Source: a virus
Reading direction: 5' to 3' (one strand)
IMG/VR virus record: IMGVR_UViG_3300047323_000145
Location: 1-41,630 of that record
DNA length: 41,630 nucleotides
The stretch's first letter is position 1. Every line of letters starts with the position of its first letter. The translations under genes were made by a program, and so were the position numbers. Positions 1 to 41,630 of this stretch are shown in pieces. The notes beneath the pieces are model-generated. The model made no database searches, was not told the origin of the DNA, and saw nothing but the letters and a program-made list of their open reading frames with translations.

Positions 1-126
1 GGAGACGGAAGATGTTCAGCATCAAGTACAACCGGACCACGAACCACATTGCCGGTATCGCTGAGCGCACCGTCTCTAACCAAAGCGCCGAGAACGCCAA
101 CCGGTACGGTGCGGTTGCCTACTACG
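1..126. repeat. Terminal redundancy of the assembly, left copy
   Basis: These 126 bases are identical to 41505-41630. A gene start lies inside the repeat and the gene is complete only at the left end, so the sequence is a closed circle of about 41,504 bp with an arbitrary opening point. This could be an assembly overlap of a circular or circularly permuted molecule, or joined cohesive ends elsewhere. It is unlikely to be a biological terminus because it cuts through a coding region. Confidence 0.9.
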
Positions 127-563
127 CCGAGAACGCTTGCGGCAGCCTGACCCGGTACCGGTTCGCTGACGGCGCGTCGTTCGAGTCGCTTGCTGAGGCC
201 CTTGAGGCTGCTCGCAAGGCCGGTGGGCGCAAGCTGTGCAAGACGTGTGAGAAGGCTGCTGAGGCTGCCCTTGCTTCCATGCAGGAGGCTGCCAAGCCCA
301 CGACAGAGGAGAGCCAGGAAGTGACTGAGATCGCCCCGGAGAACAGCACTGAGCCCCGCATCAAGTTCAAGGTCAACCGGATCCTTGGGTCAAGCATCGT
401 CACGGACGAGGATGGAACCAAGTCCTTCCGGATGATCGTTGACGAGTCGGTCCGTGGGCCGGTTGGCCTGATCTTCACGGAGGATGAGGCGTTGTGGCTG
501 TTCGCTGACATCATGGACCGACAGAAGGAGTTCCGCGCTTGGCAGGCTGAGGCGGGGGAGTGA
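12..563 (+). CDS. Unknown early protein with H-C-CxxC zinc-binding-like pattern
   Basis: The product is 183 aa of unknown function. The ATG follows a good ribosome site (GGAGACGG). The N-terminal half carries His12, Cys43 and a C76-x2-C79 pair, which suggests a small zinc-binding module. The middle (about residues 85-110) is acidic and probably flexible, and residues 115-183 look like a separate mixed alpha/beta domain. The promoter lies across the circle junction at 41447-41475, next to a palindrome, so the gene is a one-gene cassette under the presumed phage repressor. The same H...C...CxxC layout occurs at the start of the 455-aa protein at 27257. Nothing here identifies an enzymatic activity. 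Confidence 0.75.
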   Translation: MFSIKYNRTTNHIAGIAERTVSNQSAENANRYGAVAYYAENACGSLTRYRFADGASFESLAEALEAARKAGGRKLCKTCEKAAEAALASMQEAAKPTTEESQEVTEIAPENSTEPRIKFKVNRILGSSIVTDEDGTKSFRMIVDESVRGPVGLIFTEDEALWLFADIMDRQKEFRAWQAEAGE

Positions 564-585
564 GGTAGCCCACACGAGGGGGCAG

Positions 586-604
586 CTACTGAATTCAGTA
601 GTTG
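586..604 (+). repeat. Palindromic repeat copy 1 (operator-like)
   Basis: Perfect match to CTACTGAATTCAGTAGTTG. It lies 22 bp after the stop of the gene at 12 and covers the -35 position of the promoter with -10 at 618-623, so a protein bound here should block that promoter. Confidence 0.85.
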
Positions 605-629
605 CTCCGTTTCGTGGTACTGTTCTCAC
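594..629 (+). promoter_or_regulatory. Promoter for a leaderless 49-aa gene
   Basis: TACTGT at 618-623 is a good -10 hexamer and ends exactly 6 bp before an ATG, the spacing expected when transcription begins on the A of the start codon. The -35 region (TTCAGT at 594-599, 18 bp spacing) is weak and lies inside the palindrome. The spacing is seen directly; leaderless expression is inferred. Confidence 0.55.
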
Positions 630-779
630 ATGAACAAGGACGAGCTGAGCGAAGAAGCCCGGATCATGCTGAGCCTCATGGAGATTGATGAGATCCTTGA
701 GCGTCGGAAGATGGTGAGGGAAGTTCTCGAAAGGTCTTGGATCACAGCAGAAATGATCCTCATGGAAGACCCGGAGTGA
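630..779 (+). CDS. Small charged helical protein, probably leaderless mRNA
   Basis: The product is 49 aa, rich in Glu, Arg, Met and Leu, and predicted to be almost entirely helical. It runs from ATG at 630 to TGA at 777-779 and is followed at once by a strong terminator. There is no Shine-Dalgarno sequence. Instead a TACTGT hexamer sits 6 bp before the ATG, the arrangement of leaderless Streptomyces genes. A perfect palindrome covers the upstream promoter half. The protein has no visible helix-turn-helix or ribbon-helix-helix pattern. It could be a small regulator or an anti-factor working through helix packing, but that is inference. It is too short for most gene finders. Confidence 0.6.
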   Translation: MNKDELSEEARIMLSLMEIDEILERRKMVREVLERSWITAEMILMEDPE

Positions 780-805
780 AAGGGGGGCCCGCAAGGGCCC
801 TTTCT
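780..805 (+). terminator. Intrinsic terminator with GCAA loop
   Basis: GGGCCC-GCAA-GGGCCC forms a strong stem, extended by three G-T pairs, followed by TTTCTCTTT. It directly follows the stop of the 49-aa gene. A very similar terminator ends the gene at 41082. Confidence 0.85.
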
Positions 806-1014
806 CTTTGGCCTACCTTGTGAACTTGTGAACAGTATGATGCATGGGCGCTACATCTATCTTTGGTCCATGTACCGCGCACGGGTCTTACGTCCGCCCC
901 GGGTTGTACGACTTAAGAAGGATCCTTGAACAATCCTTACGGCTCTCTTGTTGAACTCTTAAGTAGGCGAGAATCGGAGTACAAGGGTCCGGTTCAGCGG
1001 GTGGGGTGGTAGTG
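806..1014. promoter_or_regulatory. Non-coding switch-like interval with nested dyads
   Basis: I see no gene in this interval. It holds CTTGTGAACTTGTG at 817-830, a TATGAT (-10-like) at 836-841, the repeated ACATCTATCTTTGGTC at 853-868, and nested inverted repeats: TTGTAC 904-909 with GTACAA 979-984, and ACTTAAGA 911-918 with TCTTAAGT 957-964. TTGAAC occurs twice inside the dyad. The left half resembles 41299-41418. This could be an operator cluster or, less likely given its distance from the integrase, an attachment site. Confidence 0.5.
840..869 (+). repeat. 30-bp repeat containing ACATCTATCTTTGGTC, copy a
   Basis: Identical over 30 bases to 41389-41418. The core ACATCTATCTTTGGTC also occurs at 41364-41379. 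All three copies lie outside genes, downstream of similar GGGCCC terminators. Confidence 0.8.
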
Positions 1015-1362
1015 GTGTCGTCGTTCAGGGTCAGCATGACGCTTGGGGTTCTCGTTCGGGGCCCTGAGGGCTTGGGGTGGCGTCCGTGTCTCCGAGTGCC
1101 GTCCCTGGGGCACGAGATAGTCATGGGCAACGAGGAGCTTGGGCCGATCATGCGGGCCCAAGCAACGTTGGTAGAACGCTTTCTGACGCCCATGGGGGAG
1201 CCGTACGAGGGTTTCCGCATTGTGGCCCGTGACGCTGCCTCAGGCGCCCTTGTGGCGCTCGCTAGGTGGGTCCGGTGCCCGTCCTCTGGCCGGTACCGTC
1301 CGGCGCCCGACGATGCGGGCTTGTTCCTCGCTCACGAGCACGGCGCGGGGCTCGCTGCCTAG
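1015..1362 (+). CDS. Hypothetical protein
   Basis: The product is about 115 aa with no recognised family. Several in-frame GTG codons at 1006-1015 and an ATG at 1036 are possible starts; the G-rich stretch just upstream (995-1005) favours 1012 or 1015. The reading frame uses G/C third positions in the phage manner. It has no signal peptide, membrane segment or cysteine motif. It lies directly after the dyad-rich interval, so it may be controlled from there. The start is uncertain and the whole call is moderate. Confidence 0.45.
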   Translation: MSSFRVSMTLGVLVRGPEGLGWRPCLRVPSLGHEIVMGNEELGPIMRAQATLVERFLTPMGEPYEGFRIVARDAASGALVALARWVRCPSSGRYRPAPDDAGLFLAHEHGAGLAA

Positions 1363-1379
1363 GTGGGTACGCTCGCGGC

Positions 1380-1595
1380 ATGGATGAACTGATGAACGGG
1401 ATTGCTCCGCCCAAGATCAAGAATTACGACAGTGCGGCGGAGCTGCTAGCCAAGCTTGAGGGGCGTGCGGCGCTGTGGGAGCGACATGCGCGGGATGCCA
1501 CGGACCGGGCGGCGGAATTCGAGAGCGCGGCTCAGCGGATTAGGGACGGCGCGTCAACGGTGACCGTTGGGCGAACTACCTACACACTTGAGTAG
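1380..1595 (+). CDS. Small helical protein of unknown function
   Basis: The product is 71 aa beginning MDELMNGIAPP. The central part (about residues 18-55) is a charged Ala/Glu/Arg-rich helix likely to form a coiled coil, and the C-terminus is a short beta-like segment. The ATG at 1380 starts 17 bp after the upstream stop. The ribosome site is weak. A longer in-frame extension to 1266 overlaps the upstream gene in another frame and is rejected. No function can be assigned. Confidence 0.55.
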   Translation: MDELMNGIAPPKIKNYDSAAELLAKLEGRAALWERHARDATDRAAEFESAAQRIRDGASTVTVGRTTYTLE

Positions 1596-1614
1596 CTGAG
1601 GCGTAATCTGGCTC

Positions 1615-1651
1615 AACTGGCCTGGTAACAGACCGGGCCTGACTGCCAGTT
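1615..1651 (+). promoter_or_regulatory. Leader hairpin before the 105-aa gene
   Basis: AACTGGC (1615-1621) pairs with GCCAGTT (1645-1651), with a second nested G/C pairing (CCTGG with CCGGG). It ends 14 bp before the ATG at 1666 and just before the AGGA ribosome site. It could terminate upstream transcription or modulate translation; there is no T-tract. Confidence 0.4.
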
Positions 1652-1665
1652 AGGAAAATCGAACA

Positions 1666-1983
1666 ATGACCCAAGCGGACAACGCTACGGCGTTGGGAAT
1701 GTCGCTTGACTCTCACCCCACCCCGGGGCAGGGGCAAGCGCTCGTGACAGCGGTAACGCCTTTACCTCCGGGGTGGGGTTCGTTCTGCTCTAGGCCGGAC
1801 AAGGACAACGGCCCCCACTGGTACGCCGTGTCTCCGTACGACGTTGACGGCCTCAAGGACATGTGGGGTCGGGACGCTTACGGTCTCGATCACACGGTCT
1901 CGGCCCCCACGTGGCCTCAGTTGCATCAAGCGGTTGCGGCTCAGGTCGAGTTGTACAAGGCGCTGACGGGTGGTGCCTCGTGA
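1666..1983 (+). CDS. Streptomyces-type small hypothetical protein
   Basis: The product is 105 aa with no transmembrane or cysteine motif. It has a disordered first 30 residues followed by a compact Trp/Tyr-rich domain (WGSFCSRPDKDNGPHWYAV). Proteins of this look are common in Streptomyces chromosomes next to short genes like the one that follows. Its TGA overlaps the GTG of the downstream gene by GTGA, so the two are probably co-translated. The pair may be host-derived cargo; this is inference from gene style, not a database match. Confidence 0.65.
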   Translation: MTQADNATALGMSLDSHPTPGQGQALVTAVTPLPPGWGSFCSRPDKDNGPHWYAVSPYDVDGLKDMWGRDAYGLDHTVSAPTWPQLHQAVAAQVELYKALTGGAS

Positions 1984-2207
1984 GCACGGTTCTCAAGTAC
2001 GTCAAGCACACCATCCGTCACGTGCCTGAGGGCGGTTGGATCCTTGAGGCGTTCTGCGCCAAGGGCAGTTGCGATGCGACTTCCGGCCCTAAGGATTCGT
2101 CGGAAGCCGTTGAACTGTGGTGCTTGGAACACACGGGCCTGAATCCCGATCATGATCTATTCCGGCGCGTGGCTTCTGATCATGCACGGGTGACGAGAGA
2201 GGAGTAA
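1980..2207 (+). CDS. DUF7848-like small protein
   Basis: The product is 75 aa starting at the GTG that overlaps the upstream stop. The motifs RHVPEGG, FCAKGSC and the ending FRRVASDHARVTREE match my memory of a very common Streptomyces family (DUF7848) often encoded beside XRE-type regulators. Cys residues around 27 and 32 could form a partial metal site. Function is unknown. It ends 3 bp before the convergent gene's stop, so the junction is tail-to-tail. Confidence 0.65.
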   Translation: MSTVLKYVKHTIRHVPEGGWILEAFCAKGSCDATSGPKDSSEAVELWCLEHTGLNPDHDLFRRVASDHARVTREE

Positions 2208-2210
2208 TCC

Positions 2211-3125
2211 CTAGCTCTCGTCCTCAATCCGCCCCGGTTCACTGACTGCCCCCGTGTCGGTGGACCGGGGCTCTTCTGTGTCCGGGGTGAGCACAGCTTC
2301 AACGGCTGCCGCTATGCCAACTCCTGAGAGGTTGTCCGGGTTGGTCACGTCGGCCGTGACGGGCTCGCCGGTCGGTTCCTCGGTCTGCGGGTCAACGGTC
2401 TGCGCTGTGACGGTTGCCGGGTCCTTGCGGGAGCATTCCTCAGCGCCGGTGACTTCCACCTGTACGGCTGTCTCCTCGCTGAGTACGGCAGTCATGGTGA
2501 CCGTGTCGGCGGGCTCGTCGTACGAGACGGCTAGGGGCTCGTCGCTGACCCGCGCTAGGAACATGTGCAGGGGGTTGAGAGCGTCCGGCACGCTGATACC
2601 GGTGGTGTCCTCAATGAACGAGGTGACTGGCCCCTTGCTGCTCTCGGGCTCGGGCTTAGCCGTCTGCTTGGGCTTGGGCTTGCCCGGCTTCTTGGTGGCC
2701 GTGGGCTTAGCCGTCTGCTTGGCCTTGTGCTTGGCGTGCTTGGTCTTCTTCCTCGCTGCCTTGGCGGGCTTGCCGGGCGTGCGGGTCGCCTTGGCCTCAG
2801 TGAGGCTCTGAGCGGGCTTGTGCGGGGCTTTGGTGTCCTCGTCGGCCGGTTGGGTGTCCTCGTCGGCAACGGGGCTCTCAGGGCCGTTCTGCGGCTCGTC
2901 GGCGTGGCTCGCTGCGGGTGTCGGCAGATGGCTGCCGGGGGCGCCCTCACTCGTCGGCGCACCGGGTATGTCTGCGGGGGTGACGAGCGGTGGGGCTTCC
3001 TTCCGGCCGCTCTCTGTGTCCGCACGCCCCAGGAAGAACGCCAAGGGGAGCGAGGCAGCGAGCATCCCGTATGCGACCTTCCCCCCAAGCGGTATTTCCT
3101 TGATCGCTGAGCGCTTGCCCACCAT
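2211..3125 (-). CDS. Membrane-anchored Lys/Pro/Ala-rich secreted protein
   Basis: The product is 304 aa on the opposite strand to nearly everything else. From the ATG at 3125, residues about 16-33 form a single hydrophobic segment (VAYGMLAASLPLAFFLG), followed by a long low-complexity Pro/Ala/Lys/Glu region with KPGKPKPKQTAKP-type repeats, and then a folded-looking acidic C-terminal domain. This is the build of a signal-anchored protein whose tail spans the thick cell wall. Next to the integrase and transcribed away from it, it is a candidate lysogenic-conversion or superinfection-exclusion gene. A GTG 11 codons upstream is possible but has no ribosome site. Function is inferred from context only. 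Confidence 0.7.
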   Translation of the reverse strand: MVGKRSAIKEIPLGGKVAYGMLAASLPLAFFLGRADTESGRKEAPPLVTPADIPGAPTSEGAPGSHLPTPAASHADEPQNGPESPVADEDTQPADEDTKAPHKPAQSLTEAKATRTPGKPAKAARKKTKHAKHKAKQTAKPTATKKPGKPKPKQTAKPEPESSKGPVTSFIEDTTGISVPDALNPLHMFLARVSDEPLAVSYDEPADTVTMTAVLSEETAVQVEVTGAEECSRKDPATVTAQTVDPQTEEPTGEPVTADVTNPDNLSGVGIAAAVEAVLTPDTEEPRSTDTGAVSEPGRIEDES

Positions 3126-3228
3126 GTCCCCCCGACTGTCCGGATTGAGTTGTTCCACTTATGGAAACACGTGCAGGGGGCACGAAAGAAATGGATCATT
3201 GGGGGCATGACGCCACGCAGAGAATCAG

Positions 3229-3272
3229 CTAGGTAGTTGCATCTAGACCACTGTCCAAGTGATAATACCTAG
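3229..3272. other. Candidate attP dyad
   Basis: CTAGGTA (3229-3235) and TACCTAG (3266-3272) are a perfect 7-bp inverted pair around a 30-bp centre, a size typical of attP sites for large serine integrases. It lies 50 bp upstream of the integrase start, the usual place. It might instead be an operator for the integrase promoter that it overlaps. Confidence 0.45.
3237..3266 (+). promoter_or_regulatory. Putative integrase promoter
   Basis: TTGCAT (3237-3242), an 18-bp spacer and GATAAT (3261-3266) form a sigma70-like promoter pointing to the integrase. It lies inside the attP-like dyad, so integration would separate the promoter from the gene. It has no copy of the phage palindrome. Confidence 0.55.
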
Positions 3273-3321
3273 GTCAAGAAACATGTAGGCAGAAAGATCA
3301 CGAAAGGGCAGGTCAGGGACC

Positions 3322-5082
3322 ATGCGCGTACGCGACAATGAGGGCATGTCACCATTCGTTTCAACGATCGAGAGCGGCAAGCTTGACACGGTGCGCGTCG
3401 CAGTGTACGCGCGTCAGTCCAAGGCTCGGCCGGATGCGTCGGAAGCCTCCCCGGAAGCTCAGCTAGCGGCCGGTGAGGCTCTGGCAGCTAGCCGTAACTG
3501 GGAGGTCACGCAGCGTTACGCAGATATCGGCCGGTCCGGTTGGGATCCGTCGGTTGTCCGCCCGGAGTTTGAAGCGATGATGGCTGCCGTAGAGCGGGGT
3601 GAGATTGACGTTGTCGTGATCAACGAGCTGTCTCGTCTGACCCGCAAGGGCGCCTTTGACGCGATGACCATTGATCAGAAGCTCAAGAAGCACGGCGTAC
3701 GCCTCGTCAGCGTGCTTGAGCCGTTCCTTGACACGTCCAACCCGGTCGGGGAAGCGATCTTTGCCCTTATCGCTGCTCTCGCCAAGCAGGACAGCGACAT
3801 TAAGGCCGGGCGTATCTCCGGGGCCAAGGATGAAATCCGCGCGGTAGGCGGTAGGCACTCGTCCGCTCCGCCGTATGGCATGAAGACCAAGCGCGTTCAA
3901 ATGGGCAAGCTCGTTGTCACGGTGCTTGAGCCGGACGAGGAGTTTAGCCCCGTAGTAGAACAGATGATCGAATGGGCTTTTGAGGGTTTCTCGGGCAACG
4001 CAATTGCCAAGAAGCTTGAGGCGGCGGAAATCCCTTCCCCGGGAATGCGGCAGACCGAGAGTCGCCGGAAGTCCATGCAAAAGCGCCGGGTGAATGGCAG
4101 CGAGGATGCCCACATTCCTTGGCGTGCTCAGACCGTGCTTGCCATCCTTACTCACCCCTCTATTGGTGGGTTCGCTTCTGAGCGCAAGCCTCGCGGCCCT
4201 AAGGGCACGCTGTACAACGTGATTGCCCGGGACGAGGCCGGACAGCCCATGTCGCCTCACACGGGCATTACGACCGGTGCACGGTGGCTTGAGCTACAGG
4301 GCAAGCTGAACAAGCGGGGGGCCGGTAACCCGGACGCTAAGCCCGCGAGCACGGAGAAGACCCCCACACTCCTCAGCGGGTGGCGTCTGCTGTCCTGCGG
4401 CATCTGCGGGGGCTCTATGGGGTCCATGGGCGCGTACGGGGGCAACAATCCCAACTACATGTGTAGCAACCCGGTAGGGCATGGCGGGCTCGCTATCAAC
4501 CGTGAGGCGGCTGACAACGAGGTTGCCCGGCGTGTGTGGGCACGGCTCAGGAACCTTGACCTCACGGACATGGAAGACCGGGGTTGGGCGGCTGCTGCTG
4601 CTCTGCACTTTGCGGCTCAGCAGGACACCACCGGGGTTGAGGAAGAACGGCGCGAGACTGAGGCGCACCACAAGCACGTCAAGGAGTCCATCAAGGGCCT
4701 ACAGGCGGACCGTAAGGCCGGTCTGTACCGGGGTGAGGACGAGCTTGCCGTGTGGCGTGAAACGCTCTTGCAGTACCGAGAGTGGGAAGACAAGTGCGCT
4801 GCCAAGCTTGAGGAGTTGAACGCTCAGCGGGCAGGCGTTGTCTCGCTGCCTACGGAATGGCTCGCGGACGTTGACGAGGCCGGTGACCCGATCGGGGAAG
4901 GCTCCCCATGGTCCATGTGGGACGTGTTCGAGAAGCGCCGGTTCCTGTCTCACTTCCTGACCCAAGTGAGGGTGGGCAAGGGGCGTAACGCTGACTACTC
5001 GTACGTGCCGATTGAGGACCGGATTGACATTGATTGGCGTAAGGCTCCCAAGGAGGATGCCGCCCGGCTAGTAGCTGCGTGA
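3322..5082 (+). CDS. int: Large serine integrase (site-specific recombinase)
   Basis: The product is 586 aa. It catalyses attP x attB recombination through a serine-DNA link. The resolvase-type catalytic domain comes first (YARQS, with catalytic Ser33 in this numbering, then SRLTRKG and LIAALAKQDSD), followed by the recombinase domain, a zinc-ribbon region (LLSCGICGGSMG ... YMCSNPVGHGG), a coiled coil and a C-terminal segment. It strongly resembles what I recall of the phage SV1 integrase, including the string GWRLLSCGICGGSMG, more than that of phiC31. ATG 3346 (MSPF) would match the SV1 start; ATG 3322 has a better ribosome site (GGGCAGG). No truncation is seen. Confidence 0.95.
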   Translation: MRVRDNEGMSPFVSTIESGKLDTVRVAVYARQSKARPDASEASPEAQLAAGEALAASRNWEVTQRYADIGRSGWDPSVVRPEFEAMMAAVERGEIDVVVINELSRLTRKGAFDAMTIDQKLKKHGVRLVSVLEPFLDTSNPVGEAIFALIAALAKQDSDIKAGRISGAKDEIRAVGGRHSSAPPYGMKTKRVQMGKLVVTVLEPDEEFSPVVEQMIEWAFEGFSGNAIAKKLEAAEIPSPGMRQTESRRKSMQKRRVNGSEDAHIPWRAQTVLAILTHPSIGGFASERKPRGPKGTLYNVIARDEAGQPMSPHTGITTGARWLELQGKLNKRGAGNPDAKPASTEKTPTLLSGWRLLSCGICGGSMGSMGAYGGNNPNYMCSNPVGHGGLAINREAADNEVARRVWARLRNLDLTDMEDRGWAAAAALHFAAQQDTTGVEEERRETEAHHKHVKESIKGLQADRKAGLYRGEDELAVWRETLLQYREWEDKCAAKLEELNAQRAGVVSLPTEWLADVDEAGDPIGEGSPWSMWDVFEKRRFLSHFLTQVRVGKGRNADYSYVPIEDRIDIDWRKAPKEDAARLVAA

Positions 5083-5098
5083 TCTAGGTCACAGATAG

Positions 5099-5130
5099 AG
5101 CCCCGTCTTGGGTCAGCCTGAGGCGGGGCT
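5099..5130 (+). terminator. Integrase terminator
   Basis: AGCCCCGTCT pairs with AGGCGGGGCT around a 12-nt loop, followed by TT. It lies 16 bp after the integrase stop. Confidence 0.75.
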
Positions 5131-5187
5131 TTCGCATGTCCGGGGAGACAGCGGGAGAGGTGAGAGGGCTCAATGTCCGAATAGCCC

Positions 5188-5310
5188 TAGTTGAATGATG
5201 ACGAATGACGAAATGACGTAGAGCTTAGATCACCTATACATAGTCTCTCTTTAAGCCCTTGTGGCGTTAACCGGGAACGTGACGTATTTCTGTCACTCGT
5301 CATCCGGGGC
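5188..5310. repeat. Duplicated iteron-like element, copy A
   Basis: The ATGACGA-type iterations at 5197-5218, then GATCACCTATACA and CTCTCTTTAAGCC, then GTGAC/GTCAC and TCGTCATC recur in the same order at 29248-29360. Identity is high in blocks and low between them. Both copies lead to a GGAAGT...GCGCTCTAG motif about 65 bp later. Confidence 0.75.
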
Positions 5311-5375
5311 TCTCGCCCGCCCCTTGCGCTGAGAGGGTGACGAATGCCGGAATGACGATGACCCCGTGACACCTA

Positions 5376-5394
5376 GGAAGTCCTTGCGCTCTAG
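5376..5394 (+). promoter_or_regulatory. GGAAGT-TTGCGCTC motif, copy 1 (early-promoter-like)
   Basis: GGAAGTCCTTGCGCTCTAG. It is the only copy not directly before a protein gene; the next features are the tRNA genes, 127 bp downstream. Confidence 0.6.
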
Positions 5395-5520
5395 TAATGA
5401 TAGGAAGAAAGCGCGGCTCCCGCGCACCTACATTTGATTCGGCGGTCTGTGGGCCCGCTTTCCTTCCGTCCGGTAGTTGACTCCCCTCCCTCTCCCCGGG
5501 GTAGAGCCTGCCGGACACTT

Positions 5521-5595
5521 GCCCTCTTGGCTCAGTCTGGCTAGAGCGTCCGGTTGTCGTCCGGAAGAACACCGGTTCAAATCCGGTAGGGGGCG
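5521..5595 (+). tRNA. tRNA-Asp (GTC)
   Basis: Full cloverleaf: acceptor GCCCTCT with AGGGGGC (one G-T pair), D-arm GCTC/GAGC, anticodon stem TCCGG/CCGGA with loop TTGTCGT, T-arm ACCGG/CCGGT. The anticodon is at 5556-5558. Discriminator G fits Asp. CCA is not encoded. Confidence 0.93.
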
Positions 5596-5599
5596 CTTT

Positions 5600-5673
5600 G
5601 GATCGGTAGTTCAGTTGGTAGAACAGCGGACTCTTAATCCGTACTGTCGTAGGTTCAAGTCCTACCCGATCCA
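5600..5673 (+). tRNA. tRNA-Lys (CTT)
   Basis: Acceptor GGATCGG with CCGATCC, D-arm GTTC/GAAC, anticodon loop CTCTTAA giving CTT, T-arm GTAGG/CCTAC, discriminator A. It reads AAG, by far the dominant Lys codon in these genes. It lies 4 bp after tRNA-Asp. Confidence 0.93.
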
Positions 5674-5676
5674 CAT

Positions 5677-5748
5677 TGGTTAGTAGCTCAGTGGCAGAGC
5701 AGCCGGTTGTTACCCGGCAAGTCGTTGGTTCGAATCCAGCCTAACCAG
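5677..5748 (+). tRNA. tRNA-Asn (GTT)
   Basis: Acceptor TGGTTAG with CTAACCA, D-arm GCTC/GAGC, anticodon loop TTGTTAC giving GTT, T-arm GTTGG/CCAGC, discriminator G as expected for Asn. It is separated from tRNA-Lys by 3 bp. Confidence 0.92.
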
Positions 5749-5750
5749 CA

Positions 5751-5856
5751 GGTGCAGACAATAGGCCGTGACTGGCTGACGATATGCACCCTGGGTGAAC
5801 ACCGGCCCTAACCCCTTGGCTAGTCACCTATGGGACGGGAAGCTAGTAGCCCTTAA
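5751..5856 (+). other. Structured spacer between tRNA-Asn and tRNA-Leu
   Basis: This 106-bp spacer can fold two ways: GGTGCA (5751-5756) with TGCACC (5785-5790), or a longer 10-bp helix pairing GTGACTGGCT (5768-5777) with GGCTAGTCAC (5818-5827). No tRNA T-loop is present, so I do not call a tRNA. It may be an RNA-processing element or a decayed tRNA. Confidence 0.4.
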
Positions 5857-5934
5857 GCCCGCTTAGGCAAATGTGGTAAAGCCGCTTGACTTAGGATCAA
5901 GTGCATGGGGGTTCGAATCCCTCAGCGGGTACCA
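5857..5934 (+). tRNA. tRNA-Leu (TAG) without a long variable arm
   Basis: Acceptor GCCCGCT with AGCGGGT, a 3-bp D stem, anticodon stem CTTGA/TCAAG with loop CTTAGGA giving TAG, a variable region of only TGCAT, T-arm GGGGG/CCCTC, discriminator A and an encoded CCA. UAG reads CUA, a codon rare in Streptomyces but frequent in these phage genes. Leu tRNAs normally have a long variable arm; its absence is unusual. Confidence 0.8.
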
Positions 5935-5937
5935 GAG

Positions 5938-5989
5938 TCAGCGTGGACGGCATTGATTCCCTTCACCGGGTCAATGAACCGCACGCTGA
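5938..5989 (+). other. Hairpin spacer between tRNA-Leu and tRNA-Thr
   Basis: TCAGCGTG (5938-5945) pairs with CACGCTGA (5982-5989), enclosing CATTGA/TCAATG. No tRNA loops are visible. Confidence 0.5.
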
Positions 5990-5997
5990 TTCGATTT

Positions 5998-6070
5998 GCC
6001 CCTGTAGCTCAATTGGTAGAGCGTCCGTTTCGTAATCGGGAGGCTCGGGGTTCGATTCCTCGCAGGGGCC
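5998..6070 (+). tRNA. tRNA-Thr (CGT)
   Basis: Acceptor GCCCCTG with CAGGGGC, D-arm GCTC/GAGC, anticodon loop TTCGTAA giving CGT (codon ACG), T-arm CGGGG/CCTCG. The anticodon stem has a T-T mismatch next to the loop and the discriminator is C, both slightly unusual. Confidence 0.88.
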
Positions 6071-6074
6071 CTCA

Positions 6075-6109
6075 GGCAGGGATCAACGCGTTCGCCCGTC
6101 ACCCCTGCC
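6075..6109 (+). other. Hairpin spacer between tRNA-Thr and tRNA-Pro
   Basis: GGCAGGG (6075-6081) pairs with CCCTGCC (6103-6109). This is the third such hairpin in the array. Confidence 0.5.
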
Positions 6110-6113
6110 GCAT

Positions 6114-6189
6114 CTAGGTGTAGCTCAGTAGGTAGAGCGCGCGGTTAGGGACCGTGAGGCCGTAGGTTCGAGACCTACCACTTAGACCA
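6114..6189 (+). tRNA. tRNA-Pro (AGG)
   Basis: Acceptor CTAGGTG with CACTTAG, D-arm GCTC/GAGC, anticodon stem CGCGG/CCGTG with loop TTAGGGA giving AGG, T-arm GTAGG/CCTAC, discriminator A and encoded CCA. Anticodons starting with A are rare in bacteria outside Arg-ACG. A palindrome copy begins 2 bp later. Confidence 0.85.
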
Positions 6190-6190
6190 A

Positions 6191-6209
6191 CTACTGAATT
6201 CAGTAGCTG
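6191..6209 (+). repeat. Palindromic repeat copy 2
   Basis: CTACTGAATTCAGTAGCTG, one change from consensus. It sits between the tRNA-Pro CCA end and the 3' end of the leftward endonuclease gene. Confidence 0.85.
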
Positions 6210-6608
6210 CTACGCGAGCAGGATTGCGGCACGCTGTAGACGCTCAGGGTCGTATTTGAAGTGCCCTAGCGCGCGTGCACAAGCCTTGCAGACTACGCCT
6301 TTGATCTCGCCCGTCTGCTTGTCTGTGTAGACGCTGTTCGGGTCTTCCTCGCTGCCTTCTCTGTTGCAGATGTCGCAGGGGCTAGCACGCAGCTCTACGT
6401 ACTCCGGGACGGATAGGCCAAGCTTCTTAGCTGTCCCCTTGATCTTGTCATCCCGGTACGGGTTGGTACGGCCTGCTTGCCTTGCTCGCTGAGCGAGTGC
6501 CTTGCAGTCTTTGCACTGTGAGCCGTGCCCGTCGCTGCGGTTGGCGTCCTTGGCGAACGCGCTTAGGTCTTTGTCTTCCTTGCATGTGATGCATACCTTG
6601 TGTGCCAT
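6210..6608 (-). CDS. Endonuclease VII-like protein with a degenerate catalytic motif
   Basis: The product is 132 aa from ATG 6608. It has an N-terminal CITCKEDKDLSAFAKDANRSDG zinc-finger-like segment with QCKDCK, and a C-terminal domain CDICNREG ... TGEIKGVVCKACARALG ... DPERLQRAA, which matches the recombination endonuclease VII fold. Where active members have HVDHDH, this one has SVYTDK, so the metal-binding His/Asp residues are missing while the zinc cysteines are kept. It may be inactive as a nuclease or act only in DNA binding. It is on the opposite strand, flanked by palindromes, with a possible leaderless start (TACCCT 7 bp before the ATG). Confidence 0.8.
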   Translation of the reverse strand: MAHKVCITCKEDKDLSAFAKDANRSDGHGSQCKDCKALAQRARQAGRTNPYRDDKIKGTAKKLGLSVPEYVELRASPCDICNREGSEEDPNSVYTDKQTGEIKGVVCKACARALGHFKYDPERLQRAAILLA

Positions 6609-6632
6609 ACACACTAGGGTAGCATCTGTCAA

Positions 6633-6651
6633 CTACTGAATTCAGTAGCTG
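6633..6651 (+). repeat. Palindromic repeat copy 3
   Basis: CTACTGAATTCAGTAGCTG. Read leftward it is followed directly by TTGACA, a perfect -35, pointing into the endonuclease VII-like gene, so this copy probably controls that gene. Confidence 0.85.
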
Positions 6652-6768
6652 CCTATCAGGGTGTGTGAGTACCCCACCCCTTCTCGTATAGACCCCCTCG
6701 TGAGCGTGTCTATATCCCCCTTCTCTCTATGCCCTACCCCCTGCATTGCCTACCCCCCTGGATAGCCC
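6652..6768. promoter_or_regulatory. Pyrimidine-rich spacer with TATAGAC/GTCTATA dyad
   Basis: Between the divergent endonuclease VII-like and HNH genes lies a C/T-rich stretch with an inverted repeat TATAGAC...GTCTATA (about 6691-6714). It could hold a late promoter or part of the packaging site. No gene is seen. Confidence 0.35.
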
Positions 6769-7188
6769 ATGCCTAGTAAGCCTCGTACCCCATGCTCTGT
6801 GCCCGGGTGCCCTGAGCTAACTACAGGTGGTAGGTGCGCTGACCATAAGCGTGAGGCCAACAAGGATCGTGCATCACGTGGTGGCGCTGTCTATACGACA
6901 CGATGGCAACGTGTGCGTAAGGCGTTCATCTATAAGCATCCTTGGTGTTTGCTATGCGCTAAGGCTGCGACTGTCGCTGACCATTTCCCTTTGAGTCGTC
7001 GTGAGCTTGAGGCTAAGGGTGATCCGAACCCTGACAGCCCTAAGCACCTACGACCCTTGTGCACGTCGTGCCATAACAAGGAGACGGCTAAGCATCAACC
7101 GGGCGGTTGGGCGCATGAGCGAGGCGCACAGAGTGTGACGCTGAACGCTTACGGTCGGTTCGCAGATGACGCCGATTCGTCGCGCTGA
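6769..7188 (+). CDS. HNH endonuclease next to terminase
   Basis: The product is 139 aa. A CSVPGCPEL...GRCADH zinc knuckle near the N-terminus is followed by the HNH core: CLLCAKAATVADHFPLSRRE (His of ADH about residue 65), then HLRPLCTSCHNKETA with the terminal Asn/His residues. HNH proteins at this position upstream of the small terminase assist terminase cleavage at cos in several cohesive-end phages, which is the likely role. The ATG has a poor ribosome site. It is codirectional with the packaging genes. An intron-type homing HNH is less likely because of the conserved location. Confidence 0.9.
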   Translation: MPSKPRTPCSVPGCPELTTGGRCADHKREANKDRASRGGAVYTTRWQRVRKAFIYKHPWCLLCAKAATVADHFPLSRRELEAKGDPNPDSPKHLRPLCTSCHNKETAKHQPGGWAHERGAQSVTLNAYGRFADDADSSR

Positions 7189-7311
7189 GTGCCTACCCCC
7201 TGGGGGGTGACCCCCTCCCCCCTCTCACACGGAGCGGCAGGGAGGCAAAAAGCTACACCCGCAGCTAGAGCAGTTTGCGCGGAGATCACTAAGCGTTAGG
7301 GAGGTGTCCTC
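7189..7311 (+). other. Spacer before terminase, candidate cos region
   Basis: It contains a strong G/C hairpin (ACCCCC then GGGGGT, followed by ACCCCCTCCCCCC) at about 7193-7222 and an A-rich stretch (GGCAAAAAGC). Its place between HNH and small terminase is where many cos phages have their packaging site. No experimentally recognisable overhang can be read from sequence alone. Confidence 0.35.
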
Positions 7312-7815
7312 ATGGCAGACCCGATGCGGGTCAAGCCCCCGCTACAGGTGGTGCGTGAGGGCAACCCTGGTAAGCGTCCCATCCGTGAGGGTGTGGCCGT
7401 GCCTAGCTCCTCGCTGACTGAGCCTGACTGGTCTACGACGTTCGGCCCCGTGCGCGGGAACTCTGAGCTGACCAAGGTCAACGCTCGCTGTCGTGAGGTT
7501 GCGTCTGAGGAGTGGCGGCGGGTCGTTCCGGCGCTGACTCACTCGGCCGGTCTTGGTGACGTAGACGTTGCCACGCTTAAGGACTACTGCATTTGTGTCG
7601 CTCGTATCGACCAATGCGAACGCGAGATTTCCCGTAACGGCATCCTTATGCAGGGTGAACGAGGGATGCAGAAGAACGGCGCTACCACCATTGTGGGTCA
7701 GTACCGTTCACAGCTTGCCCGGTACATCGGAGAGCTAGGACTTTCCCCCTCATCTCGTGGGCGCATTGCACCGCCCAAGAGTGAAGGGGAGCAGGATGAC
7801 GACGTTTTCGACTGA
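7312..7815 (+). CDS. terS: Terminase small subunit (P27-like)
   Basis: The product is 167 aa. It recognises phage DNA and loads the large subunit. The N-terminal basic segment with GNPGKRPI is typical of P27-family small terminases, followed by EEWRRVVPAL and a helical body (TLKDYCICVARIDQCEREI) and QYRSQLARYIGELGLSPSSRGRI. GGGAGGTG precedes the ATG at a good distance. Its end overlaps the large subunit by 20 bp, which suggests translational coupling. The length is usual for the family. Confidence 0.88.
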   Translation: MADPMRVKPPLQVVREGNPGKRPIREGVAVPSSSLTEPDWSTTFGPVRGNSELTKVNARCREVASEEWRRVVPALTHSAGLGDVDVATLKDYCICVARIDQCEREISRNGILMQGERGMQKNGATTIVGQYRSQLARYIGELGLSPSSRGRIAPPKSEGEQDDDVFD

Positions 7816-9508
7816 CGAGTTTGACCCCTCGTCGCTGCCCGTTCCGTATGACGCTCTGATTGAGCTTGGCATGACGGACGAGGAGATTAGGGACGCTTGG
7901 GAGCGTCGCCCCCTCGTCAATGCTTTCCAGGCTCCTGAGCGTGAGGGCGCGTACTTCTCTGTTGCTCACGCTGCCCGTGCGCTTAAGGCTATTGAGTCGT
8001 TCAAGCACACCAAGGGCCGGTGGGGTAACTCGCCTCTCAAGTTGCAGACTTGGCAGAAGGTGTGGGTTGTCTTCCCCATCTTCGGGTGGCTTTGGTATGA
8101 CGACGAGGTTGGGCGGGACGTTCGCGTTACTCGCTCGGTCTGGATTGAGGTTCCGCGTAAGGCGGGTAAGTCAACTCTCTCCTCTGGCATTGGCCTAGCG
8201 CTGTTGCTCGCGGATCGTGAGGTTGGCGCTGAGGTCTACGCCGCCGCAGGATCGCTTGAGCAGGCCCGGCGCGTGTACGAGGACGCCAAGCGTATGGCGG
8301 AGACTTCCAAGGCCGTACGTGGGCGCGTAGAGATCCTGAGGAACGTTCTCCGGGTGCCTCGCACGGGTGGTGTCTTCCGCGCGCTGTCTAAGATCGCTGA
8401 GACTGCCCACGGACTGAACGTGTCCGGCGCGATCATTGATGAGGTTCACGTTCACAAGTCGCGTGACCTCGTTGACGCTATCGAGACCGGTACGGGTGCC
8501 CGTGATCAGCCGCTAATCGTGTTCATCACGACGGCTGACGAGGGCGAAGAAGGCAGCATTTACGACGAGAAGCACACTTACACTCGTCGTGTCGCTGAGG
8601 GTGTGGTTAAGGACCCCGGTCACTACGGCGTCATTTGGGCGGCTGCTGAGGATGCCGACCCTTTCTCTGAGGAGACGTGGCGTAGGGCTAACCCGGGTCT
8701 TGGTGTTTCCCCCTCGCTGTCTTACCTCCGTCGCGAGGCTGAAAAGGCTAAGTCAACCCCCTCGTACTTCCCTACGTTCTGTCGCCTGTCTCTCAATCGT
8801 CGTATGCGCTCGTCTACGCGTTGGCTGCCTATGCCTTTGTGGGATGAGAACGCCGGAACGGTTGATGAGAAGCGTTTCCGCTATCGGCGTGCTTGGGGTG
8901 GCGTTGACCTTTCGGCCGTGTCTGACCTTTCCGCTTGGGTTCTCGCTGTTGAGTCTCGGCAACCGGGGGTTGAGCTAGAGCTTGTCTCGCGCTTCTGGCT
9001 GCCTGAGGAGCGGGTTGACGAGCTTGAGGCCCAACTACAGATGCCGTTGCGTCAGTGGGCCCGTGACGGCTTCCTGACCCTCACTGAGGGCGACGCTATC
9101 GACTACGGCGCGATTGAGAAGCAGATCATTGCCGACTGTCGCCGGTTGAACGTGCAGCGCGTGAGCTATGACCGCATGTTTGCGGGTCAGCTTGTGCAGC
9201 GCGTTGACCAGAAGACCAAGGGCGTTGATGTGGTGCCGATCGCGCAGACCTACTTGGGTATGTCGCCCGGTTCTAAGGAGCTTGAGCGGCTGCTACGTGA
9301 GGGGCGCGTCAAGCATGGTGGTAATCCCATCTTGCGTTGGAACGCTGCTTGCGTGGAAATCTACGCGGACGGTAACGACAACATCCGTCCCCGGAAGCCG
9401 GACCGTCATCAGTCGTCGGCCCGTATTGACGGCATTGCAGCCGCTGTGATGGCTCTTGACGGTTATGTCCGTCGCCCGATTAAGAAGGCTCGCGCTGCGA
9501 GTGCTTAG
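7796..9508 (+). CDS. terL: Terminase large subunit
   Basis: The product is 570 aa, the ATPase-nuclease motor for packaging. From ATG 7796, Walker A is PRKAGKST (120-127), Walker B IIDEVH (213-218), and the coupling motif is ITTADEG. The RNase H-like nuclease acidic residues are visible in WGGVDLSAVSDL, VQRVSYDRMF and SARIDGIAAAV. The ATG at 7796 has the ribosome site AAGGGGAGCAGG; an upstream start at 7757 would only overlap TerS. The family is the YmfN/Terminase_1 type of siphophages. Confidence 0.95.
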   Translation: MTTFSTDEFDPSSLPVPYDALIELGMTDEEIRDAWERRPLVNAFQAPEREGAYFSVAHAARALKAIESFKHTKGRWGNSPLKLQTWQKVWVVFPIFGWLWYDDEVGRDVRVTRSVWIEVPRKAGKSTLSSGIGLALLLADREVGAEVYAAAGSLEQARRVYEDAKRMAETSKAVRGRVEILRNVLRVPRTGGVFRALSKIAETAHGLNVSGAIIDEVHVHKSRDLVDAIETGTGARDQPLIVFITTADEGEEGSIYDEKHTYTRRVAEGVVKDPGHYGVIWAAAEDADPFSEETWRRANPGLGVSPSLSYLRREAEKAKSTPSYFPTFCRLSLNRRMRSSTRWLPMPLWDENAGTVDEKRFRYRRAWGGVDLSAVSDLSAWVLAVESRQPGVELELVSRFWLPEERVDELEAQLQMPLRQWARDGFLTLTEGDAIDYGAIEKQIIADCRRLNVQRVSYDRMFAGQLVQRVDQKTKGVDVVPIAQTYLGMSPGSKELERLLREGRVKHGGNPILRWNAACVEIYADGNDNIRPRKPDRHQSSARIDGIAAAVMALDGYVRRPIKKARAASA

Positions 9509-9511
9509 CAC

Positions 9512-9530
9512 CTACTGAATTCAGCAACTG
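9512..9530 (+). repeat. Palindromic repeat copy 4
   Basis: CTACTGAATTCAGCAACTG, with right-arm changes. It begins 3 bp after the TerL stop and 25 bp before the portal start. The ending AACTGAC-like form is shared by other late-region copies. Confidence 0.8.
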
Positions 9531-9555
9531 ACCACCTAGGGAAGGGGGTTGACGC

Positions 9556-10995
9556 ATGGCTGAGACCCCCCTTGAGGTCGTGAACCGGCTATACGCCAAG
9601 CTCAAGCGACGTGCCAGTAACGCCAAGAAGTACGGCGCTTACTACAACGGCGATCACAACCTAAAGTTTGCGTCTCCTGAGTTCTCGACCATTGCCGGTG
9701 ACCTGTTTGATGGGTTCTCGGACAACTGGTGTCAAGTGATCGTTGATTCGACGCTTGAGCGGTTGATGCCTATGGCGTTCCGTCTTGATGACGGTTCGCT
9801 TGACTCGGTCGCTTGGGATTCTTGGCGCCGCAATGAGTGTGATGTTGAGATTGGGCTTGCTCTTCTTGAGTCGCTGATTTCGGGTCGCTCGTATGCGCTC
9901 GTGTGGCGTCCGGATGGGCCGGATACTGAGATCACGTTCTATGACGCCACGAGCGCCATTGTTGAGTATGTGCCCGGCAAGCGTCGGGTACGGCGATACG
10001 GTCTGATCACGTGGACGGATGACGAGCGCGAGAATGTCACGCTCTTCACTGCTGACCGCGTGTTCAAGTTCTCGCGTCCAATCGGTCACGCTGCCCGGTA
10101 CGACTACGCCGACAACAACATTGGCGTTCTCGGCGGTTCGGCATGGTCGCTTGACGCTGAGATGCCTAACCCGCTCAAGGTGGTCCCGCTCGTCCCGTTT
10201 GAGAATCGTGCTCGCCTACAGGGCAAGCCGGTTTCGGAGATTGCCAACGTTGCTCCGCTACAGGACACCGTTAACACTCTCTGGGCTCACCTCCTGACCA
10301 ACTCTGACGCTCTCGCGGTTCCCGCTCGTGTGGTTACCGGCATGGACCGGCCTACGCGTGAGATCACGGACGATGAGGGTGAGGTTGTCGGGGAGGAAGA
10401 CCTACCGCTAGAGCCGTACCGGTCTAACCGGCTGCTTTGGCTTGAGTCTGAGTCTGCGGGTATCGCTGAGTTCTCGGCTGCTGATCTCAGCAACTACACG
10501 AACGTTATCGGTACGGCTGTCCAGCACATTGCGGCGCAGACGCGCACACCCCCGCATTACCTGCTTGGTCAGGTAGTCAACATCAGTGCGGACGCTCTAG
10601 CGGCTGCTGAGTCTGGTCTTGTGGCCAAGGTGACTGAGCGGCAACGGTTCTTCGGTGCCTCGCTACGTGAGCTTATGCGGCTGGATGCGTTGGCCAAGGG
10701 GGATACCTCCCGTGCTGACGCGCTCGCGCTTGGTTCGGTTGTGTGGCGTGATCCGCAGTTCCGTTCTGACGCTCAGTACGCGGACGCGCTCACCAAGCTC
10801 AAGGCAATCAACGTTCCGGACGAGGCGCTGTGGGAGCGAATCCCGGGTGTTACGCCGGATGAGATTGAGCGTTGGAAGACCATGCGCAATGACCAGGCAT
10901 CGGCAATCGTCGGTGGGGACATTGCGGGGCTGTTCGGTCCTAAGCCGGATCCGGCAGCCGATGTACAGACGGACGGGGCACCGGAGGGGGTCTAG
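9556..10995 (+). CDS. Portal protein (SPP1 gp6-like)
   Basis: The product is 479 aa and forms the dodecameric ring for DNA entry. The start MAETPLEVVNRLYAKL, the motif KKYGAYYNGDHNLKFASPEF and LLESLISGRSYALVW match the SPP1 gp6/DUF1073-like portals of actinophages. The clip and stem follow, with a C-terminal acidic tail. The ATG is preceded by GAAGGGGG. The stop is directly followed by the TTG start of the next gene. The length is normal. Confidence 0.92.
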   Translation: MAETPLEVVNRLYAKLKRRASNAKKYGAYYNGDHNLKFASPEFSTIAGDLFDGFSDNWCQVIVDSTLERLMPMAFRLDDGSLDSVAWDSWRRNECDVEIGLALLESLISGRSYALVWRPDGPDTEITFYDATSAIVEYVPGKRRVRRYGLITWTDDERENVTLFTADRVFKFSRPIGHAARYDYADNNIGVLGGSAWSLDAEMPNPLKVVPLVPFENRARLQGKPVSEIANVAPLQDTVNTLWAHLLTNSDALAVPARVVTGMDRPTREITDDEGEVVGEEDLPLEPYRSNRLLWLESESAGIAEFSAADLSNYTNVIGTAVQHIAAQTRTPPHYLLGQVVNISADALAAAESGLVAKVTERQRFFGASLRELMRLDALAKGDTSRADALALGSVVWRDPQFRSDAQYADALTKLKAINVPDEALWERIPGVTPDEIERWKTMRNDQASAIVGGDIAGLFGPKPDPAADVQTDGAPEGV

Positions 10996-11976
10996 TTGGC
11001 TACCTCCGGGGCTCTGGCCCAAGCTAGGTATGACGCGACCACATCGGTTACGCGAGGCGTTCTAACGGCCGTACAGGGGCTTTGGCGCGATGCCACCCCC
11101 GACCGAATCCTAAGCGCGATGCAAGGGGAAACGGGCCGACAGATCCTCAATGCTGTTCTTGCCGGGCAACTCTCGGTTGCTCAGGGCGCGCAAGCGTTCG
11201 TGAACGGCGCGATGATGGCTCAGGGTGTGTCGTTCGGCCCCCTTGGTCGGCTCGTTCCTGGCTCGCTCGCCGGTCTTGCGGCTGACGGTCGGAACCTTGC
11301 AACTCTCCTGTATCTACCGGCCGTTACGACGGCTCAGGGGATGGCTGCCGGTCTGACCGCTGAGAATGCGGCAATCCTCGGGCTCAACCAAATGGCAAAG
11401 ATCGTGTCTACCACGCTTGCCGATACTTCCCGTGCGGCAACTGCCGTGTCTATGGCTGCTGAGCCTCGCTGCATTTCCTATGTGCGTACGGTTCGGCTGC
11501 CTGCTTGCTCGCGTTGCATCATCCTCGCGGGTCGGCAGTACAGCTACAGCACGGGCTTTAAGCGTCATCCCGGTTGTGATTGCGGCATGGAGCCCATGAG
11601 TGACGCGGAGTGGCGCGAGTCTGCTAGCCCGGAGGATCTGTTTAGGCAGATGACTCCGGAGCAGCAGCACAAGGCGTTTGGTGCGGGTGGCGCTGACGCT
11701 ATTCGGAACGGGGCCGATATCGGTCAGGTGGTTAACGCGCGACGCGGTATGGCCACTGCAACGAATGGCAAGAAGGTCACGACTGAGGGCACCACCAAGC
11801 GAGGCATTGGCGCTAAGGCGCTTGCTCGTAATGGTGCGTCCATTCAGAAGGTTCCCGGTCAGAAGCTGCCTCGTGTGAATGAGGCTCGCCTTATGCCGGA
11901 AACGATTTTGAAGAACGCTCACGGCGATCGTGAGTTGCAAATCAAGCTTCTCAAGAAGCATGGATACATAGTTTAG
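10996..11976 (+). CDS. MuF-like minor head protein
   Basis: The product is 326 aa. It is placed just after the portal and before scaffold, and contains the characteristic cluster LPACSRCIILAG ... TGFKRHPGCDC (about residues 172-198), the Cys/His motif of VG15/MuF-type head morphogenesis proteins. The N-terminal 150 residues are helical. It starts at TTG immediately after the portal stop, which implies reinitiation. The C-terminal 90 residues are basic and may be a separate domain; no toxin motif is recognised. Confidence 0.82.
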   Translation: MATSGALAQARYDATTSVTRGVLTAVQGLWRDATPDRILSAMQGETGRQILNAVLAGQLSVAQGAQAFVNGAMMAQGVSFGPLGRLVPGSLAGLAADGRNLATLLYLPAVTTAQGMAAGLTAENAAILGLNQMAKIVSTTLADTSRAATAVSMAAEPRCISYVRTVRLPACSRCIILAGRQYSYSTGFKRHPGCDCGMEPMSDAEWRESASPEDLFRQMTPEQQHKAFGAGGADAIRNGADIGQVVNARRGMATATNGKKVTTEGTTKRGIGAKALARNGASIQKVPGQKLPRVNEARLMPETILKNAHGDRELQIKLLKKHGYIV

Positions 11977-11988
11977 GAGCGATTCCTA

Positions 11989-12573
11989 GTGCCTGAAAAC
12001 CCGAACCCCAACGGTCCTGAGGGCGACGCGCCCAAGGATGGTGACCCGGCTGAGGGCACCGGAACCGCTCCGAAGAACGGCCCTGAGGGCAGTGAGAGCG
12101 GCGACGGTGACGAGGGAGACAACTCCCTTGGTGACGCCGGTAAGAAGGCTCTCAGTGAGGAGCGAGCGGCCCGTAAGGCTGCCGAGAAGGAAGCCACTGA
12201 GGCCAAGGCTGAGGCCAATCGGCTACGGCGTGCGAATGCAGCCACCAAGGGCACTGACCTTGAGGCGATTCGTGATGAGATTCGCGCTGAGTTCAACTCG
12301 GAGCGACTTAAGGACAAGATTGCGCTTGCTTCTGCGGGCCGTTTGGCGGACCCGTCGGACGCTTCACGCTTCCTTGACCTTGACTCCCTTTCGGCTGACA
12401 AGCCGGATGACATCAAGGCTGCCCTAGACAAGCTTCTGACTGAGCGCCCGTACCTTGCGGCTAAGGATGCCGAGAAGGGTTGGGGCGACGTTGGCGGGGC
12501 GCAGCGTAAGGCCGTTGAGCCTGAGCCTGCCTCTCCGCTGGACCGGCTACGGCGTAGCTACGGCAGCAAGTAA
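11989..12573 (+). CDS. Scaffold protein
   Basis: The product is 194 aa, Glu/Ala/Lys/Arg-rich with a disordered N-terminus (MPENPNPNGPEGDAPKDG), a long coiled coil (about residues 50-100) and a basic C-terminus ending LDRLRRSYGSK, the usual capsid-binding tail. It lies directly before the capsid gene. GTG start with AGGAGCG. It guides procapsid assembly and is then lost. Confidence 0.88.
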   Translation: MPENPNPNGPEGDAPKDGDPAEGTGTAPKNGPEGSESGDGDEGDNSLGDAGKKALSEERAARKAAEKEATEAKAEANRLRRANAATKGTDLEAIRDEIRAEFNSERLKDKIALASAGRLADPSDASRFLDLDSLSADKPDDIKAALDKLLTERPYLAAKDAEKGWGDVGGAQRKAVEPEPASPLDRLRRSYGSK

Positions 12574-12579
12574 CCGCAC

Positions 12580-12598
12580 CTACTGAATTCAGTAGTTG
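12580..12598 (+). repeat. Palindromic repeat copy 5
   Basis: Perfect CTACTGAATTCAGTAGTTG between scaffold and capsid genes. It ends 26 bp before the capsid ATG. Confidence 0.85.
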
Positions 12599-12624
12599 CC
12601 GCTCTCTTATTGATTGGATTATCC

Positions 12625-13581
12625 ATGGCTCTAACTCTGCCTGAGGCTGCAAAGCTCTCGGAGAATGACCTACAGCGTGGCGTCATTGAGACGTTCGTTC
12701 AGGAATCGCCGGTTCTCGACCGTATCCCGTTCCTGACTATTCAGGGTAACGCGTACTCGTACAACGAGGAAGCGACGCTACCGGGTGTCGCGTTCCGTTC
12801 GGTGAACGAGACCTACACTGAGTCGACCGGTACGGTTAACCAGAAGTCGGAAAGCCTCGTGATTCTCGGTGGCTACGCTGACGTTGACCGGTTCATCGTT
12901 CAGACTCGCGGCAACCTGAATGATCAGCGTGCTGTTCAGACGCGCATGAAGGTTAAGGCTGCCTCGTACAAGTTCCAGGATACGTTTTTCAACGGTGACA
13001 CTTCCGTTGACGCCAAGTCCTTTGACGGCCTCAAGAAGCGTCTGACCGGTGCTCAGGTTCTTAGCTCGGGCACCAATGGTGCGCCGATTGTGGGCAACGG
13101 CGGTTCTGACGCTTACACCTTCTTTGACCAGCTTGACGCGCTCGTTGCTCAGGTTCCCGGCCTGAACGGTGCGAACGGCGCTCTCTACGCCAACGCGTCG
13201 GTTATCGCGAAGATTCTTTCTGCGGGTCGGCGTCTCGGTGGCGTCGAAATGGTCCGCGAGGATCTGACCGGCAAGCGTGTTGTCACTTGGAACGGCATTC
13301 CGGTTCTTGACCCGGGTCAGACGGTTGCCGGTGCTGACATTCTCGCCAAGACCGAGACGCAGGGTACGGCAACCAACGCGTCGTCCATTTACGCGGTCAA
13401 GTTTGGTGCGGACGAGGGCGACCGCGCGGTTACGGCACTGACCAACGGTGGCGTTCACGTTGAGGACTTTGGCCTACTTCAGTCGGCCCCGGTCTACCGC
13501 ACGTTTATTGAGTTCTTCACCGGTCTTGCCGTGTTCGGCGGTAAGGGTGCCGCGCGCCTGACCGGTGTCCTAGCTGCGTAA
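12625..13581 (+). CDS. Major capsid protein (HK97 fold)
   Basis: The product is 318 aa from ATG 12625. The sequence after the start (LPEAAKLSENDLQRGVIETF) and the E-loop/P-domain region (YSYNEEATLPGVAFRSVNE, DTFFNGD) are typical of HK97-type capsids in phages of this kind. There is no clear Shine-Dalgarno before this ATG, nor before a TTG 5 codons upstream, which is odd for the most abundant protein. A palindrome lies immediately upstream. No long cleavable delta domain is present, consistent with a separate scaffold. Confidence 0.9.
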   Translation: MALTLPEAAKLSENDLQRGVIETFVQESPVLDRIPFLTIQGNAYSYNEEATLPGVAFRSVNETYTESTGTVNQKSESLVILGGYADVDRFIVQTRGNLNDQRAVQTRMKVKAASYKFQDTFFNGDTSVDAKSFDGLKKRLTGAQVLSSGTNGAPIVGNGGSDAYTFFDQLDALVAQVPGLNGANGALYANASVIAKILSAGRRLGGVEMVREDLTGKRVVTWNGIPVLDPGQTVAGADILAKTETQGTATNASSIYAVKFGADEGDRAVTALTNGGVHVEDFGLLQSAPVYRTFIEFFTGLAVFGGKGAARLTGVLAA

Positions 13582-13592
13582 GGAGAGTGGAA

Positions 13593-13769
13593 ATGCCGCC
13601 CGCCCGTAAGAAGGCTGTTGCGGCTCCCGCTCTTGAATGCGGCAAGGCTGACGCTTGTGGTTCCTCGTCTCGGGTTGAGAGCTTCAATGCTTCTCGCCCG
13701 GACGGGGAGCCGGTCAAGGTCACTCGCTGCATTGAGTGCGGCAGTCACAAGGTTGAGAACGACTCCTAA
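13593..13769 (+). CDS. Small four-cysteine protein after the capsid gene
   Basis: The product is 58 aa starting at the ATG 5 bp after AGGAGAG. Cys16 and Cys22, then CIEC, suggest a small zinc ribbon. It sits between capsid and the first head-tail connector, a site where actinophages often encode short decoration or accessory head proteins. Function is not known. Confidence 0.65.
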   Translation: MPPARKKAVAAPALECGKADACGSSSRVESFNASRPDGEPVKVTRCIECGSHKVENDS

Positions 13770-13778
13770 GGGGCCAGG

Positions 13779-14339
13779 ATGCCGGAACTTCCCGCGCTAG
13801 CCACCCTTGAGGAGCTAGCTGCATGGATGCAAACCGATGTGGGGTCGCTTCCGGCGTCCGCCTCCCTCGTGCTGGACACGGCCTCAGCGATTGTGCGAGG
13901 AGAGGCACGGCAGCACTTCACGCGTCGTACAACGACCGTGGTCATGTACCCGGATACCTACAGGGCTTGGGCCGGTCCGGTCCGTTGCTTTGTGGACTTG
14001 CCTCAGCGTCCCGTTATCGGCGTGGCGTCTGTGGTGGACGAGGACGGTAACCCCGTCCCGTTCAAGCTCAAGCGGAACACGCTGACCCTTGAGAGGGTCT
14101 GTGAGGCTGTCTCCGTGACGTTCACGCACGGGTACGCGGAAACCCCCGGGGACGTTAAGGCAGTCGTTCTAAGCGCTGCCTCACGCGTTCTGAACAACCC
14201 CTCAGACATTCGTCAAGAGGCCGTGGGCAGTCTGTCGGTTACGTATGCGGCTGAGACGATTGGCGCGAGCCTCGCTCAGGCTGACAAGGATCTACTTGCG
14301 CGTTACCGGCGTCGTGCGTCGTCTGTCAGGTGGGGCTAA
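13779..14339 (+). CDS. Head-tail connector (adaptor)
   Basis: The product is 186 aa. The helical N-terminus LEELAAWMQTDVGSLPASASLVLDTASAIVRGEA and later GDVKAVVLSAASRVLNNPSDIRQEAVG are characteristic of gp6/gp15-type adaptor proteins that dock beneath the portal. It ends in TAATG, overlapping the next start by one base. The order adaptor, stopper, neck, terminator, tube that follows supports the call. Confidence 0.85.
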   Translation: MPELPALATLEELAAWMQTDVGSLPASASLVLDTASAIVRGEARQHFTRRTTTVVMYPDTYRAWAGPVRCFVDLPQRPVIGVASVVDEDGNPVPFKLKRNTLTLERVCEAVSVTFTHGYAETPGDVKAVVLSAASRVLNNPSDIRQEAVGSLSVTYAAETIGASLAQADKDLLARYRRRASSVRWG

Positions 14340-14683
14340 TGAGCCTGCTTACCGCTGACGCTGCCACGGTGCTACGGGCCCCGTTCGTCACGGACAAGTA
14401 CGGCAACACGACTACTCAGCGGGATTGGGCTAATGCGGTCCGGTCTCCGCTGAGTGGCGTGTCCTTTCAGCCGGACGCGTCCACTGAGGCGACGGGGGAC
14501 CGGGGCTCTGTAGTCACCGGATATCGGCTGATCACTCGTCGGGGGATGGACGCCGACATTTTGCCGACTGACCGTATTGAGGTCTACGGCATGACCCTTG
14601 AGGTTGACGGCGAGATTGGCCGTTTCCGCACGGGTGGCCGGGTCCATCACGTTGAGGTACGGCTTAAGAGGGTGTCCGGATGA
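14339..14683 (+). CDS. Head-tail stopper
   Basis: The product is 114 aa. It is beta-rich (VEVYGMTLEVDGEIGRF-like pattern in the C-terminal half) and short, as in HK97 gp7/SPP1 gp16-type stoppers that close the portal. It starts at the ATG overlapping the upstream TAA; a GTG at 14330 is possible but less well placed. It overlaps the next gene by ATGA. Confidence 0.75.
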   Translation: MSLLTADAATVLRAPFVTDKYGNTTTQRDWANAVRSPLSGVSFQPDASTEATGDRGSVVTGYRLITRRGMDADILPTDRIEVYGMTLEVDGEIGRFRTGGRVHHVEVRLKRVSG

Positions 14684-14937
14684 GCAACGTTCGCATTACC
14701 TACAACTTTGATTTCATCCGGTCCCTGCCTAACAACATCAAGACCGCTCACGTTGTGCTGAACGAGGCCAACCGAATGAAGAGCGGCATTGAGGGGGAGG
14801 GTGGTGAGGCTCGCGTTGATTCTCAGTTTGGCGGGTCCCGATTCCGTGCGGCTGTCATTGCCGGGTACGAGGACGGGGCTCACGCCGAGAACACGCGCAG
14901 GCAGCTTCTGAGGAACCTTGGGAGCGCCGATGGCTAA
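14680..14937 (+). CDS. Neck protein
   Basis: The product is 85 aa in the place of the HK97 gp10-like neck proteins. It contains EGEGGEARVDSQFGGSRFRAAVIAGYEDG, a basic-acidic beta region. It is shorter than the usual gp10 (about 130-150 aa). The start overlaps the stopper stop (ATGA), and its own end overlaps the next gene by 8 bp. The call is positional. Confidence 0.6.
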   Translation: MSNVRITYNFDFIRSLPNNIKTAHVVLNEANRMKSGIEGEGGEARVDSQFGGSRFRAAVIAGYEDGAHAENTRRQLLRNLGSADG

Positions 14938-15328
14938 GCCGGTGGTGTTCTTCCCGGATGCCGTTCTAGTGGCTATCCAGTACCTACGGGGCGCCCTTGG
15001 TGGCGTCCCTGTCTATTCCCGCGTGCCTGAGTCTCGTCCGGCTGAGTTCATTCGGATTGAGCGCTTGGGTGGTCTGCGGAATTCCATTGTGACCGACCGG
15101 CCCCGTATCGACATTGAGTGTTGGTCGGGCAGCGAGGAAGGCGCGGAAGCCTTGATGAGTCGGGCTCGCGCTTACGCGCTCGCTATGGCCGGTAAGCGTG
15201 GCGATACGACCGTTTACAACGTCGCTGAGGTCGCGGGCCCTCAGTGGCTTCCTGATCAGACCTCCGGGCAAGCCCGTTATGTGTTCGCTGTTGAGTTTTC
15301 GACACGCGCTCTGCCCGGTTCCCTCTAA
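14930..15328 (+). CDS. Tail terminator
   Basis: The product is 132 aa from ATG 14930 (ribosome site GGGAGC). The pattern GGVPVYSRVPESRPAEFIRIERLGG, then RIDIECW and ALMSRARAYALAM, matches tail-completion (gpU-like) proteins that cap the tail tube. It immediately precedes the tail tube gene. A start at 14918 has no better support. Confidence 0.78.
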   Translation: MAKPVVFFPDAVLVAIQYLRGALGGVPVYSRVPESRPAEFIRIERLGGLRNSIVTDRPRIDIECWSGSEEGAEALMSRARAYALAMAGKRGDTTVYNVAEVAGPQWLPDQTSGQARYVFAVEFSTRALPGSL

Positions 15329-15346
15329 CGATTGGATGGTGTAGCC

Positions 15347-15913
15347 GTGGCCGGTGACATCAACAACCCCCGCCTATGGGAGGGTGCTGACCTTTGGACG
15401 GCTCCTGTAGGTACGAACCTGCCTGCGACGCTTGACGTTGCTATGTCGACCGTTGCGGATTGGAAGGCTGTCGGTCTTCTCTCTGAGGACGGCGCTAGCG
15501 AGTCTCGCGACGAGGACACGAGCGACTTTTACGCATGGGGCGGAAAGCTAATCCGCACTCAGCGCAGCAAGCACAAGCGGACCATTTCGGTTACGTGCCT
15601 TGAAGACAATCTAGTTGTGTTCGGCCTCGTCAACCCTGGTAGCACGGTCACGACGACTGCCGGTGTTAACACTCGCACGATCAAGATTCCCAAGAGCGAA
15701 AAGCGTTCGTTCACGCTTGAGCTGACGGACGGCGACGTTACCAAGCGTCGGCACATCCCGACCGGTGAGATTACCGAGGTTGGTGAGGTCACGCTTTCGG
15801 AGTCTGACCTACAGGCTTTCGAGCTAACCATCACGCTCTACCCGTCGGCTGACGACGTGCTTTACGTCGACTACGACAACGACCCGCAGACGGCTGTCCC
15901 TGAGACTCCGTAA
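15347..15913 (+). CDS. Major tail tube protein
   Basis: The product is 188 aa from GTG 15347. The sequence NNPRLWEGADLWTAPVGTNLP and the beta-rich body (VNTRTIKIPKSEKRSFTLELTDGD) resemble lambda gpV-like/Phage_tail_2 tube proteins of actinophages. A TTG at 15332 is an alternative start. It precedes the frameshifted chaperones and tape measure, the standard order. Confidence 0.88.
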   Translation: MAGDINNPRLWEGADLWTAPVGTNLPATLDVAMSTVADWKAVGLLSEDGASESRDEDTSDFYAWGGKLIRTQRSKHKRTISVTCLEDNLVVFGLVNPGSTVTTTAGVNTRTIKIPKSEKRSFTLELTDGDVTKRRHIPTGEITEVGEVTLSESDLQAFELTITLYPSADDVLYVDYDNDPQTAVPETP

Positions 15914-15919
15914 CGCCAA

Positions 15920-15938
15920 CTACTGAATTCAGTAACTG
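15920..15938 (+). repeat. Palindromic repeat copy 6
   Basis: CTACTGAATTCAGTAACTG between the tail tube and the tail assembly chaperone genes, 25 bp before the next start. Confidence 0.85.
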
Positions 15939-15963
15939 ACACCCCCGAATAGGAGCGTTCCCC

Positions 15964-16218
15964 GTGCCCACGAAGAACGACGTTACCGGTAAGCCCTTCT
16001 CTGTCGAGTTCAACGGCGACACGTACGAGGTTTCCCCCGCTGAGGAATGGGACCTTGAGGTACTTGAGGCTATCGACGAGAACAAGCTAACCCTTGCGCT
16101 TAAGGCGCTGCTTGGTGACGAGCAGTACGCCACTTTCCGCGCCACTAACAAGAAGGTCAAGGATCTTGGCTCGTTCTTTGAGGTGGCCGGTAAGAAGGTG
16201 GGCGCGGGAAACTCCTAA
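15964..16218 (+). CDS. Tail assembly chaperone, short form
   Basis: The product is 84 aa (gpG-like) made by normal termination. It starts at GTG with AGGAGCG. The slippery heptamer GGGAAAC (16206-16212) lies four codons from the stop, in the correct frame (G GGA AAC). The protein binds tape measure protein during tail assembly. Confidence 0.88.
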   Translation: MPTKNDVTGKPFSVEFNGDTYEVSPAEEWDLEVLEAIDENKLTLALKALLGDEQYATFRATNKKVKDLGSFFEVAGKKVGAGNS

Positions 16219-16598
16219 GCCTCCTCGCGTTCCTCAGGGAACATGGGGACGCTGTTGAGGCTGACCTAGCCTTTCGGGGTATTGACCTACTCGACATGTG
16301 GCGGGGGACTCTGAGCCCCCGCCGCGTGGACGTTCTTATACGCGGGCTACCGCCCGATTCTGCGACTCGCCAAGCGATGAATGGTGAGCCGCTTTGGTCG
16401 CGTACTGATTTCATCCTTGCTGACCTTGTTGACTCCACGAATTCTGTTCAGTGGACGATTGCCAACAAGGATCAAGAGCGCCGTAATCGGCAGCCTACGC
16501 CGGAGCCTTATCCGCGTCCGGGATTGAAGAAGACCACCAAGAAGGAAATCACTGCGGCTGATCTGCTCGCGTTCCGTGAACGTACGAAAGGGGCCTAA
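15964..16598 (+). CDS. Tail assembly chaperone, -1 frameshift fusion (gpGT-like)
   Basis: At GGGAAAC (16206-16212) ribosomes can slip back one base and read on in the second frame to 16598, giving a fusion of about 211 aa. The second part begins LLSLLAFLREHGDAVEADLAFRG, then DLLDMWRGTLSPRRVDVLI, which matches the usual downstream chaperone domain and has no credible independent start. The stop TAA overlaps the tape measure ATG. The frame relation and heptamer are seen directly; the efficiency of slipping cannot be read. Confidence 0.88.
16206..16212 (+). promoter_or_regulatory. Programmed -1 frameshift site GGGAAAC
   Basis: Canonical X XXY YYZ slippery heptamer, in register with the upstream frame, ending 3 bp before TAA. 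It joins the two chaperone frames. Confidence 0.9.
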
Positions 16599-19500
16599 TG
16601 CCTGCGCCTGAAATCGCAGTTGCGTACGTCTCCATTGTTCCGGAGATTCAAGGGTTCGCCCGTGATCTGCGCGCACAGATCGTTGGTCCGGCGGCTGACG
16701 CTGGTGACCAAGCGGGTGAGGCCGCCGGTGGTGGGCTCAAGGACAAGCTCAAGGCGGGTGCTGCGGCGGCTGGAATTGCGGCCGGTGCAGTGCTCGTCAA
16801 GGGCATCTCTGACGCCATTGAGCAGGCGAACATTACCAAGAAGCTACAGGCTCAGCTTGGGGCTTCCGGTAAGGACGCTGCTCGGTACGGCAAGGTTGCC
16901 GGATCCCTTTACGCCAAGGGTGTTACGGACAACTTTGAGCAGGGTGCGGAAGCTATCCGCGCGGTGGTTAACGGTGGCCTCGTCAAGCCGGACGCCACGA
17001 ACAAGCAGCTAGAGAGCATCGCTAGCAAGATGAGCGATGTTGCTACCACGTTCGGTACCGATATGAGTATGCAGACTCAGGCAGTCAGCGCGCTCATGAA
17101 GAACGGTCTAGCGAAGAATGCCGGTGAGGCGCTGGACGTCATCACGACCGGTATGCAGAAGCTAGGCCCGAATGCCGATGACCTGCTAGACACGTTCCAG
17201 GAATACCCGGTTCAGCTTCGCAAGCTTGGCCTTGATTCCAAGACGGCTATGGGTCTCTTCTCTCAGGGCCTCAAGGGTGGTGCCCGTGATACGGACATCA
17301 TCGCTGACGCTATGAAGGAATTCTCTATCCGCTCCATTGATATGAGCACCACGTCACGCGACGCGTATAAGTCGCTTGGTCTGGACGCTCAGAACATGGA
17401 AAAGATGATCGGTAAGGGTGGCGCGTCGGCTACCAAGGGCCTTGACATTGTCCTTGACAAGCTGCGAGGCATTCACGATCCGGTCAAGCGTGAGGCTGCT
17501 GCGGTTGGTCTGTTCGGTACTCAGGCTGAGGATTTGGGTTCGGCCCTATTCAGTCTTGACCCGAGCAAGGCTGTTGCTGCTGCCGGTAAGACCGATGGTG
17601 CGGCAGCGAAGCTAGGTAAGACGCTGCGTAGCGGCCCTATCTATCAGATCAAGACGTTTGCCCGGACGCTACAGCAAGACCTAGTTGAGGTAATCGGCAA
17701 GTACCTCGTTCCGGCGCTGACTAAGGCCGGTGAGTTCGGCAAGGCTGCTTGGGCTTGGATGAAGGATAACCAGGGTTGGCTACTCCCGTTTGCTGCGGGT
17801 ATCACGGCGATTGCTGTTTCTATCGCGCTCTATACGGGCGTGGTGCGTACGGTCGCTGCGGTCACTAAGGCATGGGCGGCTATTCAGGCAGCGTTCAACG
17901 TCGTTATGGCAATGAACCCTCTTGCCCTCGTCGCTCTCGCTCTCGTGGGTATTGCTGCGGCCCTGTACGTGGCGTACCAGCGGTCTGAGACGTTCCGGAA
18001 CATCGTCCAGACGGCTATGTCTGCGGTTGCTTCCATCTTCTCGTGGCTTTGGAACACGGTTCTCAAGCCCATCTTTGGGTTCCTCTTTAGCGCGTTCAAG
18101 CTCCTTCTGACTATCGTCACGGTCATTGTGGTTGCGCCGATCATCCTTGCCGTTAAGGCTCTGGGCGCTATCTTCTCGTGGCTTTGGTCGAATGCGATTA
18201 AGCCCGCTATTGACGCCATTGGTGCGGCTGCCAAGTGGCTTTGGAATAACGCTATCAAGCCGGTCTTTGGCTTTATCGCGGATAAGGCTAAGTGGCTTTG
18301 GAATAACGGCATCAAGCCCGCCTTTGGCTTCTTTGTCGGTGGCCTCAAGGAGGTTGCCAAGTGGGCTAAGTGGCTATGGGATAACGGGATTAAGCCCCCG
18401 TTCAATTTCATTGCCGATAAGGCCAAGTGGCTTTGGAACAAGGGCGTCAAGCCTGCCTTTGACCTGCTCAAGGCGGGTATGAAGAAGGTTTCTGACGCCT
18501 TTAAGACGGCTAAGGACATGATTGGAAAGCAGTGGTCCAAGCTTTCCGATATCGCCAAGAAGCCTATCAATTTCATCATTGATACGGTCTACAACAAGGG
18601 CATTGTTGGCGTCTGGAATAAGGTCGCCGGGGCTTTCGGCGCACCCAAGCTGAACAAGTTCAAGGGCTTTGCCACGGGTGGCATTCTGCCGGGTTACACG
18701 CCCGGTCGAGACGTACACCTAGCGGCCCTGTCCGGTGGTGAAGCTGTGATGCGTCCTGAGTGGACGCGTGCCATGGGTCCGCAGTACGTGAACAGCATGA
18801 ACGCTCTTGCCCGTAAGGGTGGCGTTGGCGCTGTTCAGAAGGCTATGGGCGGCGGTCTTCCGGCGTTCAAGAACGGTGGCATTTTCGGTTGGATCGGTTC
18901 TGCCGGTTCGGCCCTTAAGGGCGCCGGTTCTGCTGCTTGGGACGGCATCAAGAAGGGTGCCTCTTGGCTCGCTGACACGCTTGAGGCTTCCGCGCGAGCG
19001 GGTGTCAAGCATGTTGTCAACCCCCTGATTTCCATGATTCCGGGTACTAGCTCGGGATTCGGAAAGATGGTTAAGGGCATCCCGAACAAGATGGTTGATT
19101 CCATCTTTGGGTATGCCAAGACGGCTGACAAGAAGAATGATGCCGCGCCGAACATCCATTACAAGCCGGGTGCCGGTGTTGCGCAGTGGAAGGGTGTTGT
19201 TCTCAAGGCTCTTGGAATGGTTGGTCAGCCTGCCTCGCTGCTGAATACGGTTCTACGCCGTATGAATCAGGAATCGGGCGGTAACCCCAAGGCCATTAAC
19301 AATTGGGATATCAACGCCAAGAACGGTGTTCCGTCCAAGGGCCTCATGCAGGTGATTGACCCGACGTTCAACGCGTACGCGGGCAAGCTCCGGGGTCGTG
19401 GCGTCTGGGATCCGCTAGCGAACGTGTACGCCTCAATGCGCTATGCAATGAGCCGCTATGGCTCGCTCAGCGCTGCGTACAACCGTACGGGTGGATACGA

Positions 19501-19768
19501 CAACGGTGGTTGGCTACAGCCGGGGGCGACGCTTTCAGCGAATGACTCGGGCAAGCCTGAGCCGGTGTTCACGTCCGGTCAGTGGTCGCAGATTTCCACG
19601 CTCGCTAACCGGGGCATGGTCGGCGGTAACGGTGGCCTACAGCCGGGGGACACGCTCACGCTGTCCGTGGACGGCCGTACGACCCTTGAGGCGTACGTTG
19701 ACCGGCGCGCCGATGACCGCATACACAAGGGCCTCGTTGGCCCTGCGTCTCTCGGAAGGGTCATGTAA
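16598..19768 (+). CDS. Tape measure protein with lytic transglycosylase domain
   Basis: The product is 1056 aa and sets tail length. The N-terminal portion is helical, followed by several hydrophobic segments (about 395-530). Residues about 525-635 hold degenerate repeats of WLWNNxIKPxFxFIADKAK, at least five. The C-terminal part (about 880-985) resembles a soluble lytic transglycosylase: RMNQESGGNPKAINNWD, KGLMQVIDPTF, then MRYAMSRYGSLSAAYNR, with Glu of QESGG as the likely catalytic acid. This would let the tail tip cut peptidoglycan at entry. ATG overlaps the chaperone stop (TAATG). Confidence 0.95.
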   Translation: MPAPEIAVAYVSIVPEIQGFARDLRAQIVGPAADAGDQAGEAAGGGLKDKLKAGAAAAGIAAGAVLVKGISDAIEQANITKKLQAQLGASGKDAARYGKVAGSLYAKGVTDNFEQGAEAIRAVVNGGLVKPDATNKQLESIASKMSDVATTFGTDMSMQTQAVSALMKNGLAKNAGEALDVITTGMQKLGPNADDLLDTFQEYPVQLRKLGLDSKTAMGLFSQGLKGGARDTDIIADAMKEFSIRSIDMSTTSRDAYKSLGLDAQNMEKMIGKGGASATKGLDIVLDKLRGIHDPVKREAAAVGLFGTQAEDLGSALFSLDPSKAVAAAGKTDGAAAKLGKTLRSGPIYQIKTFARTLQQDLVEVIGKYLVPALTKAGEFGKAAWAWMKDNQGWLLPFAAGITAIAVSIALYTGVVRTVAAVTKAWAAIQAAFNVVMAMNPLALVALALVGIAAALYVAYQRSETFRNIVQTAMSAVASIFSWLWNTVLKPIFGFLFSAFKLLLTIVTVIVVAPIILAVKALGAIFSWLWSNAIKPAIDAIGAAAKWLWNNAIKPVFGFIADKAKWLWNNGIKPAFGFFVGGLKEVAKWAKWLWDNGIKPPFNFIADKAKWLWNKGVKPAFDLLKAGMKKVSDAFKTAKDMIGKQWSKLSDIAKKPINFIIDTVYNKGIVGVWNKVAGAFGAPKLNKFKGFATGGILPGYTPGRDVHLAALSGGEAVMRPEWTRAMGPQYVNSMNALARKGGVGAVQKAMGGGLPAFKNGGIFGWIGSAGSALKGAGSAAWDGIKKGASWLADTLEASARAGVKHVVNPLISMIPGTSSGFGKMVKGIPNKMVDSIFGYAKTADKKNDAAPNIHYKPGAGVAQWKGVVLKALGMVGQPASLLNTVLRRMNQESGGNPKAINNWDINAKNGVPSKGLMQVIDPTFNAYAGKLRGRGVWDPLANVYASMRYAMSRYGSLSAAYNRTGGYDNGGWLQPGATLSANDSGKPEPVFTSGQWSQISTLANRGMVGGNGGLQPGDTLTLSVDGRTTLEAYVDRRADDRIHKGLVGPASLGRVM

Positions 19769-19968
19769 TGCCTGAGGGTGAAGACACGGCGGTTGAGGTT
19801 CCTCGTTACGAGGAGACAACCGACGAGAACGGCAACACCGTGATCATCGGGTATCCGTCAGACGGCGCTACCGCTGTGTACCCGGAGAACTCTGACACCA
19901 CGTCGGACGGCTCTCCGGGTCCCGGTCCCGCTCCGTCCAGCGAGGAACCCCCGCAGGGGGGCGCGTAA
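19768..19968 (+). CDS. Small acidic disordered protein
   Basis: The product is 66 aa, Pro/Glu/Ser/Gly-rich, without recognised domain. Its ATG overlaps the tape measure stop (TAATG), so it is translated with it. The C-terminal third (DGSPGPGPAPSSEEPPQGG) is clearly disordered. It may be a small tail accessory protein; function is unknown. Confidence 0.7.
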   Translation: MPEGEDTAVEVPRYEETTDENGNTVIIGYPSDGATAVYPENSDTTSDGSPGPGPAPSSEEPPQGGA

Positions 19969-19971
19969 CCG

Positions 19972-20037
19972 CCTAGGAGCGTTCCTAGGTTCATCTGTAC
20001 CCCGGTGGGTCCCACGTGGGCTCACCGGGGCCCTAGG
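19972..20037 (+). other. CCTAGG boxes and strong hairpin between tail genes
   Basis: Three CCTAGG sites (19972, 19984, 20032) surround a hairpin pairing CCCCGGTG (20000-20007) with CACCGGGG (20023-20030), itself containing CCCACGTGGG. There is no T-tract. It is the only large late intergenic gap here without the palindrome. It might attenuate transcription or direct RNA processing between tape measure and receptor-binding genes. Confidence 0.5.
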
Positions 20038-20048
20038 GAGGTTTCTTA

Positions 20049-22310
20049 GTGGCTTTCGTCAACCCGAACCTACTCACTGACCCGGCAGCGACCACGTTTG
20101 AGGGTGGCACGCATTCTTGGACGGATGCGACTTCCAACACGACGCTATCGGTTGTGTCGGGTCAGTATCTGTCTGGTACCTACTCGCTTAAGTTCACGGC
20201 CAAGGCTACGGGTACGGTTCAGGCGTATTCCCCGTACGTGACCGCGCAGGAAGGGAAGACGTACCTAGCGCGCATTCCGGCGCGTATCCAGACTGCTTAC
20301 GCCGGTAAGGTCTTTACGGCGCGGATTCTGTTCTACGCCGACACGGGGCCTAATATCGGCTCGTTCAACTACTCAGTTTCGCCTAGCGCGACTAGTACGA
20401 GTTGGGTACTTAGCAACTATCCGGCGGTGAGCGCGGTTGCTCCTCCGACTGCTACCAAGATGCGCATTGCGTTTATCGCTGACAACATCACGATTAACGA
20501 CTACGTCAACATTGACGACGTTTACCTAGGTGAGGCGCCGTTCATTGCGGGCAACCTCTACGGGTATGACGTGCAGTCGGTTGAGTCGGGCATTGACGGG
20601 TGGGGCGCGTCGGGCTCTACTCCGGGCACGGTGGTTTGGGGTACCAACCCGCGCTATGACGGTTACCGTTGTGTCGGCATCACAGCGAACATTGCGGGAG
20701 TTCAGTACCTCCGTACGAACAGTACGGTTCCGGTGACTCCGGGCGTTGAGTATGTGGCTGAGGGTTGGATGTTCAGCCCGGTTGCGACTACGTCTGACAC
20801 GCTTATTCAGTGGTATGACGCGGGTGGGGCAACGCTTCCGGTGTCGTACTTGAATCGTTCGCTGACTGCCGGTGCATGGAATTACCGGGTCCTTACTGCG
20901 GTCGCTCCTGCGAACGCTGTTTCTGCTCGTCTGTACTTCAAGCCGTACGCTCTTGCTATCGGTGACGCGTTCTATGTGGACGAGGCGGCTCTAAAGCCTG
21001 CCCCTAACGCTGCCGGTAACCTGCTGACGTATGACGAGTATTCGACGGAGTCCACCCAACCGGCTTGGACGTGCGATGACGCCACGCTGTCTCGTGACTA
21101 TTACACGTCTACGGCGACGGACGGCCGTTATGTTCTTGCTATCCGTCCGACGAGCAACACGATTGTCAACGCGAGCCTTGACCGGCTAATCCCGGTGACC
21201 CCGGGTACGTCCTATCAGGCGCGTACTACGATCCTGCGGCATAACCCGAATACGGCTGAGTCCATCCCGATTACGGCTCGTACGCGGATTAGTTGGTTCG
21301 ATTCGTCGGGCGTTCTGCTCGCTGTTGACGAACCTGATCAGTTCGCCACGATCTATGACAGCGCAGCGTATGCGGGAATCTTGGTTGCCGAGACGCGTAC
21401 GGCTCCTGAGGGGGCAGCGTTTGCGCGGTTCGGGATGGAAATTGACCACTCGAACACTCCGGCTGACTTCTACTACGCCGATAAGATCCAATTCTACGTG
21501 TCCGATCCGCTCTATGAGCTGTCGGTTGACGATGACTCGGGCTATGTTCGGTTGCTGCTGAATTACCTACCTCCCTCGTCCACGAACACGGTGACTATCT
21601 ACCGGGTAGACGAGAACGGCAAGACTGCCTTTCTGCGGGGCTACGGGACCGAATACGACACGGCACCATACACACAGGGTCCCATCCTCGTTGAGGACTA
21701 TGAGGCACCCCTCAACACCCGTATTTGGTACGCCACTGAGTGGCGCAACGGCAGCACGTTGACGGCTCGTATGCTCACGCAGACGGTTACAGCCCCGGTG
21801 TTGTCGGATGCTGATTACGTGTGGTTCAAGTCTCCGGGCGTTCCGGCGCTGAACACGACGGTAATGATGGAAGCTCCGATCAAGTGGTCTCGTGAGGCTC
21901 GGCAGGCGCTATACGCGATTGTCGGTCGGCGTAACCCGATTGCCATCACGGACGCTCGTCAAGGTCGTAAGGCGAGCCTGTCTCTCCTTGTGTGGGACGA
22001 GGCGAGTAACGCTCTCTTTGACGCGCTGCTTGATACGGGTCTCACGGCTCTCGTTCAGGCTATGCCCGGGTATGGCGTTAACGGCAACCTGTACCTCTCC
22101 ATTGGTGGGGTTGAGGTTGAGAGCGTCACGAACGCTGCGAACATTCCCGGTTGGCGCTGGACGCTTGAGGTGACTGAGGTTGACCGTCCGGCCGGTGGTC
22201 TACAGGGCTCGTCTGCGGGTACGTGGCAGACGGTCGCGGACAACAACCTAGCTTGGTCTGACGTGCTGGGCGGTTACGACGAGTGGTCGACGGTTCTAAC
22301 GAACCCCTAG
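20049..22310 (+). CDS. Distal-tail/minor tail protein with carbohydrate-binding-like repeats
   Basis: The product is 753 aa starting at GTG. Three beta-sandwich repeats of CBM4/9-like type are visible (about 5-165, 165-325 and 325-485), each with an NLLTDP or GNLLTYD opening, a VTPGVEYVA or VTPGTSYQAR central strand and an ending like YVDEAALKPAP. The C-terminal part (about 620-735: WSREARQALYAIVGRRNPI ... WRWTLEVTEVDRP) resembles distal-tail proteins of actinophages. This arrangement suggests cell-wall glycan recognition at the tail tip. It is separated from the tape measure by the hairpin region. Confidence 0.8.
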   Translation: MAFVNPNLLTDPAATTFEGGTHSWTDATSNTTLSVVSGQYLSGTYSLKFTAKATGTVQAYSPYVTAQEGKTYLARIPARIQTAYAGKVFTARILFYADTGPNIGSFNYSVSPSATSTSWVLSNYPAVSAVAPPTATKMRIAFIADNITINDYVNIDDVYLGEAPFIAGNLYGYDVQSVESGIDGWGASGSTPGTVVWGTNPRYDGYRCVGITANIAGVQYLRTNSTVPVTPGVEYVAEGWMFSPVATTSDTLIQWYDAGGATLPVSYLNRSLTAGAWNYRVLTAVAPANAVSARLYFKPYALAIGDAFYVDEAALKPAPNAAGNLLTYDEYSTESTQPAWTCDDATLSRDYYTSTATDGRYVLAIRPTSNTIVNASLDRLIPVTPGTSYQARTTILRHNPNTAESIPITARTRISWFDSSGVLLAVDEPDQFATIYDSAAYAGILVAETRTAPEGAAFARFGMEIDHSNTPADFYYADKIQFYVSDPLYELSVDDDSGYVRLLLNYLPPSSTNTVTIYRVDENGKTAFLRGYGTEYDTAPYTQGPILVEDYEAPLNTRIWYATEWRNGSTLTARMLTQTVTAPVLSDADYVWFKSPGVPALNTTVMMEAPIKWSREARQALYAIVGRRNPIAITDARQGRKASLSLLVWDEASNALFDALLDTGLTALVQAMPGYGVNGNLYLSIGGVEVESVTNAANIPGWRWTLEVTEVDRPAGGLQGSSAGTWQTVADNNLAWSDVLGGYDEWSTVLTNP

Positions 22311-22313
22311 CAG

Positions 22314-22332
22314 GTCCTGAATTCAGTAACTG
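22314..22332 (+). repeat. Palindromic repeat copy 7
   Basis: GTCCTGAATTCAGTAACTG. The left arm is altered. It lies 4 bp after the stop of the distal-tail gene and ends 18 bp before the next start. Confidence 0.75.
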
Positions 22333-22350
22333 ACTTGAAAGGGGGCAGAG

Positions 22351-23475
22351 TTGCTAAGCGTTAGCGCCAAGTGGGCGCGGGCGCTGACGACGAGCCACGG
22401 ACTAGTAAGCAAGGTGAATGCCCTTTACGGCGGGTCTCTCGTCGCTGAGGGCATTCCCTTTGTCAGCGGTTCCGTGAAGGTGGATAGGGGCAGTGAGACA
22501 CGGCGCTCACTGTCCCTCACCGTTGCCGATCCTCGTCAGTTTCCTCGTACTGAAACCGACTTGTTTGGTGTGTACGGTCAACAGCTCTACGTAGAGCGGG
22601 GAATTCAGTATCTCGACGGCTCAACTGAGTCCGTTCCGCTAGGTACTTTCGTCATCACGAATGTCAGCGGTGACGTGCACACGGGTCCGCTCTCGATTGA
22701 GGCGGCGGGGCTTGAGATCCTGCTTAAGCGGGCTCTGTTCGGTGCTGCGACGAGCACCAAGGGTGCCCGGGATGCTGCGGCATTCATCAACACTCAGATT
22801 CTCGACACGATCCCTACGGCCGGTTTCGTTGATCGCTCGTCTAGCGGCGGGACGCTTCTTGCCACCAAGACTTGGGATGCCGGAACGGATAAGTGGGCGG
22901 CTCTCACTGAGGTTGCCCTCAGCGTGGGCGCTGAACTGTTCTGTGACGCTTACGGCACGTTCGTGCTCGCTGACATCCCGTCGGTCAAGGACTCAAACCC
23001 CACGGTCGTTTGGGACGTGTCTGCGGGTGAGTCTGGCGTGATGGTGTCGGCTGAGCAGTCGCTTTCGAGTGACGAGGTTTACAACCGGGTCACGGTGGTT
23101 GGCGAGAATTCCGAGGACAACAAGCCCCCGGTTTCGGCAACGGTGTCCATCACAGACAGCACGGACCCGCTCAGGTACGGGGGACCTTTCGGCAAGGTTG
23201 TCAAGCGCGTTTCGTCCAGCCTTGTCACGACCAACTCTCAGGCAAACGCTATGGCGCTTGCGCTTCTGCGTAAGGGTCGTGCTCCGAACCGGTCGGTCTC
23301 TGTGTCTGCTGTCCCCAACCCTGCGCTAGATGCGGGGGATTGGATCCGTGTGGACTACGGGCCGGGCATCCTGCCTGAGCTTCACCTTGTCAACGCCTTT
23401 GAAGTTCCGCTCTCGTCCGATGGGGGAGCGTTCACTATCGACACCATCGGCGGACGAGACGAGGACCAAGCGTAA
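22351..23475 (+). CDS. Minor tail protein (DUF5047-like)
   Basis: The product is 374 aa from TTG with GAAAGGGGGC upstream. The sequence GGSLVAEGIPFVSGSVKVDRGSETRRSLSLTVADP and the later WDAGTDKWAALTEVALSVGAELFCDAYGTFVLADIP are typical of the DUF5047/baseplate-hub-like tail tip proteins of Streptomyces phages. It is beta-rich, without enzymatic motif. Its stop overlaps the next ATG (TAATG). Confidence 0.78.
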   Translation: MLSVSAKWARALTTSHGLVSKVNALYGGSLVAEGIPFVSGSVKVDRGSETRRSLSLTVADPRQFPRTETDLFGVYGQQLYVERGIQYLDGSTESVPLGTFVITNVSGDVHTGPLSIEAAGLEILLKRALFGAATSTKGARDAAAFINTQILDTIPTAGFVDRSSSGGTLLATKTWDAGTDKWAALTEVALSVGAELFCDAYGTFVLADIPSVKDSNPTVVWDVSAGESGVMVSAEQSLSSDEVYNRVTVVGENSEDNKPPVSATVSITDSTDPLRYGGPFGKVVKRVSSSLVTTNSQANAMALALLRKGRAPNRSVSVSAVPNPALDAGDWIRVDYGPGILPELHLVNAFEVPLSSDGGAFTIDTIGGRDEDQA

Positions 23476-24071
23476 TGGCGGCTGTAGACAAGCTACTTGG
23501 TGCGGCAGTGCAGTCCGTGAAGACTTCCGGCCTGCTTGAGTCCATGGCTCGTATGGGTGTGGTGTCAGCGGTCAACTCCGATGGCACCATTGATGTTTCA
23601 CGCGCCGGGGACGTGTTCCCGAGCGTGCGGCTGCTGACCGGCTATGCGAGCCCCTTGGTTGGGGACTCCGTTCAGATGGTTAAGACCATGGGCGGGTGGG
23701 TTTGCGTGGGCGCGTATCGGACGACTACGCCTGACCCTCAGTGGGTCTCTGCCTCGCTCGTGAGTGGCTACACGAACAGCGGCAACAGCAACGGCACCGT
23801 TCAGTATCGCCGGATTGTGGACCATGGCTCAACATTCATTGAGTGGTCTGGCGGCATGTCGTGGACCACCTCAGGAAGCCCCCCGAACGGTGGCCAGTTC
23901 TTCACCATGCCTTCCGGCTTCCGTCCGCTGTCAAAGCGTTCTGTTTCTGCGGCTGCCGGTGGTGTGCCTACAAAGATTGATTTCAACGTTGACGGTGGTT
24001 GCGTGATTATCCCGCCTGCCGGAGTGACTACGTGGTGCAGCGTCAACGGCGTGCGCTACCGCATTGACTAA
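23475..24071 (+). CDS. Tail fibre-like protein 1
   Basis: The product is 198 aa. The N-terminal part (about 1-85) has an OB-like, base-plate-attachment look (VVSAVNSDGTIDVSRAGDVFPSVRLL). The C-terminal part (from about residue 90: WVSASLVSGYTNSGNSNGTVQYRRIV ... GGMSW) is a beta-rich head domain with a clear paralogue in the next gene. It is probably the stem-to-adhesin link or receptor-binding tip. Confidence 0.7.
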   Translation: MAAVDKLLGAAVQSVKTSGLLESMARMGVVSAVNSDGTIDVSRAGDVFPSVRLLTGYASPLVGDSVQMVKTMGGWVCVGAYRTTTPDPQWVSASLVSGYTNSGNSNGTVQYRRIVDHGSTFIEWSGGMSWTTSGSPPNGGQFFTMPSGFRPLSKRSVSAAAGGVPTKIDFNVDGGCVIIPPAGVTTWCSVNGVRYRID

Positions 24072-24082
24072 GGAGAACGCTA

Positions 24083-24697
24083 GTGCCTCTAACTGACACG
24101 TACGGGCAGAACATTCCGTATCCGACGCTGACCGATAAGCCCAACGCTCAGAGCCTCGCTGAGGGGCTAGTTACGAACATGACCCCCAAGCTAGTCATGA
24201 CGTTCGCCTCAGCGGTGACCCGTGGTGCGACTGTCAAGAAGCCCACTGAGGGTATGGTCACTTGGCTCAAGGACGTTAACCGGCTTGAGGTTTACGACGG
24301 TTCCGCTTGGGTGTCGTTCGCTTCCGGCACGAACCAGTGGAAGACCGTTTCCCTTGCATCCGGCTGGACGAACAATGGCAACTCGCAGGGGAACTTTCAG
24401 TACCGGGTAGTGAACCTATTCGGTGAGGATACGATCATGTTTCGGGGCGGCATTTCCCGCTCGTCGTACCCGTCTTCCATCCCCTCGTACTTTGAGCTGA
24501 ACACGTCGGCCCTTCCCTCGTCTGCTCAGCCTGCCTCGCTGCGTACGATTTCGGTTCCGTGCTCGGATGCCGGTTCAACGCGAATCTCTCTCAAGCTAGA
24601 CCTCACGACTACGGGTTATCTACGCCTGTACGGAATCAGTCGACCGAGTGACCTCCCTGAGTGGGTTGGCTTCAACGGCTGCTTTACGTCCCTCTAA
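24083..24697 (+). CDS. Tail fibre-like protein 2, paralogue of the preceding gene
   Basis: The product is 204 aa from GTG with GGAGAACG. The N-terminus (TDTYGQNIPYPTLTDKPNAQSL ... EGMVTWLKDVNRLEVYDGSAW) is typical of phage tail needles and fibres. The C-terminal domain (WKTVSLASGWTNNGNSQGNFQYR ... GGISR) aligns with the C-terminal domain of the gene before, so the two arose by duplication and then took different N-terminal attachment parts. Confidence 0.75.
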   Translation: MPLTDTYGQNIPYPTLTDKPNAQSLAEGLVTNMTPKLVMTFASAVTRGATVKKPTEGMVTWLKDVNRLEVYDGSAWVSFASGTNQWKTVSLASGWTNNGNSQGNFQYRVVNLFGEDTIMFRGGISRSSYPSSIPSYFELNTSALPSSAQPASLRTISVPCSDAGSTRISLKLDLTTTGYLRLYGISRPSDLPEWVGFNGCFTSL

Positions 24698-24711
24698 CGA
24701 AAGGCTTACCT

Positions 24712-25041
24712 TTGCTTATCAACGTTCCCGACGCCAAGCCCGGTGATGTTGTTCTCCGATACGGCTGGATCAATGCACCGGATGACTACGGCTGGGACGA
24801 GGATTACCGTTCCTACGGTGGCCTAACTATCGCGACGATTGCCGCTCCCAATGAGGATGGCAAGCAGGTTGTCACCTGGGTTGACAACGACGCTATGGCA
24901 CTGTGGCGGGTTGATCACCCGCAGTACAGCGAGGAGCTTTGGGCGGACCCTAGGCACCGATTTGAGATTGAGCGCGCTGACAAGACAATTGTTTCGGTGG
25001 TTGTGACCTACAGCGACGGTACGAGCGTCACGCTCCCGTAA
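24712..25041 (+). CDS. Small tail-region protein
   Basis: The product is 109 aa from TTG 24712 with GAAAGG upstream. It is acidic and Tyr/Trp-rich (YGWINAPDDYGWDEDYRSYGG), beta-like, without recognised family. It lies between fibres and lysis genes and ends just before a palindrome, so it is the last gene of the tail operon. It might be a fibre accessory or receptor-binding component. Confidence 0.65.
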   Translation: MLINVPDAKPGDVVLRYGWINAPDDYGWDEDYRSYGGLTIATIAAPNEDGKQVVTWVDNDAMALWRVDHPQYSEELWADPRHRFEIERADKTIVSVVVTYSDGTSVTLP

Positions 25042-25045
25042 CCAA

Positions 25046-25064
25046 CTACTGAATTCAGTATCTG
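25046..25064 (+). repeat. Palindromic repeat copy 8
   Basis: CTACTGAATTCAGTATCTG between the tail and lysis genes, just before a terminator. Confidence 0.85.
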
Positions 25065-25068
25065 ACTT

Positions 25069-25110
25069 CCCCTCGTCCGGTAGGGCACGACCGGGCGGGG
25101 GGTTCTTCTT
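25069..25110 (+). terminator. Terminator before lysis genes
   Basis: CCCCTCGTCCGGT pairs with ACCGGGCGGGG around AGGGCACG, followed by TTCTTCTT. It separates the tail operon from the endolysin gene. Confidence 0.7.
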
Positions 25111-25130
25111 GCTCGAAAGGAGCTACCCAT

Positions 25131-26021
25131 ATGAGCACCACGTGGGTTACGGGCGCTGAGCGTCTAGGTAGCGGCAGCATTGGCGGGGCTATGGATTCCC
25201 CCAACCGTCCGGCGCGTGTGGTCTGGCACACCACGGAGAGCGGCGCGGGTAACGCTGCGTTCAACTCCGTTGGTAAGTACCTGACTTCCATCGGCGCAGA
25301 GCCTCACTTCCTGTACGACCCGACCACTGACCGACTGGGGCAGTACGGTCCGCTTGACCAGTCTGCGCGAGCCCTCAAGAACGATGGCAACACGCGTACG
25401 AACCGTACGGGTCGGGCTTGCATTCAGATTGAGGTACTTGGGCGCGCGGCTACTCCGTTCACGGGGTATTGGCGTCCGGGTAAGAACTTTAAGGCGCTCA
25501 TGTCGGCTATCCGTTCGTGGGGTATCCCGGATGAGTTCCCGCTGCCGCTCGCCAAGACGGCTAGCGCGACCAAGCGTGACCGTTCGGTTTGGCTCGCCAA
25601 GGGTGGCCACTATGGTCACTGCAACGTTCCGGGTAACGATCACTGGGATCCGGGCGCGATCAACACGGCGGCTCTGTTCGCTGCGGCTCCCAAGGCTTCC
25701 GGCGGTACGTCGACCACCAAGCCCCCGACCGTTCCTACGGTGAGCCTCGCGAACGTCGTTGAGGCGGCTCGTAAGGACCCTAAGGCGGCTCAGGGCAAGA
25801 CGACTCACGCGAGTGACGTCAAGCCCGTTGAGAAGGCTCTCAAGGCTGCCGGTCTGCTGTCTGCGGCGTACGCGTCTGACGGCTCGTTTGGGTCGGTCAC
25901 GGTTACGGCGTACGCCAAGTGGCAGAAGCGCTTGGGTTACTCGGGCACGGCTGCTGACGGCATCCCGGGCAAGTCTTCCCTTGTGGCACTTGGGAACAAG
26001 TACGGATTCAAGGTGAAGTAA
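25131..26021 (+). CDS. Endolysin: N-acetylmuramoyl-L-alanine amidase with cell-wall-binding domain
   Basis: The product is 296 aa. It cuts the amide bond between muramic acid and the peptide. The amidase_2/PGRP domain spans about 25-185, with the zinc-ligand region VVWHTTESG (His33) and HYGHCNVPGNDHWDPGAIN. A linker rich in Thr/Pro (190-205) leads to a C-terminal peptidoglycan-binding-like domain (about 225-296: VKPVEKALKAAGLL ... YAKWQKRLGYSGTAADGIPGKSSL). ATG with AAAGGAGC. It overlaps the next gene by one base. Confidence 0.93.
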   Translation: MSTTWVTGAERLGSGSIGGAMDSPNRPARVVWHTTESGAGNAAFNSVGKYLTSIGAEPHFLYDPTTDRLGQYGPLDQSARALKNDGNTRTNRTGRACIQIEVLGRAATPFTGYWRPGKNFKALMSAIRSWGIPDEFPLPLAKTASATKRDRSVWLAKGGHYGHCNVPGNDHWDPGAINTAALFAAAPKASGGTSTTKPPTVPTVSLANVVEAARKDPKAAQGKTTHASDVKPVEKALKAAGLLSAAYASDGSFGSVTVTAYAKWQKRLGYSGTAADGIPGKSSLVALGNKYGFKVK

Positions 26022-26263
26022 TGAGCGACCGTGACCCCCTTGGCGTGACGATTGGCGCGCGGGAGATCTATGACGAGCTTGTTGGGATGCGTGAGGACGT
26101 TCGGTCTCTGACGCATCACAGCGAGACCGTCACGAACAAGCTTGAAGACCACGAGACCCGTATTCGGGTGCTTGAGCGTTGGAAGTACGCACTTCCTACG
26201 GCTGCTGTCTCTGGCGTGCTCGCTGCGGGGGTCACCCTTGCTCGTGCTGCCGGTGCTCTCTAA
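26021..26263 (+). CDS. Lysis-associated membrane protein (one TM, coiled coil)
   Basis: The product is 80 aa. A charged helix (about 12-55, EIYDELVGMREDVRSLTHH ... HETRIRVLERW) is followed by one C-terminal transmembrane segment (about 56-78). This is the usual form of the small coiled-coil protein found between endolysin and holin in actinophages. It may be a second holin or a holin modulator. Start overlaps the endolysin stop. Confidence 0.78.
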   Translation: MSDRDPLGVTIGAREIYDELVGMREDVRSLTHHSETVTNKLEDHETRIRVLERWKYALPTAAVSGVLAAGVTLARAAGAL

Positions 26264-26281
26264 CTATCAGGAGGTTCCCCT

Positions 26282-26491
26282 ATGGGGTTTGTGAAGGATC
26301 ATGCCGCGCGGTTCTATGCGGTGCTTGTGGCGCTCGTCGCGCTAGCGGCTCACTTTGTGCCGGACCTGCCGTCTGAGCTAATCCTTGCGGTTGCTGCGGC
26401 TCTTCTCGGTCTTGGTGAGGGTGTGCAGCGTCTTGAGGACGCTAAGACCGTTGCTGCGTTCCTGTACGCGGACGGGAAGCACCGCAAGTAG
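26282..26491 (+). CDS. Holin
   Basis: The product is 69 aa with two hydrophobic segments (about 11-27 and 32-48), a short turn (PDLPSE) and a charged C-terminus ending GKHRK. Size, topology and place after the endolysin fit a class II holin that forms the membrane lesion. Ribosome site CAGGAGG precedes the ATG. Confidence 0.85.
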   Translation: MGFVKDHAARFYAVLVALVALAAHFVPDLPSELILAVAAALLGLGEGVQRLEDAKTVAAFLYADGKHRK

Positions 26492-26510
26492 GGAAGTCCT
26501 TGCGCTCCCG
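26492..26510 (+). promoter_or_regulatory. GGAAGT-TTGCGCTC motif, copy 2
   Basis: GGAAGTCCTTGCGCTCCCG directly after the holin stop. CTCCCGTAG (26505-26513) can pair with CTACGGGAG (26529-26537), so the downstream leader forms a 9-bp hairpin whose right arm covers the ribosome site of the dNMP kinase gene. Confidence 0.6.
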
Positions 26511-26543
26511 TAGTTGGGTAAGCCCTAGCTACGGGAGGTTGCT

Positions 26544-27110
26544 TTGAAGTTCCCGCACATTGCCTTTATCGGCAAGAAGCGAACCGGTAAGGACACGGCT
26601 GCCGGTTACCTCGTCCGCCACGCTGCCTATACGCGGGTGGCTTTCGCTGACCCGCTCAAGGAAATGGCGCTTGGTATTGACCCGCTGATTCCTACGGCCT
26701 ATGACCGTGGATATCGGCTCTCGGTCCGGCTTTCCAAGTTGGTCCGGGACGTGGGATGGGAATACGCCAAGGACCATTACCCGGAAGTGCGGCGCATTCT
26801 CCAGACCTCTGGTCAGTCCGTGCGTCGGCATGACGAGGGGTTTTGGGTCGGCGTGGCTATGGACAAGATTGCCGTTGCCGATTCTTGGAACCTGCCGGTT
26901 GTGGTGACTGACTGCCGGTACCCGAACGAGGCCAAGGCGCTACAGGCGCGGGGCTTCCTTCTCGTCCGGCTTGCCCGTCCGGGGATTGAGTCCACGGACA
27001 CTCACGAGAGTGAGACGGCGCTTGATGACTTCCGCACTGACGCCACCCTCGTCAACGACGGAACCCCTGATGACCTCAGGGAACAGCTACGCGCGCTTGT
27101 GATGCGCTGA
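26544..27110 (+). CDS. Deoxynucleoside monophosphate kinase
   Basis: The product is 188 aa and phosphorylates dNMPs for phage DNA synthesis. The P-loop is IGKKRTGKDTA (G10, G15, K16, D17, T18), followed by VAFADPLKEMALGID, LLQTSGQ-like (ILQTSGQSVR), and VVTDCRYPNEAKAL, all typical of the family. TTG start with GGGAGG. It follows the lysis genes and precedes the candidate repressor, and works with ThyX and dCMP deaminase in nucleotide supply. Confidence 0.92.
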   Translation: MKFPHIAFIGKKRTGKDTAAGYLVRHAAYTRVAFADPLKEMALGIDPLIPTAYDRGYRLSVRLSKLVRDVGWEYAKDHYPEVRRILQTSGQSVRRHDEGFWVGVAMDKIAVADSWNLPVVVTDCRYPNEAKALQARGFLLVRLARPGIESTDTHESETALDDFRTDATLVNDGTPDDLREQLRALVMR

Positions 27111-27117
27111 CCAGTGA

Positions 27118-27150
27118 GCCCCCTTGGCCTACCCGGCTGAGGGGGCTTTC
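27118..27150 (+). terminator. Terminator after dNMP kinase
   Basis: GCCCCCT (27118-27124) pairs with AGGGGGC (27140-27146), followed by TTTC. TTGCGTTCGGGCAACTACTG follows, a string nearly repeated after the terminator at 31568. Confidence 0.85.
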
Positions 27151-27164
27151 TTGCGTTCGGGCAA

Positions 27165-27183
27165 CTACTGAATTCAGCATCTG
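27165..27183 (+). repeat. Palindromic repeat copy 9
   Basis: CTACTGAATTCAGCATCTG, ending 2 bp upstream of the -35 of the promoter for the 455-aa gene. Confidence 0.85.
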
Positions 27184-27185
27184 GC

Positions 27186-27214
27186 TTGCACGGCCCCCGG
27201 GGCGTGTGTACTGT
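27186..27214 (+). promoter_or_regulatory. Promoter for the 455-aa gene
   Basis: TTGCAC (27186-27191), 17 bp, TACTGT (27209-27214), then CTTCCTTGTCAGCA. The same layout and downstream sequence occur at 41013 and 41447. Confidence 0.85.
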
Positions 27215-27256
27215 CTTCCTTGTCAGCACGACGGAGCACGAACGAGGGGGCACCCC

Positions 27257-28624
27257 ATGGCAGCGATGACGGTTGAAGAGATCACGGCGCTTGGCTACAC
27301 GTACGGCAAGGCTAAGGCAACCACCAAGGTTGTCCACCCCAAGCGGAAGAACGCAGACAGCGCGGTGAGCATCTGCAACAAGAAGCTTGGCGCTGACGTG
27401 CTCCCGGGCGACGCGAACGAGACCAACATTTGCGTTGCCTGCCGGGTGGTTATCCAGAAGGGTGAAGAGCGGGGGCAGGAGTTGACTGAGGTGGACGCAA
27501 CCGGTATCGTGTCCAACCTCATGGAAGCTGCAAGCAAGGCAGTGACCAAGACCGAAGGGGACACCGTGGCCAAGGCGACCGACACCAAGGCTGAGGACAA
27601 GTACGCCGACACCATCGAGCAGATCAGCGCGAACATTGAGCGCGCCGGTTCGCTCGCCGAGGCGGAGAACGCTGAGGGGCTTGAGGAGCTGGGCAAGGAG
27701 ACTGAGGCTCTGATCTCTGGTCTCCCGATCCGTGGCAAGACCCCCGCCGGTGACAAGACGTGGGCAGCGTTCAAGCAGGAGTCTCGGAACGCGTTCCGTG
27801 AGGCTGCCACGGTCGCTGAGCCCAAGCCTTCCACGGAGGTTGTCACCCTTGAGACCACTGAGGACTACCGCAGCGTTGAGGGCATGGAAGACCTCATCAA
27901 CGAGGGCGCCAACGTCATCAGTGAGGGTGTCAAGCTTCACCTCAAGGCTTCTGAGACGGCGTACAACCTTGGTCGCAACCTGCTGAACGTCCGCCTCTCG
28001 CTCAAGGTCAAGGGTGCCCCTGACCTCAAGGCCAAGTCTCAGGCGTACCGGGACGCGTCCGGCCACCTCAAGGCTCAGGCAATCGTGCAGCTCCGTGAGT
28101 CGGGCGTTGACGAGTTCGACGCTCAGGAGGCGGCTGAGAAGCTGTGGAAGTCCATGAACAATCAGACGGGTGACGTGCTCGCTGACTACGCCAAGGAGCT
28201 TGACGGCCCTAAGCGTGAGGAGTGGGACAACCTCTTTGGTGAGGTTGCCAAGGCTCACCCCGCGCTGTCCCCGTCTGAGGCCGTGTCCGCGTACTACGGC
28301 ATTGACCTCGTCGGCCCCCGCGAAAAGGCCCGTCTCAAGGCCGCTGAGAAGCGAGAACTTGCCGCTAAGGCTGAGGCTGCCCTCAAGGCCGGGAACACGG
28401 ACGAGGCTGAGGAGCTTGAGGGCGAGATTGCCTCGCTTGAGGGCAAGGTTGAGCCCACTCCGGGCGAGAAGGCCAAGGCGGACGTCAAGAAGATCAAGAG
28501 CGGTACCAAGGCTCTCGCCGGTATCGACCCGGAGGAGCTTGAGGACGCGGACCGTAAGGCGGTCCGGGACGACATTCAGGCGCAGATTGACGCGCTGCGT
28601 GACCTCGTGACCAAGTACCTGTAG
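27257..28624 (+). CDS. Candidate phage repressor (455 aa, unknown family)
   Basis: A single-gene cassette: palindrome, promoter, gene, palindrome, terminator. The ATG at 27257 follows GAGGGGG. The N-terminal 70 residues carry His27, Cys40 and C59-x2-C62, a zinc-finger-like pattern. The rest is helical and highly charged (Ala/Glu/Lys), with HLKAQAIVQLRESGVDEFDAQ as a possible DNA-binding helix pair. An internal in-frame GTG at 27566 has an excellent ribosome site (AAGGGGA), predicting a 352-aa shorter form. phiC31's repressor gene, known to lie between late and early genes and to make nested in-frame proteins binding its inverted repeats, offers the closest parallel. The function is inferred from context; I cannot confirm homology. 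Confidence 0.5.
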   Translation: MAAMTVEEITALGYTYGKAKATTKVVHPKRKNADSAVSICNKKLGADVLPGDANETNICVACRVVIQKGEERGQELTEVDATGIVSNLMEAASKAVTKTEGDTVAKATDTKAEDKYADTIEQISANIERAGSLAEAENAEGLEELGKETEALISGLPIRGKTPAGDKTWAAFKQESRNAFREAATVAEPKPSTEVVTLETTEDYRSVEGMEDLINEGANVISEGVKLHLKASETAYNLGRNLLNVRLSLKVKGAPDLKAKSQAYRDASGHLKAQAIVQLRESGVDEFDAQEAAEKLWKSMNNQTGDVLADYAKELDGPKREEWDNLFGEVAKAHPALSPSEAVSAYYGIDLVGPREKARLKAAEKRELAAKAEAALKAGNTDEAEELEGEIASLEGKVEPTPGEKAKADVKKIKSGTKALAGIDPEELEDADRKAVRDDIQAQIDALRDLVTKYL

Positions 28625-28627
28625 CAG

Positions 28628-28646
28628 GTACTGAATTCAGGAGCTG
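28628..28646 (+). repeat. Palindromic repeat copy 10
   Basis: GTACTGAATTCAGGAGCTG, 4 bp after the stop of the 455-aa gene and 2 bp before the terminator stem, an unusual place for an operator. Confidence 0.8.
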
Positions 28647-28647
28647 A

Positions 28648-28686
28648 GAGACCCCCTACCAAGCCCCCAGCAAGGTAGGGGGTCTC
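28648..28686 (+). terminator. Perfect 13-bp stem terminator
   Basis: GAGACCCCCTACC pairs perfectly with GGTAGGGGGTCTC around a 13-nt loop. The T-tract is poor (TCTCCC). It ends the 455-aa gene transcript. Confidence 0.8.
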
Positions 28687-28728
28687 TCCCGTTGGTCCCA
28701 CTCTCTCTAGAGCACAAGGGGTGCCCGG

Positions 28729-28932
28729 ATGACTGACACTGCCCGTTGGGTGACGCTGCAACTGACACAGGATGAGCTTGACCTTGTGGTTGCGGTCATG
28801 CAGCAGCGAGCCAAGGACTATCAGGGAGCCGCGAGCCTCGTCCCTGACCGGCCGGACATGGACGCCAAGGGTGCGGCGCTGCTTGGCGTAGCTGAACGGC
28901 TGGACACGGCTTGGGGGATGGCTCAGCGATGA
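28729..28932 (+). CDS. Small helical protein
   Basis: The product is 67 aa with two helices (LTQDELDLVVAVMQQRAKDYQ and KGAALLGVAERLDTAW). ATG after AAGGGG. It overlaps the next gene by ATGA, and both look like diverged copies of the same small fold (LTQDELDLV compared with LTVREWELL). Function is unknown; it is probably early. Confidence 0.65.
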   Translation: MTDTARWVTLQLTQDELDLVVAVMQQRAKDYQGAASLVPDRPDMDAKGAALLGVAERLDTAWGMAQR

Positions 28933-29138
28933 CCGGTGAACCGACGAGGCGCCTTGAGGTAGACCTCACCGTGAGGGAATGGGAACTTCTCTTTCACGGG
29001 ATTGCGTCAGCAGCGTCCCACTACCGGCGCGACGAGCACGCGACTACGGCTGTAGAGCTTGACGCGCTGCGGAGCAAGCTGCACCGTGCCAAGGCGGACG
29101 CCGACGAGAAGGCGCGGGGGGAGCGTCCAAGCCACTGA
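28929..29138 (+). CDS. Small helical protein, possible paralogue of the preceding one
   Basis: The product is 69 aa starting at the ATG that overlaps the upstream TGA. The N-terminus EVDLTVREWELLFHGIASAAS parallels the preceding protein, followed by a basic-acidic helix. It has no recognised family. The gene ends about 20 bp before a terminator, so the two genes form a short operon. Confidence 0.65.
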   Translation: MTGEPTRRLEVDLTVREWELLFHGIASAASHYRRDEHATTAVELDALRSKLHRAKADADEKARGERPSH

Positions 29139-29159
29139 GCGGCCCCCTGAGCCCCAACT

Positions 29160-29196
29160 AGCCCCGTCTGACCCCAGTGGTCCGGCGGGGCTTTTT
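29160..29196 (+). terminator. Terminator with T5
   Basis: GCCCCG pairs with CGGGGC around an 18-nt loop with weak internal pairing, followed by TTTTT. Confidence 0.85.
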
Positions 29197-29247
29197 GCTG
29201 CCCGGAGACGGGCGTACAAGAGATCAGCGAGGGAGGTTGGCCCTAGC

Positions 29248-29360
29248 TAGATGACGAATGACGAAATGACACTAAGTTCAGATCACCTATACAGACTCTC
29301 TCTTTAAGCCTTTGTGCGGGTAACCCGGAAGATGACGGAAAACCGTCAGTCGTCATCCTG
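29248..29360. repeat. Duplicated iteron-like element, copy B
   Basis: It starts ATGACGAATGACGAAATGAC and has GATCACCTATACA and CTCTCTTTAAGCC in the same order and spacing as copy A at 5188. It also has TGACGG-AAAA-CCGTCA, a hairpin. It stands just before the first replication/recombination gene, and may be an origin, a regulatory site or a small RNA. Confidence 0.7.
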
Positions 29361-29370
29361 CCCGCTGTCA

Positions 29371-29389
29371 GGAAGTGTCTGCGCTCTAG
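29371..29389 (+). promoter_or_regulatory. GGAAGT-TTGCGCTC motif, copy 3
   Basis: GGAAGTGTCTGCGCTCTAG, 41 bp before the RecB-like exonuclease start. At +28 from the motif start there is GTAAGCC, shared with copy 2. Confidence 0.6.
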
Positions 29390-29429
29390 CCCACTCGTAA
29401 GCCAAACCGGCCCATGAGAGGGGCACACA

Positions 29430-30296
29430 ATGAGCGGTCAGGTTCGTACGGTCATGCGCGGGGGCTCGCGGTTCTACGTGGACGTAGAGACGCACGAGAA
29501 GGCGCCCGGCGTCACGTCGGTTATCGGGATGCTCCCTAAGCCGTTCCTTGCTCCGTGGAATGCGAAGCTTGCCGCTGAGCTTGCGGTTGACTCGTTCGAT
29601 TTCCTCAAGCAGATGACGGAGACGGCCGGTCGTGAGGCTGCCGTTGACTACATCAAGGGTGCCGCTCGCCGGTACACCAAGGGCCGCGCGGATATCGGGT
29701 CTGACGCGCATGACATGTTTGAGCGCATGATCCGGGGTGAGGGTCGGCTCACTGAGAAGAACGCTTCCGGTGAGTTCGTGGTGCGGGTTGCACCGGACCT
29801 TGAGCCGTACCGGCGTCATTTCGCTGAGTTCCTTGAGGTTGTACAGCCTGAGCTTGTCCGTGCTGAGGATGTGGCTTGGTCGGACACGCACAATTACGCC
29901 GGTTCGTTTGATGCCATCCTGCGTATCAAGCTGAACGAGGACGGTAAGCCGGACCCCCAGGGTGAGCCTGCCCTTGTTATGGCTGACTGGAAAACCAGTA
30001 AGAGCACGTACGCGGACGTTGCCCTACAGATGGCTGCCTATGCCCACGCTGACAGGATCATTGACCCTGAGGGCAACTCGTCGCCTATGCCTGCCGTTGA
30101 CGGCGCGTGCGTGCTGCATGTGACCCCGGAACAGTGGGCGCTTAAGCCGGTCCGCATTGATGACGAGGTCTTTGACTTCTTCCTCACGCTGCGGAAGGTA
30201 TTCAACTGGGACCGTGAGGTTTCCAAGACGGTCCTTGGGCGCGCTATCGCCAAGAGCAGTCGGGTTGTGACGGGCACGGAGCGTCGTGCTCGGTAG
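29430..30296 (+). CDS. RecB/Cas4-like exonuclease (PD-(D/E)XK)
   Basis: The product is 288 aa. The pattern GSDAHDMFE (His94), YAGSFDAIL (Asp161), MADWKTSK (Asp186-x-Lys188) and QMAAYAHA (Q200, Y204) is that of phage PD-(D/E)XK exonucleases in the RecB/lambda-exo-like group used for recombination or DNA processing during replication. The ATG at 29430 follows GAGAGGGG. It is the first gene of the replication segment. The adjacent 230-aa protein may be its partner. Confidence 0.85.
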   Translation: MSGQVRTVMRGGSRFYVDVETHEKAPGVTSVIGMLPKPFLAPWNAKLAAELAVDSFDFLKQMTETAGREAAVDYIKGAARRYTKGRADIGSDAHDMFERMIRGEGRLTEKNASGEFVVRVAPDLEPYRRHFAEFLEVVQPELVRAEDVAWSDTHNYAGSFDAILRIKLNEDGKPDPQGEPALVMADWKTSKSTYADVALQMAAYAHADRIIDPEGNSSPMPAVDGACVLHVTPEQWALKPVRIDDEVFDFFLTLRKVFNWDREVSKTVLGRAIAKSSRVVTGTERRAR

Positions 30297-30299
30297 TCG

Positions 30300-30318
30300 G
30301 GAAGTGCTTGCGCTCTAG
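30300..30318 (+). promoter_or_regulatory. GGAAGT-TTGCGCTC motif, copy 4
   Basis: GGAAGTGCTTGCGCTCTAG; TGCTTGC pairs with GCAAGCA seven bases on, giving a hairpin. A palindrome follows 30 bp later. Confidence 0.6.
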
Positions 30319-30348
30319 GGCAAGCAGAGAGAGGAACGAGGGGGTCAG

Positions 30349-30367
30349 GTGCTGAATTCAGTATCTG
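30349..30367 (+). repeat. Palindromic repeat copy 11
   Basis: GTGCTGAATTCAGTATCTG, upstream of the 230-aa gene. Confidence 0.8.
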
Positions 30368-30415
30368 GCCCCTTCCGCAACTCAACGACTATTCAACGAC
30401 TAGGGGAGTTCCCAA

Positions 30416-31108
30416 GTGGCCTTTCTGCGTATCTTTGACACTGACCCGGACGCTAAGCCCAAGCCTAAGCCCTCGTACAACAACGAGTTTGCTTTCCGTT
30501 TCCGGTCGGGCAAGATGAACGGCCGTAAGCCCATGTCTCTTGACGCGTGGCGTGTCACTACGGGTGAGAAGGAAGTTGCCGAGTCTATCGCTCAGCTTAT
30601 GGGCGGTTCGGTGAACGAGTGGGAGACGTCCAAGGATGATTTCCTTGAGGTTCTGACCGGCAAGGACAGCGTTGAGGTTGTCATTTCCGGCGTCAAGGCA
30701 ATCAAGTCCACTCTTGTCCTTTGGGGTCAGCGTGGCCCTATCCACGAGTGCGACGGCGTTACGTCGCTGCTTTCTGAGGATTTTGGTCAGCCGTGCGGTT
30801 GCCCGTCGCTTCTCGCGGACCGTAAGGCGCTTGCTAAGTCGGGTCGTGGTCCGGCCCCGAACACCAAGGTTGAGTTTCGCCTTGCTGAGGATTATGACCT
30901 TGGCTTGGGTCAGTTCGTGTCTACCTCGTGGGAACTTGTCAAGGTTCTGCATGAGATTGCGAATGACCTTGACGAGGTGGGGGATGAGGCTCTGTGTGAG
31001 CTGTCCCTTGAGCTTGTGGAGTATGACCACTCGACCTATGGCCGTGTGAGCTACCGCAAGCCGGTTATCAAGGTGATCAAGGCATGGAGCGAGGCGATTG
31101 CGGAGTGA
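30416..31108 (+). CDS. Replication-segment protein of unknown function
   Basis: The product is 230 aa, starting at GTG. The first 50 residues are basic with a FRFRSGKMNGRKP segment. There is a possible metal site around HECDGV and GQPCGCPSLL (Cys near 111, 125, 127), followed by a helical acidic C-terminal half. Its place between the exonuclease and the primase suggests a single-strand binding or recombination partner, but no OB-fold signature is certain. It overlaps the next gene by GTGA. Confidence 0.6.
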   Translation: MAFLRIFDTDPDAKPKPKPSYNNEFAFRFRSGKMNGRKPMSLDAWRVTTGEKEVAESIAQLMGGSVNEWETSKDDFLEVLTGKDSVEVVISGVKAIKSTLVLWGQRGPIHECDGVTSLLSEDFGQPCGCPSLLADRKALAKSGRGPAPNTKVEFRLAEDYDLGLGQFVSTSWELVKVLHEIANDLDEVGDEALCELSLELVEYDHSTYGRVSYRKPVIKVIKAWSEAIAE

Positions 31109-31278
31109 ACGCGCGTCCGTTCCAGGGGGTCTCTGACGAGGTGATCAGGGGCCCCCTTTGGGGGTTCGCTCCCGCTGACCGTCCGGCAATCCTGCATGAG
31201 CGTAGGCGCCGGTTCGGTCTGAGTGAAGACTTTGAGTACAACGTTGGGGAGAGTGCGGAATGGGAAAGCGCGGAGTAG
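31105..31278 (+). CDS. Small hypothetical protein
   Basis: The product is 57 aa from GTG 31105, which overlaps the upstream stop. It has a Trp/Pro-rich start (FQGVSDEVIRGPLWGFAPADRP) and an acidic tail. No family is recognised. It overlaps the following gene by 19 bp in another frame, so the three genes are one unit. Confidence 0.6.
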   Translation: MNARPFQGVSDEVIRGPLWGFAPADRPAILHERRRRFGLSEDFEYNVGESAEWESAE

Positions 31279-31556
31279 TCACGGACTATGCCGGTGAGGA
31301 ACTGTACGCGGGTGACCTCGTCGCCTACGCGGCACGGCAGGGTAACCGGGTCCGGATGACTGACGCTGTTGTCCTTGAGGTGACGGCTAAGAAGGCTCAG
31401 GTTGAGGGTGTGGGGGTCGTGCTCGTCCCGACGCTCAAGGTTCAGCCGACGGGGGATGAGTCGGGCTTCACGGCTCGTCGTTCCATGCGTCCTCAGTGGA
31501 TCGCTGCGGATCATGTCCGGCTGATCACTCCTGCGTCTCCTGCCGACGAGGAGTAA
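31260..31556 (+). CDS. Small beta-rich hypothetical protein
   Basis: The product is 98 aa. YAGEELYAGDLVAYAARQGNRVRMTDAVVLEV suggests an SH3/KOW-like barrel, which would fit a nucleic-acid-associated accessory role in replication. Start ATG within the upstream gene's end; a terminator follows 11 bp after the stop. Confidence 0.65.
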   Translation: MGKRGVVTDYAGEELYAGDLVAYAARQGNRVRMTDAVVLEVTAKKAQVEGVGVVLVPTLKVQPTGDESGFTARRSMRPQWIAADHVRLITPASPADEE

Positions 31557-31567
31557 CCCGACCAACT

Positions 31568-31609
31568 ACGGCCGGATGGTGCCTACTTGGGTGCTGTCCG
31601 GCCGTTTTT
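31568..31609 (+). terminator. Terminator with 9-bp perfect stem and T5
   Basis: ACGGCCGGA (31568-31576) pairs with TCCGGCCGT (31597-31605), followed by TTTT. TTGCGTCCGGGCAACTACTG follows, as after the terminator at 27118. Confidence 0.9.
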
Positions 31610-31621
31610 GCGTCCGGGCAA

Positions 31622-31640
31622 CTACTGAATTCAGGAACTG
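31622..31640 (+). repeat. Palindromic repeat copy 12
   Basis: CTACTGAATTCAGGAACTG, with right-arm changes, directly before the AGGAG ribosome site of the 59-aa gene. Confidence 0.8.
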
Positions 31641-31647
31641 AGGAGTC

Positions 31648-31827
31648 ATGGAACGACGGTTGAGCCTTGAGGCTGCCCCCGCTCTTGGGGACATTCGTGC
31701 AATGGGGGAGGGTGACACGCTTTGGCTGTCCCCGGGGGTTGAGGGTCGGAAGGATTGGGGGCGCTACTTGGATGCTGCGGCGGCTGCAACGACTCGTGGC
31801 GCTGACGTGAGGTGGGTCCGTGGCTAA
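31648..31827 (+). CDS. Small protein before the Hjc-like nuclease
   Basis: The product is 59 aa, read from ATG 31648 (ribosome site GAGGAG) to TAA 31825-31827. It is too short for a default ORF cut-off but has phage codon use and overlaps the next gene by 8 bp. The C-terminal part WGRYLDAAAAATTRGADVRWVRG is helix-strand. No family is recognised. Confidence 0.65.
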   Translation: MERRLSLEAAPALGDIRAMGEGDTLWLSPGVEGRKDWGRYLDAAAAATTRGADVRWVRG

Positions 31828-32206
31828 CCCGAACAAGGCCAAGGGGACGAGGCACGAGAGTGCCGTACGGGACTACCTGAACGGCTTCCTTGCGGGTGTG
31901 GCGGGGGTTGATGAGCTTCCGTCGTGGGACTCTCGCGCTGTCCGTCGTGTGGCGCAGGAAGGGGCCAAGGATGTTGGGGACTTGCACGCGTATCCGTTCA
32001 TCCTTGAGGCCAAGGACACGGCCAAGCACGATATCCCCGGGTTCATCCGGCAGGCGAACACTGAGGCGGGTAACGCCGGTTTCCCGTTCGGGGTGGCTGT
32101 CCTCAAGAAGCGTGGGGCGAACATTGCCGACTCGTATGTCTGCCTTGATCTAGCGACGTTCGCGCGGGTGTTGGCCAAGATCCGCGAGGCGTACGACGAG
32201 GTCTAG
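31820..32206 (+). CDS. Holliday junction resolvase-like nuclease (PD-(D/E)XK)
   Basis: The product is 128 aa from GTG. The order KAKGTRHESAVRDYLNGF (Glu near 13), DVGDLHAYPFILEAKDT (catalytic D-x12-E-x-K at about 52-68) and then a helix is the Hjc/RusA-independent resolvase core of archaeal-type resolvases found in phages. It would cut branched replication intermediates. It lies directly before the primase-helicase gene. Confidence 0.78.
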   Translation: MANPNKAKGTRHESAVRDYLNGFLAGVAGVDELPSWDSRAVRRVAQEGAKDVGDLHAYPFILEAKDTAKHDIPGFIRQANTEAGNAGFPFGVAVLKKRGANIADSYVCLDLATFARVLAKIREAYDEV

Positions 32207-32224
32207 GAAGTGCTTGCGCTCAAG
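32206..32224 (+). promoter_or_regulatory. GGAAGT-TTGCGCTC motif, copy 5
   Basis: GGAAGTGCTTGCGCTCAAG begins on the last base of the resolvase stop codon, 48 bp before the primase-helicase start. CTTG-CGCT-CAAG is a small hairpin. Confidence 0.6.
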
Positions 32225-32253
32225 GGATAGCAACAAGAGGGAGAGGAACTAAG

Positions 32254-34695
32254 TTGCTGTTCAAGGATGTTCTTGCGCGCTTTGGTCAGGCTGAGGAGCA
32301 GTCGGACGGGGGTTATTTGGCGCTGTGTCCGGCGCATAAGGACTCTCGTCCGTCTCTCCGTATCTGGCGGGGGGATGACAACAAGGTTCGGATCACGTGC
32401 CGTTCCGGGTGCAAGCCGGACGAGGTGGTTAAGGCTGCCAACCTCACTTGGTCGGACATGTTCAATGCCACGGGTGAGGGTCTGACGGTCACCAAGGAAA
32501 AGCCCGCGCTTGTGGGTACGGCTCAGACGGCTGCCCTTGCGATGTACGTTGACGACACGTCGGGGCTGTTGCAGTCGCTTGAGGCTGACTACGGGATTGT
32601 TCAGGCTCGTACGTATCTGCATGACCGGTTCGGCGTGAGTGCTGAGCTTGCGCGTGAGCTTGAGCTTGGGTACTCGGGTTCGTTCAAGTTCCCTTTCGCG
32701 TCGCGTGCGTTCACCTCGTTCCCCCGTGTGACGGTTCCGTTCAAGAACTTCCGGGGGATCGTTCACGCGTTGCAGGGTCGGGACCTTTCGGGGAAGTGCC
32801 CGGGTCGGTGGGTTGGTCTGACGAACCCTGAGGGCGCCCGGTGGGGTCAGTACGGCGTTTTCCGGGGTCAGGGTGGCTACGGGGTAACCCTGATCACTGA
32901 GGGGCCCGGAGACGCGCTTACAGCGACTGCTGTGGGTTATGACGCTGTGGCTATCCGGGGTGCTGCTCTGGCCGGTACGCCTGAGCTTGTTGAGGAGCTT
33001 GCCAAGGGGCTTGAGGGTTCTCAAGTGATCGTGGCCGGTGACAACGACACGGCCGGTATGGGGTTCACCAAGCGTCTGAGCGCGGGTCTGTCTAAGCACG
33101 GCATCACGGTCTACATGCTCCAAATCCCTACGGATGGTTGGGACTTGACCGACTGGCGTAAGGACAGCCCGGAGGACTTCCCGGCTGCTCTGCACAAGGC
33201 TGTCAAGCGTGCTGAGCCCTACTCTGAGACGAAAGGTCTACTTGTGGACGCTGCTACCGGCGCGCTTGTGCCGGATGCCACTACCGCTACGCGAGCGGTT
33301 GAACTAATCACTGAGTTCAGTGAGCGGTATGGGACCTCTGACGTTCTGAGTGCCCATGCGCTCGTGGCGTTCACGGGCGGGACTATCAAGTACGCCAAGG
33401 GCCTTGGGTTCTACGTGTGGGATGGCAAGGTTTGGCACCAATCGGAAACCAAGGTGCGTCAGCTCATCCATTTCATGGGCGCGTCTCTGTCGGTTGCCGC
33501 GAGCACCATTCCGGATGCTGGTGAGCACACCAAGAAGATTGCTTCTCATTTCATGAACACGCGAAGCATTGACGCGCTGATTCGTGAGCTTAAGGCCGTG
33601 CCTGCCGTTCAGGTTTCGGCTGACGAGTTTGACGCGCGTCCTGAGCTTCTGTCGTTCTCGAATGGAACGGTTGACCTCCGTACGGGGGAGTTGCGGGCGC
33701 ACAACAAGGCGGACATGTTGACTGCCGCGCTGCCTATCGAGTTTGACCCGGACGCCAAGGCTCCGCGCTTTGAGGCGTTTCTCTCTGAGATCATGCCGGG
33801 GCTTCCGGACATGCCCGCTTACCTCCGTCGCCTTTGTGGCTACGGCATTTCGGGTAGCACGTCTGAGCAGTGCTTTGCGGTGCTGCATGGGTCGGGCGCT
33901 AACGGCAAGTCTGTTCTCACGGACACGCTGACTGAGGTATTCGGGCAGATCACGACTACTACGGCGTTCAGCACCTTTGAGGACAAGGGTTCGGGCGGTA
34001 TCCCGAACGACATTGCCGCTTTGCGTGGTGCTCGTCTAGTGATGGCTTCTGAGGGTGACTCGGGACGGCCCATGTCTGAGGCTGTCCTCAAGCGCGTGAC
34101 GGGTAAGGACAAGGTCACTGCCCGGTTCATGCGGCAGGAGTTCTTTACGTTCGCCCCGACGTTCCTCATCATGCTTGCGACCAACCACAAGCCCAATTTC
34201 AAGGGGCAGGATGAGGGGCTTTGGCGACGGGTCAAGATGATTCCGTTCAACCGGTACTTTGCGCCGGACGAGCGTGATTACGACCTGAGTGAAAAGCTTC
34301 TCGCTGAGTCTGCGGGCATTGTGGCTTGGGCTGTTCGTGGTGCGGTCGAGTGGTTTGCTAACGGCCTACAGGATCCGGCTGCCGTGAAGAACGCCACCAA
34401 GGAGTTCCGCGAGACGGCCGATGGGTTGCAGGGGTTCATGCCGGGTGTCCTTGAGGCCACGGGGGACGAGGCTGACAGGATCCTTGGCAACGAGGCGTTC
34501 AGCATGTATCTCGATTGGTGCGAGGCTGAGAACCTGCCGCAGAAGGAGCGTTGGCGCCGGACGACGTTCTACCGGGCCATGGAAGAACGCAAGGTGACGC
34601 GTCGCAAGACGGCGCAGGGGATCACACTGTTTGGTGTGCGTCCGATGGAGCACGACGACACCCCCGCCGGACCGGGCATCTTCGGCAACGACTAG
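32254..34695 (+). CDS. Primase-helicase (zinc finger, TOPRIM, D5/SF3)
   Basis: The product is 813 aa from TTG. The N-terminus has a primase zinc finger (C25, H28, C49, C53: LCPAHKDSRPSLRIW and CRSGC), then a TOPRIM core (LITEGPGDALTATAVG near 212, VIVAGDNDTAG), a long linker and the D5_N/SF3 helicase with Walker A GSGANGKS near 548 and MASEGDSG/IMLATNHKPNF motifs further on. It unwinds the fork and primes synthesis for the DNA polymerase that follows. The length is normal for such fused proteins. Confidence 0.93.
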   Translation: MLFKDVLARFGQAEEQSDGGYLALCPAHKDSRPSLRIWRGDDNKVRITCRSGCKPDEVVKAANLTWSDMFNATGEGLTVTKEKPALVGTAQTAALAMYVDDTSGLLQSLEADYGIVQARTYLHDRFGVSAELARELELGYSGSFKFPFASRAFTSFPRVTVPFKNFRGIVHALQGRDLSGKCPGRWVGLTNPEGARWGQYGVFRGQGGYGVTLITEGPGDALTATAVGYDAVAIRGAALAGTPELVEELAKGLEGSQVIVAGDNDTAGMGFTKRLSAGLSKHGITVYMLQIPTDGWDLTDWRKDSPEDFPAALHKAVKRAEPYSETKGLLVDAATGALVPDATTATRAVELITEFSERYGTSDVLSAHALVAFTGGTIKYAKGLGFYVWDGKVWHQSETKVRQLIHFMGASLSVAASTIPDAGEHTKKIASHFMNTRSIDALIRELKAVPAVQVSADEFDARPELLSFSNGTVDLRTGELRAHNKADMLTAALPIEFDPDAKAPRFEAFLSEIMPGLPDMPAYLRRLCGYGISGSTSEQCFAVLHGSGANGKSVLTDTLTEVFGQITTTTAFSTFEDKGSGGIPNDIAALRGARLVMASEGDSGRPMSEAVLKRVTGKDKVTARFMRQEFFTFAPTFLIMLATNHKPNFKGQDEGLWRRVKMIPFNRYFAPDERDYDLSEKLLAESAGIVAWAVRGAVEWFANGLQDPAAVKNATKEFRETADGLQGFMPGVLEATGDEADRILGNEAFSMYLDWCEAENLPQKERWRRTTFYRAMEERKVTRRKTAQGITLFGVRPMEHDDTPAGPGIFGND

Positions 34696-34724
34696 CAACA
34701 ACTGAACACACCCTGAGGGGTCAG

Positions 34725-34743
34725 CTACTGAATTCAGTAGTTG
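34725..34743 (+). repeat. Palindromic repeat copy 13
   Basis: Perfect CTACTGAATTCAGTAGTTG between primase-helicase and polymerase genes. It is followed by a small hairpin CCCCT/AGGGG (34745-34762) that covers the polymerase ribosome site. Confidence 0.85.
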
Positions 34744-34768
34744 GCCCCTCTTGCGTTAGGGGAGAGCT

Positions 34769-36625
34769 ATGCGCACGTACATGCATGAAATCAACGGGTC
34801 CACGGTCTACGCCAAGGTGCCTGAAACTGCCGGTGACTTGGACGAGTTCAAGCGTTGGTTTGAGTCGGCTAACGAGCGTGGCCCGATCGCGCTGGACACG
34901 GAGACTACCGGCCTTGACATCTACTCGGACGGCTACCGTCTGCGTACGGTTCAGTTCGGGGATGCGCTCACGGGTTGGGTCATCCATTGGGAGCGCGGGG
35001 GCGCGTTCATTGAGGCTGTTCTTTGGGCGCTCCGTCGTACCAAGCGGTTCCTCATTCACAACGCCCCGTTTGATTGGCTCGTGTTGGATGAACATGCGGG
35101 GGTGCCGCTTGAGGAGTTGGCTCCGCGCACGACGGATACCAAGATCCTGGCTACCCTCGTTGATCCTCGTCAGCCTCAAGAGGGCGGCATTGGTACGGGT
35201 CTCAAGCCTCTGAGTGGGCACTACCTTGACCCGTCTGCGCCGGACACTCAGGGGGACCTTACGGCCGTGTTCCGGTCCCTTGGGCTCACCAAGGCTACGG
35301 GGTTCGCGCGTATCGACTTGGACCACCCAACTTACAATCTCTACGCGGCACTTGACGTGATCCTCACGGCTCGTCTTGAGCCGGTGCTACGGCATGAGCT
35401 TGAGCGCTATGGGGTGCGTCCTCGTCTCGTCCAGTATGAGCACGAGCTTGCCCGTATCTGTGCGCACATGCAGCGCACGGGCATGGTGCTTGACGAGGAG
35501 TACACGCGCTCTCTTGAGGCTCGCCTTGGGGAGGAAGCTGCGCTCTACTCGGTTAAGGCTGCCCGGTATGGCGTCGAGAACGTCAACAGCACTAACCAAA
35601 TATCTGAGGCTCTGCTTGCAATGGGGGAGACGCTGACGGAGCGTACGGCTTCCGGCAACCTCAAGGTTGACAAGGCTGTTCTCTTGGCGCTTGCGGACAT
35701 GTCCCTACAGTGGGAGCCGATTGAGTCTCGTCGGCCCAACCCGCTCGCGGACGCTGTGTTGAGGTCTAAGCGCTCGGGTAAGTGGCGTGAGACGTACGCC
35801 AAGACGTTCCTTGAGACCGTTGACGCCAAGGGGCGCATTCACCCGTTCATAAACTCTCTGCAAGCCCGCACGGGGCGCATGTCGATTACCCGTCCGGCGC
35901 TGCAAACGCTGCCCTCGTCTGATCAGATGATCCGTCGTTGTCTGCTTGCTGACCCGGGTCACGTCATGGTGTCCATTGACTTTGCTGCGGTTGAGATGCG
36001 CGTTCTTGCGGCTCTCGCTGACGTTAAGCAGATGAAGCACGCCATTAAGACCGGGCAGGATCTGCACGACTTCACGGCCGGTCTCGTTTATGGTCCGGGG
36101 TTCACTAAGGCTCACCGGAAGATTTGTAAGGGTGTCGGTTTCGGCACTGTCTACGGTGGTGGTCCGGCGACGATTGCCCGGCAGACCGGCGCGAACATTG
36201 ATGACGTGGCGTCCGCTCAGCGGAAGTATCACCGGGTCTATCCGGAGATCAAGCGCGCCGCGTCTCGTTGGCAGCGTGAGGCTTTCTCTAATTCGATGGT
36301 GACCACGACGGTTACGGGTCGGCGTCTGCCTCTTGACCGTGACCGGACGTACGCCGTTGTGAACTATCAGGTTCAGTCTGCGGCTCGTGACTGCCTTGGG
36401 CAATCGCTGCTCGAAATGGAGAGCCGGGGTCTCCTGCCGTACCTCCGTTTGCCTATCCATGACGAGGTGGTTGCGTCGGTTCCCGAGCGTGAAGCCAAGG
36501 AGCTTGCTCGGGAGTTTGAGCGCTGCATGACGTTCGATCTGTTCGGCGTCCCGATCGATACGGGCGACGAGGGCGCGAGCATCGGCAAGCGTTCGTGGGG
36601 CTCGCTGTACGGCGCTGATTTCTAG
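34769..36625 (+). CDS. DNA polymerase I, family A
   Basis: The product is 618 aa. The 3'-5' exonuclease has DTET (D43, E45), HNAPFDWLVLD and the YNLYAALD motif. The polymerase has RTGRMS, motif A MVSIDFAAVEMRVLAALA, motif B RKICKGVGFGTVYGG and motif C IHDEVVAS. There is no 5'-3' exonuclease domain, as usual for phage polymerases. Start ATG after GGGGAGAG. It replicates the phage genome with the primase-helicase. Confidence 0.95.
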   Translation: MRTYMHEINGSTVYAKVPETAGDLDEFKRWFESANERGPIALDTETTGLDIYSDGYRLRTVQFGDALTGWVIHWERGGAFIEAVLWALRRTKRFLIHNAPFDWLVLDEHAGVPLEELAPRTTDTKILATLVDPRQPQEGGIGTGLKPLSGHYLDPSAPDTQGDLTAVFRSLGLTKATGFARIDLDHPTYNLYAALDVILTARLEPVLRHELERYGVRPRLVQYEHELARICAHMQRTGMVLDEEYTRSLEARLGEEAALYSVKAARYGVENVNSTNQISEALLAMGETLTERTASGNLKVDKAVLLALADMSLQWEPIESRRPNPLADAVLRSKRSGKWRETYAKTFLETVDAKGRIHPFINSLQARTGRMSITRPALQTLPSSDQMIRRCLLADPGHVMVSIDFAAVEMRVLAALADVKQMKHAIKTGQDLHDFTAGLVYGPGFTKAHRKICKGVGFGTVYGGGPATIARQTGANIDDVASAQRKYHRVYPEIKRAASRWQREAFSNSMVTTTVTGRRLPLDRDRTYAVVNYQVQSAARDCLGQSLLEMESRGLLPYLRLPIHDEVVASVPEREAKELAREFERCMTFDLFGVPIDTGDEGASIGKRSWGSLYGADF

Positions 36626-36655
36626 AGCGCTCGTTCGATAATCACGCGCTAGGTA

Positions 36656-36697
36656 ACGCTCCGTGTGAGTTGAGACCGGTTTCAGTCCACGGAGCGT
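36656..36697 (+). terminator. Perfect 10-bp hairpin after the polymerase gene
   Basis: ACGCTCCGTG pairs with CACGGAGCGT with a 22-nt loop that can itself pair weakly. No T-tract. It may end the polymerase transcript or be the start of a small RNA. Confidence 0.5.
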
Positions 36698-36712
36698 CAC
36701 CACGTGAGGCAG

Positions 36713-36731
36713 CTACTGAATTCAGTACGTG
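36713..36731 (+). repeat. Palindromic repeat copy 14
   Basis: CTACTGAATTCAGTACGTG. An outer GCAGC/GCTGC pair extends the dyad. Confidence 0.8.
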
Positions 36732-36771
36732 AGCTGCGTCACAGTGCCTAACAGGACATCAGATGTCTTGC

Positions 36772-36791
36772 GCCCCAAGGGATTTCGGGGC
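36772..36791 (+). terminator. Small hairpin between palindromes 14 and 15
   Basis: GCCCC pairs with GGGGC around a 10-nt loop, followed by TTGCG. Possible weak terminator. Confidence 0.4.
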
Positions 36792-36807
36792 TTGCGTGAG
36801 CACTCAG

Positions 36808-36826
36808 CTACTGAATTCAGTACCTG
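36808..36826 (+). repeat. Palindromic repeat copy 15
   Basis: CTACTGAATTCAGTACCTG, 95 bp after copy 14, the closest spacing in the genome. Confidence 0.85.
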
Positions 36827-37140
36827 CTACCCCCAAAACGGACACCAAGGTTATCTGCCCGTTACGCATGTAATCCCAAAGGCGTAGGCGGTCTCTCGCC
36901 CCCTACTTCCGTGGTCGCCAACGCGTTGCGCCTTGGATTCGAAGCACAACCCATACCGGACATGGCGGGTCTAACGACGTACAAGCGCGTTGAGTGGATC
37001 AAGCAAGTCCGCATAAGTTCCGTCCTGCAACGACGGAGCAAAGCGCTAGCCCCGGCGGTGCACATCCTCAGACGGTCATGGTTCGCCCATGCCCTGTCAC
37101 TGATGTGACCCGAGTCACGACGGCTAGCTAGCGCGCCCAA

Positions 37141-37197
37141 CCCGTCTGAGGAAGTCCTTGCGCTCAAGAACGAGCACAAGCAACCCACTCAGACGGG
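37141..37197 (+). promoter_or_regulatory. Inverted repeat around early motif in the sigma-like leader
   Basis: CCCGTCTGAG (37141-37150) and CTCAGACGGG (37188-37197) pair perfectly over 10 bp and enclose GGAAGTCCTTGCGCTCAAG. The right arm reaches the ribosome-binding region of the sigma-like gene (ATG 37207), so pairing in RNA could limit its translation. Confidence 0.6.
37150..37168 (+). promoter_or_regulatory. GGAAGT-TTGCGCTC motif, copy 6
   Basis: GGAAGTCCTTGCGCTCAAG, 57 bp before the sigma-like start, inside the inverted repeat. Confidence 0.6.
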
Positions 37198-37206
37198 AAC
37201 AAACAA

Positions 37207-38025
37207 ATGATCAACCTGACCGCTCAGCAGATCGCGGACGCCAAGAACAAGGACCTTGACGCGATTACGGCAGTCATCAAGGAGACTGAGGACCGGGTTG
37301 GGCAGCTTGCCCGGCACTACGCCACGACGAGCGGTCGCACTGACCACACGCTCATGGAAGACCTCATGCAGACCGGCCGCATTGCGGTTTGGGAAGCGCT
37401 GGACCGGTTCCAGGGAACTGAGGTTGCGCAGTTCTTCACGTTCATTGACAAGACCCTTAAGGGTGTCCTGAGCGACGAGCGCAAGGAAGAGCAGCGAATC
37501 GGAGTTAGCCGGTCGGTTGCCGCTGACTTTGAAAAGGCGCTCCGCATTGCTGACGGAGACCCTTACCTTGCGGAATTCCTCGTCACGACGGCTGAGGTCA
37601 TGGGTAAGCGCAAGATGAGTGAGGACACGGCTTACGCCGCTCGCCTGTCTTGGATGGGCATTGAGTACCTTGACCGTCCGGTGACTACGGGACACAACGA
37701 CAAGCCCGCTGACTGCAAGTCGCTTGGCGAGACCATTGCTGACACGTTGGGTGTCCCTGAGGATCTGCTTGAGCCGTCCGACTACACGAGCGCTGAGCGC
37801 AAGAAGACCACTGACAAGGTTCACTACGTCCTCAAGAAGATGGGGGCGCAGCACCGGCACGTTCTGAGCGCGCTTACGGGTATCGCCCCGGTCGGCTACT
37901 ACGGCACTGAGAATGACGCTGAGCTTGCTGAGGAACTTGGGGTTCAGCAGTACCGGGTTACGTCGATTCGCTCGCGCGCTAAGGACCGTTTCGCTGAGCT
38001 GTGGATTGCAGCGTTCGGCGCGTGA
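37207..38025 (+). CDS. Sigma70-like RNA polymerase factor
   Basis: The product is 272 aa. Residues about 45-100 (HTLMEDLMQTGRIAVWEALDRF ... FFTFIDKTLKGVLSDERKEEQ) resemble sigma region 2. Residues about 205-268 (KMGAQHRHVLSALTG ... ELAEELGVQQYRVTSIRSRAKDRFAEL) carry a region 4 helix-turn-helix. The segment between is unusual and has no clear region 3. It probably directs host RNA polymerase to middle or late phage promoters. It overlaps the HNH gene by GTGA. A promoter-recognition role is inferred from domain pattern. Confidence 0.75.
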   Translation: MINLTAQQIADAKNKDLDAITAVIKETEDRVGQLARHYATTSGRTDHTLMEDLMQTGRIAVWEALDRFQGTEVAQFFTFIDKTLKGVLSDERKEEQRIGVSRSVAADFEKALRIADGDPYLAEFLVTTAEVMGKRKMSEDTAYAARLSWMGIEYLDRPVTTGHNDKPADCKSLGETIADTLGVPEDLLEPSDYTSAERKKTTDKVHYVLKKMGAQHRHVLSALTGIAPVGYYGTENDAELAEELGVQQYRVTSIRSRAKDRFAELWIAAFGA

Positions 38026-38309
38026 GGGAGCGTCGCCCTCGTCCCGCTCGTGCCCGAAAGAGCCGGGCGGGACGCGCGAGGCGCATACGAGAGCGCAAGC
38101 CCCCTGAGGGCTCGTACAGCCGCTCAGAACTGTTCGCACGATGGCACGGCGCTTGCTGCTACTGCGGGGCGCCTGCCGAACACGTGGACCACATCAAGCC
38201 CCTGTCAGGGGGTGGGCGGGATGTTCTCGCCAACGTCGTACCGGCGTGCGCTGACTGCAACCTGAGCAAGAGCGCGCTGAGCTTGGCCCAATGGGCCGGA
38301 ACTTTCTAG
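38022..38309 (+). CDS. HNH endonuclease (McrA-like)
   Basis: The product is 95 aa from the GTG overlapping the sigma-like stop. The basic N-terminus (RERRPRPARARKSRAGRARR) is followed by ARWHGACCYCGAPAEHVDHIKPLSGGGRDVLANVVPACADCNLSKSALS, a full HNH with CxxC...CxxC zinc ligands, catalytic His in HVDH and Asn in DCN. Possible roles are host DNA degradation or homing. Its coupling to the sigma-like gene is unusual. Confidence 0.85.
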   Translation: MRERRPRPARARKSRAGRARRIRERKPPEGSYSRSELFARWHGACCYCGAPAEHVDHIKPLSGGGRDVLANVVPACADCNLSKSALSLAQWAGTF

Positions 38310-38319
38310 GGGAGAGATC

Positions 38320-38487
38320 ATGCAGACCTACACCACTCGTAACGGCGGTTCCCTTGAGGTTGACCGCAACGGCGCTTTCACTGACTTGCATCTCAAGGGT
38401 CCGGCGGGGGAGACGATTGCCACCGTGATCAAGCCTCACGCTGAGGCTGTCCCGCTCATTGCAGCGATCATCGCTCTGAGCAAGTGA
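38320..38487 (+). CDS. Small hypothetical protein
   Basis: The product is 55 aa from ATG 38320 (GGGGAGAG) to TGA 38485-38487, overlapping the next gene by GTGA. It has a beta hairpin (NGGSLEVDRNGAFTDLHL) and a hydrophobic C-terminal helix (AVPLIAAIIALSK). No family is recognised. It is short but well placed. Confidence 0.65.
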   Translation: MQTYTTRNGGSLEVDRNGAFTDLHLKGPAGETIATVIKPHAEAVPLIAAIIALSK

Positions 38488-38825
38488 CCCCGGACCAAGC
38501 TGCCCGCATCCTCATCAAGCATCTAGAACGACTCTCGGGAGAGACGATGGCTATCAACGTGACGCGTGAGACCAAGGCGACGGTTACGGCTACGAACGGT
38601 GGGCGGGTGCTCGCATGGACCAACGACAAGGAACCGAACGTGATCAGCGTTGCGGTTCCGGGGGACCGGGCCAAGCTGACTCCGCGTGAGGCTCGTGAGC
38701 TTGCTGCGTACCTGAACGAGGTTGCGGCTGAGGTTGCCGGTTCTGAGGCTCGCACGGTGGGCCGTACGGCTGCTGAGCGCATGGCCCCGGAGGGTGCGCG
38801 TGTGCGGGTGTCCCCGTGGCGCTGA
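38484..38825 (+). CDS. Small hypothetical protein
   Basis: The product is 113 aa from GTG overlapping the upstream TGA. The first 60 residues are beta-rich (NVTRETKATVTATNGGRVLAW), then LTPREARELAAYLNEVAAEV forms a helix, similar in style to small regulators but without a clear motif. It overlaps the next gene by 10 bp. Confidence 0.6.
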   Translation: MTPDQAARILIKHLERLSGETMAINVTRETKATVTATNGGRVLAWTNDKEPNVISVAVPGDRAKLTPREARELAAYLNEVAAEVAGSEARTVGRTAAERMAPEGARVRVSPWR

Positions 38826-38989
38826 CGGAGTCTGACGAGGGTATGACCGACGCTGAGTATGTGGCTGAGCGTGCGGATACGTTCCGTGCCGCGCGTGCCC
38901 TACTCGACCGGTTCGAGTGGGACGAGCCGCTAAGCCCGGAGGATGTGACCGGGGTTGCGATGTTCCTAGCAGGCGACACCACCAAGTAA
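38816..38989 (+). CDS. Small hypothetical protein
   Basis: The product is 57 aa from GTG 38816, or 48 aa from ATG 38843. The sequence TDAEYVAERADTFRAARALLDRFEW ... LSPEDVTGVAMFL is helical. It ends 25 bp before palindrome copy 16. The start is uncertain. Confidence 0.6.
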   Translation: MALTESDEGMTDAEYVAERADTFRAARALLDRFEWDEPLSPEDVTGVAMFLAGDTTK

Positions 38990-39013
38990 CGACCGACCAC
39001 CGGGGCGGGTCAA

Positions 39014-39032
39014 TTGCTGAATTCAGTAGTTG
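39014..39032 (+). repeat. Palindromic repeat copy 16
   Basis: TTGCTGAATTCAGTAGTTG upstream of thyX. A CCCC-TTGCAT-GGGG hairpin (39038-39051) follows and covers the ribosome site. Confidence 0.8.
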
Positions 39033-39058
39033 GCTCGCCCCTTGCATGGGGAGAGATC

Positions 39059-39763
39059 ATGTTCGTTCAGCTTCTTGCCGCAACCGCTATGAGCCCTAAC
39101 GTTCTCGCTGAGACGTATGGGTATGAGGCCACCATTCGGGGGGAGGGTGCGACGGCCGGTGACGCGCTCGCTGAGGCTGCCGGGCGTATCTGTTACAAGA
39201 GCTTTGACCGGCCGAACCCTAAGACGGCGCGCAACGCTGACTATCTGGCCAACATCATCAGTCAGGGTCACTACTCGGTCATGGAACATGCTTCCGTGAC
39301 GTTCCTCGTTCAGGACGTGTCTCGCGCTCTTCTCGCTGAGCTGACCCGTCATCGTCACCTCTCGTTCTCGGTCGTGTCGCAGCGCTATTGCCGGTACGAC
39401 GACACTGAGCCCGTGATTCCCCCGGCCGCTGAGGGAACCCCGGCAGAGACTGCCATCAAGAACGCGTACGCCGATGCTCTCGTTACGTACCGGTACCTTG
39501 TTGAGGATCTGACTGCGCGAGGGTTCAAGCGCAAGGAAGCTCGTGAGGCTGCTCGGTCGGTTCTTCCGAATGCCGCCCCGGTCGACATGATCGTTACCGG
39601 CAACCTGAGGGCTTGGCGTGACGTGCTCGGCAAGAGGCACCACGTTGCCGCTGACGCTGAGATCAAGGAGTTCGCGGCCCGTGTGCTCAGGCTGCTCCGT
39701 GTGGCTGCTCCTGCGTGCGTTCAGGACGTTCCGGCCGCACCGTACGGGAGTGAGGGCAAGTGA
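39059..39763 (+). CDS. thyX: FAD-dependent thymidylate synthase
   Basis: The product is 234 aa and makes dTMP from dUMP using FAD, NADPH and methylene-tetrahydrofolate. The signature [14 protein letters not shown] (97-110) is the ThyX motif, with [10 protein letters not shown] before it. C-terminal [20 protein letters not shown] also fits. Start ATG 39059 with GGGGAGAG; an in-frame upstream frame passes through the palindrome and is not used. It works with the deaminase and kinase. Confidence 0.95.
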
Positions 39764-39966
39764 GCCGTACGACCCGCGTAGGTCTTCTCATCTTCCTCGT
39801 TGCCGCTTGGTCGCTCCTGCTGACCGGGTGTGACGCGGGCCCTAAGTGTCTGGACTATGACACTCAGGTTGTGAGCACGACGACAATCGTGAACGGCAAG
39901 GTTGTGCCGGGAACGTCCATCGTGACGGTCTGCACTCGGTACGAGGACGAGGGGGAGCGCAAGTGA
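39760..39966 (+). CDS. Small lipoprotein
   Basis: The product is 68 aa from GTG overlapping the thyX stop. It has a lipoprotein signal: basic start SRTTR, a hydrophobic core and lipobox LLLTGC (Cys24). The mature part has three more Cys (near 30 and 58). Small phage lipoproteins can block superinfection at the membrane, which is the likely but unproven role. It is placed between two nucleotide enzymes and overlaps both. Confidence 0.8.
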
Positions 39967-40367
39967 CCCGACCCGATTGGGACCCGTACTTTCTCGCCGG
40001 TGCTGCTTGGGCAGCCACTCGCGCGGACTGTACGCGTGCTCAGGTGGGCGCAATCCTCGTGAACGCTCAGAGGGACGTGAGGGGGACCGGGTACAACGGT
40101 GCCCCCTCCGGGGTTCCGGGCTGCAAGTCTCAAGGGGCTTGCCCTCGTGGGCAGTTGACCCCTGAGCAGTGCCCCAGGGACAGCGATTACAGCAACTGCA
40201 TTGCGGACCATGCGGAGCGCAACGCGATTCGGCACACGAGCCCTGAAGAGCGTCTAGGGGCCACGCTGTACAGCACTCGGGAGCCGTGTCCGGCTTGCTG
40301 GACGCTGATACGGGCGAGCGGGATTGCTCGTGTGGTCACGCCTGAGACGACGTACGAGCGTCCATAG
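39963..40367 (+). CDS. dCMP deaminase-like protein
   Basis: The product is 134 aa from the overlapping GTG. The zinc site is HAE (His83, Glu85) with PCPAC (Cys109, Cys112); an extra zinc-like cluster CKSQGACPRGQLTPEQC is also present, as in T4-type dCMP deaminases. It makes dUMP for ThyX. ATP/dCTP control cannot be read. Ends 6 bp before palindrome copy 17. Confidence 0.92.
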   Translation: MTRPDWDPYFLAGAAWAATRADCTRAQVGAILVNAQRDVRGTGYNGAPSGVPGCKSQGACPRGQLTPEQCPRDSDYSNCIADHAERNAIRHTSPEERLGATLYSTREPCPACWTLIRASGIARVVTPETTYERP

Positions 40368-40373
40368 GATCAG

Positions 40374-40392
40374 CTACTGAATTCAGTACCTG
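40374..40392 (+). repeat. Palindromic repeat copy 17
   Basis: CTACTGAATTCAGTACCTG, 2 bp upstream of the -35 of the promoter for the 117-aa gene. Confidence 0.85.
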
Positions 40393-40394
40393 CC

Positions 40395-40424
40395 TTGTGC
40401 GGGGCTCTTCGGTCGTGCTTAACT
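40395..40424 (+). promoter_or_regulatory. Promoter for the 117-aa gene
   Basis: TTGTGC (40395-40400), 18 bp, TTAACT (40419-40424), then CTGTCTCGTAAGCAGGAA, a diverged form of the shared downstream sequence. Weaker than the others. Confidence 0.6.
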
Positions 40425-40465
40425 CTGTCTCGTAAGCAGGAACGAGCGAAACGGGAGCAGACATC

Positions 40466-40819
40466 ATGACGGTTACCACACGGGTTGCGGGCGGCATGTA
40501 CTACGGTCAGGTGCGCGACGGTAAGCGCCTCGTGTTCCACACCCGGGGTTACTACACTGAGGGCATGGCACTGGCTGACGTTCGGTGCTGGCTCGCGTTC
40601 AACCCTGAGCGGGACCTTGTCCAGCCGGGCGACGTGTTCGAGACTCGGGACAAGGACGGGAACCCGGTCATCGTGTCCGCTGGGCAGATGGAAGCCACGA
40701 TTGTCAACGCCCGGAAGCACGGCGTTCAGGTAAGCCTCATGGCCGGTACGGGTGGCCGCGAGTACATCAACATTCACATTGGAGCATCGAGTTACGGCCG
40801 GTACTTCCGCGCCGCGTAG
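40466..40819 (+). CDS. Hypothetical protein, single-gene cassette
   Basis: The product is 117 aa, beta-rich at the start (TTRVAGGMYYGQVRDGKRLVFHTRGYY), with an ATIVNARKHGVQVSL middle and a Gly/Tyr-rich end. It has its own promoter and terminator, so it is an early cassette like those at 41082 and 12. No family is recognised. Confidence 0.7.
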   Translation: MTVTTRVAGGMYYGQVRDGKRLVFHTRGYYTEGMALADVRCWLAFNPERDLVQPGDVFETRDKDGNPVIVSAGQMEATIVNARKHGVQVSLMAGTGGREYINIHIGASSYGRYFRAA

Positions 40820-40827
40820 CAAGGTTG

Positions 40828-40850
40828 GCCCCCTCTTCGGAGGGGGCTTT
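40828..40850 (+). terminator. UUCG-loop terminator
   Basis: GCCCCCTC pairs with GAGGGGGC around TTCG, followed by TTT. Confidence 0.92.
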
Positions 40851-40991
40851 CCTGCGTTTGACCTGCTGCGATTACGTTGGGTCAGGAGGCCGGCGAGTTG
40901 GTTACCCTACGTGACCTTTTTTAGGGTCGGCTTCCACCGTGACTAAAGTTAGGGCATGAGTGTCAACCCTGTCAAGCCCGAAAAAAGGCAG
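40851..40991. promoter_or_regulatory. Spacer with promoter-like sequence TAAAGT
   Basis: It holds an ACCCTA/TAGGGT hairpin around CGTGACCTTTTT and TAAAGT 6 bp before an ATG at 40956. The ATG frame runs through palindrome 18 into the gene at 41082 without a stop, so a longer leaderless form is possible in principle. Confidence 0.35.
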
Positions 40992-41010
40992 GTACTGAAT
41001 TCAGTAGTTG
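40992..41010 (+). repeat. Palindromic repeat copy 18
   Basis: GTACTGAATTCAGTAGTTG, 2 bp before the -35 at 41013. Confidence 0.85.
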
Positions 41011-41012
41011 GC

Positions 41013-41041
41013 TTGCGCTCACGCGCGCGCACGCGTAGAGT
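41013..41041 (+). promoter_or_regulatory. Promoter for the 68-aa gene
   Basis: TTGCGC, 17 bp, TAGAGT, then TCTTCTTGTCAGCAGGAA. Layout identical to those at 27186 and 41447. Confidence 0.85.
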
Positions 41042-41081
41042 TCTTCTTGTCAGCAGGAAACGCCAAGCGAGAGGCAAGCAA

Positions 41082-41288
41082 ATGAACGCCACCACCACCG
41101 CCCGAGTGACCGTCAAGACGCAGGGTCGCGGGGGATGGGCTCAGGTCCGCGAGTTCGACGCCGCCAACGCTGAGATCCGCTCTTACAAGATCCGCAGCAA
41201 CGAGGACATGCTCCTCACGGCCAACGCCCGGACGGGTCGCCGCTGGTCTTGGGGCGCCATGGGTACCGGCTACTGGGCCGGGATGTAA
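41082..41288 (+). CDS. Small basic Trp-rich protein
   Basis: The product is 68 aa from ATG 41082 (GAGAGGC). It is basic and rich in Arg/Thr/Trp (VKTQGRGGWAQVREFDAANAEIRSYKIRSNEDM ... RRWSWGAMGTGYW). The mixed basic-aromatic composition could fit nucleic-acid binding or host-targeting roles, but no family is recognised. It is flanked by its own promoter and terminator. Confidence 0.7.
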   Translation: MNATTTARVTVKTQGRGGWAQVREFDAANAEIRSYKIRSNEDMLLTANARTGRRWSWGAMGTGYWAGM

Positions 41289-41298
41289 GTAGGAAGGA

Positions 41299-41327
41299 GG
41301 GGGCCCCTGCGGGGGCCCTTTCCCTTT
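41299..41327 (+). terminator. GGGCCC-type terminator
   Basis: GGGGGCCCC-TGC-GGGGGCCC followed by TTTCCCTTT, closely resembling the terminator at 780. Confidence 0.85.
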
Positions 41328-41363
41328 GCCCTAGCTTGTGAACTTGTGGTTTGCATGGAACGT

Positions 41364-41379
41364 ACATCTATCTTTGGTC
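41364..41379 (+). repeat. ACATCTATCTTTGGTC repeat, copy b
   Basis: Second core copy, 38 bp before copy c. Its flanks differ (AACGT on the left). Confidence 0.75.
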
Positions 41380-41388
41380 TGAGGCTCA

Positions 41389-41418
41389 ATGCATGGGCGC
41401 TACATCTATCTTTGGTCC
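41389..41418 (+). repeat. 30-bp repeat, copy c
   Basis: Identical to 840-869. It lies 7 bp upstream of palindrome 19 and the promoter of the gene at 12. Confidence 0.8.
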
Positions 41419-41425
41419 TGGGCAG

Positions 41426-41444
41426 GTACTGAATTCAGTAGTTG
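41426..41444 (+). repeat. Palindromic repeat copy 19
   Basis: GTACTGAATTCAGTAGTTG, 2 bp before the -35 at 41447. Confidence 0.85.
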
Positions 41445-41446
41445 GC

Positions 41447-41475
41447 TTGCGCGGGGGAGCGCACGCGTGTAGCGT
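41447..41475 (+). promoter_or_regulatory. Promoter for the gene at 12 (41516)
   Basis: TTGCGC (41447-41452), 17 bp, TAGCGT (41470-41475), then CTTCCTTGTCAGCAAGAA. It drives the gene whose complete copy begins at position 12. Confidence 0.85.
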
Positions 41476-41504
41476 CTTCCTTGTCAGCAAGAAACGGCGC
41501 AGAG

Positions 41505-41630
41505 GGAGACGGAAGATGTTCAGCATCAAGTACAACCGGACCACGAACCACATTGCCGGTATCGCTGAGCGCACCGTCTCTAACCAAAGCGCCGAGAACG
41601 CCAACCGGTACGGTGCGGTTGCCTACTACG
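41505..41630. repeat. Terminal redundancy, right copy
   Basis: Identical to 1-126; see the left copy. Confidence 0.9.
41516..41630 (+). CDS. Start of the gene at 12, cut by the window end
   Basis: The first 38 codons of the 183-aa gene, identical to those from position 12. It is the same gene reached again around the circle, not a paralogue. Confidence 0.9.
   Translation, partial: MFSIKYNRTTNHIAGIAERTVSNQSAENANRYGAVAYY

Follow-up and report, generated by a model that had tools for sequence, protein, structure and literature searches.

The locus examined here raises the question of which protein keeps this virus dormant, in which forms it is made, and through which DNA sites it acts. The window, that is, the whole stretch of 41,630 nucleotides analyzed, was found to be the virus record of a phiC31-like phage; a search of phage records at the DNA level with the window gave no match. 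The gene map was built here from open reading frames (ORFs) and family matches. Six gene products matched those of phiC31 (Lomovskayavirus C31, NC_001978), a classic Streptomyces phage, with their order kept: primase (61% identity), DNA polymerase (63%), exonuclease (61%), thymidylate synthase (64%), dCMP deaminase (75%), and dNMP kinase (51%). A serine integrase was also encoded. Six tRNA genes (Asp, Lys, Asn, Leu, Thr, Pro) were located at 5521-6189, between the integrase and packaging genes, compared with one annotated tRNA in phiC31. The record ends (1-126 and 41505-41630) were identical, a terminal redundancy expected for a circularly assembled genome.

A sequence-only reading of this DNA had singled out a 455-aa ORF between the late/lysis and replication genes as the likely repressor gene (hereafter c). 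The ORF was recovered from ATG 27257 to the stop at 28624, flanked by the dNMP kinase and exonuclease genes and transcribed rightwards, in the same order (dNMP kinase, c, exonuclease) as in phiC31. The protein matched Pfam PF25746 "Streptomyces phage repressor protein c" (E 1.2e-53, 183 bits, cut-off 27 bits), the only family above cut-off. It also matched phiC31 c (28% identity, tblastn 1e-11) and sequences of Rowa, TG1, Vash, and Dubu, several of them annotated repressors. As had been suspected, the 455-aa protein belongs by sequence to the phiC31 c repressor family, of which it is a divergent member. When the protein was checked against structural and replication proteins, no such homology was found, and among about 29 ORFs scanned no transcription regulator other than a sigma factor was detected, in line with the claim that no second gene looks like a repressor. 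The c gene diverged far faster than its neighbors, likewise in other relatives where c was measurable. For alignment-wide scans, clade alignments were used, the set of all family members being too divergent. A minus-strand ORF antisense to c (27002-28258) was set aside as the kind of ORF commonly found opposite GC-rich coding DNA. The features of the c locus were as follows (putative operators are given without strand).

26544-27110: dNMP kinase gene, 5' neighbor of c
27116-27148, plus strand: hairpin terminator between dNMP kinase and c (fold, z -3.3)
27162-27183: putative operator upstream of the c promoter
27186-27214, plus strand: c promoter candidate TTGCAC-17-TACTGT (read from sequence)
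27244-27250, plus strand: Shine-Dalgarno (SD) sequence GAGGGGG of the long form
27257-28624, plus strand: c repressor gene, long form, 455 aa, ATG start (ORF/start scan, PF25746, tblastn)
27335-27442, plus strand: Cys/His (zinc-like) module H27-C40-C59-x2-C62, putative metal binding (alignments)
27555-27561, plus strand: internal SD AAGGGGA (duplex -8.7 kcal/mol with anti-SD)
27566-28624, plus strand: nested short form, 352 aa, GTG start (aligned with the phiC31 384-aa start)
27593-28609, plus strand: conserved repressor core PF25746, residues 113-451 of 455 (hmmscan)
28625-28646: putative operator just after the c stop codon
28646-28688, plus strand: 15-bp perfect hairpin, terminator candidate after c (-34.7 kcal/mol, z -6.4)
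29430-30296: exonuclease gene, 3' of c with two small ORFs between

The in-frame GTG at 27566 (residue 104), preceded by AAGGGGA-CACC, had been proposed to start a second, 352-aa product lacking the Cys/His module. The open frames of 51 relatives were aligned, and 22 representatives of <80% identity were kept. At the column of this GTG, an ATG or GTG was present within four codons in 22/22 representatives (ATG in 20). When a start was defined as ATG/GTG within 4 codons plus an SD duplex of -6 kcal/mol or lower, all 22 had one here, compared with a mean of 7% and a maximum of 32% of the representatives elsewhere in the core. The start aligned with ATG 20171 of phiC31, which yields a 384-aa product, so that the suggested parallel with the nested in-frame proteins of phiC31 held. 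The smallest of three phiC31 c isoforms is reportedly 42 kDa, which the 384-aa product fits; these nested forms are said to have been first reported in 1991, and we know of no settled purpose for them. Shawty has a GTG at the aligned position, as in the window. The annotated repressors of AbbeyMikolon (Abbey, 358 aa) and Dubu (312 aa) begin exactly at this codon, and six prophages in Streptomyces genomes retained it. In one sub-clade (G004-G006) the start was shifted by a few codons to GAGGGGAACACGGAA-ATG, with ATG and SD retained. In the AF2 model, residue 104 fell in a stretch with pLDDT of about 30 ahead of the first core helix, and the internal start is thus predicted to lie in a disordered linker that joins the Cys/His module to the helical core. 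Judged from this alignment, the internal start is almost certainly real, and both starts would be used in cells. A promoter-like TTGACT-17-TATCGT (27482-27510; one found, 0.2 expected) was present inside c, 56 bp 5' of the internal start; it lies within conserved coding sequence and may be a coding chance.

The zinc-finger-like module noted earlier was also found, with the spacing H27-x12-C40-x18-C59-x2-C62, and C59 and C62 were invariant in a 12-sequence alignment. No Pfam family scored above cut-off for the isolated N-terminal modules. The window had no region equivalent to the first N-terminal module of phiC31; with one Cys module instead of two, two forms are predicted instead of three, and by alignment the long form of the window corresponds to the middle form of phiC31. 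Three isoforms are not a family-wide feature, since Dubu and Abbey, whose repressors entirely lack an N-terminal module, have one start. In TG1, phiC31, BT1, and RemusL, additional modules are stacked, and most of these have a start and SD of their own. RemusL and several prophages carry an N-terminal module different from the Cys/His module of the window, beginning MPKKGQRLPWRL or similar. This second type (MPKKGQRLPWRLxFVWVG...) was observed in the phages and prophages L130, L131, and L022 (RemusLoopin), where it replaces or adds to the Cys/His module.

The c gene had been described as having its own palindrome-linked promoter, a second palindrome, and a perfect terminator after it. The -35 and -10 boxes (TTGCAC, 27186-27191; TACTGT, 27209-27214) begin 2 nt past a 22-bp palindrome, and the whole unit recurs at 40987 and 41421 (repeat family D6); the promoter candidate scored below the consensus threshold of the promoter scan. 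Palindromes were confirmed on both sides of c (CTGAATTCAG at 27168 and 28631). The terminator was borne out in part: the 15-bp hairpin at 28646-28688 is perfect, but it has no U-tail and is absent from the list of the simple terminator scan. Early terminators without poly-U have reportedly been described in phiC31.

The two palindromes flanking c belong to an array. In total, 19 perfect copies of CTGAATTCAG were identified in the window (0.03 expected; no shuffle had 19), and all of them extend to one 22-bp palindrome, CAnnTnCTGAATTCAGnAnnTG, in which CA, T, a ten-base core, A, and TG were invariant in 19/19 copies. Eighteen copies are clearly intergenic, and the only overlap of the remaining one (40995) is with a small ORF, at its doubtful start. 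Many lie 3-9 nt after a stop codon, including late-region copies at 9509, 12577, 15917, 22311, and 25043. These palindromes are probably operators, with c linked to them by association. The copies other than those flanking c were the following (without strand unless given).

583-604: putative operator copy
6188-6209: putative operator copy beside the endonuclease VII gene
6630-6651: putative operator copy on the other side of the endonuclease VII gene
9509-9530: putative operator copy
12577-12598: putative operator copy
15917-15938: putative operator copy
22311-22332: putative operator copy
25043-25064: putative operator copy
30346-30367: putative operator copy
31619-31640: putative operator copy
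34722-34743: putative operator copy within an AGGGG...CCCCT hairpin
36710-36731: putative operator copy
36805-36826: putative operator copy
39011-39032: putative operator copy
40371-40392: putative operator copy
40989-41041, plus strand: putative operator (40989-41010) and promoter TTGCGC-17-TAGAGT, same unit as at c
41423-41475, plus strand: putative operator (41423-41444) and promoter TTGCGC-17-TAGCGT, same unit as at c

The copies at 6188 and 6630 bracket an endonuclease VII-like gene (6210-6632, minus strand). At two operators, the palindrome is enclosed in a longer inverted repeat with GC ends (34715-34753 and 30339-30375; e.g., AGGGG...CCCCT), so that such an operator may also function as a terminator hairpin.

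Close relatives with 70-94% identical repressors had the same array as the window. The putative operator sequence was ACTGAATTCAGT in the window and ACTCACGTGAGT in phiC31. Most of the phiC31 group carried the ACTCACGTGAGT array, with 11-16 exact copies in complete genomes. Further relatives had arrays of their own, namely ACTCTYRAGAGT (6, 13, and 14 exact copies in Heather, Sebastisaurus, and RemusLoopin, respectively), ACTCACSGTGAGT (Euratis, 8 exact copies, one base longer), CTCAATTGAG (Dubu and prophage pG323, 3 each), and CCTTGACGTTTAGG; arrays of ATCNCGTGAT and accacaCCTTGACGTTTAGGtgtggt were found in prophage pG065 and Shaeky, respectively. A clear operator array was looked for in Rowa and not found. 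The phiC31 operator sequence is thus shared neither by the window nor by these other members. The outer ACT or CT was kept in many half-sites, and the inner bases changed. A clade-specific palindrome was located 5' of c in most relatives; in the window clade, a copy lies beside the c promoter, and the ACTCACGTGAGT array of phiC31 has a copy at the same place. The array sequence shifted with the repressor clade, while the replication genes stayed 52-94% identical, which supports the palindrome as the cognate site of c.

How the core may read these sites was approached through its fold and sequence. The window 455-aa model had a pLDDT of 73 and the phiC31 core model (31 sequences) 86; in a PDB fold search with both models, the best E values were 0.6-0.8, with no match. 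A sequence profile search against PDB gave nothing below 0.05, and significant matches in a viral model library came from the repressor family alone. A conserved segment, AIRxLYxxxGIELPxYGRTELAR, resembles the DNA-binding element of Lsr2 (AIRxWAxxNGxxVxxRGR); hhalign scored 25.9 for the Lsr2 C-terminal domain, where 150 column shuffles reached at most 19.2, with a probability of 29% and a motif picked by eye. Lsr2 was not among the hmmscan families listed for repressor members. The residues after GRTE differed by operator class: ARxDRR with CACGTG, QRFNYR with CTYRAG, AREDA with CAATTG, and MRxNRR or MRxTRR with CACSGTG and the pG065 array. In the window clade, the GRTE segment is shortened and altered (GIDLVGPREKAR). 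As a lead from sequence comparison, the segment following GRTE may track operator specificity, a correlation that is confounded with phylogeny and from which some CACGTG members differ.

Three other explanations were weighed. In GC-rich DNA, valine is often encoded by GTG, and the ORF contains further internal GTG/TTG codons with SD-like sequences, so the long form alone might be made, with GTG 27566 an ordinary valine codon behind a chance SD. In agreement with this, synonymous sites around the internal start were not unusually conserved in the window clade, and support for the internal start is thus cross-family. That support, however, comprises a start and SD in 22/22 members below 80% identity (20 with ATG) against 7% elsewhere, six prophages that keep the start, and two members that have no other, making a lone long form improbable.

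The palindromes could also serve another phage protein, such as a packaging or replication initiator, with c acting elsewhere, as their spread over the genome including late genes might suggest. The copy next to the c promoter in the window clade, the clade-specific palindrome 5' of c in most relatives, the phiC31 ACTCACGTGAGT copy at the same place, and arrays that change with the repressor clade next to conserved replication genes render this more improbable still. Lastly, a highly helical, charged protein with no PDB fold match might be a structural or scaffolding-like coiled coil, or some other non-regulatory late or early protein. This is hardly credible given the curated repressor family match, the gene position, its own promoter and operator, and the strong terminator.

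We therefore regard it as highly likely that the locus encodes a phiC31-type c repressor made in two nested forms, which silences the prophage via CAnnTnCTGAATTCAGnAnnTG operators. From ATG 27257, a long form (455 aa) comprising the zinc-like module and core would be produced, and from GTG 27566 an independently translated short form (352 aa) comprising the core alone. The core would bind the 22-bp palindrome CAnnTnCTGAATTCAGnAnnTG, presumably as a dimer. Because of operator placement, autoregulation and road-block roles are suggested: the operator just 5' of its own -35 box would make c autoregulated, initiation would be blocked at a pair of identical units of operator and promoter close to the right end, and about 16 other intergenic copies, many after stop codons, would block passing RNA polymerase. 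Together, these sites would silence the prophage and give superinfection immunity. What was observed here is the family membership, the gene context, the conservation of the nested start, and the sequence and placement of the array; DNA binding and dimerization of c, its autoregulation, road-blocking, immunity, and initiation at both starts in cells are inferred.

For phiC31, PMC4557955 describes c, its dispersed sites, and its three isoforms, with reference to Smith and Owen (1991). The window shares with phiC31 the gene position, PF25746 core, nested in-frame start ahead of the core, N-terminal Cys module, and about 16-19 near-identical dispersed palindromes, one of them beside the c promoter. 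It differs in overall identity (28%), in the number of Cys modules (one versus two) and predicted forms (two versus three), in the internal start (GTG versus ATG), and in the operator core (GAATTC versus CACGTG). The repressors of the Streptomyces phages Shaeky, Rowa, Abbey, Dubu, Heather, and Euratis belong to the same Pfam family and locus and have the aligned internal (or only) start, whereas most of these groups have a candidate operator other than that of the window. In L5/R4-type phages, one repressor acts at 20-30 dispersed sites, operators and stoperators, with clade-specific motifs (PMC6550527, PMC10276819), and the L5 repressor at stoperators stops passing polymerase (PMC4557955, PMC6550527). 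By analogy, this dispersed-site mode of action resembles that proposed for c of the window. In contrast, R4 gp29 is an unrelated small repressor (153 codons, annotated "similar to L5 gp71"), while the window protein is large and helical; L5 sites are asymmetric, while the window site is a 22-bp palindrome. No homology to L5 gp71 was found, PF25746 being the sole match above cut-off.

Other potential regulatory elements were observed in the window. The phage sigma factor (37207-38025), a distant relative of phiC31 gp12 (35%), is a candidate partner of a repeated 16-nt element, GGAAGTSCTTGCGCTC, located on the plus strand in short intergenic gaps at 5376, 26492, 29371, 30300, 32206, and 37150 (exact in five copies, with two mismatches in the sixth). 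The element was also found in G006, and not in phiC31, TG1, or Shaeky; it is a candidate lineage-specific early promoter or leader. A 109-nt repeat (5197-5305 and 29250-29358, 81% identical) containing GATGACGAATGACGAAATGAC precedes the tRNA cluster and the exonuclease operon, respectively; the two copies are a possible pair of early promoters.

The c gene very probably keeps a phiC31-like virus of Streptomyces-type bacteria dormant. The family is known, but by sequence the operator specificity is new, and the window would hold a second version of the classic phage switch, probably independent of that of phiC31. Of greater interest is the picture across the family: all members examined retained the start ahead of the core, whereas N-terminal modules are gained, lost, or exchanged for another type. 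Tentatively, and with more doubt than confidence, the family may be viewed as a modular immunity system, with an orphan-fold core that has its own obligatory start and 0-3 interchangeable N-terminal cassettes (Cys/His or second type), usually with their own ribosome-binding site, tuning the switch or serving as its sensors. Whole arrays of up to about 20 sites would be rewritten with the core, changes in half-site spacing included, possibly via the helix following GRTE. About half a dozen repressor-operator pairings are predicted, which could offer potential orthogonal switches in actinomycetes and material for mutual-immunity comparisons.
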